Of a DNA stretch of 55,177 nt, positions 1-55,177 are shown piece after piece. The position numbers were made by a program, and so were the translations under genes. The notes beneath the pieces are model-generated. The model was not told the DNA's origin, ran no database searches, and saw nothing but the letters and a program-made list of their open reading frames with translations. Source of the DNA: Prochlorococcus sp. AG-432-D11 (lineage in GTDB: Bacteria > Cyanobacteriota > Cyanobacteriia > PCC-6307 > Cyanobiaceae); NCBI GenBank assembly GCA_003212885.1, contig QCOP01000003.1, forward strand, positions 1-55,177, given 5' to 3'. How positions within the stretch are numbered: the first letter of the stretch is position 1; each line of letters begins with the position of its first letter.

Positions 1-2
1 GT

Positions 3-689
3 TTAGTGGAAAGTAGAAAAGATTTGGATTTCGCCTGGGAGCTTGCTATTGATAAATCACGGGGAGATTCAAAAAAAATTATTATTGAAGAATTTGTTAA
101 ATTTGATTTAGAGATTACTTTATTAACAATTAAACAATCTAGTGGAATCACACTATTCTGTGATCCAATAGGTCATGAGCAAAAAGATGGTGATTATCAA
201 TGTAGCTGGCAGCCAGCGGAGCTTAAGCATAGTGTTTTGCTAAAGGCACAACGTATTGCCTTATCTATCACAGATAATCTTGGTGGAGTAGGATTATTCG
301 GAGTAGAATTCTTTATTAAAGGTGAAGACGTTATTTTTTCCGAGCTATCACCTAGGCCACATGATACTGGACTGGTAACATTAATCAGCCAAAATCTCAA
401 TGAATTTGAATTACATCTTCGTGCTATTTTAGAAATGCCTATCCCTGAAATAACTTGTGTAAAGCCCTCAGCTAGTAGAGTCATTTTATCTACTAAAAGT
501 TATAAAGAATTTCGGTTTAAAGGATTAGAGAAAGCTCTAAGTCAACCAGGAACAAACATATATATTTTTGGTAAACCAAGTGCAAGTGAGGGCCGAAGAA
601 TGGGAGTTGCTGTTGCCAAAGCTGAAACGATAGAAGAAGCTAGGAAGAAAGCTGATGCCTCCGCTGAATCAGTACAATTAATAAATTGA
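3..689 (+). CDS. purT: Phosphoribosylglycinamide formyltransferase 2, C-terminal part (truncated by window start)
   Basis: ATP-grasp signature GVGLFGVEFFIKGEDVIFSELSPRPHDTGLVTLISQNLNEFELHLRAILEMPIP typical of PurT; frame open to window edge. Confidence 0.93.
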   Translation, partial: LVESRKDLDFAWELAIDKSRGDSKKIIIEEFVKFDLEITLLTIKQSSGITLFCDPIGHEQKDGDYQCSWQPAELKHSVLLKAQRIALSITDNLGGVGLFGVEFFIKGEDVIFSELSPRPHDTGLVTLISQNLNEFELHLRAILEMPIPEITCVKPSASRVILSTKSYKEFRFKGLEKALSQPGTNIYIFGKPSASEGRRMGVAVAKAETIEEARKKADASAESVQLIN

Positions 690-838
690 TTAGGAACTTG
701 TTTTTTTATGATTAAAGACTTACTTCAAGATAGAGTTCTTATTCTTTATCCTCGTTTATATCAAGCTATCGTGAATGATCATTTCTAAGAAAAAAATTAC
801 TTTTTTGATCGATAAATTTTATTGTGAGGGTATAACTT

Positions 839-2767
839 ATGTTGCTTAGTCTTATTAATGCCTCAAAAGACTTTGGTATAAAAAATCTTTTTACGAGCTT
901 AGACCTTCATATCAAGGACAATGAAAGATTGGGTTTAATTGGTCCAAATGGATCTGGAAAGTCTACGCTTCTTAAAGTTCTTTCAGGCGATGAACCTTTA
1001 TTGGAAGGAGAAAGAAAATGTTCGGGGTCTATGAGAATATCTTTAGTTGGGCAAGAAAGAGCTTTCGATAGTGAAAAAACTATTTTAGAGGAGGTTCTTG
1101 ATGGATGTGGAGAAAAAAGGAAGCTATTACTGAACTTCAGTGCTTTGAGTAGAAAAATATATGATAACCCCAATGATGACAAGCTTTTAAAGCAACTTGG
1201 TCAAGCGAGTGAACTTATGGACGCTTCTGGAGCCTGGAATTTGGAGCAGCAATGTCAGGAGATTTTGAGAAGACTTGGGATTAAAGAATTAGACAAACCA
1301 GTGAGATGCCTGTCTGGTGGTTATCGGAAAAGAGTTCAACTGGCTTCTGCTCTTGTATCTCAACCTGATCTTTTACTGCTTGATGAGCCTACTAATCATT
1401 TAGATGCTTCAGCTGTGGAATGGCTTCAAAAGTGGCTAGATAATTATAAAGGAGCCCTTGTTATTATTACTCATGATAGGTATGTACTTGACCGTATTAC
1501 CAATAAGATGCTTGAAATAAATAATGGAAAAGCTCGTGAATATTTGGGTAATTATAGGGAATTTCTTCAGCAAAAAGTTGAACAAGAACAAGTGGACTTA
1601 TCAAAAAAAAAGAAATTTCAAAGTCTATTAAAAAAGGAATTATCTTGGTTAAAAAAAGGTCCTAAAGCTAGAAGTACTAAACAGAAAGCGCGTATTCAAA
1701 GGATTGTAGAGATGCAAGAAAGTGATAACGTTGAAGTTCAAGGAAGACTTCAAATAGCTTCATTGAATCGCAGAATAGGAAAAATAGCGATTGAGGCAGA
1801 CTCTGTTGGCTTGGTGAGTAATGATGACGAAAAGAGGTTGATACTTCTAGATGACTTTACTTATAGCTTCAGTTCAGAAGATCGAGTAGGAATTATTGGC
1901 CCAAATGGTAGTGGAAAGTCAACTCTTTTAGACGTAATAGCTGGTAGAAGATCTCCAAATAGTGGCAGTATTAAAATTGGTGAGACAGTTCATATTGGAT
2001 ATCTAGATCAACATACAAATGATTTAACTTCTGGGAGTGGATTAACCCGCAAAGTTATTGAATATGTAGAAGAAGTTGCCACCATAATTGATCATGGAGG
2101 GAAACAAATTACAGCCTCTCAACTTTTAGAGAAATTTCTCTTTTCACCTGGTCAGCAGCATAGTCCTTTATCAAAGCTTTCAGGAGGAGAGAAAAGAAGG
2201 CTTGCTCTTTGCAGAATGTTAATACAAGCTCCTAATATTTTGTTACTTGATGAGCCCACTAATGATTTAGACTTGAAAACTCTTTGTGTACTTGAAGAAT
2301 TTCTTGACGATTTTAAAGGTTGTGTAGTTGTCGTTTCACATGACCGTTACTTTCTTGATAGAACTATTGACCGAGTTTTTAACTTTGAGAATGGTAAATT
2401 GATTCGCTATGAAGGGAATTATAGTCGTTTTTTGGAGTTGAAAACATTAAATGAATTGAATAATAATAATAATAATAATAATACAAGTAGAAAGAATAAG
2501 AGTAATAAAACTATAAGTACAAGGGAGGAGAATAAAGATAAAAAAGGTAATAATAAGCCAAGAAAATTATCATACAAAGAGTCACTTGAGTTAAATGATT
2601 TAGAAAATCAAATACCTTTATTAGAAAGGAATAAGCAAAATATAGAACAAAAAATAATAAAAAGTGAAGGCGATATTAATGAGCTTAGTTTTGAACTTTC
2701 TTCAATAATTGAAGCTATTCAAAATGCTGAAGATAGATGGCTTGAATTAAGTGATATTTCTGGATAA
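839..2767 (+). CDS. ABC-F family ATPase (Uup/EttA-like), two ABC domains plus C-terminal coiled coil
   Basis: Two Walker A (GPNGSGKST), two LSGG signatures, two LLLDEPTN Walker B motifs, no TM segments. Confidence 0.95.
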   Translation: MLLSLINASKDFGIKNLFTSLDLHIKDNERLGLIGPNGSGKSTLLKVLSGDEPLLEGERKCSGSMRISLVGQERAFDSEKTILEEVLDGCGEKRKLLLNFSALSRKIYDNPNDDKLLKQLGQASELMDASGAWNLEQQCQEILRRLGIKELDKPVRCLSGGYRKRVQLASALVSQPDLLLLDEPTNHLDASAVEWLQKWLDNYKGALVIITHDRYVLDRITNKMLEINNGKAREYLGNYREFLQQKVEQEQVDLSKKKKFQSLLKKELSWLKKGPKARSTKQKARIQRIVEMQESDNVEVQGRLQIASLNRRIGKIAIEADSVGLVSNDDEKRLILLDDFTYSFSSEDRVGIIGPNGSGKSTLLDVIAGRRSPNSGSIKIGETVHIGYLDQHTNDLTSGSGLTRKVIEYVEEVATIIDHGGKQITASQLLEKFLFSPGQQHSPLSKLSGGEKRRLALCRMLIQAPNILLLDEPTNDLDLKTLCVLEEFLDDFKGCVVVVSHDRYFLDRTIDRVFNFENGKLIRYEGNYSRFLELKTLNELNNNNNNNNTSRKNKSNKTISTREENKDKKGNNKPRKLSYKESLELNDLENQIPLLERNKQNIEQKIIKSEGDINELSFELSSIIEAIQNAEDRWLELSDISG

Positions 2768-3181
2768 ATTAAGAAATTCTTTTCATTGGATCACTAAAAG
2801 ATACTAAGAAAATTGACTCTCTTGATGAATATCCATCTAAAAGAACAATTACAGGAACCAATGTAGTTCTTCCATTGCTTTTACTTGGCTTAGTTAGAAT
2901 TATTTTCGTCACTTTAATGGAAGAATGAGCACTCCCTTCTCTCATATTAATTTTTTTAATGCAATCATTGCTCTATATCTGATTGGATATCAGCTGACCA
3001 TCTGTATGAATTGGAGTTGGATTCCTATGAACAAAGAGGATTATGAGATCCCTTATAATGGAAGATTTAAAAAATTATTTTTACAATGAGAGGCTAGGCT
3101 TTCGCTCAGGCAGACTAAACATAACTTGACTTGATCAGTAATAATGCTAGAAGTCTCAGGGGTGACAATCTCTTTTTTATA

Positions 3182-3409
3182 ATGACTAGTAAAGAATCTG
3201 CAGAGGAAAGAAAGCTTCGTTTTCAAAGCATGACTAGTTACGAGCGACAAGTTTTGCTTAGAAAGAAAATGAAGAGCGAAGGCTTGGAAGAAGGAAGTGG
3301 TGTTAAGCCTTTATCATCTTATAACCAAGAAGAAATACTGGAATTAATTGAAATCACTAGATGTATTCCTGGACTAAATACATTGCCCAAGGTTAATTCA
3401 GGCAATTAA
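3182..3409 (+). CDS. Hypothetical protein (75 aa)
   Basis: Open frame; ATG at 3182 (MTSKESAEERK...) is more plausible than the listed 3131 start. Confidence 0.55.
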   Translation: MTSKESAEERKLRFQSMTSYERQVLLRKKMKSEGLEEGSGVKPLSSYNQEEILELIEITRCIPGLNTLPKVNSGN

Positions 3410-3669
3410 TTCTAGAGCCTATTTGTTGAGAGATAGTTTTCTTCTAAGCTTGCAAAGAGTTAGTGAAGATAGAGCTTACTCTTTTAGATGTAGGCATCTT
3501 TCTTAAATAAGCTAAGCAAGCTCTTTTCTAAAATTGAAGCTTCTAAGAACCATTATCAGCAGCTGCTCCCGCCAAAATTTATTATTACTTAAGACTTTGA
3601 TCCCGCCGAATGTGCTGATACTGTGAAAAAATAATTTACAAAAGATCTAAAGCTTCTGATTGATTCCAA

Positions 3670-3807
3670 GTGTCTAAATTAATCCAGCCTCAAAGAGAAA
3701 AGGATACTCAAAAGGAAGATTTTGAGTATCAAATAAAAGAAGCCAACAAAGTTGCAAAAGAAACTTGCTTGGAGTATTACAAGCAAGCGCAAAAGAATTG
3801 GCTTTAG
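3670..3807 (+). CDS. Possible small charged protein (45 aa, GTG start)
   Basis: GTG-initiated frame MSKLIQPQREKDTQKEDFEYQIKEANKVAKETCLEYYKQAQKNWL; amphipathic/charged composition; absent from ORF track because of size. Confidence 0.3.
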   Translation: MSKLIQPQREKDTQKEDFEYQIKEANKVAKETCLEYYKQAQKNWL

Positions 3808-4374
3808 CTTTTTACTCTATTAGTTGATTCACAACAATGAGTTTTTTCTAACGAGATAAACAATTTATTTTGTTGAAATTTTTCATTTCTATCATTACCT
3901 TTATTGAATTTTATTGCTTTTAGAATCTATATTGTCTTGTCTATAGAGCTGTTTATAATTTTCAAAAAAAGTTTTATGTAGCTAAAACTTTTCTTCTATC
4001 CTTGAATATATTTATTTAAAAGTCCTCAATCGTTGGGTTGAAATAATTTTAAATAAGGTTGAGATGACAAAAGTTAGCTCTTTGTAATGTCTAATACGAT
4101 GGACAGAAGTGATTTAGAAAAAAGTGTTGTATAAATAGAGTTAAGAGGACCCCTTTTGAAAATGTCAGCCATAGCATTCCATAGTTGCTTATACCAAAAG
4201 ATTTCTGGAATAGAGATATAGATTTTTTGTGTAATCTGATTAGTTTCATTTAAATCAAGGAATTTAAATTAACCATAAAAGTTTATCATTTGATTTCTAT
4301 TTTTACAACACCAGACTTTTATTCAATATTAGGCTTCAATAAATAATATAATTTAAAATGAATGGGATTTAGCT

Positions 4375-5232
4375 ATTAGGTTTTTAGGATTACTTGCAGG
4401 ATTTGGAGCTGCATTATCGTGGACATATGCTTGTTTCCTTTGGAGAGGGCTGACAAGATCATTTTCTCCAGTTCAAATTAACTTATTAAAAAATGTCATT
4501 GCATTCGTAGTATTTTTACCATTTATCCTTGATGTTGATTTTATATTTAATTATAAGGATACTTTGCTATTGATCTTAAGTGGCTGTATTGGGATAGCTT
4601 TAGGTGACACATTTTACATCTCCGCTTTAAAACTTTTAGGCACACGTAAAACTCTTACTGTAGAAGCTTTGACGCCTATTATTGCAGGTTTTATAGGATT
4701 AATTTTTCTGCATGAGAGTCTTTCTATTAGAGCATGGATAGGAGTTGTGATAGTGTCATTTTCTCTGATAGTTATTATTCAGGAGAAAAATTTACCTGTA
4801 GAAGAGAGAATAACCTATAAAGGTTATATCTTTGCTTCTTTATCTGTGTTATGTGCAGTTTGTGCAGCAACTCTTTCAAGGATTGTGCTGATAAATTCTG
4901 AATTCAATCCGTTTCAAACAACTACTATTAGGCTGTTTGGAGCTATAGCAGTGCTTACTCCTTTTGTTAGAATTCCAATTAATAAATATAAGGATTTATT
5001 GTGCAAAAAGCTATATCCATTATTCTTTGCAACTTTGCTAGGGACTAATTTAGGGATATTATTACAACAATTTGTTTTCCAGATACTTCCTATAGCTATT
5101 GGTTGGACGCTCTTAAGTATTTCTCCTATTTTGTCATTATTTTTTGCAAAATGGGAGTCTGAGGAGCTTACCTTTAAAACCTATCTTTTTACATTTTCTA
5201 TGTTTTTTGGCATAATTTTAGTAGTTATATAG
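4375..5232 (+). CDS. EamA/DMT-family membrane transporter; 5' end uncertain
   Basis: Two EamA repeats (e.g. GCIGIALGDTFYISALKLLGTRKTLTVEALTPIIAGFIGLIFLHE). Homologous-looking frame continues upstream of the listed 4564 start to about 4357 with no ATG/GTG/TTG before the first TM. Confidence 0.75.
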   Translation: MRFLGLLAGFGAALSWTYACFLWRGLTRSFSPVQINLLKNVIAFVVFLPFILDVDFIFNYKDTLLLILSGCIGIALGDTFYISALKLLGTRKTLTVEALTPIIAGFIGLIFLHESLSIRAWIGVVIVSFSLIVIIQEKNLPVEERITYKGYIFASLSVLCAVCAATLSRIVLINSEFNPFQTTTIRLFGAIAVLTPFVRIPINKYKDLLCKKLYPLFFATLLGTNLGILLQQFVFQILPIAIGWTLLSISPILSLFFAKWESEELTFKTYLFTFSMFFGIILVVI

Positions 5233-5298
5233 TCTTGTTACTTATCTCTATTAAATTTAAATTCTTAATAAAAAATGTATCATATTAGTTTGTTGAAG

Positions 5299-6186
5299 TT
5301 ATTTTTTTAGTGATCTTTTTATGACTGATATATCTTCATTTTGATATCCTTCAGCTATGAGTTGTTCTTCGAGTTTTTTTACTTTCGAGGTGATAGGTAG
5401 ATGTAGTCCTAGACTTTTGGCAGTATTTAAGGCAATCGATAAATCTTTGTTGTGAAGCCCAAGTTTAAACCCTAATGGATATTCGTCATCTAGCATAAAT
5501 TTGGAGCGGTTTGAGAGTGCCCATGAGCCAGCAGCTCCTTTTTGGAGTGCCTCTACTACTGTGTCCATTGGTAATTTTAATGCTTCTCCTAATGCAATAG
5601 CTTCTGCTACAGCTGCATAAGTTCCTGCAACTAGTATTTGGTTAAGAGCTTTCACTTCTTGGCCTTTACCAACTGTGCCAAAGGTATAAAAACTATTTCC
5701 TATTGTTTCGAGAATAAAAAATATTTTTTTTAAATCTTCATTGCTTGCACCTAGAAAAATTGTGAGAGTTCCCGCTTTTGCAGCTTCTGTTCCTCCAGTG
5801 ACTGGGGCATCGATATATTTAATTTTGAACTTTTGCAGTTTTTTCGAGAAAAGTTTGGCCTTCTTAGGACTAATTGTAGAAAAGTCAATTATAGTTGACC
5901 CTTTAGGCAGCCCATATTGCGCCCCTTGTGGGCCAAATAAAATTTCTTCTACTGCTTTACTATTGGTCACGCAAATAAGTAAAAACATGCAGCCATTACT
6001 AGCCTCTTTCGGATTCTCGCAATATTTTGCTGATTCTAATTTTTTTGTGTTATTCGGTCTTTTTTGACGTGTAAAAATTTTTAATTGAAATCCAGCTTCT
6101 ATCAAGTTGTTTGCAATAGGGCGCCCTAGAGCTCCTAATCCTATAAAACCCAAGGATGTTTTTGTATTTAGATCGTTTGGTGACAT
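5299..6186 (-). CDS. NAD(P)-dependent oxidoreductase, 3-hydroxyisobutyrate dehydrogenase family
   Basis: GFIGLGALGRPIANNLIEAGF Rossmann motif; DAPVTGGTEAAKAGTLTIFLGA substrate-binding motif. Confidence 0.92.
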   Translation of the reverse strand: MSPNDLNTKTSLGFIGLGALGRPIANNLIEAGFQLKIFTRQKRPNNTKKLESAKYCENPKEASNGCMFLLICVTNSKAVEEILFGPQGAQYGLPKGSTIIDFSTISPKKAKLFSKKLQKFKIKYIDAPVTGGTEAAKAGTLTIFLGASNEDLKKIFFILETIGNSFYTFGTVGKGQEVKALNQILVAGTYAAVAEAIALGEALKLPMDTVVEALQKGAAGSWALSNRSKFMLDDEYPLGFKLGLHNKDLSIALNTAKSLGLHLPITSKVKKLEEQLIAEGYQNEDISVIKRSLKK

Positions 6187-6542
6187 TTATTATCGTTAAA
6201 AAATTATTTTCTGCTTTCTAAAATATAGCCACTTATCCTCATTGCTCATGGAATTGTTTTATAGTGATTGTAATGAGATTCATGAGAATGAAGATTGAAA
6301 TAAAATTTCAGACCAACTAAATAATTAAATATTGTTTTGCTTGTCCTTCCTTCAGACAAATCTTTGAATTCAAGAATGATTAAATTTGATATTCATCTAG
6401 ATCACCTTTCTTGATAGAAAAAGGTATCATTTATGTTTTTGAGAATTTTGTGTATTTGTTCTAACAGTCTTGAAACTGTACTCACATGACTAGCACCAAA
6501 GGAGTTTTTTGAGCTATAAAGGATCTCGATTTAGATTTTCCA

Positions 6543-6836
6543 ATGCAGTCAGAAGTTAACTTCCCAAAAGTAAGTTTTCAGGAAAAAATTAAAAATTTTA
6601 GTGATAGTAGGTGGAATAAGCTGAGTGATCGCCAAAAGATTTACGCAAAAAAGGCTTGGAGTGTAATTACCTACAAATGGCGATGGCAGATAGCTATGAA
6701 TGTTCCATACTTAACAATTTTTCTATTAGACAGAACTATCCCTGCAGTTCATCAATTTGATATGGCTGTGTTGGCATCAGTGACTTCGAAGCTACCTATT
6801 CCATCTTTTTTGTCTTCATTGATTGGGATTAGCTAA
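6543..6836 (+). CDS. Hypothetical protein (97 aa), probable one TM segment
   Basis: Open frame with ATG; hydrophobic segment MNVPYLTIFLL. Confidence 0.65.
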   Translation: MQSEVNFPKVSFQEKIKNFSDSRWNKLSDRQKIYAKKAWSVITYKWRWQIAMNVPYLTIFLLDRTIPAVHQFDMAVLASVTSKLPIPSFLSSLIGIS

Positions 6837-6952
6837 TTTCTAAGATTCACTTAAGTAACGTTTTGAAAATAACTCGGTTCAAATTTTTGTTTTGAATACC
6901 TTTTTTGTTTTCTTGAGATAAATATAGTGTGTTTCATATTTTTAATTAGTTT

Positions 6953-7357
6953 CTATGATTTATTACTAAAAAAGTTTAAGGGTAATGGACCAAAGGTATT
7001 GGCAACGTTTGGTTCTTGATCATATTTACAGCTAATTAAAATACCTTCTCCTAAACCATTTTCCTTTCGAATATAAACGTCTCCAGTTTTTTGGTTAGCT
7101 TTAAGAAAGACATGGTCATCGATATCAGTATTTTGGGTAACTTGCATGTTTGACCAGAAGAAGTGACTTTCCATTTCTTTTAAAACTAATGTTGCCTCTT
7201 TTGCCGATGGAGCCATGATTCCTATCGTGAACCAGTCAGCACCATTTATATACCAGTTAAGTTCTTTTAGTAATGTCTCCTCTTGATTACTATCCAAAAC
7301 TGGCGCTGAAAGCATGTTTTTGAGATCATCTAATGAATTTACTCTTGGATCATTCAT
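6953..7357 (-). CDS. DUF1816-like (CpcD-like) protein
   Basis: WYINGADWFTIGIMAPSAKEATLVLKEMESHFFW matches remembered DUF1816 pattern. Confidence 0.65.
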   Translation of the reverse strand: MNDPRVNSLDDLKNMLSAPVLDSNQEETLLKELNWYINGADWFTIGIMAPSAKEATLVLKEMESHFFWSNMQVTQNTDIDDHVFLKANQKTGDVYIRKENGLGEGILISCKYDQEPNVANTFGPLPLNFFSNKS

Positions 7358-7427
7358 TTCCTTAGAACAAAATTATTTATTAATTGTCATCTTAAATTGC
7401 AAGTAGTGGACTAATATTTATTAACTA

Positions 7428-8108
7428 TTGGCAAATCTTATTTTGACTACTTATTTGATTACAGGTTCAAATCGAGGAATTGGTCTTGAATATTGTAGGC
7501 AATTGAATGAAAGAGGAGAGAAGGTGATTGCAACATGTAGGTCTACCTCAGAGGAATTGGATGATATTGGTGTAAGAGTTGAGGAAGGGGTAGATGTTGC
7601 ATCTGGAGAATCTGTATTAAGCTTGAAAGAGAAATTGAAAGGAATTCGTATAGATGTTTTGATTCATAATGCAGGAATAGCTGAATTTAATTCGCTTTCA
7701 AATTTGGATCCTGAAAGTGTCATGCGGCAGTTCCAGGTAAATGCTTTAAGCCCATTGTGCTTTACTCAGGCATTGATAGGTAATCTTGGTCAAGGATCCA
7801 AAATTGCTTTAATGAGTAGTCGTATGGGCTCAATTGATGACAATACTTCTGGCAGCTCTTATGGATATAGGATGTCTAAAGTTGCTCTTTGTATGGTAGG
7901 CAAGTCTTTGTCAATTGATTTAAAGACTAAAGGGATTTCTGTAGTCGTTTTGCATCCTGGATTGGTTCGTACTCGTATGACGCGCTTTGTCGAAAATGGT
8001 ATTACAACAGAACAATCAGTTAAGGGTTTGATTGCAAGGATCGATTCATTAAAGTTAGATAATACGGGCCAATTTTTGCATTCTAATGGACAAACTTTGC
8101 CATGGTAG
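7428..8108 (+). CDS. SDR-family oxidoreductase
   Basis: TGSNRGIG cofactor motif, HNAG, S...YGYRMSKVAL catalytic region; TTG start at 7428 or 7443. Confidence 0.9.
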   Translation: MANLILTTYLITGSNRGIGLEYCRQLNERGEKVIATCRSTSEELDDIGVRVEEGVDVASGESVLSLKEKLKGIRIDVLIHNAGIAEFNSLSNLDPESVMRQFQVNALSPLCFTQALIGNLGQGSKIALMSSRMGSIDDNTSGSSYGYRMSKVALCMVGKSLSIDLKTKGISVVVLHPGLVRTRMTRFVENGITTEQSVKGLIARIDSLKLDNTGQFLHSNGQTLPW

Positions 8109-8283
8109 ACAGTTTTTATTAACTGCAAGTATCCTCTAATGAGTTGTACTTATTAAAGACTTCTTTGATTCTACATAATAGAAAATGTAAAGCTCATTAT
8201 TAGATTCTTTTAGTTTTTCTAGACTTTTTCTTTTGTTTCAATAGGATTTCGAAGTATGTTTAGTAGTATTTTCTCTATCAATT

Positions 8284-9441
8284 TTGTCTAGTCTAGATAA
8301 AAGCTTATATTCTGGTTTTGTTTTGAATGATTTAAATAATGACTTTGCATGTTTTCATGGGGGTGCTTTTTTTGAAGGCATAGGAGTTGAATTTGATAAT
8401 CTAAAAGCAAAAGATAATATTATTAGTGCAGATGTGTTAGATGCATGGTTCTCACCAGCTCCAAAGATAGATGAAATAATTAACAAAGACTTAGAATGGA
8501 TTATTAGAACGTCGCCTCCTACTCACGCTGAGGGATTAATTAAGACTATATCTGAAATACGAAAAGTTAGTCAGGATTCTGTATTACCTGGTTCCGGTTC
8601 GTCTGATTTGATTTTTAGAATCTTTCCTTACTGGTTGAATTCGTCATCAAAAGTTTTAATTTTAGACCCAACCTACGGAGAATATACTCATATACTTAAG
8701 AATGTAATTGGCTGTAAAATTGAAACCTTTAGATTGTTTAGAGAAGAAGGTTATAAGGTTAATATCTCTAAATTAGCTCGAAAACTTAAAAATAAATTTG
8801 ATTTATTTGTTTGGGTTAATCCAAATAGTCCAACAGGTTTATATGTTGATAAAGAGGATATAAAAAGACTTCTTGCTGATAATCAATCTTGCAAGCGTAT
8901 TTGGATTGATGAAACTTATATAGAGTACTTAGGTAAAGATAAATCATTGGAGAGATTTGCAGAAAAATCAAGCAATATTTATGTCTGTAAATCTATGTCT
9001 AAGGTTTATGCTTTAAGCGGAGTAAGAGCTGCCTACCTTTGTGCATCTCCTTTCAACATAAAGGAGTTGAGAGTAATAACACCACCGTGGCCTATTAGCT
9101 TACCTGCCCAAATTTCTGCTCTATATGCTTTAAAGCAAGAATCTTATTATTTTAATAGATACAATGAGACCAATGAACTTAGAAAGCAACTTGTTTTGAA
9201 TTTAGAAGGGTTAGGCATTAATGAAATTGTACCTGGCGTTGCAAATTTCTTGATGTTTCATGTTCCCAGAGAATTTAAATCAGTATCTTTAATTATTAAA
9301 GAATGTAGAAAGCATGGTTTGTATCTTAGAGATATATCAACTATGGGAAGTTGTATTGATAACGCAATAAGAATGGCTGTTAAAGATAGTAATACTAATA
9401 AATTGATGATTCAAATTTTGCAGAAAGTTCTAAATAGTTGA
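8284..9441 (+). CDS. Class I/II PLP-dependent aminotransferase, HisC-like
   Basis: NPNSPTGLYV, WIDETYIEYLG, and SMSKVYALSGVRAAYL PLP-Lys region; TTG start. Confidence 0.88.
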   Translation: MSSLDKSLYSGFVLNDLNNDFACFHGGAFFEGIGVEFDNLKAKDNIISADVLDAWFSPAPKIDEIINKDLEWIIRTSPPTHAEGLIKTISEIRKVSQDSVLPGSGSSDLIFRIFPYWLNSSSKVLILDPTYGEYTHILKNVIGCKIETFRLFREEGYKVNISKLARKLKNKFDLFVWVNPNSPTGLYVDKEDIKRLLADNQSCKRIWIDETYIEYLGKDKSLERFAEKSSNIYVCKSMSKVYALSGVRAAYLCASPFNIKELRVITPPWPISLPAQISALYALKQESYYFNRYNETNELRKQLVLNLEGLGINEIVPGVANFLMFHVPREFKSVSLIIKECRKHGLYLRDISTMGSCIDNAIRMAVKDSNTNKLMIQILQKVLNS

Positions 9442-9780
9442 CTTATTTTTGCTTCGACTTTAGCGTCCTTCTCTATTTATATAATGACATTTCTTGATTA
9501 GCTTGTGGCTATAACGATTTCTTAGGCCTAAACAATGCTTACTTCTCTTTTGAAGATTGATCATCTCAAATTAAAAAAAACTATATATTTTTCAAGATGC
9601 TTTTCTCTCGATGTTTATGTATTAACTTAATAAGGCTTTGCTAGTTTCAGATTAGCTTCATTTTTTTAGATTGAAAGTAATACATTCTATTTCAGTTAAG
9701 ACCTGTTTAGTTACAAAGTTTTTTTAGGTATTGATGTTGAAAAGTAGTTAATTTGGGACAGCTATCTCAGTGTTTGTTTT

Positions 9781-10416
9781 TTGGATTTGATTGCTTGTTA
9801 TCGAAACTCTGGTTTCGAGGCTGTTGCAGATGGAGTAGTTTCCTTCTTCGAGAAGAGAGTTGACCTTCATCGTAATGGAGTTTCTTTTAGTAATGATAAT
9901 GACTCTTCTGTCAGTAACCCTGCGAAAGTTTCAACTGATATTAGCCTTGTTGCTATAGATCATTCTGATCCTGAGGCATTTGCTCTTTCAACAGTGATTG
10001 TTAAGGGTGTGACTGCTGCTCTTCACCAATATCTTGAAGAACGTCCACTATTTCGAGATTGTTGTCCAGATAAGTCTCTTTTTGTAGTGCCAATTTTTAA
10101 TATTCAACGATATGGTGCTGGTGAGGGGTTTAAGCGCTGGCATTGTGACTGGACAATTAGCAACGAGGCAACTGAACCCTCTCACAGGGTTTTAGCTTGG
10201 ATTCTTTATTGTAATGACATTGCTTCTGCTGGAACTGAGTTTTTTTGGCAGCAGCACCATGAGGAAGCAGAGCGAGGGAAATTAGCTATTTTTCCAGCTG
10301 GCCCATCTCATATTCATCGTGGCAGGGTTAACTACACAAAAACTAAAATTATTCTGACAGGCTGGATTAATGCTGGTCTTAGAGACTCTTACATTTCTCG
10401 CTTAGCAGCTTCTTGA
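9781..10416 (+). CDS. 2-oxoglutarate/Fe(II) oxygenase-like protein
   Basis: RWHCDWT (HxD) ... AIFPAGPSHIHRGRVNYTKTKIILTGWI (distal H and basic residue); TTG start. Confidence 0.72.
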   Translation: MDLIACYRNSGFEAVADGVVSFFEKRVDLHRNGVSFSNDNDSSVSNPAKVSTDISLVAIDHSDPEAFALSTVIVKGVTAALHQYLEERPLFRDCCPDKSLFVVPIFNIQRYGAGEGFKRWHCDWTISNEATEPSHRVLAWILYCNDIASAGTEFFWQQHHEEAERGKLAIFPAGPSHIHRGRVNYTKTKIILTGWINAGLRDSYISRLAAS

Positions 10417-10478
10417 AGCCTTAATTGATAATTATTGACATCATCTTCACCTGCAAAATTTTTTGGGGAACTGATTTA

Positions 10479-11393
10479 ATGCCAATCCTTAGACTCTTTA
10501 TTGAAGTGCTCCCCTTGCTTTTATTTGGTTACCTCATAGGGCACTTTAATCGCGGTGTTTCCTCTCAAATAGTCTCGTCTTTAGTGAACTATGGAATTCC
10601 ATTAAGCATAAGTGGGCTTTTGCTCAAGAGCGGATTGGATAGGCGTTTATTTGAATCTCTTGTAATCGCAATGTTTACTGTTGTTGCCCTAATAATTGTG
10701 ATTAGAATTATCCCTTCTTTGAAGAGTCGTATTGGTAGTAGAAGTTTACTTTTGGGGAGCGTTTTTGGTAATTCTGGTTATTTTGGAATTCCTGTTTCAT
10801 TAGCTTTACTTCCTACTGATGCATTAAGTTTTAGCATTGGTTATGATCTTGGCGCTACGCTGCTCATATGGAGTCTAGGACCAGTACTCCTAGCAAAATC
10901 ATCTGATATTTATAAAGATCCGGTTGCTTGGAAAAACCTTTTAGATGTTTTTAGAACTAGTCCAGCGATAAAGGGATTAATTGGTGCCTTGCTTCTTAAG
11001 ATCACCCCATGGAGTGAACAATTAACTTCATTGCTTTGGATACCATCAAAAATTGTAATTGTATGTGCGTTACTTATTGTTGGGATGCGTTTATCGTCTC
11101 TTAACTACTTTAATGGTTTCGATAATAAAAATTTGTTTTTAGTTATTCAACCTTGCTTAGTTCTCAAACTGTTCATACTTCCCTCTTTCATGCTTTTGAT
11201 CTCTACCATTTTCAGCTTTTCTTCTTTGATGGCTAAAGCACTTATTTTGCAGGCTGGCGCGCCTACAGCTATTTCTGTATTGTTATTAGCTGAAGCAAAT
11301 GGAATAGAGGTACAAGAGTCTACTTTGTTGGTTGCTATAAGCACTTTGGCTGCTTTTATCACAATCCCAACTTGGTATTTTCTACTTAATTAA
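10479..11393 (+). CDS. AEC-family (auxin efflux carrier-like) transporter
   Basis: Polytopic membrane protein with GNSGYFGIPVSLAL and LQAGAPTAISVLLLAEANG motifs; ATG at 10479 preferred over 10425. Confidence 0.85.
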   Translation: MPILRLFIEVLPLLLFGYLIGHFNRGVSSQIVSSLVNYGIPLSISGLLLKSGLDRRLFESLVIAMFTVVALIIVIRIIPSLKSRIGSRSLLLGSVFGNSGYFGIPVSLALLPTDALSFSIGYDLGATLLIWSLGPVLLAKSSDIYKDPVAWKNLLDVFRTSPAIKGLIGALLLKITPWSEQLTSLLWIPSKIVIVCALLIVGMRLSSLNYFNGFDNKNLFLVIQPCLVLKLFILPSFMLLISTIFSFSSLMAKALILQAGAPTAISVLLLAEANGIEVQESTLLVAISTLAAFITIPTWYFLLN

Positions 11394-11535
11394 TTGATTA
11401 TTGGAAATGTTTAATAATTTCTTTTTGAATTCTCTTGGCGCGGGTTAAAAAGTTGTTTGATTGCAACAATTATGAAGTTGAACACTTGCCTAATGTTCTT
11501 ATTCTTATATCTTCAATGAAATTAATAAGTAAGTT

Positions 11536-11790
11536 ATGTTACACGCAGCTGATTTTCTGAGAACAGCAGAGAATGAATTAAAAAATAAACCAATTTATAA
11601 CTCCTATATAGCATCAAGTGTTTTGGCTCTTTGTGATGCAGATGGTTGCCTTAGTAAAGAAGTAACTGATACTTTGCTTGAAGACCATGGGCTTGAGTTT
11701 GATGATATTATTGATAACCCTTATGATTCTAATATAGATAGATTACAGAAGAGAAATGCAGAAGAGCTATTGCATTGGCTTGGATATTGA
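11536..11790 (+). CDS. Hypothetical protein (84 aa)
   Basis: ATG-initiated acidic frame MLHAADFLRTAENELKNK... Confidence 0.65.
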   Translation: MLHAADFLRTAENELKNKPIYNSYIASSVLALCDADGCLSKEVTDTLLEDHGLEFDDIIDNPYDSNIDRLQKRNAEELLHWLGY

Positions 11791-11885
11791 TAAATTAAAA
11801 AACAATCAATTATTATAGAGATTTCTTTACTTAATTTATTTAATAGTGGGTTGATATATATTTTGTTTTTCAATTCTAATTCTTA

Positions 11886-12785
11886 TCATTGATTTTCCTG
11901 GAATTTTTTTAGAGCGGCTATTAAAGAAGCTGGACTTTGTGGATCAACCATAAGCACACTACCTGCTTTTGCGTCTGCCATTTCTTTTCCCATACTCATC
12001 CAATCTTTAGCTAGAAGTAATCTCAATGCTTCGTTAGTATTTTGATTCTCTTTCATTACATTTGCAATAGATTGTGCTGCAACTGCATTTGCTTCGGCAA
12101 GTTTTTCTTGTTTTTTTGCATCTGCATCTGCAGCTAGTAAAACAGCCTGTTGCTTTGCTTTCGCATCTAAAAGTAATGACTCTGCTTTTCCTCGCGCATC
12201 GTTGAGCAATGCTTCCTTTGCACCTTCTGACCTTAAAATTTCAGCTCTTTTTTCGCGTTCAGCAGTCATTTGCGCCTCCATTGCTTCTTTCACCCCTTGA
12301 GAAGGAATAATATCTCTCATTTCAACTCTTTTAACTTTTACTCCCCATGGATCAGTCGCTTCATCAAGTTCTTTTAAGAGAATTTCATTTACTTCTGAGC
12401 GGGTCGTAAACGTTTGATCAAGGTCTAGCTTCCCCATTTCAGTTCTTATTTGAGTAAGAACAAGATTTACCATTGCAGCCCCAAGGCTTTCAACTGCGTA
12501 ATAGCCTTGCTCATGTTTTAAGAGTTGCCAGTAGACAACTGCATCTACCTCTATGGAGACGTTGTCTTTTGTAATGCATTGTTGAGCTGGTATATCTAAA
12601 ACTCGTTCTTTTAAGGATTCATGGCTAACAACCCTTTCTATGCCAGGCAATAGAAAGGATAAGCCAGGCTCCATCTCTCGATTAAATTTGCCCAGTCTTT
12701 CAATTAGCCTTGAACGCTTGCTACTTGTTATTCGCAAGCCAAAGGCAAGATATAAGAACGCTATTAAGGGTATTAGTGGATTCAC
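11886..12785 (-). CDS. SPFH/Band 7 (stomatin/paraslipin-like) protein
   Basis: N-terminal TM, LGKFNREMEPGLSFLLPGIERV, AEREKRAEILRSEGAKEA coiled coil. Confidence 0.93.
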   Translation of the reverse strand: MNPLIPLIAFLYLAFGLRITSSKRSRLIERLGKFNREMEPGLSFLLPGIERVVSHESLKERVLDIPAQQCITKDNVSIEVDAVVYWQLLKHEQGYYAVESLGAAMVNLVLTQIRTEMGKLDLDQTFTTRSEVNEILLKELDEATDPWGVKVKRVEMRDIIPSQGVKEAMEAQMTAEREKRAEILRSEGAKEALLNDARGKAESLLLDAKAKQQAVLLAADADAKKQEKLAEANAVAAQSIANVMKENQNTNEALRLLLAKDWMSMGKEMADAKAGSVLMVDPQSPASLIAALKKFQENQ

Positions 12786-13061
12786 TTTAGGATTTGTGAT
12801 ATATAAACCTACTGTTATTCTCCCATCGCTTATTTTTTTGTCAAAGGGTTGTAGTTTAAATTTTAAGGTAATTGCAATAAAATATGTAGAGGATTTTTAA
12901 AAGTATTTTCTAAAAGTTAATGAGATTTTTGTTGCTAAATATTATGTTTTCGAGAGAATTTGCAACTAGTAGTTAATACCTAATTCGTTTATATTTCTTA
13001 ATCAATCGGCTGCTATTTGAAAAAAATATGCTAAGAATCAACCTTCCTTCGTATAGGTTTA

Positions 13062-13217
13062 ATGATGCCTAACACTAATGATAGTTCTGAATCAATAGTA
13101 GCTATTGATTCTATTGATTCTTATTTTGAATGTATTACATCTTGTTCGCTAAATGATGAGGACATAGAGTGTTTTACGCAATGTGTTTCTATACACTTAA
13201 AAGAGGAATTTGAATAA
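13062..13217 (+). CDS. Small twin-Cx3C protein (51 aa), paralogue of 27890..28042
   Basis: MMPNTNDSSESIVAIDSIDSYFECITSCSLNDEDIECFTQCVSIHLKEEFE; core conserved with second copy in window. Confidence 0.75.
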   Translation: MMPNTNDSSESIVAIDSIDSYFECITSCSLNDEDIECFTQCVSIHLKEEFE

Positions 13218-13304
13218 ATTTAAGAATTAAGACTTCTTGCCTTGATTCTTAATTGCTTGTCTTGCAAGATATTAAGGTACATTTATTGCCATGATTTAAT
13301 TTTT

Positions 13305-14555
13305 CTAGTTTTTATTTCTGGCTTCGCTGGCTATAGCATGACCTGCAATCCAAGCACTCGTCCAGCAGTGTTGAAAATTAAACCCTCCAGTTATACCATC
13401 AATATCTAAAACTTCGCCCGCAAAGTATAGCCCTCTGCATATTCGACTTTCCATTGATTTAAAATTAACCTGATTTAATTTTATTCCACCAGCTGTAACA
13501 AACTCCTCACCAAAAGGACCTTTGCCATTAACTATATTATGGTTATTTCCAAGAATTTCACTTAATTTGATTTCATCATTAGTTGATAGACTTGACCATC
13601 TATTACTTGGATCAATTGATACTCGGTTTAGAAATATTACCCACAACCTTTTTGGAATCATTTTGAAAGGATAATTATTCTTAATAGTATTATTTGCGAA
13701 GGTTTGCCTAAAATCTTTTAAGTAATTCCTTATTGATTCATTATTTTCATTTACCCAATTGATATATAAATCACCTTTGTAATTTTGAGAATATAGATTC
13801 CTTGCAGCAAAGGAAGTTAGTCTAAGAATTGATGGGCCACTTAAACCTTTATGAGTGACTAAAATAGTTCCTTTTTGTTTGAATTCTTTCTTATCTAAAA
13901 GAAGTTTAAGGCTTGCATTTTTTACAGAGATACCAGCACAACTTTCTAGCCATGGAGATTTTAATTTTAGGCTAAATAGAGATGGATTAGGTTTTATCAA
14001 TGAATGACCTAAGCTAACGGCTAATTTATGTCCTGATGGATTCCCTCCTGTTGCAATCAAAACTGTTTGGGCAGTTATTAACCTTTTATCTCGGAATCTT
14101 AATATGAAACCTTTTTGCTTTACATAATCAATTTTTGTTACAGCCATTTGTGTAAAGCATTTTACACCAGCTTTTTGGGCTGATTTACTTAATACATCAA
14201 TAACTTCTTGAGAGGAGTTTGACTTTGGAAAGATTCTGCCATCTTCTTCTTCTATTAGGTTTAATCCCTTATTCTCAAACCAAGAAACTGCATCGCCAGT
14301 AGCAAATCTACTAAAAGAGCCTCTTAGAGCTATTTCTCCTCTCGGATAGTTTGGAGCTAATTCTGTAGGATCCCAGCAAGCATTGGTGATATTGCAACGT
14401 CCGCCTCCACTAATGCGAACTTTTTCAAGAGTTTTTTGTGTTGCTTCAAATATCAATACGGATCTCACACCTCTTTCGGCAGCTGTGATGGCACCCATGA
14501 AACCAGCTGCTCCCCCTCCAATGACAGCTAATTGAATTGAGAGATGAGAACCCAA
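13305..14555 (-). CDS. FAD-dependent oxidoreductase, HI0933/YhiN-like
   Basis: GGGAAGFMGAITAAERG, KVRISGGGRCNITNA, FAGEVLDIDGITGGFNFQHCWTSAWIAG. Confidence 0.93.
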   Translation of the reverse strand: MGSHLSIQLAVIGGGAAGFMGAITAAERGVRSVLIFEATQKTLEKVRISGGGRCNITNACWDPTELAPNYPRGEIALRGSFSRFATGDAVSWFENKGLNLIEEEDGRIFPKSNSSQEVIDVLSKSAQKAGVKCFTQMAVTKIDYVKQKGFILRFRDKRLITAQTVLIATGGNPSGHKLAVSLGHSLIKPNPSLFSLKLKSPWLESCAGISVKNASLKLLLDKKEFKQKGTILVTHKGLSGPSILRLTSFAARNLYSQNYKGDLYINWVNENNESIRNYLKDFRQTFANNTIKNNYPFKMIPKRLWVIFLNRVSIDPSNRWSSLSTNDEIKLSEILGNNHNIVNGKGPFGEEFVTAGGIKLNQVNFKSMESRICRGLYFAGEVLDIDGITGGFNFQHCWTSAWIAGHAIASEARNKN

Positions 14556-14691
14556 TCTTTTAGAGGGGATAGATCTACTTCCATCCTGTTGTATAAAAGA
14601 GGTTTTTAGGTTTTCAATTCTTCTAGATTGAATTATTTGGCAATGATATTTAGTTTCAAGGTTTGTATTTCTTTGGATAGAATTACTTTTG

Positions 14692-15567
14692 TTAGCAGTA
14701 GCCTAAAAAGTCTTCTACCGCTACTTTCCATTCGCCAGGACGAAATTTTTTGGCAAATCCGTGACCGGGCAACAACCATTCAACATCTAGATATAAAAGT
14801 TTTTCTACTGATTTTACTTGTTCATTCCAGTCCCACCAGCAAAATTTCTTAGATGCTACCAATGTTTCTTTTGATCGATTCCACCAAAGATGGTCTCCGC
14901 TAAAAAGTATTTGTTTTTTATCACCTAAAACAGCAATAACTGAACCTTGAGTATGACCAGGTACAGGAATTAAGTTAAGTTTTGGACACATGTAAATACT
15001 TCCTAAACCTGTAATTTTTGTCTCACAGTCTTTTGCTAGGTCTGAGTCTGCTTCATGAATCCATCTTTGGCATTTAAACATTTTTGCCCATAATGAGTGA
15101 TCAGCAATATCATCTTTATGAGTCAAAAGCATTTGAGAAATTCCTCCCAGCTGTTCTATTTTCTTTGCAAGAGGCTTGTTCCATCGGGGAGAATCAATAA
15201 GAACATTTCCGCTTTCTTTTCGAATTAACCAACTACTTGCTCCAAAGCTTTTTCTAGAACTCCAGCCGTTGTAATAGATTTTCCCTTCTGGATGGTCGGT
15301 TACTAATAAGGGGAAATCTTCTGTAGGCTGGTCATATTTAATGTCATTAGCAGATCCGATTGCATTAACAGGACAATCAATCACTGCTAAAAGAGCTTTG
15401 TTAAGCTCTCTTTTGCTTTTGGGTTGACTATATACGTAAGCATTGTTTCCAGTAGATGTAAAACTCTCAGGATTAATTTGCCAGCAGCTGCCACAATTAA
15501 TACAGCTGGAGTCAACAAAAAAAGGGCCTTTAATATTAGCTTCCAGTCTTTTTTTGATTGATGCCAT
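14692..15567 (-). CDS. MBL-fold hydrolase with N-terminal ferredoxin-like domain
   Basis: SCINCGSCWQINPESF cluster-type motif; THKDDIADHSLW, PVPGHTQGSVI, LFSGDHLWW MBL motifs. Confidence 0.9.
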   Translation of the reverse strand: MASIKKRLEANIKGPFFVDSSCINCGSCWQINPESFTSTGNNAYVYSQPKSKRELNKALLAVIDCPVNAIGSANDIKYDQPTEDFPLLVTDHPEGKIYYNGWSSRKSFGASSWLIRKESGNVLIDSPRWNKPLAKKIEQLGGISQMLLTHKDDIADHSLWAKMFKCQRWIHEADSDLAKDCETKITGLGSIYMCPKLNLIPVPGHTQGSVIAVLGDKKQILFSGDHLWWNRSKETLVASKKFCWWDWNEQVKSVEKLLYLDVEWLLPGHGFAKKFRPGEWKVAVEDFLGYC

Positions 15568-15865
15568 ATAGTCTAAATGATTGCAAAATATTTTAGCTTA
15601 AGTGATAATTTTTTATTAATTTTAATCTCTGTTATTAGAAAGGCCGATTATAGAAGTAGTTATAAAATTCTTAAGGCTAAGATTTTGTTTTACATTCAGT
15701 AGATTCTATGACTTCCATTTCACTTACTTTTTTGACTTGGGAAATATTTTCTTAGAGTATTTTTTATCATTGAGTTAATCAAGATAAAAAATTTAAAAAT
15801 GTTTTTCTTTACACAGATTTAAAACCAATACCAGAGTAAATATTGAATTAAATACGATTAAGCAT

Positions 15866-16405
15866 TTGAACCTTGAATTTGTTGCATGCGAAGTTTTCCG
15901 AGAGACGCCTAATGTCACTTTCTTTGCTGCTGATGTTGCTGGTACTAATGGCTCAGATGTTGTAATCCATCAAGGCAGAGCTATTTCCCCTCCAGATATT
16001 GATGGCTCTGAACAATATTATGTTCATCGCAATCAAATTGATCATAATTTAGTGATACAAGGTACTAGAACTTTTCACTTACTTAATCCTGAATGGGATG
16101 AACCTAATCATTTGGTTTTTTTAAATAGAAAAATGGGTGCACTTAAAATCCCACAGAATACTTTTCATCGTTCAATATCAGGTCCTTTAGGCAGCATTGT
16201 TTTAAATCAAGCTATTAGGGGAGAAGAATTTGATGCTAAAAAAGAATTCTCTCCAGTAAATATATTTAGTAGGAATGATCTATTGGCTATCAAGATCATT
16301 AAGCCAATAATTTGGTGCTGGAGTTATGGACGAATACTAAGAAAAAAAGATTCTGGTCTTAGAACAGTTGATATTGAGAAAGATTTGTTGAGATTAGTTG
16401 CATGA
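15866..16405 (+). CDS. Hypothetical protein, possibly cupin-like
   Basis: TTG-start frame; beta-rich with HRNQIDHNLVIQGTRTFHLL and IPQNTFHRSISGPLGSIVLNQ resembling cupin strands. Confidence 0.6.
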   Translation: MNLEFVACEVFRETPNVTFFAADVAGTNGSDVVIHQGRAISPPDIDGSEQYYVHRNQIDHNLVIQGTRTFHLLNPEWDEPNHLVFLNRKMGALKIPQNTFHRSISGPLGSIVLNQAIRGEEFDAKKEFSPVNIFSRNDLLAIKIIKPIIWCWSYGRILRKKDSGLRTVDIEKDLLRLVA

Positions 16406-16616
16406 AAAAAAATATTTTTGACTTTGACCTTCCCTTTTTATAGAAAACCTTTTATTGGCAATTATGATTCCTACTATTTTACTTAAGATTTAGTTATACC
16501 TTCAGCAATAATTAAATTTAGAGATTAGTTTCATTTTTTCAATATAATAAGATCTCATAATATAAGGTTCTCTTTGTAGTGTAAAAGTAATAAAGCATGG
16601 AAGGGTTTGATTTTTT

Positions 16617-16775
16617 ATGAAAAATGGCACACTCGATTTAATATTGTTTACGCTTGCTTTTCTTGCTCTTCAAGTTTGGTGGATAAGTAACTTGTTTCAA
16701 AAGACAAAGCATGAAGACCCTCTGCAGCTAATTGACTTGGAACGAGAGAAGCTAGAAAAAACTTTTCTCAAATAA
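16617..16775 (+). CDS. Small single-TM protein (52 aa)
   Basis: ATG frame MKNGTLDLILFTLAFLALQVWWISNLFQKTKHEDPLQLIDLEREKLEKTFLK. Confidence 0.55.
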   Translation: MKNGTLDLILFTLAFLALQVWWISNLFQKTKHEDPLQLIDLEREKLEKTFLK

Positions 16776-16968
16776 AACTTGTATGCAGCTTCATATATTT
16801 TGCAAAATATTTTATACACATTAATAATTGAAAGATTAAAAGTTAAAAACGTAATTGAATAATTTTTAGAATTTTCTTAAGATAAGGCTATTGACTTTTT
16901 AATATTTTTGAACCCTCTCGAGTAGATTTATCCCTACGCAATGGAGATTTAGTATTAACTTTTCTATT

Positions 16969-17091
16969 TTGCTTTGTGGCTTATTGTATGTGTACTTATT
17001 TTTGGCAGGAAATGTTGACTTTAAGGATTCTTTTGATAAGCATGATCCAATAAATGAAGTATGTCTTGCTAATTCTTGTAGTGATAAATAA
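16969..17091 (+). CDS. Possible small single-TM protein (40 aa, TTG start) or remnant
   Basis: MLCGLLYVYLFLAGNVDFKDSFDKHDPINEVCLANSCSDK; frame open from 16912 but no ATG/GTG. Confidence 0.25.
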   Translation: MLCGLLYVYLFLAGNVDFKDSFDKHDPINEVCLANSCSDK

Positions 17092-17555
17092 TTTTCAATT
17101 ATTGGGATATTTTATACAACCTTTCAAAAGACAATATATAGACTTGCTTGATTCTAATTTAAGTATTATTTAATGAATATTTTCTAATGTATGTTTCAGC
17201 ATTTGAATTAATAGATATTTTAATATCGTTCTAATTTTACATTATCAATAATATTTAGTCGATTAATGCTCCATTAACATGTTATTTATACCCTCTAATT
17301 GATAGAATACTATTATTACCTTCACTTTTAATACTTCTAGCTTGATGCTCTTTTCTAGCTTGTTAGGTAGCTAATTATCTATAGGCTAATAGTCAATGCT
17401 TATTAATTATATTTATTCAATTTTGTTTGATATATTGGAACTTCTATTGGGTCGTTCTGTGTTATTTTTTCTAGGTTCTAATACAAAAAATATGTAATTT
17501 TTGTCAATTTTCGAATTTAATTTATACTCTATTTGAGGAATGTAGAAATTAACCC

Positions 17556-18419
17556 ATGAAACTTTTTTCATCTAGTCTTGCCTTGTTTGGTGCTATTACC
17601 CTTGGGGGGCAATTTATAGCTCTACCAGTTGGTGCTTTTTGGGATAAGAAAGACTCATCAGAATCTAATGCTTATGTAGAACCTACCGTTTCTGTTCCTG
17701 ATTTTAAAAATAAAGCTGGAAGGCTGCCGTGGTGGAGTGATCAAGTAAGTAGGCAACTTGCAGATGTTTTATCGAATGAGCTTAGCAATATAGGAGTTAA
17801 AGTTGTAGAACGACAGAATTTAAAAGAAGTTTTATCGGAGCAAGAACTTTCTGAATTAGGAATCGTTAATAAATCAGGTGATAACGCTGCTCAAAAGGGA
17901 CAAATGAAAGGAGCTAAATTTATAATCCTTGGGGGTGTTAGTGCATATGATGAAGGAGTTGAAAATAAGAGTTCTGGAAAAAATCAGGAGTTTTTAGGTT
18001 TTGGTGGTTCTAGTAGTTCAGGACAATCAAAGGCTTATGTAGCTTTGGATCTACGAATAGTAAATTCAACTACAGGGGAAGTTGTTGGATCACGAACTGT
18101 TGAGGGCCGAGCGACTAGTACATTCAATCAGGAATCTTCCTCTAGATCTCTTGCTCCAGCTACTGGAATAATAAGAAGAAACTTTGGAGTTTCACGCACT
18201 ACTGGACTTGCATTAGATGTTGCTGGAACTTATAAATCTGGAAAAAGTTCATCTGAAAGTAATATAACTCCTAAATCAAAAGCTATTCGTGCTGCCTTGA
18301 TCAGTGGAGCAGATTATGTAAATTGTGTACTAGTTGTACGTGATGATTGCATTGAGGAATTTAAAAGGAAAGACTCCCAACGACGTTCTAATACAGTGAA
18401 TACTTTGGAATTCGATTAG
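17556..18419 (+). CDS. CsgG-family (curli assembly/transport-like) exported protein
   Basis: Signal peptide; LADVLSNELSNIGVKVVERQNLKEVLSEQELSELG; LDLRIVNSTTGEVVGSRTVEGRA. Confidence 0.85.
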   Translation: MKLFSSSLALFGAITLGGQFIALPVGAFWDKKDSSESNAYVEPTVSVPDFKNKAGRLPWWSDQVSRQLADVLSNELSNIGVKVVERQNLKEVLSEQELSELGIVNKSGDNAAQKGQMKGAKFIILGGVSAYDEGVENKSSGKNQEFLGFGGSSSSGQSKAYVALDLRIVNSTTGEVVGSRTVEGRATSTFNQESSSRSLAPATGIIRRNFGVSRTTGLALDVAGTYKSGKSSSESNITPKSKAIRAALISGADYVNCVLVVRDDCIEEFKRKDSQRRSNTVNTLEFD

Positions 18420-18482
18420 AATCGAAGATACTTTATCTAACTTGACTTTCGGCCAAGTTAGTTATTAAAAACATATGCAATT

Positions 18483-19304
18483 TTGACTAAAAATGTTAGC
18501 ACCTTAGTATTTATATCTATTATCATAAACACTTTAAGAAAGATTTTTGATAAAGTGATTGACTTTAGCTTTTTTAGAAAATCGAATCTTCGAGAAATGG
18601 CTAAGCCTTGGTTGGCTCTTCTTTTTTCTCTCGGAATGGTTTTCTTTCTTGGTGCATTAGGTTACCGGATTACTGAAGGATGGGATTGGGGTGATTGCTT
18701 TTGGATGGTATTAATTACGATTACGACTATCGGATTTGGAGAAGTTGAACCACTCAGTCAATTAGGGCGAGTGATCACTTTTCTTATTATTGCTGGGGGC
18801 ATAATAGTCATTCAACTTTCACTTCAAAGATTCTTATCTTTATCAGAGTCTGGTTATTTTAGACGGATGAGTGAGGTAAGATATAGAAGATTATTAACCC
18901 GTATGAAAAATCATGTAATAATCTGTGGATTTGGCCGTGTAGGTAGAGAAATTGCAGAACAATTACATTTAAAAAATATCCCAATTCTTATTATTGAAAT
19001 AGATCCACTTATTATAGCTAAAGCTAAATCAAGAGGCTTTAAAGTCCTAGATGCGGATGCAACTTTGGATGAAACTCTTCTTATGGCAGGCATCCAAACT
19101 TGTAGAAGCCTTGTGGTAACATTGCCCAGCGATGCAGCAAATCTTTATGTTGTATTAAGCGCAAAAGGAATTTCTAATCAATGTAAGTTGATTGCTCGAT
19201 CTGCAACTGAAGAAGCCTCCAATAAACTAAAGTTAGCTGGTGCAAGTGTTGTTATTAGTCCATATGTTGCAGCTGGAAGAACCATGGCTGAAGCTGCTAT
19301 TTAA
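18483..19304 (+). CDS. Potassium channel with TrkA-N/RCK domain
   Basis: Pore-helix/filter WMVLITITTIGFGEVEPLSQLGR followed by HVIICGFGRVGREIAEQL Rossmann motif. Confidence 0.9.
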   Translation: MTKNVSTLVFISIIINTLRKIFDKVIDFSFFRKSNLREMAKPWLALLFSLGMVFFLGALGYRITEGWDWGDCFWMVLITITTIGFGEVEPLSQLGRVITFLIIAGGIIVIQLSLQRFLSLSESGYFRRMSEVRYRRLLTRMKNHVIICGFGRVGREIAEQLHLKNIPILIIEIDPLIIAKAKSRGFKVLDADATLDETLLMAGIQTCRSLVVTLPSDAANLYVVLSAKGISNQCKLIARSATEEASNKLKLAGASVVISPYVAAGRTMAEAAI

Positions 19305-19353
19305 ACTATAAATTATTAAATCTAAAGTTAAAATATTTTATATTTTTTGTCAC

Positions 19354-19713
19354 TTAGCTTTTGGCAACATTACAATAATGTTGGGTAATTTTGCCATTTG
19401 GCTTCATTTCCATGAATCTTGGATTTTCAGTGATTAAACCTTTTGATTTGTTTTTATAACTCCAGAGCCATTTTTTATCTGTAAAGGTAATTTCGCCTGA
19501 TTGGAATGATATGGGCAACATCAGACTTAAGTTTTTCCATTCTAATACAACAAAAGATCCTGCATCAATTTTTTCCAAATCATTAACAAGAGAAAAGTCT
19601 CCATTTAAATTATTCCTTATTGTTGCTTTTAATGGTGATTTATCGCATATAAAGTCAGACGAAGGTGTGATACTAATTAAAAAGGAAAGAAATAAAGAAA
19701 CAAAAGATGTCAT
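19354..19713 (-). CDS. Hypothetical exported protein (119 aa)
   Basis: N-terminal signal peptide-like MTSFVSLFLSFLISITPSS. Confidence 0.65.
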   Translation of the reverse strand: MTSFVSLFLSFLISITPSSDFICDKSPLKATIRNNLNGDFSLVNDLEKIDAGSFVVLEWKNLSLMLPISFQSGEITFTDKKWLWSYKNKSKGLITENPRFMEMKPNGKITQHYCNVAKS

Positions 19714-19916
19714 TTACCATTGGGATCTAAGACAAAATATAAACTATATTTCGCTGCATCTTTGGGCTTTGCTATAAAATTCCTCATTATAGTTTTCGAA
19801 GATATTTGAGTTAGCCCCTAGTTTTTAGTTTCATTCCTAAGAGGAAAGTATTATCACTATCCTTGAATTTTTCCTTTTCATTATGGCAGCATTAGTTAGG
19901 TAGTTTTTTTAATTCA

Positions 19917-20888
19917 TTGGCATCTATTGGTTTTGGTACTTGGTCTTGGGGGAATCAATTTTTGTGGAATTATTCCTCTAAGGAAGATGATGAGCTTTTA
20001 GAAACGACATTTCATGAGGCGATTAGTAGAGGCTTGGATTTTATTGATACTGCTGATTCTTATGGTACTGGCCTCTTAAATGGCCGGAGTGAGGAGCTGT
20101 TGGGTGGGTTTTTAAAAAAATTAACTCCCTCTGAATATTCTAAAGTCTGCGTTGCCACTAAATTAGCCCCCTATCCTTGGAGACTTGGGCGGAATGGTTT
20201 TAAATCAGCTTTTCAAGCTAGTAAAGTTAGATTACAAGGCAAGATTGATAGAGTTCAGTTACATTGGAGTACCGCTAGATATGCCCCATGGCAAGAAGTT
20301 GTTTTAATGGATGGTCTTGGTGACCTTGTTGAGAATGGTTTAATCCCTGAGATAGGTATATCTAATATGGGACCAAGTAGATTAAATTGGTTCTATTATT
20401 ATTTTAAAGAACGAGGAATTCCACTAAGAAGTATTCAAATACAGTTCTCATTACTAGCTCCTAATTATAAGAAATTCATCGAGATTCGAACATTATGTAA
20501 AAAGCTTGATATTCAACTTTTAGCTTATAGCCCATTAGCTTTAGGCTTCTTATCAGTACCATCTGAGAGTAAGTCCCTTATGCGTTCAAAGAAAATTTCT
20601 TTTTTGCGTAATAGACTTGCTAGTAAGATATTACCAGCGAGCTTTAAATTAAGAAAAGAATTAGAATTAATAGCATCTAGACGTAAGGTATCTCAAACCC
20701 AAGTTGCACTTAATTGGTGTAGATCTTACGGTGCTATACCAATAGTAGGTTTACGAGATCCTGATCATGCTAAAGATGCTGGCCAAGCTCAAAGATGGGA
20801 ATTAACTAAAAAAGAAAGAAATAGATTGGATGAATTAAGTCAAGCTTGTACAGTAAAAATGCCTAATAATCCATTTCAAAGTGATTGA
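19917..20888 (+). CDS. Aldo/keto reductase
   Basis: FIDTADSYGTG...SEELLGGFLKK, VQLHW, IGISNMGPSRL, VSQTQVALNWC..GAIPIVGLRDPDHAKD; TTG start. Confidence 0.93.
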   Translation: MASIGFGTWSWGNQFLWNYSSKEDDELLETTFHEAISRGLDFIDTADSYGTGLLNGRSEELLGGFLKKLTPSEYSKVCVATKLAPYPWRLGRNGFKSAFQASKVRLQGKIDRVQLHWSTARYAPWQEVVLMDGLGDLVENGLIPEIGISNMGPSRLNWFYYYFKERGIPLRSIQIQFSLLAPNYKKFIEIRTLCKKLDIQLLAYSPLALGFLSVPSESKSLMRSKKISFLRNRLASKILPASFKLRKELELIASRRKVSQTQVALNWCRSYGAIPIVGLRDPDHAKDAGQAQRWELTKKERNRLDELSQACTVKMPNNPFQSD

Positions 20889-20911
20889 TATATCTTTAAT
20901 TTATATTAAAT

Positions 20912-21742
20912 TCAAAAAGGATGCTTTTTATTTGCAAGCACATAAACTACTTGATCTTTCCAAAATGGTTGCCAATAGGAATCATTAATTTCGAACCCAT
21001 TGTCAGAAATTATTTTTAATAAATTTGTATAAGTTGGGTGCCACGTATGATGGTCTTTATATTTATCAAAGCCTAAAGAGCCAAGGGTATCTGTGATTAA
21101 ATCTTTAGTTGCTTGTTTTAATGTTTTCCTGCCAGTCTTACCTCCTTCAACACTAATACCCACTAAAAGTTTTCCATTGGGTTTTAATACTCTTGATGCT
21201 TCTTTCAACGCTAGGTCTGGGACTTGAACATGGTCAAGCATTGATCTCATATGAACCCAATCAAAACTTTCAGCTTGAAAGGGAATAAATTCTGCAAGAG
21301 CAGCTATAAAATTCAGTTTTTCTGACAGACATTTATAGGCCTTGATTTTAGATTGAGGAATTTGATCTAATGCTTCTATATAAGGGTCAATAGATACAAA
21401 ACGAGTGTTTTTAGGAAGAAATTCTCTTACGGTGCCTGTTAAGCCTCCTACATCAAGAACTGAGCCTTCCATTTTAAAATAATCATAGGTTGGCTTGTCA
21501 TAGCCGATCTCTTTTTGGTAGGAATTAATTTTTTCATTGTATCCCTTTCCTTCTGAAGCATAAATTTCAAAGTCATCTTGACCACTCTCCCAATTTTTAA
21601 AGCCCAAACTGTTTTTTAGGTATACCCTGGCGTCAATTATTCCGTTTGCTTTTTTGAAATTTTCTGGATTAGATTTTAGTTTTGTGATGGGGTCGGCCAG
21701 TATACTTATAACCCATTCATCTAATTTTAAGAGTGAATTCAT
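20912..21742 (-). CDS. Class I SAM-dependent methyltransferase
   Basis: VLDVGGLTGTVREFLP motif I; VHMRSMLDHVQVPDLALKEASRVLKPNGKLLVG. Confidence 0.88.
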   Translation of the reverse strand: MNSLLKLDEWVISILADPITKLKSNPENFKKANGIIDARVYLKNSLGFKNWESGQDDFEIYASEGKGYNEKINSYQKEIGYDKPTYDYFKMEGSVLDVGGLTGTVREFLPKNTRFVSIDPYIEALDQIPQSKIKAYKCLSEKLNFIAALAEFIPFQAESFDWVHMRSMLDHVQVPDLALKEASRVLKPNGKLLVGISVEGGKTGRKTLKQATKDLITDTLGSLGFDKYKDHHTWHPTYTNLLKIISDNGFEINDSYWQPFWKDQVVYVLANKKHPF

Positions 21743-22130
21743 TGAATTGATTATTATTCTAAGTTTAGGTTCATTTTATAATAATAAACTATATCATATA
21801 GGATCTGCTAATTCCGTTCAATGTATATTTAAAGAAATAATTTCTATGATAAATTATTTTTGTATAAATTGCCAATATTTTAAGTTGAAAAGTTTACAGC
21901 AATTTGAGTGAGAAGCCTTTATTATAAAACTAGATAACTAGTACAATTTTTGTTTTATCTTTTATATGAGAACTATAGAAAAAATATTACTGATCCATTT
22001 AAGATTCTTAAATTATAGAATCATCAAAAGAAATATATACTTCTTTTTTAGCAAGTTTAATTTTGAATTCAATACTTTATCTCTTATGGACTTTCCTAAC
22101 TAATTCTTTTTGTTTTATTAATTAATAAGT

Positions 22131-22895
22131 TTATTTATATACAGCTCTTCCGATAAATTCGCGTAATGCTTTCGAACTTAAATCTAGATTTTTGGAATTT
22201 GGAATCCATTTATATGGGTTATACCATCTAGAAAATATTGATTTTTGTTGGCTTTTGAAATCAACAGGAAATGCGATAACTTGAAACCCTTTTTCTTTAA
22301 ATATAATTGTAGCTCTTTTCATATGAAAGGCACTTGTTACAAGTAAGATCTTTGGCTTGGAGATATTTGCAAATATTTGTTTAACTTCATTTGCTTCTTC
22401 CATAGTATTACTTACCATAGAAGTAAGTAAGATTGCATTTTTTGGTATCCCTAGCATTAATGCTTGGTCTCGATATATTTCTCCTTCAGGGGCTAATCCT
22501 TTATTAAATGGACTGACCCCTCTTGTAAATATTATTTTTGCTGATTTTCTTGCTTTAAAAAGTTTTATTCCTGCTATAAATCTATCAGGATCATTCCACT
22601 CTATCATATCCGAATTATCTTTTATTTTATAAACGTTGCCACCACTTAATACCACTATTGCATCAGCATAAGATAGCGTATTTGGATGTAATTTTTCGTA
22701 AGGAAATTCAATTACATTCCATAAGAACTTAGCAGTTGGTTCGATACTAAAAACCCATAATATAAGAAGTGCTATTTTTAATAAATAGAAATAACGTTTT
22801 TTTAATCCTATTAATATCATTAAGCAACATAGGCCTAGAGGAAGAACTAATAAGGGTATAATTTTAGCGAGAATGTACATTTCGAAAACAACCAA
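22131..22895 (-). CDS. YdcF/ElyC-like DUF218 membrane protein
   Basis: N-terminal TMs; YADAIVVLSGG ... VTSAFHMKRATIIFKEKGFQVIAFPVD. Confidence 0.88.
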   Translation of the reverse strand: MVVFEMYILAKIIPLLVLPLGLCCLMILIGLKKRYFYLLKIALLILWVFSIEPTAKFLWNVIEFPYEKLHPNTLSYADAIVVLSGGNVYKIKDNSDMIEWNDPDRFIAGIKLFKARKSAKIIFTRGVSPFNKGLAPEGEIYRDQALMLGIPKNAILLTSMVSNTMEEANEVKQIFANISKPKILLVTSAFHMKRATIIFKEKGFQVIAFPVDFKSQQKSIFSRWYNPYKWIPNSKNLDLSSKALREFIGRAVYK

Positions 22896-23037
22896 TATCG
22901 TTGAAAAAAATTTTCATTTCTTATAAGTTACTCTCGCAAAAAAACTCTTTATGAGCAAACAAACAAATATTAAGGTTAGTTTTGGTTTCTATCAAAGGAT
23001 AAATAAAGTTTGGTCAATTTAGGACTTTTCACAGAAA

Positions 23038-23916
23038 ATGTATTTTGAATGGAGAATTTTTTTGACAGAACTAGAGTTTGCTCAGCGACTTCAAGAGCTA
23101 AAACTGCTTGGATGGTCTGAAGATGGCATAAGAAAGTTTTATTCTGATGAGCTGAATAGGAACCAGTTCTGGATTCATCTTAAAGAAATAAAACTGCCTG
23201 AATGGCCTAATGATGATTGGTTTCGAAAGTTTTATGAAGTCCATTTGACTAGTAATGAATTTTTCAATCATCTTTTGTCAAAACCTGAGTTTGCTATGGG
23301 CATTCTTATAGGATGTTTCTTTGTAGTTTTGATATTTTTGACGACTTTAAAAAATGTGGTTGAGTCCAAAGGGTCCAATGCTGATAATACTAGTATTGCT
23401 AAAACATTGGATTCTAATCTTTCAGAGCAAGAAATTAATGAAGTAAGAGACTTAAATGACTTAATGGCGAAAGAAGTGAGTTTTGAAGCCACGGCAGATA
23501 AGCATAATCAAAATTTATTAATTCATGAGAAAGAGCATAATACCGTATCTAGTAGTAAAATTTTAGCTAAATCCAAGATACAATCCGTTGACTTATTAAG
23601 AAGTCAACACCTTGGTAAAATAAAAACATACATTGATAATGTAGTAAATTTGATGGAAGCTTTAATAGATACAAAAGATAAAGATAGAATATTAAAATAT
23701 TTTAAGGGTGTGTTTAAAGAAACCTCGGTTGATACAGATAAAACTTTTATTCATATCATATTACTTGCCATGATCTTATTTGACTCATTTTCTTCATTAA
23801 TAAAAATGTTATATACGGAGCGAACCTTGATGCAAATACCTTTGAGATTCTTATCTAAAGAAACTTTTTTAGATAGATCTTCTAACATTAGAAGTAAATT
23901 ATTAGTAAAAAAATAA
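23038..23916 (+). CDS. Hypothetical protein with N-terminal ~31-aa repeats and one TM segment
   Basis: Repeat EFAQRLQELKLLGWSEDGIRKFYSDELNRN / QFWIHLKEIKLPEWPNDDWFRKFYEVHLTSN; TM FAMGILIGCFFVVLIFLTTL. Confidence 0.75.
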   Translation: MYFEWRIFLTELEFAQRLQELKLLGWSEDGIRKFYSDELNRNQFWIHLKEIKLPEWPNDDWFRKFYEVHLTSNEFFNHLLSKPEFAMGILIGCFFVVLIFLTTLKNVVESKGSNADNTSIAKTLDSNLSEQEINEVRDLNDLMAKEVSFEATADKHNQNLLIHEKEHNTVSSSKILAKSKIQSVDLLRSQHLGKIKTYIDNVVNLMEALIDTKDKDRILKYFKGVFKETSVDTDKTFIHIILLAMILFDSFSSLIKMLYTERTLMQIPLRFLSKETFLDRSSNIRSKLLVKK

Positions 23917-24046
23917 TTGAATATAATAACAATAAGCTATTTCATAATTAATACCAGTAATGTTCTTATACTACACTGAGAGTATTAATTTTCTTTAAAC
24001 TATTACTTTATACCATGTTTAACTATTATTTATAGAAACTAGAATT

Positions 24047-24463
24047 TTGATGGAATCCTCTGACCTTATGATAAGCAGGCCTATTACACCTATTGCGGAT
24101 TTCGAGAAAGCGCTTGATTCTTCCAGCCTAAAGTCTTCTGACTTAGAGTTAATTGAATATATTAGATATACAGGAGTTTTTTCTCAGCCTAAGATAATTC
24201 AGGATCTTAGGATTGCTTCAAAGCCCCCAGTGTTGTCCATTTTATGTGAAATTTGCAGAAAAGTCGGTCATTTTATGCCTGAGCACTTTGCAGAAGTACG
24301 AAATTGGTCTAAGTCAATAAATGAATATGGTGTTCAGTGGGATGGTGATTTGGTTTGTAGTGCTACAAGGAATATAGATGGAACAATCCTTAGTCCTTCA
24401 GAAGGGACATCATTATATGACATATTAGCAGTTCATAAAGAACTTTTCACAGGTCTAGGCTAA
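24047..24463 (+). CDS. Hypothetical protein (138 aa)
   Basis: ATG/TTG-region open frame with ordinary globular composition. Confidence 0.65.
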   Translation: MMESSDLMISRPITPIADFEKALDSSSLKSSDLELIEYIRYTGVFSQPKIIQDLRIASKPPVLSILCEICRKVGHFMPEHFAEVRNWSKSINEYGVQWDGDLVCSATRNIDGTILSPSEGTSLYDILAVHKELFTGLG

Positions 24464-24547
24464 GTCTCGCATGGGTTATTTGTTAAGGATTTAATACTAA
24501 AAAATATTTTCCAAAAGATAAATACAATGAAGAGGTTATGTGACCAA

Positions 24548-24587
24548 GGCTGAGTTTTATTTATCTTGGGATAAATAAAACTCAGCC
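24548..24587. repeat. Perfect 17-bp inverted repeat (6-nt loop) overlapping the stop codon of the 24557 gene
   Basis: GGCTGAGTTTTATTTAT-cttggg-ATAAATAAAACTCAGCC read directly. Confidence 0.95.
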
Positions 24588-24727
24588 ACACTATTGAGCA
24601 TTTCAATCACTACTTCATTAGAACATTTTGTTTTTTCTTGTAAAGCCATGCATGCTTCTTTGACAGATACAAAGCAGTCTTCACAAATTTCACTGAGTTG
24701 CTCTTCTGAAAGGACGTTTTGGGCCAT
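24557..24727 (-). CDS. Small Cys-containing acidic protein (56 aa)
   Basis: MAQNVLSEEQLSEICEDCFVSVKEACMALQEKTKCSNEVVIEMLNSVAEFYLSQDK; ATG at 24727 preferred over 24796. Confidence 0.6.
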   Translation of the reverse strand: MAQNVLSEEQLSEICEDCFVSVKEACMALQEKTKCSNEVVIEMLNSVAEFYLSQDK

Positions 24728-24814
24728 GAGTATTTTTGTTCTTCTGTGTATCCTAACCCAAAAATATGAAATAGTTATATTCTTACAATCATTCATTGTA
24801 GGGTAGATATTAGT

Positions 24815-25528
24815 ATGGGTTTATTTACTAAGTTTGTAGTTATTTTTATAGCTTGTTTGCTTTTTTCGCTACCAGGGAAATTAGAAGCTTTTGGATCTTC
24901 ATCAAATTTGGAGGATATTCTTTGTAGAAAAAATGAATGGCCTGCTTGGTTTTTGCCAGGCCCATATGATGGATCTTTCATGAGTGACTTATTCTATCCA
25001 ATTTGGTTAAAGGGTTTGTGGGAAGTAGAAAGTAAGGATGTTGATTCCTCAGAAATCATTAATTATCCAGTTAGGTTTATTGAAAACCAGGATAATAAAA
25101 TTATTGCTGATCGTTTATTTAATACTAGTTCAATCGGAAAAAAAATTTTTGGAGAACAGTTTTTATCAGTAAAAAATGACCCAAATAGTGCAAATAGGCA
25201 ATTAGCTTTATTTAAAAATAATGTCTATATTGAAACCAAGGTTATAGCCAGACTTCAACATGAGATAAATGACAATTCATTGATTACAGATGAATTGGCT
25301 CTTCAGATTATCCATGGAATAGATGTTTCTAGAATTACACAAGTAGAAACTATGACTCTTTTTAATCATTGTCCTAACTCTCCTTTTCTAATCTCTGATA
25401 TGGTTAATATTGATGAAGTTTGTGCAGAACAGTGGCAAGCTGTTTATAAAGGACCAGGAGAATCTATTCATCAAGTACCAATTAAAGTGAATCATTTTTC
25501 TTTATATTTAAAATCTTTGGAGAATTAG
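24815..25528 (+). CDS. DUF6816-like exported cyanobacterial protein
   Basis: Signal peptide; RKNEWPAWFLPGPYDGSFMSDLFYPIWLKGLWEVES pattern. Confidence 0.65.
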   Translation: MGLFTKFVVIFIACLLFSLPGKLEAFGSSSNLEDILCRKNEWPAWFLPGPYDGSFMSDLFYPIWLKGLWEVESKDVDSSEIINYPVRFIENQDNKIIADRLFNTSSIGKKIFGEQFLSVKNDPNSANRQLALFKNNVYIETKVIARLQHEINDNSLITDELALQIIHGIDVSRITQVETMTLFNHCPNSPFLISDMVNIDEVCAEQWQAVYKGPGESIHQVPIKVNHFSLYLKSLEN

Positions 25529-25793
25529 TAGTTTGATCCTTTTTATCATATTCTAATTTTAAAATTAATATTGTTAGATTTAATATCAATGTAATTATAT
25601 TAGCTATTAATACTGGTAATGAGTTTATTCTTAGTGCATAGATTATCCAGAATATTAGGCCAACTATAAATACAAATAGCATTGTTATTGAAACATCAAA
25701 AGCTGATTTTGTCCTTAATATTTTGATTAATTGTGGTAGGAATGCAAATGTTGTTAAACTGGCTGCTATATAGCCATAACCCTCTTTGATCAT
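25482..25793 (-). CDS. SemiSWEET-family (MtN3/PQ-loop) transporter
   Basis: GYIAASLTTFAFLPQLIKILRTKSAFDVSITMLFVFIVGLIFWIIYALRINSLPVLIANIITLILNLTILILK, three-TM SemiSWEET layout. Confidence 0.9.
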   Translation of the reverse strand: MIKEGYGYIAASLTTFAFLPQLIKILRTKSAFDVSITMLFVFIVGLIFWIIYALRINSLPVLIANIITLILNLTILILKLEYDKKDQTTNSPKILNIKKNDSL

Positions 25794-25905
25794 CTGCTGG
25801 TTATCATTGGTATATCTTAATTTACTATAAATTAAATTGTTTTTATAATTAAATCTTATTATAGTAATTATTTAGTTAAAATAAGTATAATAGTTATTCT
25901 ATCCA

Positions 25906-26553
25906 ATGCCTATAAGAATTCTGACAGGACTTCAACGATCTAAAGATGACAAAGCAGACGATGCTTTTTTTTATTCTCAACCAAGATTTGTTCATCATTT
26001 AGATAATCATTTTCGTCAGAGATTGACACAAGTTTATAGAGAACTTATTCCATCTAAATCAGTCATTCTAGACTTGATGAGTAGTTGGGTTAGTCATCTT
26101 CCTGAAGAGGTTGAATACCAACGTGTTATAGGTCATGGTATGAATTTACTTGAATTACAAAAGAACAATAGACTTGACTCTTTCTGGATTCAGAATCTCA
26201 ATGTTAATACAAAATTGCCTTTAGATAGTGAATCTATAGATGTTTGTTTGATGGTTGCTGCGTGGCAATATCTAGAATACCCTGAAGATCTTGCCTTTGA
26301 ATTAATGAAGGTTATTCGTTCAGGTGGTAAATTAATTGTTTCTTTTTCTAATCGTGCTTTTTGGAGTAAAGCTCCATTGATTTGGAAAAATAGTACAGAC
26401 AACCAGAGGATTCAATATATTTCTTCAGTTTTAACAGCTCAAGGATGGACTGATATCCAAACCATTGTTTACAATGATTATAAAGAAGGGGGTTTTAATT
26501 TTTTTTCATCAAATAAAGATCCTTTTTTTGCTGTTATTGCTACTAAAGCTTAA
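25906..26553 (+). CDS. Class I SAM-dependent methyltransferase-like protein (atypical motif I)
   Basis: VILDLMSSWVSHLP; LPLDSESIDVCLMVAAWQYLEYPEDLAFELMKVIRSGGKLIVSFSNRAF. Confidence 0.82.
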   Translation: MPIRILTGLQRSKDDKADDAFFYSQPRFVHHLDNHFRQRLTQVYRELIPSKSVILDLMSSWVSHLPEEVEYQRVIGHGMNLLELQKNNRLDSFWIQNLNVNTKLPLDSESIDVCLMVAAWQYLEYPEDLAFELMKVIRSGGKLIVSFSNRAFWSKAPLIWKNSTDNQRIQYISSVLTAQGWTDIQTIVYNDYKEGGFNFFSSNKDPFFAVIATKA

Positions 26554-26578
26554 TTGTAAGCATTTTTATCTATTCATT

Positions 26579-27064
26579 ATGGGCAATATCCCCGATATTG
26601 AGAAAATTTTAGTTTTGGAGACAAGGGCTAGAAAATTTGGTAGTGGTATTTATCTAGATGATCTTTTAGGTAAATGGAAACTAAAACAAGTCTTTACTAA
26701 GAAAAAGCCTTCAATTGATATATTTTCTAGTGCTATACTAAATTTTTTAAATGCAGTTTTAGAGATTAAAAAAATAAATGTTGAGAATGATGATTTGTCG
26801 ATTCAAATTAAAAATTCAATTAAGTTATCCTTACTTAAAATTGAATTTCAAGGCTTGGCTCAGATAGTTGGTAAACAGCCTAGACTTGTTTTTTATTTTG
26901 ATCAGTTCTCTATTTATTTTTTGACTAAATTATTATTCAATAAAAAACTTTTAGAAATTGATTATAGCAAAAGACCATTCTTTGCACTTATTGCAGTTAG
27001 TGATTCAAAGGATTGGTTGTCTGCAAGAGGTAAGGGTGGAGGATTGGCTCTTTGGCTGAAGTGA
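26579..27064 (+). CDS. Hypothetical protein (161 aa)
   Basis: ATG at 26579 (MGNIPDIEKILVLETRARKFGSGIYLDDLLGKWKL); listed 26465 start overlaps the upstream gene. Confidence 0.7.
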   Translation: MGNIPDIEKILVLETRARKFGSGIYLDDLLGKWKLKQVFTKKKPSIDIFSSAILNFLNAVLEIKKINVENDDLSIQIKNSIKLSLLKIEFQGLAQIVGKQPRLVFYFDQFSIYFLTKLLFNKKLLEIDYSKRPFFALIAVSDSKDWLSARGKGGGLALWLK

Positions 27065-27147
27065 ATAATTGCTTCTAAAATATTGTTATTACTGAGATTT
27101 CTTTTATCGAAAAGAGTTTTGCATTATATAAAAAGTATGAAAAACAA

Positions 27148-27669
27148 TTAGTATTTAACTTGAGAGAAAACTGGGAAATCAAATCTAGTCCGACCATTAA
27201 GTTCAACTATTTCTATTACTACTGCGACTCCCATAATGTTTTTATTTTTTGATTGGACGATTTTGCATACGCTCTCTATTGACCCTCCTGTGGCAAGTAC
27301 ATCATCAAGAATTACAAAATCATTAAAAGGCTCAAGGGAATCTGATTTTATAGATAGTTCATTTTTACCATATTCAAGATTATATTCAGCTTTTAGGATG
27401 TTACCTGGTAACTTATTAGGCTTTCTTGCAAGAATAAGAGGCTTTTTTGCTTTTAATGCTATGCATGAACCAAATATGAATCCACGAGCATCTATTGCAA
27501 TGACTGCATCAGAGTCTTGAATAATTTGTAAATTGGCCATTTCAGATATAAGCTCACTAAGCACAGAATTTTCAATTAGTAGAGGTGTTATATCTACAAA
27601 GTTGACTCCTTGTTGTGGGAAATCTGTGTAAGTTTTTAATACTCTTTTGAGTCTTTTAGTTAAAAGCAT
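27148..27669 (-). CDS. apt: Adenine phosphoribosyltransferase
   Basis: DFPQQGVNFVDITPLL, IDARGFIFGSCIALK, VILDDVLATGGS PRPP-binding motif. Confidence 0.95.
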   Translation of the reverse strand: MLLTKRLKRVLKTYTDFPQQGVNFVDITPLLIENSVLSELISEMANLQIIQDSDAVIAIDARGFIFGSCIALKAKKPLILARKPNKLPGNILKAEYNLEYGKNELSIKSDSLEPFNDFVILDDVLATGGSIESVCKIVQSKNKNIMGVAVVIEIVELNGRTRFDFPVFSQVKY

Positions 27670-27889
27670 TTATAGATTTGATTTAGTCAATTTTATTGCA
27701 AGATTTGCTTGGCAAAATCCTTTGTCGGAATATATAAACACTTAATTAACTAATTATAAAGTAAATATAAATTTTTTTTGTTTACTTGGGGCTAGTAATT
27801 ATTACTTAGGTACTTTATATCTTTTAACTAAGCATGCAATTTGCTATAAAAATGTGCTAGAAATGTATTCCCTGCAATGTTAATCAAGG

Positions 27890-28042
27890 ATGTCAGTTAA
27901 AAATGAATCTTACGCTTACTTTGAGGAAAATGATTCCTTAGACTCTTACTTTGAATGTATTACCTCTTGCAGCATAGGAAATGATGGAGTTGAGTGTGTT
28001 TCACGTTGTATTGATCAGCATCTTAAAAATGAGATTGAATAA
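27890..28042 (+). CDS. Small twin-Cx3C protein (50 aa), paralogue of 13062..13217
   Basis: MSVKNESYAYFEENDSLDSYFECITSCSIGNDGVECVSRCIDQHLKNEIE; not in ORF track. Confidence 0.78.
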   Translation: MSVKNESYAYFEENDSLDSYFECITSCSIGNDGVECVSRCIDQHLKNEIE

Positions 28043-28130
28043 TCTTTTAAGGTGGCGAATTAATTGCAATATTTTTGGCGCGTAGAACTAATCTCAGCTT
28101 TATATTAGGCATCTAGGTATCAGATTTTGT

Positions 28131-28298
28131 TTATTCACTATCCTTTGTTTTTCTTTTTAAGAAGTTTGCTATAAGCGCATATGTTGCTCCAAAGGCCCAG
28201 GACCCAGCCAAAAGTGCTAAAACGACTAGAGCTATCGATAGTGCTGAGACGCCCGCATCGTTAGGACCATAGTGGATAGCAGGGTCGAATGATTCCAT
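28131..28298 (-). CDS. Small single-TM protein (55 aa)
   Basis: MESFDPAIHYGPNDAGVSALSIALVVLALLAGSWAFGATYALIANFLKRKTKDSE; clear TM and ATG. Confidence 0.7.
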   Translation of the reverse strand: MESFDPAIHYGPNDAGVSALSIALVVLALLAGSWAFGATYALIANFLKRKTKDSE

Positions 28299-28386
28299 TA
28301 CTAATTAAGACAGGTTGAGAGAAGTTGAATTGCGAATGCAATCTTTCGATTGCTAGATTGTGGAAAAACAAATTTCTGTAATAATT

Positions 28387-28578
28387 TTAATATACATCTG
28401 AAATTTTCTTTGATGAATCATTAATCTCTTTAGATTGAATCAAATCTCTTAAATACCTTTTTCTTTGACCACTACCCTCAATTTCGACTATCCAATTGTT
28501 TAATATTTTGCCCCCATCTTTTTTAGAGTTACTTTCTTTAAATGCATGATCTGAATCGATTCCTTCTTGGGGAGTCAT
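28387..28578 (-). CDS. Hypothetical protein (63 aa)
   Basis: ATG frame MTPQEGIDSDHAFKESNSKKDGGK... Confidence 0.5.
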   Translation of the reverse strand: MTPQEGIDSDHAFKESNSKKDGGKILNNWIVEIEGSGQRKRYLRDLIQSKEINDSSKKISDVY

Positions 28579-28599
28579 GATTTTTCTAGTTGACTTTCG

Positions 28600-28908
28600 T
28601 TAGCTTTCATTCTTTGAAGCTTTTAGAGCTTGTAAAGCCATATGAATGTGAGCTTCCATAGCTCCTAAAGCTAAAAGAGATTTTGAAGACTTTTTTTCAA
28701 ACAGTTGGTCTTTCTTTTTCAAGTTCTCGATGAGCTCTTTGCTTAAAAATTCCCAATCCTCAAACAATTTTTCAAGCTCTTGCTCTTCTTTAGAAAAGTC
28801 AGCAGAAATTTCCTGTAATTGTGTGTGAATGTCTTTTTGAGCCCCAATCATTAATGAGGAAAGCTTTTTGTGGCTGATTGATTCTGGTACAAGAGGAAAA
28901 TCAGTCAT
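28600..28908 (-). CDS. Hypothetical coiled-coil protein (102 aa)
   Basis: ATG at 28908 MTDFPLVPESISHKKLSSLMIGAQKD...; long charged helices. Confidence 0.65.
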   Translation of the reverse strand: MTDFPLVPESISHKKLSSLMIGAQKDIHTQLQEISADFSKEEQELEKLFEDWEFLSKELIENLKKKDQLFEKKSSKSLLALGAMEAHIHMALQALKASKNES

Positions 28909-29052
28909 GGTTTCTATTTCTTCATACTTTAATAAGATATAGCTTTTTATATCTTTTTCCAATACTCGATTGGTGGGATCACCGCACAAGAAAATATTTA
29001 GCTTGCTTATTAGAGTTCATTTTATTGAAAAAAATATATCTAGAGCTAAGTT

Positions 29053-30456
29053 TTATTTATTATGGAGTGACCAGATTATATCTTTAAAATGATTCCCCCT
29101 TTCTTCAAAATTATTATATTGATCGAAGCTTGCACAGGCAGGAGAAAATAAAAGACTTTTAGAATTTGTGGAAGCTAAAGCTTTGATTGAAATTTCAACA
29201 GCTTGTTCAAGCGATCTTCTGCAATAAATAGTTCCTTTATATTTTGATTGTTTGATTTTTGTTGATAATTCTTTAGCACATTCGCCGAATAGTACTACGA
29301 CAGAAGTGCTCTTATTTATTTCTTCAATCCATTTTTTAGGATCTCCTTCCTTCAATTTACCACCAGCTATTAACACTATCGGTTTTTCAATCGCTTGAAG
29401 ACCTATCTCAGATGAATCAAAGTTAGTTGCTTTACTATCATTATAAATTTGTGCACCATGTATTTGCCCTAAGTCTTCAATTCTATGAGGTATAGAATTA
29501 AAACTTTTTAATGCATTTTTGATTACCAATGGTGTTAAGCCTATCCTTCTAGATGCAGCAACTACAAGCAATAAATTTTGCAAGTTATGGTTGCCAGGTA
29601 GTTTGAGTACAGTCGCACTAAATAGTTCTGTATTTTGCTCACATATATAGCCTCTTTCATTTATCCAAAAATCAATATTATGTTCACGATAAGAGAGACT
29701 ATTAGTACTGGTCCAGATACCTGGACTAAGTATTCTTCGGGATTTAAACAGATAATTGTCATCACCATTATAAATCCTTAACTCTGCATTATCTAGTAGT
29801 TTCTTTTTTATTAGAAAATAAGTTTCTAATGATTTATGGCGCTCTAAGTGGTCTGGAGTGAATGTAGTCCATATTCCAATTTTAGGGGAAATACTTTGTG
29901 AAGATTCAAGTTGGTAGCTACTTAATTCCACTACTAGCCAGTCAGGTGGCTCAAGATTTTTTTTGTAATTAATATTATGAGCAATTTCGCTTACTGAAGT
30001 CCCTATATTTCCTCCCATTGGAGCCTTTAATGGTGTCGACTGAAGGACATGATTAAGCATCCTAGTAACAGTTGTTTTTCCATTTGTACCAGTAATACCA
30101 ATCCATGGGATATTTTTGAGGCTTTGCCAAGCAATTTCCACCTCTCCTTTAATAGGGATGCCAAGCGTTTTCAGCTTTTGCAGAGTGGGATGATCTAATG
30201 GAATACCAGGGCTAATTACGATCAAATTAAGCTTGTCCAACCAAGGTTCAAAACTTTCAATTTCTAAAGGAGTTCCAAGTTTTACTTGTATTCCTAGCGC
30301 AATTAATTCTTGAGCCCTTTTAAGGAAATTAGCATTCTTATTTTGTTCAAAAAGTACAACTTCGCAGCCCTGAGAAAGAAGTAGTTTTGCTACTCCATTC
30401 CCTGAGGCTCCTAGACCTATGACTATTGAGAATGGTTTGTTTTTGGCGTTGTTCAA
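29053..30456 (-). CDS. murD: UDP-N-acetylmuramoylalanine--D-glutamate ligase
   Basis: GITGTNGKTTVTRML, HRIEDLGQIHGAQIYNDSKATNFDSSEIGLQA. Confidence 0.96.
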   Translation of the reverse strand: MNNAKNKPFSIVIGLGASGNGVAKLLLSQGCEVVLFEQNKNANFLKRAQELIALGIQVKLGTPLEIESFEPWLDKLNLIVISPGIPLDHPTLQKLKTLGIPIKGEVEIAWQSLKNIPWIGITGTNGKTTVTRMLNHVLQSTPLKAPMGGNIGTSVSEIAHNINYKKNLEPPDWLVVELSSYQLESSQSISPKIGIWTTFTPDHLERHKSLETYFLIKKKLLDNAELRIYNGDDNYLFKSRRILSPGIWTSTNSLSYREHNIDFWINERGYICEQNTELFSATVLKLPGNHNLQNLLLVVAASRRIGLTPLVIKNALKSFNSIPHRIEDLGQIHGAQIYNDSKATNFDSSEIGLQAIEKPIVLIAGGKLKEGDPKKWIEEINKSTSVVVLFGECAKELSTKIKQSKYKGTIYCRRSLEQAVEISIKALASTNSKSLLFSPACASFDQYNNFEERGNHFKDIIWSLHNK

Positions 30457-30462
30457 GATTAG

Positions 30463-30534
30463 TGGGCGATACTGGAATCGAACCAGTGACTCCTACCGTG
30501 TCAAGGTAGTGCTCTACCTCTGAGCTAATCGCCC
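30463..30534 (-). tRNA. tRNA-Val (anticodon GAC)
   Basis: Reverse strand gggcgattagctcagaggtagagcactaccttgacacggtaggagtcactggttcgattccagtatcgccca folds as a cloverleaf: 7-bp acceptor, TTCGATTC T-loop, anticodon loop TTGACAC. Confidence 0.95.
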
Positions 30535-30598
30535 ATTAGAGATCCATAATAAATGTATTTTTGAAAAATAAAAATGACAGGATGTTTTTAAAAAGATT

Positions 30599-31390
30599 TT
30601 ATTCTCGTATCAATTCTATTCTCCAACGTTCTTTCTTGGTCTTGCTTATTTTTAGAACTCTTAATATTCCACGATTTTCAAGCTGAATGGAATCTCCTTC
30701 CTTGATCTGATGACTTGGTTGAATCATTGGTTCCCAGTTCTTTTTGACCTTACCATCTTTAATTTTTTTATTTACTTTTGCTCTTGAGAGGCCAAAGCCC
30801 GCTGAGGCAATAGCATCTAGCCTTGTTGATGCTTCTGTTGTCGAAATTTTTTTTGGATATGCTCTTTGTGGAAATCTCAAATCCTTTAATTCTGATATTT
30901 TAAATCGGATTTTTATGTCTCTAATGTAGGTTGTATGCTGATCTAAACGATTTGCTACCTCAGGTGTGCAAACCAACTCTGCACCGCGATCACCTGTCAA
31001 CCAAATATCACCTAATTCCTCTATTAAAATGCCTTCAGCAATGATTTTTGTAATAAAGTCATTGATTGATGCCTTATCAAATAAAAAATTCCCTTCAATT
31101 TTTATACCTAATAAGGGCGAAGAAATTTGATGTAGTTGATCAATATTTTCAAAACTTCGTTGAAAATAAAATCTCTTTAATTCTGCTCGGGGATATCCCC
31201 CATCAGTAAATACATAAAGATCTTGGTAGGTTCCTAAAATTGGAAGTGCTTTTTCTGCTACTTGAGGAGATATAAAATTTGTCCACTTTGATTCCCATGT
31301 GTTTATAATCAACTCTGCTTGGTTAATTAGATTTTTATATTGCTCTTCATAATCCAATGGTTTCATATTGCTTTTTTTAGAACTTCTCAA
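30599..31390 (-). CDS. YlmH-like S4-domain RNA-binding protein (cyanobacterial photosystem II S4 protein family)
   Basis: YPRAELKRFYFQRS and C-terminal S4 domain ASTRLDAIASAGFGLSRAKVNKKIKDGKVKKNW. Confidence 0.88.
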   Translation of the reverse strand: MRSSKKSNMKPLDYEEQYKNLINQAELIINTWESKWTNFISPQVAEKALPILGTYQDLYVFTDGGYPRAELKRFYFQRSFENIDQLHQISSPLLGIKIEGNFLFDKASINDFITKIIAEGILIEELGDIWLTGDRGAELVCTPEVANRLDQHTTYIRDIKIRFKISELKDLRFPQRAYPKKISTTEASTRLDAIASAGFGLSRAKVNKKIKDGKVKKNWEPMIQPSHQIKEGDSIQLENRGILRVLKISKTKKERWRIELIRE

Positions 31391-31980
31391 AGTTCGCTAA
31401 ATCTGACTATTTCTGTTGGCTTGCTTTGGTTGATTTGAATCCAAGGAGGCTCTGCTTCAAAACTTGTTTCCAATAATAAAAGCCACTTACCTTTCTCATT
31501 AAGTTTTTTAAGTTTTTCAATATCTTTTTTGTAAGGGTTTACACTTCTTGAAGCGAAGAAACTTCCAAGGAAACCAGATATTAATCCTAAGATACCTCCT
31601 AAGATTAAATCTCCCAGTGCGCCAAGTCTAAACAAGCTAAATGTATTTAAATTAGTCATTCCTTCGAACGTTATACCTGCAATAAATCCAAAAGGCATTA
31701 GCCACATAGCCATACTTCGTTGGCGTTTTTGTTGAGATATTTGAGGATTAAGAATTTCGACATCACGCATTTTGGTTGCTTTAAGTTGATTCAGCATGCT
31801 GGGTGACTCATCATTTTTACCTTTGGTTTCCACCTGCCCAAAGATTTTTGAAGAGGTTGGTTCTATTAATGCGATTTGGGTAATTGCGGCTTTTGCTTCA
31901 GCAAGTGATGCAATTAGGAGTTGTGCTGACTGATTGTCTTTAAAGACGATTATGCAAATGGCCAATGTTGGTTGCCTCAA
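31387..31980 (-). CDS. Hypothetical membrane protein with glycine-zipper TM pair
   Basis: FGFIAGITFEGMTNLNTF ... GALGDLILGGILGLISGFLGSFFA; 4-nt overlap with downstream gene. Confidence 0.75.
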   Translation of the reverse strand: MRQPTLAICIIVFKDNQSAQLLIASLAEAKAAITQIALIEPTSSKIFGQVETKGKNDESPSMLNQLKATKMRDVEILNPQISQQKRQRSMAMWLMPFGFIAGITFEGMTNLNTFSLFRLGALGDLILGGILGLISGFLGSFFASRSVNPYKKDIEKLKKLNEKGKWLLLLETSFEAEPPWIQINQSKPTEIVRFSEL

Positions 31981-32070
31981 TTGTGTAAATTCTGACCCTT
32001 CGAGACAGAAATCTGTTTAAAAACGTTTTGATCATTAAAGTTTAGGAAACATTAGGTGCGAATTAATTAA

Positions 32071-33657
32071 ATGACAAAAGTCCTAGTTTCTGATCCTATT
32101 GATCAGTCTGGTGTGGATATTCTTAGTCAGGTTGCTCAAGTTGACCAAAAAGTAGGGTTAAGCAATGAGGAGTTGATAAGCATTATTGGTAATTATGAAG
32201 CATTGATGATCAGATCTGGAACACAAGTAACTGCAGATGTTATATCTGCTGCAAATCGTCTTAGAATAATTGGTAGGGCGGGAGTAGGTGTAGATAATGT
32301 AGATGTGCCGGAGGCGACAAAAAGGGGAGTTCTTGTTGTGAACTCACCAGGGGGCAATACTATTGCTGCTGCAGAGCATGCACTAGCTATGTTGTTGTCG
32401 TTATCACGAAATATTCCTCAAGCCCATGCAAGTACAATCTCGGGAGGTTGGGAAAGAAAGAAATTCGTAGGCAATGAACTTTTTCAAAAGATCTTAGGAG
32501 TAGTGGGATTGGGAAAAATTGGATCTCACGTTGCAAAAGTTGCAAATGCTATGGGCATGAATGTAATTGCTTATGACCCTTTTGTTTCTTCTGAAAGAGC
32601 CCAGCAAATGAAGGTTCATTTGACTACGATTGAAGACCTTTTTCGTCAGGCTGACTATATTTCTTTGCACCTCCCTAGAACGCAAGATACTGAAAATCTA
32701 GTTAATGCAGAATTACTTGCTTCAATGAAGTCTTCAGCTCGTTTAGTAAATTGTGCTAGAGGAGGAATTATTGAAGAAGATGCTCTAGCAGAAGCTTTAA
32801 CAAAAGGAGTTATTCAAGGAGCTGCATTAGATGTCTTTGCTAGTGAACCTTTGAGTAGTTCATCTGCTTTGTTGCAAGTGAAGAGCGGTTTGATTCTCAC
32901 TCCTCACCTTGGTGCTTCTACAAAAGAAGCTCAGAAGAATGTAGCGCTAGATGTAGCTGAGCAAATAAGAGATGTTTTGTTAGGTCTGCCGGCTCGAAGT
33001 GCTGTAAATATTCCTGGATTAAGTGCTGAAATAATGGATAGCCTCAAGCCGCATCTTCAGTTGGCGGAAACTCTGGGTTTATTATGTGATCAAATTCTTG
33101 GCGGCAAAATACAGAAAATTGAAGTTAGATTAAGAGGAGAATTTGCCAATCATCCCTCTCAGCCGCTCGTTGTTGCTACCCTCAAGGGGCTTTTGTCTAG
33201 TGCATTAGGTAATAGTATTAATTATGTTAATGCCTCCTTGGAGGCAAAGGCTAGGGGAATAAATGTAATTGAATTAAAGGATGATCCTCTTAAGGAGTTT
33301 GCAGAAGGGTCTCTGCATCTCACATCTTATGGCGATAATGGAAGTATCAGTATTACTGGGACTGTTTTTGCAGATGGAGATTTGAGGATTACAAGTATTG
33401 ATGAATTCCCTGTAAATGTATCTCCAAGCAGGCATATGCTTTTTACCAGACATAGAGATATGCCTGGCATAATTGGCAAGTTGGGTTCATTATTAGGGGA
33501 GCACAATGTCAACATTGCTTCTATGCAAGTTGGCCGTAGGATTGTTCGAGGAGAAGCTGTAATGGTTTTAAGTATTGATGATCCAATCCCCGACGCACTT
33601 TTGGTTTCAATACTTCAAGTTCAAGGCATTAATAAAGCTCATCCAGTTACTTTGTGA
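32071..33657 (+). CDS. serA: D-3-phosphoglycerate dehydrogenase
   Basis: GRAGVGVDNVDVPEAT, GVVGLGKIGSHVAKVA, C-terminal ACT domain MPGIIGKLGSLLGEHNVNIASMQVGR. Confidence 0.97.
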   Translation: MTKVLVSDPIDQSGVDILSQVAQVDQKVGLSNEELISIIGNYEALMIRSGTQVTADVISAANRLRIIGRAGVGVDNVDVPEATKRGVLVVNSPGGNTIAAAEHALAMLLSLSRNIPQAHASTISGGWERKKFVGNELFQKILGVVGLGKIGSHVAKVANAMGMNVIAYDPFVSSERAQQMKVHLTTIEDLFRQADYISLHLPRTQDTENLVNAELLASMKSSARLVNCARGGIIEEDALAEALTKGVIQGAALDVFASEPLSSSSALLQVKSGLILTPHLGASTKEAQKNVALDVAEQIRDVLLGLPARSAVNIPGLSAEIMDSLKPHLQLAETLGLLCDQILGGKIQKIEVRLRGEFANHPSQPLVVATLKGLLSSALGNSINYVNASLEAKARGINVIELKDDPLKEFAEGSLHLTSYGDNGSISITGTVFADGDLRITSIDEFPVNVSPSRHMLFTRHRDMPGIIGKLGSLLGEHNVNIASMQVGRRIVRGEAVMVLSIDDPIPDALLVSILQVQGINKAHPVTL

Positions 33658-34577
33658 AATTGAATCAAGCAGACTTGTGGTGGAAACTAGAATGGTCAAT
33701 TAATTCTGTCCTGGAAGAATCAATCATTTGGCGTTTAGAGAGCCTAGGCATTTTTCGATTCGCATTTATTTCCGCTCAAGATGATCAACTTAATTCAACT
33801 CTTAATGCTTGGTTGCCAGTTATTGAATGGAATCAAGTTGATCGAGATGTATTAGTTCAGTCTCTTATTGCTTTGACTGAGGTATTTTACCTATTTCCTG
33901 AGGCTCCCATTTGGGAAAAAGTAAAATCTGAAGATTGGAGTAAAACTTGGAAAAAATTTTGGAAACCTGATCCCGTTGGCGACAAGCTTTTGATTCTTCC
34001 TGAATGGCTAGATGTCCCTAAAGAGTTTGTTGGTAGAAAAATACTTAGGATTGACCCTGGGAGCGCTTTTGGAACAGGGAGTCATCCGTCTACTCGTTTG
34101 TGCTTGGAGGTACTTCAGCAAATTTCTTTGCGTGATTGTATGGTTGCTGATATTGGATGTGGAAGTGGAATCTTGGGGTTAAGTTCACTTTTGTTTGGTG
34201 CTAGGAAAGTGTTTGCTGTGGATATTGATCATTTATCTGTTTTAGCTTCAAGGCAAAATGCATCGCTTAACAATTTAGATCAAGGAGATTTAGTTGTTTC
34301 CTTAGGGTCGCATGAAGTCTTAGAAAGAGATTTAGATGGGGAAATGGTTGACGTGGTTTTTTGCAATATTCTTGCGCCTGTAATTAAGCTTTTGATCCCA
34401 GAGTTCTCAACTTTTTTATCTTCAAAAGGGGATATTTTTCTCAGTGGTTTATTGGTTTCGCAAGTCGATGAAATTAATTTGTTTTTAAATGAGCACGGAT
34501 GGGAACCTATAAAAATAAATGATCATGAGAAATGGGCGTTAATTCACGCAAAGGGAAAGCCATCAGCTATTCATTGA
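33654..34577 (+). CDS. prmA: Ribosomal protein L11 methyltransferase
   Basis: DPGSAFGTGSHPSTRLCLE, VADIGCGSGILGLSSLLFGARKVFAVDID, VVFCNILAPVI. Confidence 0.95.
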   Translation: MKLNQADLWWKLEWSINSVLEESIIWRLESLGIFRFAFISAQDDQLNSTLNAWLPVIEWNQVDRDVLVQSLIALTEVFYLFPEAPIWEKVKSEDWSKTWKKFWKPDPVGDKLLILPEWLDVPKEFVGRKILRIDPGSAFGTGSHPSTRLCLEVLQQISLRDCMVADIGCGSGILGLSSLLFGARKVFAVDIDHLSVLASRQNASLNNLDQGDLVVSLGSHEVLERDLDGEMVDVVFCNILAPVIKLLIPEFSTFLSSKGDIFLSGLLVSQVDEINLFLNEHGWEPIKINDHEKWALIHAKGKPSAIH

Positions 34578-34680
34578 TTAGTATTATTTATATATCGACC
34601 TCTCTTTGATTGTTTTTATGAGTTTTTTCTTATCGATGAGTATTTTTTTGCGCTGAAATGGTGTAAAAAGGTTTCGTTAA

Positions 34681-34698
34681 AGGTAAAATTTTTTACCT
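34681..34698. promoter_or_regulatory. 8-2-8 dyad-symmetric element upstream of ferredoxin gene (possible operator)
   Basis: AGGTAAAA-tt-TTTTACCT, 34 nt before the ATG. Confidence 0.35.
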
Positions 34699-34731
34699 CC
34701 CTTTTTAACTCAGTTCCTTTTTTAATATCAC

Positions 34732-35031
34732 ATGGCTTCCTACAAGGTCACTCTCGTTAGCGAAAGCGAGGGTCTTAATCAGACAATAGAAGTACCTGAT
34801 GATCAGTACATTCTTGATGCAGCTGAAGAACAGGGTATTGATCTTCCCTACTCATGTAGGGCTGGTGCTTGTTCAACCTGTGCTGGGAAAATCACTTCAG
34901 GAAGTGTTGATCAGTCAGATCAAAGCTTCTTAGATGATGATCAACTTGAAGCCGGTTTTGTTTTAACTTGTGTTGCTTACCCCACTTCAGACGTAACTAT
35001 CACTACTCATGCTGAGGAAGAACTTTACTAA
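34732..35031 (+). CDS. petF: Plant-type [2Fe-2S] ferredoxin
   Basis: [48 protein letters not shown]. Confidence 0.95.
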
Positions 35032-35088
35032 TTTAAGTTTTTCGCTTTAAGTTTATTTAGGTTCCTCTTGCAAATAGGAAGCTAATCC

Positions 35089-35114
35089 GCCACCCTAAAT
35101 GGGTGGCTTTTTTG
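35089..35114 (+). terminator. Rho-independent terminator after ferredoxin gene
   Basis: GCCACCC-taaat-GGGTGGC followed by TTTTTTT. Confidence 0.9.
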
Positions 35115-35170
35115 TCATTATTTTTTGATTTTTGGGTGTTTGTATTTTGAATGCCAACAATATTGTCTCA

Positions 35171-35536
35171 ATGATGGAACATGGAAGCGTCCATTGCAGC
35201 GAGGGCGGTCACTTTAGCTTTCGAATAGTAGGTCCATGTTGCAGACTCTATGATCGTGAAGAGCTGCCATGGCCTTGCTCTCGCTTGGCTTGGAGAAGTA
35301 AAGAGCCTAGTTGGAGGAGAATAGGATGCCGATTTGTTCCAGATATGGCTGCTAGAAAGTGTCCATCTTATTCTGTGGAGATTATTCAGCCTGGATCAAA
35401 GCCTATTCCAACAGTATTGACTTTGTTCTCTAGAAGATTTGCACCTTTAATGCAGGAATGGTGGTATAGCAGACATCCTAGCTCTAGAAGTAAATTTAAC
35501 TTGAGCCCCCCAGAATTGATTCCAGGATCAATTTAG
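35171..35536 (+). CDS. Hypothetical cyanobacterial protein (121 aa)
   Basis: ATG at 35171 (MMEHGSVHCSEGGHFSFRIVGPCCRLYDREELPWPCSRLAW...); Cys/Trp-rich. Confidence 0.7.
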   Translation: MMEHGSVHCSEGGHFSFRIVGPCCRLYDREELPWPCSRLAWRSKEPSWRRIGCRFVPDMAARKCPSYSVEIIQPGSKPIPTVLTLFSRRFAPLMQEWWYSRHPSSRSKFNLSPPELIPGSI

Positions 35537-35664
35537 AAGTCTTAAGAAATGCTTTTTCTTGTTTCTAAAAATAAATAGAGATGAAGATATTTGGCTTCAT
35601 TAGCATTTAAGGTTTTCTACCTGGACTTTTGCTGAGATACTTTTTAAACATTCTGAATTTTTGA

Positions 35665-35859
35665 ATGAATTTCGATTATCACGCAGTTGCATCAATTTTG
35701 CATGCAGCAATACCTTTAGCTGCTGGAGCCGCTGGGGTTGGATATTACATTATGCGCTCCAAAGGAACTGGATTTGGAACAGCTCATTTGCTAGTTGGTG
35801 TTCCTATGTTTGCAATCGGTGGAGCTGCAGCAGTCTTTTATTACATAACTGCTCCATAA
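35665..35859 (+). CDS. Small membrane protein (64 aa)
   Basis: MNFDYHAVASILHAAIPLAAGAAGVGYYIMRSKGTGFGTAHLLVGVPMFAIGGAAAVFYYITAP; two TM segments. Confidence 0.8.
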   Translation: MNFDYHAVASILHAAIPLAAGAAGVGYYIMRSKGTGFGTAHLLVGVPMFAIGGAAAVFYYITAP

Positions 35860-35876
35860 CTCCAAAATTAATTATC

Positions 35877-35929
35877 AAAAAAAGCCCAAAGGAAGAAGGA
35901 AGTGCAATCCTTAGTCCTTTGGGCTTTTT
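35877..35929. terminator. Bidirectional-type intrinsic terminator between convergent genes
   Basis: AAAAAGCCCAAAGGA ... TCCTTTGGGCTTTTT. Confidence 0.9.
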
Positions 35930-35957
35930 GATTCCTTATTCTAAGAAAAGTTATTTG

Positions 35958-36548
35958 CTACCCACCTACTCCAGGGTTGAATTTGTTTTCTCCCTTAGAG
36001 GCAGGAACGTAGCTTTGATTTACATCGCTGCACTGAAGACTTTCAGCTGTAACGCCTGTAGCTCTCTCGCAAAGAGATTTAACTTGAGGAAGATCAAGTA
36101 CAGCATTAGTAAAGTCTGTGCCATCAATGGTTGCACCATTGAAAACACTTTTTAATAGCTCAGCACCACTAAAATTCGCGTTTGTTAAATCAGCATTATC
36201 AAAGCGAGTGGCATAAGCAATTACATTTGAAAGGTTTGCACCAGTCAGATTTGCATTTTTTAGACTTGAAACGCTGAAATAAGAGCCACTTAGATCAGCC
36301 TCTCCCAAATCCTTTCCTGAAAGGTCATATTTGACGTATTCAGTGTTTTGTAGGCTTTGTCCGCGAAGACTTGTATCAAGGACATCCACAGAAGATGGAT
36401 CACTTGGATATAGAGCACCTACGGAAATTGGACTGATGGTAAGGCCAAGTATTACTGGAATCAAGATCAGTAATCTTGAAAAAGAACGTTTCAAGGAGGA
36501 AATAAAAGAGGCCATTGAATACAACAGATACTTACGGAACAACCGCAC
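35958..36548 (-). CDS. Pentapeptide-repeat protein with signal sequence
   Basis: DLGEADLSGSYFSVSSLKNANLTGANLSNVIAYATRFDNADLTNANFSGAELLKSVF. Confidence 0.9.
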   Translation of the reverse strand: MRLFRKYLLYSMASFISSLKRSFSRLLILIPVILGLTISPISVGALYPSDPSSVDVLDTSLRGQSLQNTEYVKYDLSGKDLGEADLSGSYFSVSSLKNANLTGANLSNVIAYATRFDNADLTNANFSGAELLKSVFNGATIDGTDFTNAVLDLPQVKSLCERATGVTAESLQCSDVNQSYVPASKGENKFNPGVGG

Positions 36549-36582
36549 GAGGCCATTCTTTCATGATCTGGCATTTCTTCGA

Positions 36583-37545
36583 CTAGGTATCACGAACTGT
36601 TGCAGGGTTTTGTACATTAATTTTTAAAAAGTCTCGAGCTAAGAGGGTATTTGGAAAAATTTCTTGGGCTTCTTGTAATAGATCTTCTGCTGTTAATCGA
36701 TTGCCAGGAGCATATCTAGGACTCAAATGAGTCAAAACTAATTTTTTTACAGATGCTTTTGCAGCTGTTTCTGCAGCCATAATCGATGTTGAGTGTTTTC
36801 TTTGATAGGCCATTCCCACGTCTTCATTAGCAAACGTTGCCTCATGTATTAATAAATCTGCGCCTTTTGAAAGCTTTATGGCGGATTCCGAATACATTGT
36901 GTCGGTGCAATATACAAAACTGGCACCAGATCGTTCTGGGCCACAAAAGTCATTCCCATCAAATATACGTCCGTCTTTTAATTGAACTTTTTTCCCATTT
37001 TGAAGTTCAGCGTAAATTGGGCCAGGTGGTATTTTTAAAGACCTAGCTTTTTCGATATCAAAACGACCTGGTTTAGGCTTTTGATCAACCCGATAGGCAA
37101 AGGAAGGAATTCTGTGGATAAGAGGAATACAAGTAACAATAAATTCTTCGTCCTCAAAAATAGGTAAGCCTTCCTCAGCGGCTTGTTCAACAGAATGTAT
37201 GTTAATTGGATATGAAATACGACTGGAACTAGTGCGAAGAATACCTGCTAAATAATCTTCTAGAGGTTTGGGACCATAAAGATCTATACCACTTGTATTT
37301 CCTGCTAAACCTAGGCTGGCTAGAAGGCCCGGAAGACCAAAAACATGATCTCCATGCATATGTGTGATGAAGATTCTTCTGAGCTGAGAGGAGCGTAATT
37401 CGCTTTTAATGAATTGATGTTGTGTCCCCTCTCCGCAATCAAATAGCCATAATTGAGCCCTTTGGGGAAGGCGTAATGCTAGAGAGGATACATTCCTGCT
37501 TTTAGTTGGAATTCCTGAACTTGTCCCAAGAAAAGTGATTTGCAC
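36583..37545 (-). CDS. rnz: Ribonuclease Z
   Basis: [53 protein letters not shown]. Confidence 0.95.
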
Positions 37546-37658
37546 TTTGTTGTCACTCAGTATTTATAGGCCTGACATTTCAAAGTCTGACCATATTTTT
37601 GTGAAGTGTCTCCTAGAAAAATTAGATTTATTAGAAGATTCTAAGAAAGCTAAAACTA

Positions 37659-38930
37659 TTGTATAGGTACAAATCTCTACTTTTACTTGCTCTTCCTTTG
37701 ATCACTGTTCATACAATTGCTTTTGGAAGAGGTCAGAAAGAGCCTATTGTCCGTGTTTTAATTTCGTACCGCCAAGAAGTTTCTTTAAGGGCCGATAAGG
37801 AAATACCTTTAGTGGTACGAGGTATTGATTCAAGAAAAAAGAGCCTCTCTTCTCTAAAAATTAAGATTGAGAATGGAAGGGTGAGAGTAACAGAAAATAA
37901 TAAGATTGGAAATACGTTTAGTGTTCCCACTAATAAAAAGATCCAAATCTCTTCGAGAGACACCAGAGGCATTTGGTTTAATAATAAAAGAAGATATAGG
38001 GGACTGCTGATTATTGATATTGTTGGGAATAATTTGAGAGTTATTAACCATTTGCCAGTAGAGAATTATTTAAAAAGTGTGGTTGGTAGCGAAATGCCAA
38101 AAACATTTTCTCTAGAGGCCCTTAAAGCACAGGCTGTAGCAGCTAGAACTTATTGTTTAAATCAGCTAAAGAAAAAAAAATATTATGATCTTAATGCTAG
38201 CGAATCAGATCAAGCTTATCTTGGTATTGAAGCTGAGACACCGAGAATTATTCAAGCTGTTAATTCAACGAGGTCCTTGGTAATTCTATATAAAGGAAGA
38301 TTAATAGATGCTGTTTTTCATAGTAGCTCTGGAGGAAAAACAGAAGATAGTAAATGGGTTTGGAAAGAGAGAAGTTACCTTAAAAGTGTAAGAGATTTTG
38401 ATCAAGCTAGTCCAAACTTTAATTGGCGAAAAAGTTTTAATTCTGAGCAATTAAAAATTATATTTCCTGAAACAGGTGGAGTAAACAAGATTGATGTTTT
38501 ATCTAGAAGCACATCCGGTAGGGTTTTAAAGACTAAGCTTTATGGACCAATAGGTCATATTATTATTTCCGGCAAATCTTTTCGTAAGAGAATGGGGCTT
38601 AAAAGCACTTTGTTTGATTTCAAAATGTCTAGAATTAATGAACAGAAATCAACATCTAATAATTATATTTTGACTGATAATATAAGTATAAATTTATTAT
38701 CCTCTATTGAGGATCCTATTAATCATTTTTTAAAGACAAATCCTCCTCCTTTGCCATTAATTCCTTCTAATAATTTTTTAATTATCCAAGGTTCTGGTGC
38801 TGGGCATGGAGTTGGCATGAGTCAATGGGGGGCAAATGCATTAGCTGAACGAGGAAGTAAGTTTAAATCGATTTTAAAATATTACTATAAGGGTGTAAAT
38901 ATTGGCCCATACAATGCTTCCGTTCATTGA
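37659..38930 (+). CDS. SpoIID/LytB domain protein
   Basis: YLKSVVGSEMPKTFSLEALKAQAVAARTYCL, FHSSSGGKTEDSKWVW, GSGAGHGVGMSQWGANALAERG. Confidence 0.93.
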   Translation: MYRYKSLLLLALPLITVHTIAFGRGQKEPIVRVLISYRQEVSLRADKEIPLVVRGIDSRKKSLSSLKIKIENGRVRVTENNKIGNTFSVPTNKKIQISSRDTRGIWFNNKRRYRGLLIIDIVGNNLRVINHLPVENYLKSVVGSEMPKTFSLEALKAQAVAARTYCLNQLKKKKYYDLNASESDQAYLGIEAETPRIIQAVNSTRSLVILYKGRLIDAVFHSSSGGKTEDSKWVWKERSYLKSVRDFDQASPNFNWRKSFNSEQLKIIFPETGGVNKIDVLSRSTSGRVLKTKLYGPIGHIIISGKSFRKRMGLKSTLFDFKMSRINEQKSTSNNYILTDNISINLLSSIEDPINHFLKTNPPPLPLIPSNNFLIIQGSGAGHGVGMSQWGANALAERGSKFKSILKYYYKGVNIGPYNASVH

Positions 38931-38931
38931 A

Positions 38932-39864
38932 TTATCCTATAGCATTGAAAACTATCTTTGGTTGAATTAGTAATTTAGATTCTTCTATTCCAACCCCATA
39001 TAGGGTACCATTTCTTCCTATTATGAGGATTAAATTGGTTTCATTAACATTCTCTAAATCTGTTAAATTTGGATTCTTATATTGTTCATTGCTTACTATT
39101 ATTTTTCTTCCAGTTTTCCAAAGTTCTTCTTCTTCTTCTTTCTTTAAGTATATTTTTGGTAGATGTTTTAGAGAATCAATGGGAGAATAAACCCTAGGCT
39201 TTACTATTTCTTCTGCACTAGAGTCAAATATCATTGGCATGCATTGCTCTTCGCTAAATCCAAGTGCTTTTATTCTCCGTAATTGAGACAAGGTCCCTCC
39301 ACATTTTAATTTTTTCCCAATATCTCTTGCTAAAGACCTGATATAGGTCCCTGAAGAACAAAAAACTTTTAATTTTATTACTCCTTGAGAGTAATCCCAA
39401 TGAAGTAATTCTAATTTATAAATAGTCACATTTTTTTTAGGAATGATAAAGGTTTCTCCTCTTCTTGCTTTTTTATATGCTCTTTCACCCTTAATATGAA
39501 TACTGGAAAATTGAGGAGGGACTTGTTCTATTGAGCCTCTAAAATTATTTAAAACTTGTTCAATCTCAAATTTATTTAAATTTGGCCAGGGACTTCTGCT
39601 TATTACTTTGCCTTCTAAATCATCAGTATCGGTTTCTTGTCCAAGTTGTATTTTCCCTATATATTCTTTGGAACTTGGTAGTAATGATAAAAGCCTTGTC
39701 GCGTTACCAAGAGCAATTGGTAGTACTCCACTTACGGCCGGATCAAGAGTGCCTCCATGGCCGACTCTTTTGAGCTTAAATATCTTTCGAATTTGATTTA
39801 CGCAATCATGAGATGTAACTCCTGTGGGTTTATCGATAACTAGAAAGCCAAAAGGGGTTTCCAC
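38932..39864 (-). CDS. truB: tRNA pseudouridine(55) synthase
   Basis: GFLVIDKPTGVTSHDCVNQIRK, VGHGGTLDPAVSGVLPIALG, CSSGTYIRSLARDIG. Confidence 0.96.
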   Translation of the reverse strand: METPFGFLVIDKPTGVTSHDCVNQIRKIFKLKRVGHGGTLDPAVSGVLPIALGNATRLLSLLPSSKEYIGKIQLGQETDTDDLEGKVISRSPWPNLNKFEIEQVLNNFRGSIEQVPPQFSSIHIKGERAYKKARRGETFIIPKKNVTIYKLELLHWDYSQGVIKLKVFCSSGTYIRSLARDIGKKLKCGGTLSQLRRIKALGFSEEQCMPMIFDSSAEEIVKPRVYSPIDSLKHLPKIYLKKEEEEELWKTGRKIIVSNEQYKNPNLTDLENVNETNLILIIGRNGTLYGVGIEESKLLIQPKIVFNAIG

Positions 39865-39962
39865 AAAAAAGGACTGCTGTTTACCTTGAAATACTAATCA
39901 ATTTACTTTGTTAAAAATAATGCTTTAGTTTGTTTTAGTCAGTTATTTTAAACTTTTAAACA

Positions 39963-40706
39963 ATGGATAATTCATCACAAGTAATAGAGGAATTCCTCCA
40001 ATCAGGTTTTGATTTGAAGAAGCATCTATGTAATTATCTTGACCTGTCATTAGAGCAAATTCAAAAAAATCTTGAAGTTGGTTTAAAAAATATGGCTGAG
40101 ATGCATCCTGGATCGCTTAAGCCAGAGGATGTTTCTTCTTTTTATGAAAAAGAAGTTGGGACAGCTCATCTTTTAGATTTGGCATCATGGCATTTAGGGA
40201 GTTCGAACTATATTGCTGACACCATTCGTATGCAAATATTACATGCTCATGGGAAAGTGCTTGACTTCGGTGGAGGTATTGGGACTCACGCAATAGCTGC
40301 AGCGAAATTGTCGAAAGTGGATAATGTTTTTTTTGTTGATATTAATCCTCAGAATAGAGAATTTGTTTCAAATAGAATAAAGAGCTTAGGCTTACAGGAA
40401 AAGATTTCTGTGCACCGTGATTTGTCTTCTACAGGAGATGTGAAATTTGATACGTTGGTTTGTTTAGATGTTCTAGAACATTTACCAGATCCTTCAGCAC
40501 AACTATTGGAATTCTTAGAAAGATTATCTAAAAAATCCATAGCATTAATGAATTGGTATTTTTATAAGGGTGACAATAATCAATATCCATTCCATTTTGA
40601 TGATGAGATTCTTGTTCAAAACTTTTTTCTGACCCTTCAAGAGAATTTTCTTGAAGTTTTTCATCCTTTATTAATTACTGCACGAGCTTACAGACCTATT
40701 AGATGA
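39963..40706 (+). CDS. Class I SAM-dependent methyltransferase
   Basis: VLDFGGGIGTHAIAAAKLSKVDNVFFVDINP; CLDVLEHLPDP. Confidence 0.9.
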   Translation: MDNSSQVIEEFLQSGFDLKKHLCNYLDLSLEQIQKNLEVGLKNMAEMHPGSLKPEDVSSFYEKEVGTAHLLDLASWHLGSSNYIADTIRMQILHAHGKVLDFGGGIGTHAIAAAKLSKVDNVFFVDINPQNREFVSNRIKSLGLQEKISVHRDLSSTGDVKFDTLVCLDVLEHLPDPSAQLLEFLERLSKKSIALMNWYFYKGDNNQYPFHFDDEILVQNFFLTLQENFLEVFHPLLITARAYRPIR

Positions 40707-40778
40707 GAAAACTTATTTCTAATTATATTTTTTCAGCTAAGAAATTAGTTACGGCTTGGATTTAGAAGTGGTTTCTAT

Positions 40779-41045
40779 TTAGACGCTCACAGATACATTG
40801 ATCCTTTTTCTATTCCTAAGATTTCTCTTTATGCTTTCAAATTTGACTACTCCATCAGTAAGAGCAAATAATGTATCGTCTTTTCCTTTCCCAACATTTA
40901 TACCAGGTAAAACTGATGTCCCCCTTTGCCTTATGAGAATGGATCCAGCTGTTACAGTTTCCCCTCCATAAGCTTTAACACCAAGTCTTTTGGAGTTGGA
41001 ATCTCTCCCATTGCGTGTTGATCCTGTACCTTTTTTATGTGCCAT
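40779..41045 (-). CDS. rpmA: 50S ribosomal protein L27
   Basis: [43 protein letters not shown]. Confidence 0.98.
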
Positions 41046-41075
41046 GGAATTGGTAGATCCAGTAAGTAGAAAAAT

Positions 41076-41543
41076 CTAAGTTTCTGATCTATCTACTTTA
41101 CTATCTTTCTTGACCTTTGTTGTAGTTTTTTTGGAGGGTTGGGATTCTTTTGTTGTTTCTGAGGATGGTGCTTTACTATTTTTTGAAATTGACTCCACTA
41201 CAACTCTTGTTAGTTCTTGACGATGTCCGTTCTTTCTGCGAGTTTTCTTTTTGGGGCGCATTTTATAAACAATGATTTTTTTGCCTCTTCTATGAGATAG
41301 AATCTTAAGCTTTACATTGGCATTTTCAACGAAAGGTTTGCCGATTTTTAGACCATCACCATCATTAAGTAAAAGTACTTTCTCTAAAGAAATTGTTTCA
41401 TTTATATTAGCGTGTATTCGATCCAAATCGTAATAACGGTTCTCTTCTAACCAAACTTGGGTTCCGGAGGCCTCAACTATTGCATAATTGCCAGAGTGGG
41501 AGTCCGAATTGTTTTTTTGAGGTGTTGTTTTACTTGTAGCCAT
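41076..41543 (-). CDS. rplU: 50S ribosomal protein L21 with Ser/Lys-rich C-terminal extension
   Basis: YAIVEASGTQVWLEENRYYDLDR ... MRPKKKTRRKNGHRQELTRVVVESI. Confidence 0.95.
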   Translation of the reverse strand: MATSKTTPQKNNSDSHSGNYAIVEASGTQVWLEENRYYDLDRIHANINETISLEKVLLLNDGDGLKIGKPFVENANVKLKILSHRRGKKIIVYKMRPKKKTRRKNGHRQELTRVVVESISKNSKAPSSETTKESQPSKKTTTKVKKDSKVDRSET

Positions 41544-41730
41544 TGTTCTTGGGGACATGTGCAGGCTCCTCGAGATCCCGGGTCAAAAATTGACTTGTGA
41601 ATCAAGTGGATTAAGCCTGCAGCACAATCGAAAGACAAACTTACATATTGGACCTTCATAGGGAATTTCGTCAACACTAAGTTAATGAGGCCACTTTTTA
41701 AAATCTCTCAACTATCAAGGAAGGTTAACA

Positions 41731-42093
41731 ATGGGTTCTAAAAAAACATATATACTCAAGCTTTATGTGGCGGGCAATACTCCAAACTCTATGAGAGCTT
41801 TAAAGACGCTGAGGGAAATTTTAGATTTAGAATTTAAAGGTATTTATGCTTTGAAAGTTATAGATGTACTAAAGAACCCACAACTTGCGGAGGAAGATAA
41901 AATTTTAGCGACGCCAACCCTTTCTAAAATACTTCCACCACCAGTCCGAAAAATAATTGGTGATCTTTCGGATAGAGAAAGAGTTTTAATTGGATTAGAT
42001 TTATTATTTGATGAATTGTCTGGGCTTGAAAAGGAGGAATATTCGAATCACTTAAAGGCCCTAGAAGAAGATAATGAATCTAAAATTAAATGA
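41731..42093 (+). CDS. kaiB: Circadian clock protein KaiB
   Basis: [86 protein letters not shown]. Confidence 0.98.
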
Positions 42094-42150
42094 TAGAGCT
42101 TTTGCTTATATTGAAATTCTTCTCTAGATTTACACCACAACTTTAGTTTT

Positions 42151-43671
42151 ATGCCTTCCTCCACTGATCAATCTCAGCCCAGAATGAGGGTTCAGAAATT
42201 GCCAACTGGCATTGAGGGTTTTGACGATGTTTGTCATGGAGGTTTGCCATCAGCAAGAAGTACATTAGTTAGTGGAACTTCAGGTACAGGTAAAACAGTT
42301 TTTTCTCTTCAGTATCTGCACCATGGGACATTTCACTTTGATGAACCCGGTATCTTTGTAACTTTTGAAGAGTCCCCTCTAGATATCATTCGAAATGCAG
42401 CAAGTTTTGGTTGGGACCTGCAGACTCTGATTGATCAAGATAAGTTATTTATTTTAGATGCATCACCTGATCCAGATGGTCAAGATGTGGCTGGTACTTT
42501 TGATTTGTCTGGATTAATTGAACGCATTAGTTATGCAATTAGAAAATATAAAGCTAAAAGAGTTGCAATAGATTCAATTACAGCTGTTTTTCAACAATAT
42601 GATGCTATTTATGTTGTAAGAAAAGAAATATTTAGATTAATAGCTAGGTTAAAAGAAATAGGGGTTACTACTATTATTACAACTGAAAGAGTTGATGAAT
42701 ATGGGCCTATTGCACGTTATGGAGTTGAAGAATTTGTTTCTGATAATGTAGTTATTCTAAGAAATGTTCTTGAGTCTGAAAAAAGGAGACGAACTGTTGA
42801 AGTTTTGAAACTTCGCGGCACTACTCATATGAAAGGAGAATTTCCTTTTACGATGGGTGGTAATGGTATAAGTGTTTTCCCATTGGGGGCTATGAGATTG
42901 ACTCAACGTTCATCAAATGTTCGGATCAGCTCAGGAGTACCTGATTTAGATGCAATGTGTGGCGGAGGTTATTTTCAAGACTCAATTATTCTTGCTACAG
43001 GGGCTACTGGTACTGGAAAAACCATGTTGGTGTCCAAATTTGTTGAAGATGCATATTCTCATAAGGAGAGGGCAATCCTTTTTGCTTATGAAGAATCAAG
43101 AGCACAGCTATTACGCAATGCTACTAGTTGGGGAATTGATTTTGAAAAGATGGAAAGTGACGGTCTGTTGAAAATAATTTGTGCTTATCCAGAGTCAACA
43201 GGATTAGAAGATCACCTTCAAATTATAAAAACAGAAATCAATGAATTTAAACCTTCAAGAATGGCAATAGACTCGCTTTCCGCTCTTGCTCGAGGAGTAA
43301 GTCTAAACGCTTTTCGACAATTTGTTATTGGCGTAACTGGTTATGCAAAACAAGAAGAGATAGCAGGTTTCTTTACTAACACAGCAGAAGAATTTATGGG
43401 AAGCCATTCAATAACAGATTCTCATATTTCAACTATTACTGATACAATTTTATTGCTACAATATGTTGAGATAAGAGGAGAGATGGCTCGTGCAGTTAAT
43501 GTATTTAAAATGAGAGGTTCATGGCATGATAAGAGAATAAGAGAATTTATAATTACTCATGAAGGGCCTGAAATCAAAGATTCATTTACAAACTTCGAAC
43601 AAATTTTTAGTGGAGCACCTCATCGCATAGCAAGCGATGAAAATATTCATGGTGTTTTTAAAGGGGTATAA
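42151..43671 (+). CDS. kaiC: Circadian clock ATPase/kinase KaiC
   Basis: Two RecA-like domains with GTSGTGKT and GATGTGKT P-loops; SITDSHISTITDTILLLQYVEIRGEMARAVNVFKMRGSWHDK. Confidence 0.99.
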   Translation: MPSSTDQSQPRMRVQKLPTGIEGFDDVCHGGLPSARSTLVSGTSGTGKTVFSLQYLHHGTFHFDEPGIFVTFEESPLDIIRNAASFGWDLQTLIDQDKLFILDASPDPDGQDVAGTFDLSGLIERISYAIRKYKAKRVAIDSITAVFQQYDAIYVVRKEIFRLIARLKEIGVTTIITTERVDEYGPIARYGVEEFVSDNVVILRNVLESEKRRRTVEVLKLRGTTHMKGEFPFTMGGNGISVFPLGAMRLTQRSSNVRISSGVPDLDAMCGGGYFQDSIILATGATGTGKTMLVSKFVEDAYSHKERAILFAYEESRAQLLRNATSWGIDFEKMESDGLLKIICAYPESTGLEDHLQIIKTEINEFKPSRMAIDSLSALARGVSLNAFRQFVIGVTGYAKQEEIAGFFTNTAEEFMGSHSITDSHISTITDTILLLQYVEIRGEMARAVNVFKMRGSWHDKRIREFIITHEGPEIKDSFTNFEQIFSGAPHRIASDENIHGVFKGV

Positions 43672-43697
43672 ATAAAACTTTTTTACTGCAGTTATAT

Positions 43698-45758
43698 TTA
43701 ATTGATTACTTCTTCTTCTAATTGCATTTTAAGGTAACGCTCTTTTCGTTGAGATTCTATAAATAATTCATCAGCATCTGTTTGAGCAAGAGGAAGGTCG
43801 AACCAGAATGATGTACCTATTTCGGGTGCACTAGCCATCAGTATCTTCCCACCATGTTTTTCAATAATTCCTTTGACAATGGAAAGACCTAAGCCAGTAC
43901 CTGTTTCTATATGAATTGAATCTTCAACTCTATAAAAACGTTCAAAAATTTTCTTTTGGTCATCTTCATTAATTCCACATCCAGTATCAGATATTTCAAC
44001 TCTTAATTTTGGAAGAGGAGAGATTAGTTCGCAATGAGGAGCATTAATGTCTTTTAAAGGGGTCTGCATAGTAGTAAGACATATATCAGGCCATGTATAG
44101 GTTCTTAAAACAATGTTTCCACCTTCTTCACTAAATTTCAACGCATTTCCTACTAAATTATCGAATACTTGGAGAAGTAAATCCCAGTTCCCAAGAATGA
44201 AAGGAGCGCTTTCTTCGCATTCAAATGATAATTGAACATTTTTATCTTTTGCATTTAAGCGATAATTACGCAAAGTTTGCTCTATAGCAGGAGTAACACT
44301 GATTTCCTCAAATTGAACAGAATTACCAGTTTCTAATTTCGATAGATCAAGTACATCATTAACTAGTCTTGTAAGCCTATCTGTTTCAGAGTTTGCGACT
44401 TCTAAAAATTCAGTTTTTTGTTGCTCAGATAGTTGATCATTTAGATCATGAAGAGTTTCAATATAACTCTTTATATTGAATAATGGAGTTCTAAGCTCAT
44501 GAGAAACGTTACTTATAAATCTACTTTGGGCAGCATTAAGTTCAACTTCTCTTGTTAGATCTTGAATAGTTACTGCAATGCCTTTAAGAGTTGAGCCACT
44601 TGAATCTCTAACTGCTTGTAAAACAATTCTAAGAGTTTTAGGTGGTTCTTTTAAACTACATCTCAATTCATCATTCTCTAATTTATTATTTAATATTGGT
44701 TCAATATGAGAATGTAAGTCATTAGAAATTAATTCTGGAAGCTGACTTAGGAGATCTTGTCCTTCAAGATTTCTTCCTTCCCATCGAAATAATCTCCTCG
44801 CAGTTGCATTAACTAAAACAACATTACCCTTTTCGTCCAAAAGGATAGCTCCATCAGCCATTGTGGCAATAAGAGATTGTTGTTTTACTTGAGCTGCCTG
44901 TAATTCTTCAATATTGGCAGCATCATAATCTTCTAATTGTGATGCCATTGCATTGAATCCATTAAGAAGTTCCCCAAGTTCACCATTCATTGGAAGTTGT
45001 ATCCTTGATTTGAAATTACCTTTTGCTATTTCTCTTACTCCATATACAAGTTCTCTTACTGGCCGAGTAATCGTTAATGCATTAAAGACAGCACCAATGA
45101 TTAGTAAGACCCAAATAGATATAAACACTGCGATTGTAATTTCTCTTGTTAGAGCAGCACTTGCGAGGGCATTTTTATTAGGTGTGACGCCAAGTGCAAG
45201 ATTACCAACATAATTTCCTTTAAAAAGTAAAGCAACAAAAACATCAGTAACTTGCCCTTGAGGAGTTTCATGTTGCCTAACTAATGGGAATTGAGGCCTT
45301 TTCTTTAGCTCTATAGGCAGTTGTAACTTACGAGTTAATTGATATTTACTGTCTTTATTATCAGATGTAGCACTGATTGGGATACCTAGTTTGACAATAC
45401 CTTCTGTATCAGTAAAAAAAATATACCTTATATTTCTACTGGATCTCCAAAATTTTTCTGCTACATTAAATAACTCTCTATCTTGTTCTTTTGCAACTAA
45501 TTCAGTGACATTTCCTGATAATAATAGCCCTAAGTCCCTTGCATATCTTGTGTCATTCATTCCTGCATCTCTTTGGATACTACTTAAAGCAAAGAATGTT
45601 ATACCTGTCATCAAAAGACTTACAACTAAAGTAGCTATTGCTAACAATTTTGTTCTAAGGCTAAATTCTCCCCACCATTCATTAAGTTGTCTCTTGAAAC
45701 CACTATTATTTTGTTTTGAATCATAAGCATTATCCATTGATTTTTGTTCTTCCGTCAT
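43698..45758 (-). CDS. nblS: Sensor histidine kinase NblS/Hik33-type
   Basis: HAMP-PAS-HisKA-HATPase layout; SNVSHELRTPLFNIKSYIETL; conserved position next to purD. Confidence 0.93.
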   Translation of the reverse strand: MTEEQKSMDNAYDSKQNNSGFKRQLNEWWGEFSLRTKLLAIATLVVSLLMTGITFFALSSIQRDAGMNDTRYARDLGLLLSGNVTELVAKEQDRELFNVAEKFWRSSRNIRYIFFTDTEGIVKLGIPISATSDNKDSKYQLTRKLQLPIELKKRPQFPLVRQHETPQGQVTDVFVALLFKGNYVGNLALGVTPNKNALASAALTREITIAVFISIWVLLIIGAVFNALTITRPVRELVYGVREIAKGNFKSRIQLPMNGELGELLNGFNAMASQLEDYDAANIEELQAAQVKQQSLIATMADGAILLDEKGNVVLVNATARRLFRWEGRNLEGQDLLSQLPELISNDLHSHIEPILNNKLENDELRCSLKEPPKTLRIVLQAVRDSSGSTLKGIAVTIQDLTREVELNAAQSRFISNVSHELRTPLFNIKSYIETLHDLNDQLSEQQKTEFLEVANSETDRLTRLVNDVLDLSKLETGNSVQFEEISVTPAIEQTLRNYRLNAKDKNVQLSFECEESAPFILGNWDLLLQVFDNLVGNALKFSEEGGNIVLRTYTWPDICLTTMQTPLKDINAPHCELISPLPKLRVEISDTGCGINEDDQKKIFERFYRVEDSIHIETGTGLGLSIVKGIIEKHGGKILMASAPEIGTSFWFDLPLAQTDADELFIESQRKERYLKMQLEEEVIN

Positions 45759-45777
45759 TATTTGATGAGTGAATGTT

Positions 45778-47103
45778 TTAGTTTTTAAATTCTTTTCTAA
45801 CTTGTCTTCCTATATCTTTCCTATAATACATTCCTTCAAATTTGATTTCTTTAAGTAGCTTATATGTTTTGTTGAATGCTTCATCATAGGTATCACCTTG
45901 GCTTACAACTGATAATACTCTCCCACCAGATGTTATTAGGTCGTTCTCATGATTAATTTCAGTTCCTGCATGAAAGATTTGGCCTATTGAGGACTGATTA
46001 CAGTTTAAAATTATTTTGTCTCCTTTCTTCGGGTTTTCTGGATAGCCTTGTGCAGAAGCTACTACACAGCTACTTATTGTGTTTTTTAAAAATAGCTTGG
46101 GGGCACAATTGAGTCTACCTAGTGCACATGCCTGTAATACTCTTGCAAACTCATTGCCCATTAGAGGCATAAGAGTTTGGCATTCAGGATCACCAAACCT
46201 GCAATTGAACTCGATTACTTTAAACCCTGAAGTTGTAAGCATTAAACCAGCATAAATTACTCCTCTATAATTGATGTTTCTTTCTTTTAAAGCTTTTAAG
46301 GTTGGCTTTAGTATTTTTTGTTTGATCAGATTAATATCATCTTCTTTGATTAAGGCAGCTGGTGCATAAGCTCCCATCCCGCCAGTATTAACTCCTTGGT
46401 CATTTTCCAGAAGTCGTTTGTGATCTTGTGCGGATGGAAGAACAACCATGTCTTCTCCATCACATAAAGCAAAAATGGATACTTCAGGACCAGTCATTTT
46501 TTCTTCAAGAATTAAGGTAGATCCAGCCTGGCCAAACTTCCCATTAAGTAAATCATTAATTGCATTTTTAGTTTCTTGTAAAGAATTGCATACTGAGACC
46601 CCTTTACCTGCAGCCAAGCCATTCGCTTTTACCACAAGTGGACAATTGACCTTTTCAACTATAGAAAAGGCCGCTTCTTTATTATTAACTGTCCAATACT
46701 TTGCAGTAGGCACACCATTCATTTTCATTAATTCCTTAGCCCAATCCTTACTTGCTTCCAGTTGAGCTCCATCTTGGTTGGGGCCAAATACAATTAAACC
46801 CTCTTTTCGAAGTTGATCTGCAAGCCCTGTAGCTAAAGGTATTTCTGCTCCAATAATTATTAAATCAATTTTTTGTTCATGACAAAAACAAATGATTTCT
46901 AAAGTACTTGATTCTTTTATTTTTACTCGAATACAATTTGAAAAAGTTTCAGTTCCGCCATTCCCTGGTGCAACAAAAACTGTTTGTATTTTAGGGTCTT
47001 TTCTAACAGCCCAAGCAAGAGAATTTTCCCGTCCTCCACTTCCTATTACAAGAACTCTCTCAAGGGAGGGGAGTTTTGTTTCCTGTGGTGCTTGTTCAGT
47101 CAT
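45778..47103 (-). CDS. purD: Phosphoribosylamine--glycine ligase
   Basis: VLVIGSGGRENSLAWAV, VKANGLAAGKGVSVC, NTGGMGAYAP, FGDPECQTLMP. Confidence 0.97.
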   Translation of the reverse strand: MTEQAPQETKLPSLERVLVIGSGGRENSLAWAVRKDPKIQTVFVAPGNGGTETFSNCIRVKIKESSTLEIICFCHEQKIDLIIIGAEIPLATGLADQLRKEGLIVFGPNQDGAQLEASKDWAKELMKMNGVPTAKYWTVNNKEAAFSIVEKVNCPLVVKANGLAAGKGVSVCNSLQETKNAINDLLNGKFGQAGSTLILEEKMTGPEVSIFALCDGEDMVVLPSAQDHKRLLENDQGVNTGGMGAYAPAALIKEDDINLIKQKILKPTLKALKERNINYRGVIYAGLMLTTSGFKVIEFNCRFGDPECQTLMPLMGNEFARVLQACALGRLNCAPKLFLKNTISSCVVASAQGYPENPKKGDKIILNCNQSSIGQIFHAGTEINHENDLITSGGRVLSVVSQGDTYDEAFNKTYKLLKEIKFEGMYYRKDIGRQVRKEFKN

Positions 47104-47279
47104 TGAATCAAATATTATTGGTGGTGTTTCTCCACAGATGTGTTTTGGTTTAATTCTGAGCCTATTTCATTAAAAGTGTGAAAAAAAGTCAAATGCTCAT
47201 TTTTCAGAGTTTTCAAAGCTTTGTTGCGTAGTTAGTTTTGTATTGGGTAATTTCATTGAATTAGGTATACGAGCAAATA

Positions 47280-48014
47280 ATGAAACTAGATCATGGTTTA
47301 CTTCTCTACGAGGGAAAGGCAAAAAGAGTTTTCTCAACTAATAATACTGAAGAAGTTTTAGTTGAATTTAAAGATGATGCTACTGCTTTTAATGCTCAAA
47401 AGAGAGCGCAGATTGAAGGTAAAGGCAGGTTAAATTGCCTCATAACTGGGAAAATCTTTAAAATATTATCTAAAAGGGGCTTGCCTACACATTTTTTAAA
47501 CACCGAGAGTGATACTTGGATGCTTGTTCAAAAAGTTAATATTATCCCTTTAGAAATAGTTGTAAGAAATATTGCTAGTGGCTCTTTATGTCGAGAAACA
47601 CCATTGAGACCAGGGAAAGAATTATCTGCTCCTTTAATTGATTTGTATTATAAAGACGATAAATTGGGAGATCCACTAATTACTGATCAAAGGATAGAAA
47701 TACTTGGATTAGCATCGTCTGAGATAATCTATGAAATCAAGGAGCTTGCATTAAAGACTAATTCTATTTTGAGGGAATTCTTTCTGAAGGCTGGAATCTT
47801 ATTAGTAGATTTTAAATTAGAAATGGGATTCAATTTAAAAGGTAAGTTATTAATTGCCGATGAGTTCAGTCCAGACAACTGTAGGCTTTGGGACTTGAAT
47901 GTTGATGACTCTACTCAGAAAATTATGGATAAGGATCGTTTTAGGCTCGATTTAGGAGGGGTTTTGGATTCGTATGAGGAGATTTATCGGCGAATCAAAG
48001 ACATAGCGTTTTAG
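47280..48014 (+). CDS. purC: Phosphoribosylaminoimidazole-succinocarboxamide synthase
   Basis: LYEGKAKRVFSTN, VRNIASGSLCRET, LIADEFSPDNCRLWD. Confidence 0.97.
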   Translation: MKLDHGLLLYEGKAKRVFSTNNTEEVLVEFKDDATAFNAQKRAQIEGKGRLNCLITGKIFKILSKRGLPTHFLNTESDTWMLVQKVNIIPLEIVVRNIASGSLCRETPLRPGKELSAPLIDLYYKDDKLGDPLITDQRIEILGLASSEIIYEIKELALKTNSILREFFLKAGILLVDFKLEMGFNLKGKLLIADEFSPDNCRLWDLNVDDSTQKIMDKDRFRLDLGGVLDSYEEIYRRIKDIAF

Positions 48015-48110
48015 GCTCTGCAACTTGTCGATTGTTTTGAGCATATTTAGGACGTTTTTCGTTTATTCTTATTGACATAGTGATCTTATGAACTTTAAAC
48101 AGGACAGCTG

Positions 48111-50315
48111 ATGAGATTATCAACCAAAAATATATATATTCCATTTGTAGCATTGTCGGTTCTTGCGCTTCCAGCTGGTTCAGAGGCTCCAAAACCGTCC
48201 AACCTTTTTGAAAGGTCCTTTGTTTCAGAAGAATATTTTCATATTGCAGAGTCTGAAAAGGTTAGTACTACTTCTGAGGGAAACAAAGAAGAGCCTTTGG
48301 TTTTAATTTCTGAAGTATTAATAGAGGGTATTGATAATCATCCTGATGAGGCTCGTCTTCGAAATGATGCATATGATGTTATGAAAATTCGCCCAGGGAT
48401 TAAAGCATCAAGATTAGATGTAAAAAATGATTTAAATGCGATTTATTCGACTGGTTGGTTTACTAGTGTAAAAATAAAGCCTGTAAATACACCACTAGGA
48501 GTCCGACTACTAGTACAAGTTGTCCCTAATCCTGTCCTAACTAAGGTTATCGTATTTCCGGCTAATTCTAAATTAACTAATAAGGTTATAAATGATACTT
48601 TTAAGAGTGATTTTGGAAAGATTGTAAATCTCAATATCATAAATCTTCGCATTAAAAGTTTAGAGAGATGGTACAAAGAAAATGGTTATTCTTTAGCAAG
48701 GATATCTGGACCTAATCGCATTTCTCCAGAAGGTTTGATAGAGATAAATTCTGTTGAAGGTGCTATTAATGATGTTAAAATTCAGTTTCTAAATGCAGAT
48801 GGTAACGCTTTTAGTGATGAAGGAGATGAACTTGTTGGGAAAACAAAGAAGTGGGTTATTGAGAGAGAAATGATTTCTAAATCTGGTTTGATTTTTAATA
48901 GAAAAATTTTAGAAGAAGATATAAAAAGATTATATGGAACATCCTTATTTTCAGATATAAAAGTAACACTAGAGCCAGTACCAATATCTCCAGGAGCTGT
49001 GAATATTGTTTTAGGTATAAGTGAGCAGAGGACAGGCTCTTTGACAGGAGGATTTGGCTATAGTGGAGGCCAAGGTTTGTTTGGACAGGCTAGCCTTCAA
49101 GAAACAAATTTAATTGGAAGAGCTTGGATAAGTGATTTTAATTTTACTTATGGAGAATATGGAGCATTAATTGGGTTATCTCTTGTTGATCCATGGATTA
49201 AAGGTGATAAATATAGGACTCGTTTTAAGACTTCTGTATACATTAGTAGAGATGTGCCTCAGGAATTTAGGAGTGATAATGGTCCTAACCTTTTAGGAGT
49301 AAGTGATTATTTGAAATCACCAGTAGATACAAGTCTTGATTATGCTTATGATATTGATTATTTACATAGTGGTATAAATTCAGAAATTTTTGATTCTGTT
49401 AATGCTGCTGCTGCTGTATATCCAAATGTAAGTTGGTTTGATTATGAAGGAGATTCAATTGTCCTAAAGAAAACTGGAGGCGGATTCTCTTTTAGTAGAC
49501 CATTTAATGGTGGAAATCCATTCATAAAGGCTAAATGGAAAATGCTTTATGGTATGGATTTTAAGAAAGTTAGACCTGTTGATTATTCTGGGGAAGAACG
49601 ACCTTATGGAGTTGCCAATAGTATTTATTTAGATAATCAAGTTCCTAATCAAGACATCATTTGTGTGGCGTTCAATTGTGCTAGCGAAAATACATTAATC
49701 AGTTTGAAAACTGGTTTTAGTTACGATAATCTGAATAATTCTTTTAATCCAACTGATGGTGATTATTTAACTATAAATTCTGAGCAATTTATCTCTGTGG
49801 GAGAAAACTCTCCTACTTTTAATCGTGCTCAAATTAGTTATTCATATTTTGTTCCGACAAATTTGTTAAAGCTGCACAAAGATTGTCGTCTAAAAACAGG
49901 TCAGAACTTGTCAAAATGTGATCAAGCATTTGGATTCCAGGTTGAAACAGGAGCCATAGTTGGAGATCTTCCGCCATATGAAGCATTTTGCTTGGGAGGC
50001 TCTAAGTCTGTTCGAGGGTGGAGCACCTGTGATTTGGCTGTTAGTAAACGTTTTGGAGAAGCAACCGCCGAATATAGATTTCCTATTTGGAAGATGATTT
50101 CGGGAAATTTATTTGTTGATGTCGGCACTGACTTTGGCTCTCAAGTAGATGTACCAGGAGAACCAGGGAAACTACTTAATAAGCCTGGAGTGGGATATTC
50201 AATTGGATCAGGCCTTTCATTTAAGACTCCTGTTGGACCGCTAAGAATTGAAGTTGCTAGTAATGATGCAACTGGAGATATGAGATATAACTTTGGATTT
50301 GGTTGGAAATTCTAG
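48111..50315 (+). CDS. BamA/Omp85-family outer-membrane protein
   Basis: POTRA repeats; beta-barrel with LGGSKSVRGWSTCDLAVSKRFGEATAEYRFPI and C-terminal GFGWKF. Confidence 0.93.
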   Translation: MRLSTKNIYIPFVALSVLALPAGSEAPKPSNLFERSFVSEEYFHIAESEKVSTTSEGNKEEPLVLISEVLIEGIDNHPDEARLRNDAYDVMKIRPGIKASRLDVKNDLNAIYSTGWFTSVKIKPVNTPLGVRLLVQVVPNPVLTKVIVFPANSKLTNKVINDTFKSDFGKIVNLNIINLRIKSLERWYKENGYSLARISGPNRISPEGLIEINSVEGAINDVKIQFLNADGNAFSDEGDELVGKTKKWVIEREMISKSGLIFNRKILEEDIKRLYGTSLFSDIKVTLEPVPISPGAVNIVLGISEQRTGSLTGGFGYSGGQGLFGQASLQETNLIGRAWISDFNFTYGEYGALIGLSLVDPWIKGDKYRTRFKTSVYISRDVPQEFRSDNGPNLLGVSDYLKSPVDTSLDYAYDIDYLHSGINSEIFDSVNAAAAVYPNVSWFDYEGDSIVLKKTGGGFSFSRPFNGGNPFIKAKWKMLYGMDFKKVRPVDYSGEERPYGVANSIYLDNQVPNQDIICVAFNCASENTLISLKTGFSYDNLNNSFNPTDGDYLTINSEQFISVGENSPTFNRAQISYSYFVPTNLLKLHKDCRLKTGQNLSKCDQAFGFQVETGAIVGDLPPYEAFCLGGSKSVRGWSTCDLAVSKRFGEATAEYRFPIWKMISGNLFVDVGTDFGSQVDVPGEPGKLLNKPGVGYSIGSGLSFKTPVGPLRIEVASNDATGDMRYNFGFGWKF

Positions 50316-51178
50316 TGGATTGGTTGCCAACTAATTATGAACAATCCTGGACTCTTGCTAATAGAGTTTCTAGGGAAGGGGTTGGCCTTCATTCTGGAGA
50401 GATTTCCAAAGTTAATCTTCTACCAAGTATTAAGCCAGGATTTCATCTTTCATGGATAGATAACTCTACTCCTCCAACCACTTTGAATCCTAATCAAGTT
50501 GTTCATAGTCAACTTTGCACTACGTTATTAGTCAATGAAGAAAAAATAGCGACAGTTGAACATCTTTTTGCTGCTTTGGTTGGTTGTGGCATAACACATG
50601 TCCATATTCAACTCTCTGGCAATGAAATTCCTCTTCTGGATGGGTCATCCTTAGGATGGGTTGAAGCTATTCAAGAGGCTCATTTGCGACCCGCTGACTC
50701 TAAAAGAGCTCAAGTACCAGTTGTTAAGCAGCCGTTTATTATAAACAGAGGAGAAAGCTTGATAGCTTTAACTCCTTTCGATGGAATCAAATTTGTTGTC
50801 ATCATTGATTTTCCATATTCGGTTATTGGTAAACAAATTTTCTCTATAGATCTTTCCCCAAAAACATTTGTTAGAGAAGTTGCTCCAGCAAGAACCTTTG
50901 GTTTTAAAGATCAAGTTGAGACTTTGATCAAGGCAGGTCTTATTAAGGGAGGAAGTTTGGAGAATTCACTTGTTTGTGACGATTCCTCTTGGCTTAATCC
51001 TCCTTTGAGATTTGATAATGAACCAGTACGTCATAAGCTTTTAGATCTCATTGGAGATTTAGCATTAGTGGGGTTGCCCAAAGCACAAATTCTGGTCTAT
51101 AGAGGTTCACATGCCCTTCATTCAGATCTAGCTTCACTTCTTCAAAAAAACAGTTCTTTAGCAGCAGGTTTATTATGA
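50315..51178 (+). CDS. lpxC: UDP-3-O-acyl-N-acetylglucosamine deacetylase
   Basis: [61 protein letters not shown] at 50315 plausible start. Confidence 0.96.
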
Positions 51179-51630
51179 CTAATTCTTCTAATACCTCCCC
51201 TTCTCTTAATTCAGAGGCAATTATGGGGCTTTTGCCCCATAGATATCCTTTTGCTCTTATTGATCGTGTTGTTTCATTTGAACCTGGTAAATCTGCTATT
51301 GCTGTTAAAAATGTAACTATAAATGAGCCACATTTTCAAGGGCATTTCCCTGGCAGACCTTTGATGCCAGGAGTGCTTATTGTTGAAGCTATGGCTCAGG
51401 TAGGAGGAGTAATTGTTAGTCAAATGCCGGATATTTCGGATGGCCTTTTTGTTTTTGCAGGTATAGATAATGTTCGTTTCCGTAGACCAGTTGTGCCAGG
51501 AGACCAATTAATAATAAACTGCGAATTACTTAGCATCAAAAGAAAGCGTTTTGGAAAGGTCAAAGGAGAGGCAAAAGTTGAAAATAATTTAGTTTGTTCA
51601 GGAGAATTGATGTTCTCATTAATGGATTAA
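51175..51630 (+). CDS. fabZ: 3-hydroxyacyl-ACP dehydratase
   Basis: [40 protein letters not shown]. Confidence 0.97.
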
Positions 51631-51634
51631 TTCA

Positions 51635-52483
51635 ATGGATGAGATTAGTAATTACCAAAAATTTAAGACTAATAAAGCTCCCGAGATTCATCCTCTCGCT
51701 GTAGTTGATTCAAAAGCTCAACTTGCTGAAGGAGTAACTATTGGTTCTGGTGCCGTGATCGGTCCAGAAGTAATAGTTGGGGCTAATACAATCGTTGGAC
51801 CTAATGTGATTATTGATGGACTGGTAACTATTGGTTCGGAAAATAAGATTTTCCCAGGAGCTTGTATTGGACTTGAACCGCAAGATCTTAAATATAAAGG
51901 TGCTGATACTGAGGTGATTATTGGTAATGGAAATACTATTAGGGAATGTGTCACTATAAATAGGGCTACTAATCAAGGAGAGAAAACTATTATTGGAGAT
52001 AGGAGTTTGTTAATGGCTTATACACATATAGCTCATGGATGTTATGTAGGTAATGGAGTAATTATTGCTAACAGTGTTCAGGTTGCAGGGGAAGTTGTAA
52101 TTGAGGATAAAGCTGTCATAGGAGGTTCATCAGGGATTCACCAATTTGTTCATATTGGTTCAATGGCTATGATTGGCGGGATGTCAAGGGTTGACAGGGA
52201 TGTACCCCCGTATTGCTTGGTTGAGGGGCATCCTGGGAGAATGCGTGGGCTAAATAGAATAGGGATTAAGAGAAGTGGCCTCGAGTCAGAAAATCCAGCT
52301 GAGTTTAGAGAATTACTAGAGATATGGAATTTATTGTATAGATCCGAATTTGTTTTAAAGAAAGCACTGAAGTTGGCAAACGAATCACAATTGATGCCTG
52401 CAGCCAAAAATCTTTGCTTTTTTTTAGAAAAATCTTTAGAAAAGGGTCGTCGCGGACCAATGCCTATTCTTACAAGTAACTAA
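51635..52483 (+). CDS. lpxA: Acyl-ACP--UDP-N-acetylglucosamine O-acyltransferase
   Basis: Left-handed beta-helix hexapeptides; RECVTINRATNQGEKTIIGD; AYTHIAHGCYVGNGVIIAN. Confidence 0.97.
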   Translation: MDEISNYQKFKTNKAPEIHPLAVVDSKAQLAEGVTIGSGAVIGPEVIVGANTIVGPNVIIDGLVTIGSENKIFPGACIGLEPQDLKYKGADTEVIIGNGNTIRECVTINRATNQGEKTIIGDRSLLMAYTHIAHGCYVGNGVIIANSVQVAGEVVIEDKAVIGGSSGIHQFVHIGSMAMIGGMSRVDRDVPPYCLVEGHPGRMRGLNRIGIKRSGLESENPAEFRELLEIWNLLYRSEFVLKKALKLANESQLMPAAKNLCFFLEKSLEKGRRGPMPILTSN

Positions 52484-52491
52484 ATCGTTAA

Positions 52492-53667
52492 ATGAGATTG
52501 CTTATAAGTACTGGAGAAGTTTCTGGAGATTTGCAAGGAAGCTTACTAATTAAGTCTTTGTTGAAAGAAGCTTACTTAAGGAAGCAAAGTCTGGAACTTT
52601 TAGCATTAGGTGGTTTTAGAATGAGAGAGGCCGGTGCACATTTAATTGCTGATACAACCTCAATTGGCTCGATAGGTCTTTTGGAAGCAATTCCTTTTAT
52701 TTTGCCAACTTTGAAGGCCCAAAGATTGGTTGATGATCTTATAAAGAAAAATCCTCCTGATGGTGTGATTTTGATTGATTACATGGGTCCTAATATTAGA
52801 TTGGGCCGTAAAATAAAAAAACTTAATCTTGACTTGCCAATTATTTATTATATTGCCCCTCAAGAGTGGGCATGGCGTTTAGGAGATGGGGGTACTACTG
52901 ATCTCATAAGTTTTACTGATAAAATACTTGCAATTTTTCAAGATGAAGCGGATTTTTACTCTCATAAAGGAGGTTGTGTTCAATGGGTTGGCCATCCGAT
53001 GATGGACAACCTGCAAAATCTGCCATCTAAAGAAGATTCTATGGTCAGATTAGGTATACCCTCTCATAAGAAAGTTTTATTGCTTTTTCCAGCATCGAGA
53101 AAACAGGAATTAAAGTATATATTGCCTATCTTGCTTAAAGCAGCTTCTTTTTTACAAAGAATCGAGGAAGATCTTTATGTGCTAATTCCTGCAAGTATTA
53201 AGGGCTTTGAAAAAACGATTTTAGAATCTTTGAATGAATATGGTGTTATAGGGAAGATAATTCCTGCCGAAAGCACTAATGAATTAAAGCCATATCTTTT
53301 TGGCTCTGCATCACTTGCTTTGGGTAAATCAGGAACAGTCAATATGGAGTTAGCATTACATAAAGTGCCACAAATAGTTGGATATAGGGTTAGTAAAGTT
53401 ACCTCTTTCATTGCTAATAAATTTCTACAATTTCATGTAGATCATATATCTCCAGTCAATCTTTTATTGCGAGAGAGATTAATCCCAGAATTGTTACAGG
53501 AAGAATTTACTCCAGAGAATATTGTTACAGTAGCTTTGCCATTATTAAATGACAAGAAATCAAAGGAGATAATGTCAAATGGTTATGAACGGCTCTCTGA
53601 AATACTTGGTGAACCAGGTGTTACAGATAGAGCTGCAAAGCTGATACTTGATTCAATATTAAAGTGA
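52492..53667 (+). CDS. lpxB: Lipid-A-disaccharide synthase
   Basis: MRLLISTGEVSGDLQGS, YYIAPQEWAWRLGDG, WVGHPMMDNL, LGKSGTVNMELAL. Confidence 0.96.
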   Translation: MRLLISTGEVSGDLQGSLLIKSLLKEAYLRKQSLELLALGGFRMREAGAHLIADTTSIGSIGLLEAIPFILPTLKAQRLVDDLIKKNPPDGVILIDYMGPNIRLGRKIKKLNLDLPIIYYIAPQEWAWRLGDGGTTDLISFTDKILAIFQDEADFYSHKGGCVQWVGHPMMDNLQNLPSKEDSMVRLGIPSHKKVLLLFPASRKQELKYILPILLKAASFLQRIEEDLYVLIPASIKGFEKTILESLNEYGVIGKIIPAESTNELKPYLFGSASLALGKSGTVNMELALHKVPQIVGYRVSKVTSFIANKFLQFHVDHISPVNLLLRERLIPELLQEEFTPENIVTVALPLLNDKKSKEIMSNGYERLSEILGEPGVTDRAAKLILDSILK

Positions 53668-53672
53668 CAATC

Positions 53673-54306
53673 ATGAAGGCTTATTTTAAATTTATTCCAT
53701 TCTTATTAATCTGCTTGATTATTCTTGGATCGCCAAAAATAGCTTATGCTTCCGATGAGAAAGCAGTGATTGCAGGCGGATGTTTTTGGTGCTTAGAGCA
53801 TGACTTAGAACAAGTAAAAGGTATTAAATCAGTAGAAAGTGGCTATTCAGGGGGTGAGATTCAAAACCCTACTTATCAAAATCATCAAGGCCATCAAGAG
53901 GCTGTCCTGGTTATTTTTGATAATACAAAAATTACTTTTGATGAGCTTCTTAGAAGTTATTGGCGAAATATTGACCCTTTTGACTCCAAAGGCCAGTTCT
54001 GTGATAGGGGGGGATTCTTATAGACCAGTGATTTTCCCAATGAATGAGACACAATTAGAACTTTCCCAGCTTAGTTTACTTAATGCAGCAGATGAATTGT
54101 CTGTTTCTAAAAAAGATATATCAGTTCAAATAGAGAATTTCACATCATTTTGGGAAGCAGAAGAATATCATCAGGACTTTTCCAAAAAAAATACCCTTAA
54201 ATATAATTTTTATAGATATAGCTGCGGAAGAGATGAAAGATTACAAAAAATTTGGGGAAAAAATGCTGGACAAGGTAGCAACTGGGAAAACACAGAAGCT
54301 AATTAA
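53673..54306 (+). pseudogene. msrA: Peptide-methionine (S)-S-oxide reductase with signal peptide, frameshifted at G7 run (54007..54013)
   Basis: Frame 0 AGGCFWCLEHDLEQVKGIKSVESGYSGGEIQNPTYQ...DPFDSKGQFCDRG, then frame +1 DSYRPVIFPMNETQ...FTSFWEAEEYHQDF; removing one G restores DRGDSYRPVIF. Confidence 0.9.
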
Positions 54307-54412
54307 CCTCTTTATAATTTAATAGGATTTCGTTCTTTTTAGAAGATTAACTTTTGATTAGATTTCTGCCTTTTCAACAGCTTTTTTTTTTACATTTGAT
54401 ATTTTTGGTTGC

Positions 54413-54652
54413 ATGAGACTTGGCTCTATGTATTTATTAATAGTTAAAGATGGGTTTAGGATTAGATATATTGGTCCTTATCCCAATACAAGAAAAGCCT
54501 ATGATGATTTGCAGCGTGTTTTAATAGATTGCACCAATAAAGCAAGTTGGCAAATACATTCATTAGAAAGTCCTTCTATCAAAACTTCTGCTACTAGTAG
54601 TGCAGAGTTAGTATTACAAAATGTACAGATGGAACAGTATCGTGCTTCATAG
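54413..54652 (+). CDS. Hypothetical protein (79 aa; 74 aa if ATG at 54428)
   Basis: MYLLIVKDGFRIRYIGPYPNTRKAYDDLQRVL, compact alpha/beta composition. Confidence 0.65.
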   Translation: MRLGSMYLLIVKDGFRIRYIGPYPNTRKAYDDLQRVLIDCTNKASWQIHSLESPSIKTSATSSAELVLQNVQMEQYRAS

Positions 54653-54685
54653 ATAAATTATTTAAAAAAATATTAGAGTTACTTG

Positions 54686-55177
54686 TTACTTGGTTGAAAC
54701 CCAATTAACAAGTGTTCTTACTCCAAAGCCCGTTGCTCCAGCAGGATTAATGTCTCTGTCTTTATCACTCCAACATGTCCCTGCAATATCTAAATGAGCC
54801 CAGGGAATTTCCCCAGAAATAAATTCTCGTAAGAAAAGTGCAGCGGTAATTGAACCGCCTGCTCGTGGACCAGTATTTTTTAAATCTGCAAGCATTGATT
54901 TTAGGCCTTCTTTATAGGAATTCTGCATAGGCATTTCCCAAATTTGCTCTCCAGATGATTCAGAGGCATTTTTTAATTCTTCTACAAGATTTCTATTATT
55001 CGACCAGAGTCCAGCTATTTCTTCTCCTAGAGCAATAACGCATGCACCAGTTAGTGTTGCTAAATCAACTATTGCATCAGGATTGAGCTTACATGCATAA
55101 ACGAGTGCATCTGCCAAAGTAAGTCTTCCTTCTGCGTCAGTATTATTTATTTCTATAGTTTTGCCATTAGAAGCAGT
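54686..55177 (-). CDS. pepA: Leucyl aminopeptidase, C-terminal part (truncated by window end)
   Basis: [41 protein letters not shown]; frame open to window edge. Confidence 0.96.

Follow-up and report, generated by a model that had tools for sequence, protein, structure and literature searches.

Two described protein groups hold a C-x3-C-xn-C-x3-C arrangement on a helical hairpin. Alpha-hairpinins such as EcAMP1 are secreted plant peptides with a helix-loop-helix structure and two disulfides (C1-C4 and C2-C3), and the small Tim proteins (Tim8, Tim9) carry twin CX3C motifs on two antiparallel helices. The small Tims are mitochondrial, hexameric chaperones with a longer spacer, their CX3C motifs being at least 11 residues apart. 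Two small proteins of cyanobacteria also have two cysteine pairs. NblD (NsiR6), a nitrogen-starvation protein conserved through the phylum, has CPVC (C-x2-C) as its first pair (PMC5126843), and CP12 is a thiol-switched adaptor that is carried by cyanophages as well (PMC7760959, PMC3037559). A [DN]-x-YF/Y-x-C-x3-C ... C-x3-C core in a protein of 50-60 aa is also seen in PHROG 665 (T4-GC 363; Syn9 gp134), a hypothetical protein of T4-like cyanophages (Kyanoviridae).

The genes described here belong to Prochlorococcus sp. AG-432-D11 and lie in a window of 55,177 nucleotides (contig QCOP01000003.1), the whole stretch of DNA that was analysed. Their products share the cysteine spacing of alpha-hairpinins and, in AlphaFold2 models, the helix-loop-helix and the antiparallel arrangement common to alpha-hairpinins and small Tims; the spacer, however, is 6-10 residues across the family, shorter than that of the small Tims. 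An earlier note on this DNA had likened them to small Tims, which is apt as an analogy, whereas sequence similarity is insignificant (PDB profile matches to EcAMP1, TIM8 and TIM9 at E 0.17, 0.55 and 0.66, respectively). NblD was rejected as the parent family on spacing, the first pair here being C-x3-C rather than CPVC. CP12 resembles the family in size, in its two cysteine pairs and in having phage relatives, but differs in cysteine layout, and none of 44 aligned members matched the Pfam CP12 model at E <= 0.1. Two further candidates failed: the Csp1 copper-storage model TIGR04401 stayed below its cut-off, with only 1 of 21 members reaching E 0.017, and a lantibiotic-type precursor peptide does not fit a core that is invariant throughout and matches no NCBIfam model.

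Searches of Pfam, NCBIfam and PDB sequences with the family returned no significant match, and Rfam recognised only a tRNA in the window and nothing near copy 1. The literature search found no paper describing the family. The suspicion in the earlier note that something undescribed is encoded here is borne out to this extent: the host proteins, for which no curated family, solved structure or paper was found, appear undescribed, and of the phage proteins only hypothetical clusters have been recorded. The predicted fold is a variant of the twin-CX3C hairpin; what appears undescribed is the family of genes, which has a promoter of its own and includes a viral branch.

Copies in the window and the family in Cyanobiaceae

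The copy 1 frame encodes exactly the 51-aa protein given in the earlier note, with an ambiguous start (ATGATG, position 13062 or 13065), and the paralogue announced there is present as copy 2 (Table 1). Their final 36 residues align gap-free, with 21 identities. In all six frames of the window the pattern C-x3-C-x8-C-x3-C occurs three times only, in copy 1, in copy 2 and in one meaningless C/F-rich frame. A search of the home genome, which is about 54% complete, with copy 1 retrieved copy 2 (E 4e-12) together with another paralogue, the third copy, on contig 21 (E 5.5e-7), so that the two copies counted earlier were present and one had been missed. The contig-21 copy represents a third branch that ends ERHLKxxYF/W. 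Inside the copy 1 frame, at 13089-13111, an inverted repeat with 10-bp arms (GAATCAATAG-TAG-CTATTGATTC) runs into a T-rich stretch, an arrangement that the scan scored as terminator-like.

Table 1. Family genes and upstream elements in the window.
Feature	Positions	Strand	Description
Copy 1	13062..13217	+	51-aa twin-CX3C protein, long-loop form C-x3-C-x8-C-x3-C-x3-H
Copy 2	27890..28042	+	50-aa paralogue, pattern as copy 1
Copy 1 promoter element	12973..13037	+	diverged first half; TATGCTA 13027-13033; profile match E 3.5e-4
Copy 2 promoter element	27798..27865	+	ACTTAGGTACTTTAT 27804-27818 (exact 15-mer), TTAACTAA 27824-27831, TGTGCTA 27853-27859; profile match E 1.1e-12

When relatives were searched with copy 1, members were found in nearly every Cyanobiaceae genome, usually 1-4 per genome, and complete Prochlorococcus genomes held 2-4 copies; the relatives that bear names are all Prochlorococcus single-cell genomes apart from one Synechococcus. 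Two class-wide draws gave matches in 37 and 30 genomes, of which 36 and 29 were Cyanobiaceae, each draw containing one borderline match outside. The family is found across Cyanobiaceae (Prochlorococcus, Synechococcus) and is essentially absent from other cyanobacteria sampled.

Family members are acidic proteins of about 50 aa, conserved in the C-terminal core and variable in the N-terminal tail. Residues Y21, F22, C24, C28, S29, C37, C41, H45 and L46 are invariant in a 23-sequence alignment, and no residues of the family are better conserved than the cysteines, all four of which are kept in 133 of 134 distinct open frames. The C2-C3 loop comprises 8 residues in 96 of these frames, 6 in 31, and 7, 9 or 10 in six. 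A histidine at C4+4 is retained in 92 of the 96 x8 forms and is absent from the best-conserved, syntenic short-loop branch; it is therefore not needed in all forms. The median dN/dS was 0.21 (906 pairs, pS 0.05-0.6), a guide value rather than a formal test, as the pairs are non-independent, compared with pN/pS of 0.89 and 1.28 when the same genes were read in shifted frames. Judged by sequence comparison, selection on the family is purifying, and the copy 1 frame is a genuine gene that belongs to a multi-copy Cyanobiaceae family. Neither of the refuting conditions named in the earlier note was borne out: homologues that conserve the cysteines occur in dozens of related genomes, and the frame is under protein-level constraint.

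Both window copies belong to the long-loop branch, whose members are dispersed. Copy 2 is preceded by a methyltransferase gene (and, in some genomes, apt as well) and followed by 28600-28989 and murD; these neighbours are common to members in at least eight other genomes, and copy 2 is therefore an old orthologue. The direct neighbours of copy 1 (Band_7 and HI0933-like genes) do not recur beside other members. The 179-aa protein encoded at 15866-16405, which has no Pfam match and is not directly beside copy 1, recurs next to six other family members. At 14 loci the short-loop form WDAVETYFECITTCSLDDGECITQCVEQLR closely follows a co-oriented ABC-F ATPase gene, and it faces a trypsin/PDZ (HtrA-type) protease gene in 5 of the 6 loci listed gene by gene. 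The earlier note had missed this short-loop orthologue fixed beside the ABC-F gene. Synechococcus has further short-loop branches. In one high-light-type Prochlorococcus (locus L144, 1416-3048), MauE-like and DUF411 genes follow a member at a distance of about 1.2 kb, and small frames occupy the interval.

AlphaFold2 predicted two helices both for copy 1 (17-30 and 35-45) and for a short-loop member (37-51 and 57-70), in models with confident cores and low pTM (0.51 and 0.40). The predicted core consists of two antiparallel helices with one CX3C on each, in agreement with the helical hairpin surmised in the earlier note. The predicted turn sets C28 opposite C37 (C2/C3) and C24 opposite C41 (C1/C4), the pairing of alpha-hairpinins and small Tims. 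Foldseek comparison of the model with PDB and viral structures gave nothing usable, which is unsurprising for a hairpin of this size.

The upstream element

A listing of the sequence before each gene brought out a common element upstream of paralogues at unrelated places. It takes the form ACTTAGGTACTTTAT-N5-GTAAnTAA-N18/19-TATGCTA, and can also be written as ATTATTACTTAGGTACTTTAT-N5-GTAAnTAA followed, mostly after 18 or 19 bases, by TATGCTAaaaa; about 140-160 bases separate the start of the 15-mer from the first cysteine codon downstream. Within the element, TTAGGTAC and GTAACTAA, separated by ten bases, make up an imperfect dyad whose downstream half lies about where a -35 box would lie, making the dyad a candidate activator site. 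A Shine-Dalgarno sequence, AAGGAGGT, precedes many members. Scanning for sigma-70 and terminator consensus yielded promoter matches no more often than in shuffles; the promoter that this missed was revealed by comparison.

A sequence-only profile was built from 33 regions, among them that of copy 2 but not that of copy 1. Its two best matches in the home genome were the elements just upstream of the window copies, copy 2 first and copy 1 second; the contig-21 copy had no profile match in this search. Across 13 other genomes, 21 of the 22 matches at E below 1e-3 lay just upstream of a family gene; many of these loci had contributed to the profile, and the weight falls on copy 1 and on how few matches lay anywhere else. 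The remaining match (G026:C1:250403-250464) lies upstream of an apparent decayed family gene whose promoter and Shine-Dalgarno sequence survive. An exact search of 44 genomes with the 15-mer, which was itself derived from the family, gave 13 matches: 12 precede a family gene at the usual distance, and the thirteenth is a mirror image beside one of them. At one locus (G011:C4:60181-60216) the 15-mer forms a perfect mirror pair, six bases apart, with a family gene on one side only. The home genome also contains one exact 14-mer, without the second half, inside an unrelated coding sequence.

To judge from these comparisons, many dispersed paralogues, both window copies included, stand behind the same promoter element. 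The earlier note had correctly recognised the pair of paralogues but missed the family-wide promoter. The shared element could reflect common regulation, or promoter and gene might have been copied as one cassette; common regulation is favoured because the element is conserved between paralogues whose proteins are about 50% identical.

Probable relatives in T4-like cyanophages

PHROG 665 was matched at E <= 0.1 by 18 of 23 host members (best E 1.2e-4), copy 1 alone giving E 0.23 and copy 2 alone E 0.052. The phage proteins differ from those of the host in an MHNxxSxNQLxxW N-terminus, in a loop of mostly 6-7 residues and in lacking the C-terminal HLK; the MHN...NQL...W tail is absent from all host members. 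Direct hhalign comparison of host and phage profiles gave 62-81% (97-98% when transitive). A chain of profiles connected host long-loop with host short-loop forms (98.5%), these with intermediate viral forms (97%), and the intermediates with the main phage set (98.5%). The family thus probably extends into T4-like cyanophages in a shorter-loop form, and common descent of the host and phage forms is likely, the alternative being convergence on a short motif. The earlier note, which had taken the host protein as a candidate for something undescribed, had missed these cyanophage members.

A search with the S-SSM4 member matched 357 cyanophage records, including Syn9 gp134, P-SSM2, P-SSM4 and S-SM2, so that at least 357 records contain the phage gene. 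The gp23 gene of the same phage group was found in 388 Synechococcus-named and 61 Cyanophage-named records, compared with 289 and 45 for the phage family gene; most T4-like viruses of Prochlorococcus and Synechococcus seem to carry a member. Where labels exist, the phage gene is labelled T4-GC 363. In the records of S-SSM4, Bellamy, P-SSM2 and S-PRM1 the member is present and unannotated. The text of a comparison of T4-like cyanophages does not discuss T4-GC 363 (PMC3037559). The phage member of P-TIM68 is without C3. IMG/VR contigs carry DPIDDYFECITECNPIDKQCITSC forms, one of them in T4-like cyanophage surroundings. An 85-kb IMG/VR viral contig encodes DEYFECISECEIHDDDCTDVCVTNHLK, with a host-like C-terminal HLK and no MHN tail, and possibly belongs to a different phage lineage.

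Possible functions

The reading that we favour, at a probability of roughly 0.42, is that the family comprises cytosolic thiol-switch adaptors. No signal peptide is visible by eye, and the protein would reside in the cytosol. When oxidised, two nested disulfides would staple the hairpin and create a binding surface for a partner protein; reduction by the thioredoxin system would loosen the hairpin and release the partner. The acidic tail, in which the copies mainly differ, might set the partner, and one regulator would switch the copies on together. Phages may use their own copy to target this partner in infected cells, a situation with a precedent in CP12, a thiol-switched adaptor that phages carry (PMC7760959, PMC3037559). 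Retention of the cysteines while the N-terminal tail varies argues for such a switch, as do the low dN/dS, the hairpin predicted for long- and short-loop forms, the shared promoter and the phage relatives; the predicted C28/C37 and C24/C41 geometry of alpha-hairpinins and small Tims is consistent with it. The low pTM of the models and the P-TIM68 member count against it. The bacterial cytosol, moreover, is mostly reducing.

The main rival, which is less probable, is that the hairpin binds metal, with the four cysteines, plus the histidine at C4+4 in long-loop forms, holding Zn(II), Cu(I) or an iron-sulfur cluster, and that the protein serves to buffer, sense or deliver the metal. C-x3-C-x3-H would fall on one face of helix 2, with the histidine in nearly all x8 forms, but this residue is missing from the best-conserved branch. 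The member that grazes the Csp1 model is a single, insignificant case. One member adjoins a CobW-type GTPase gene and another lies 1.2 kb from a DUF411 gene, each in one high-light-type Prochlorococcus genome, but these suggestive neighbours are not conserved at other loci. The thiol switch, whose redox state, partner and use by phages we infer, is preferred to a metal site on three grounds: the anatomy of the hairpin, no signal peptide being visible, and the best-conserved branch lacking the histidine.

A thiol-independent adaptor or inhibitor, in which the hairpin mainly binds an enzyme or protease of the host, with no role for the cysteines beyond stabilising it, is more doubtful still. In its strongly acidic tails, its several paralogues and its phage copies the family recalls small regulators such as NblA, and one branch sits beside the ABC-F and HtrA-type protease genes; a plain scaffold, however, would be expected to lose cysteines sometimes, and here they are the most conserved residues. 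That the frames are untranslated, their conservation reflecting a repeated DNA or RNA element, is very improbable, since, although the upstream element is itself repeated in the genome, the contrast between true and shifted frames, the Shine-Dalgarno sequence ahead of many members and the lack of an Rfam match near copy 1 all speak against it.

Tentatively, the family may be a hitherto undescribed class of mini-proteins that respond to redox state or metals and are confined to picocyanobacteria and their T4-like phages. It could constitute a private regulon, with dispersed paralogues under one dedicated transcription factor and a viral counterpart acting on the same host target. The shared promoter makes the function testable: any condition or regulator found to induce one copy should induce the rest as well. 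Because several phage copies are unannotated in the records, they may have been overlooked in expression and proteome studies. The hosts are some of the most abundant photosynthetic organisms, and Prochlorococcus sheds genes yet keeps 2-4 copies, and its viruses one, suggesting a function useful both to the cell and in infection.
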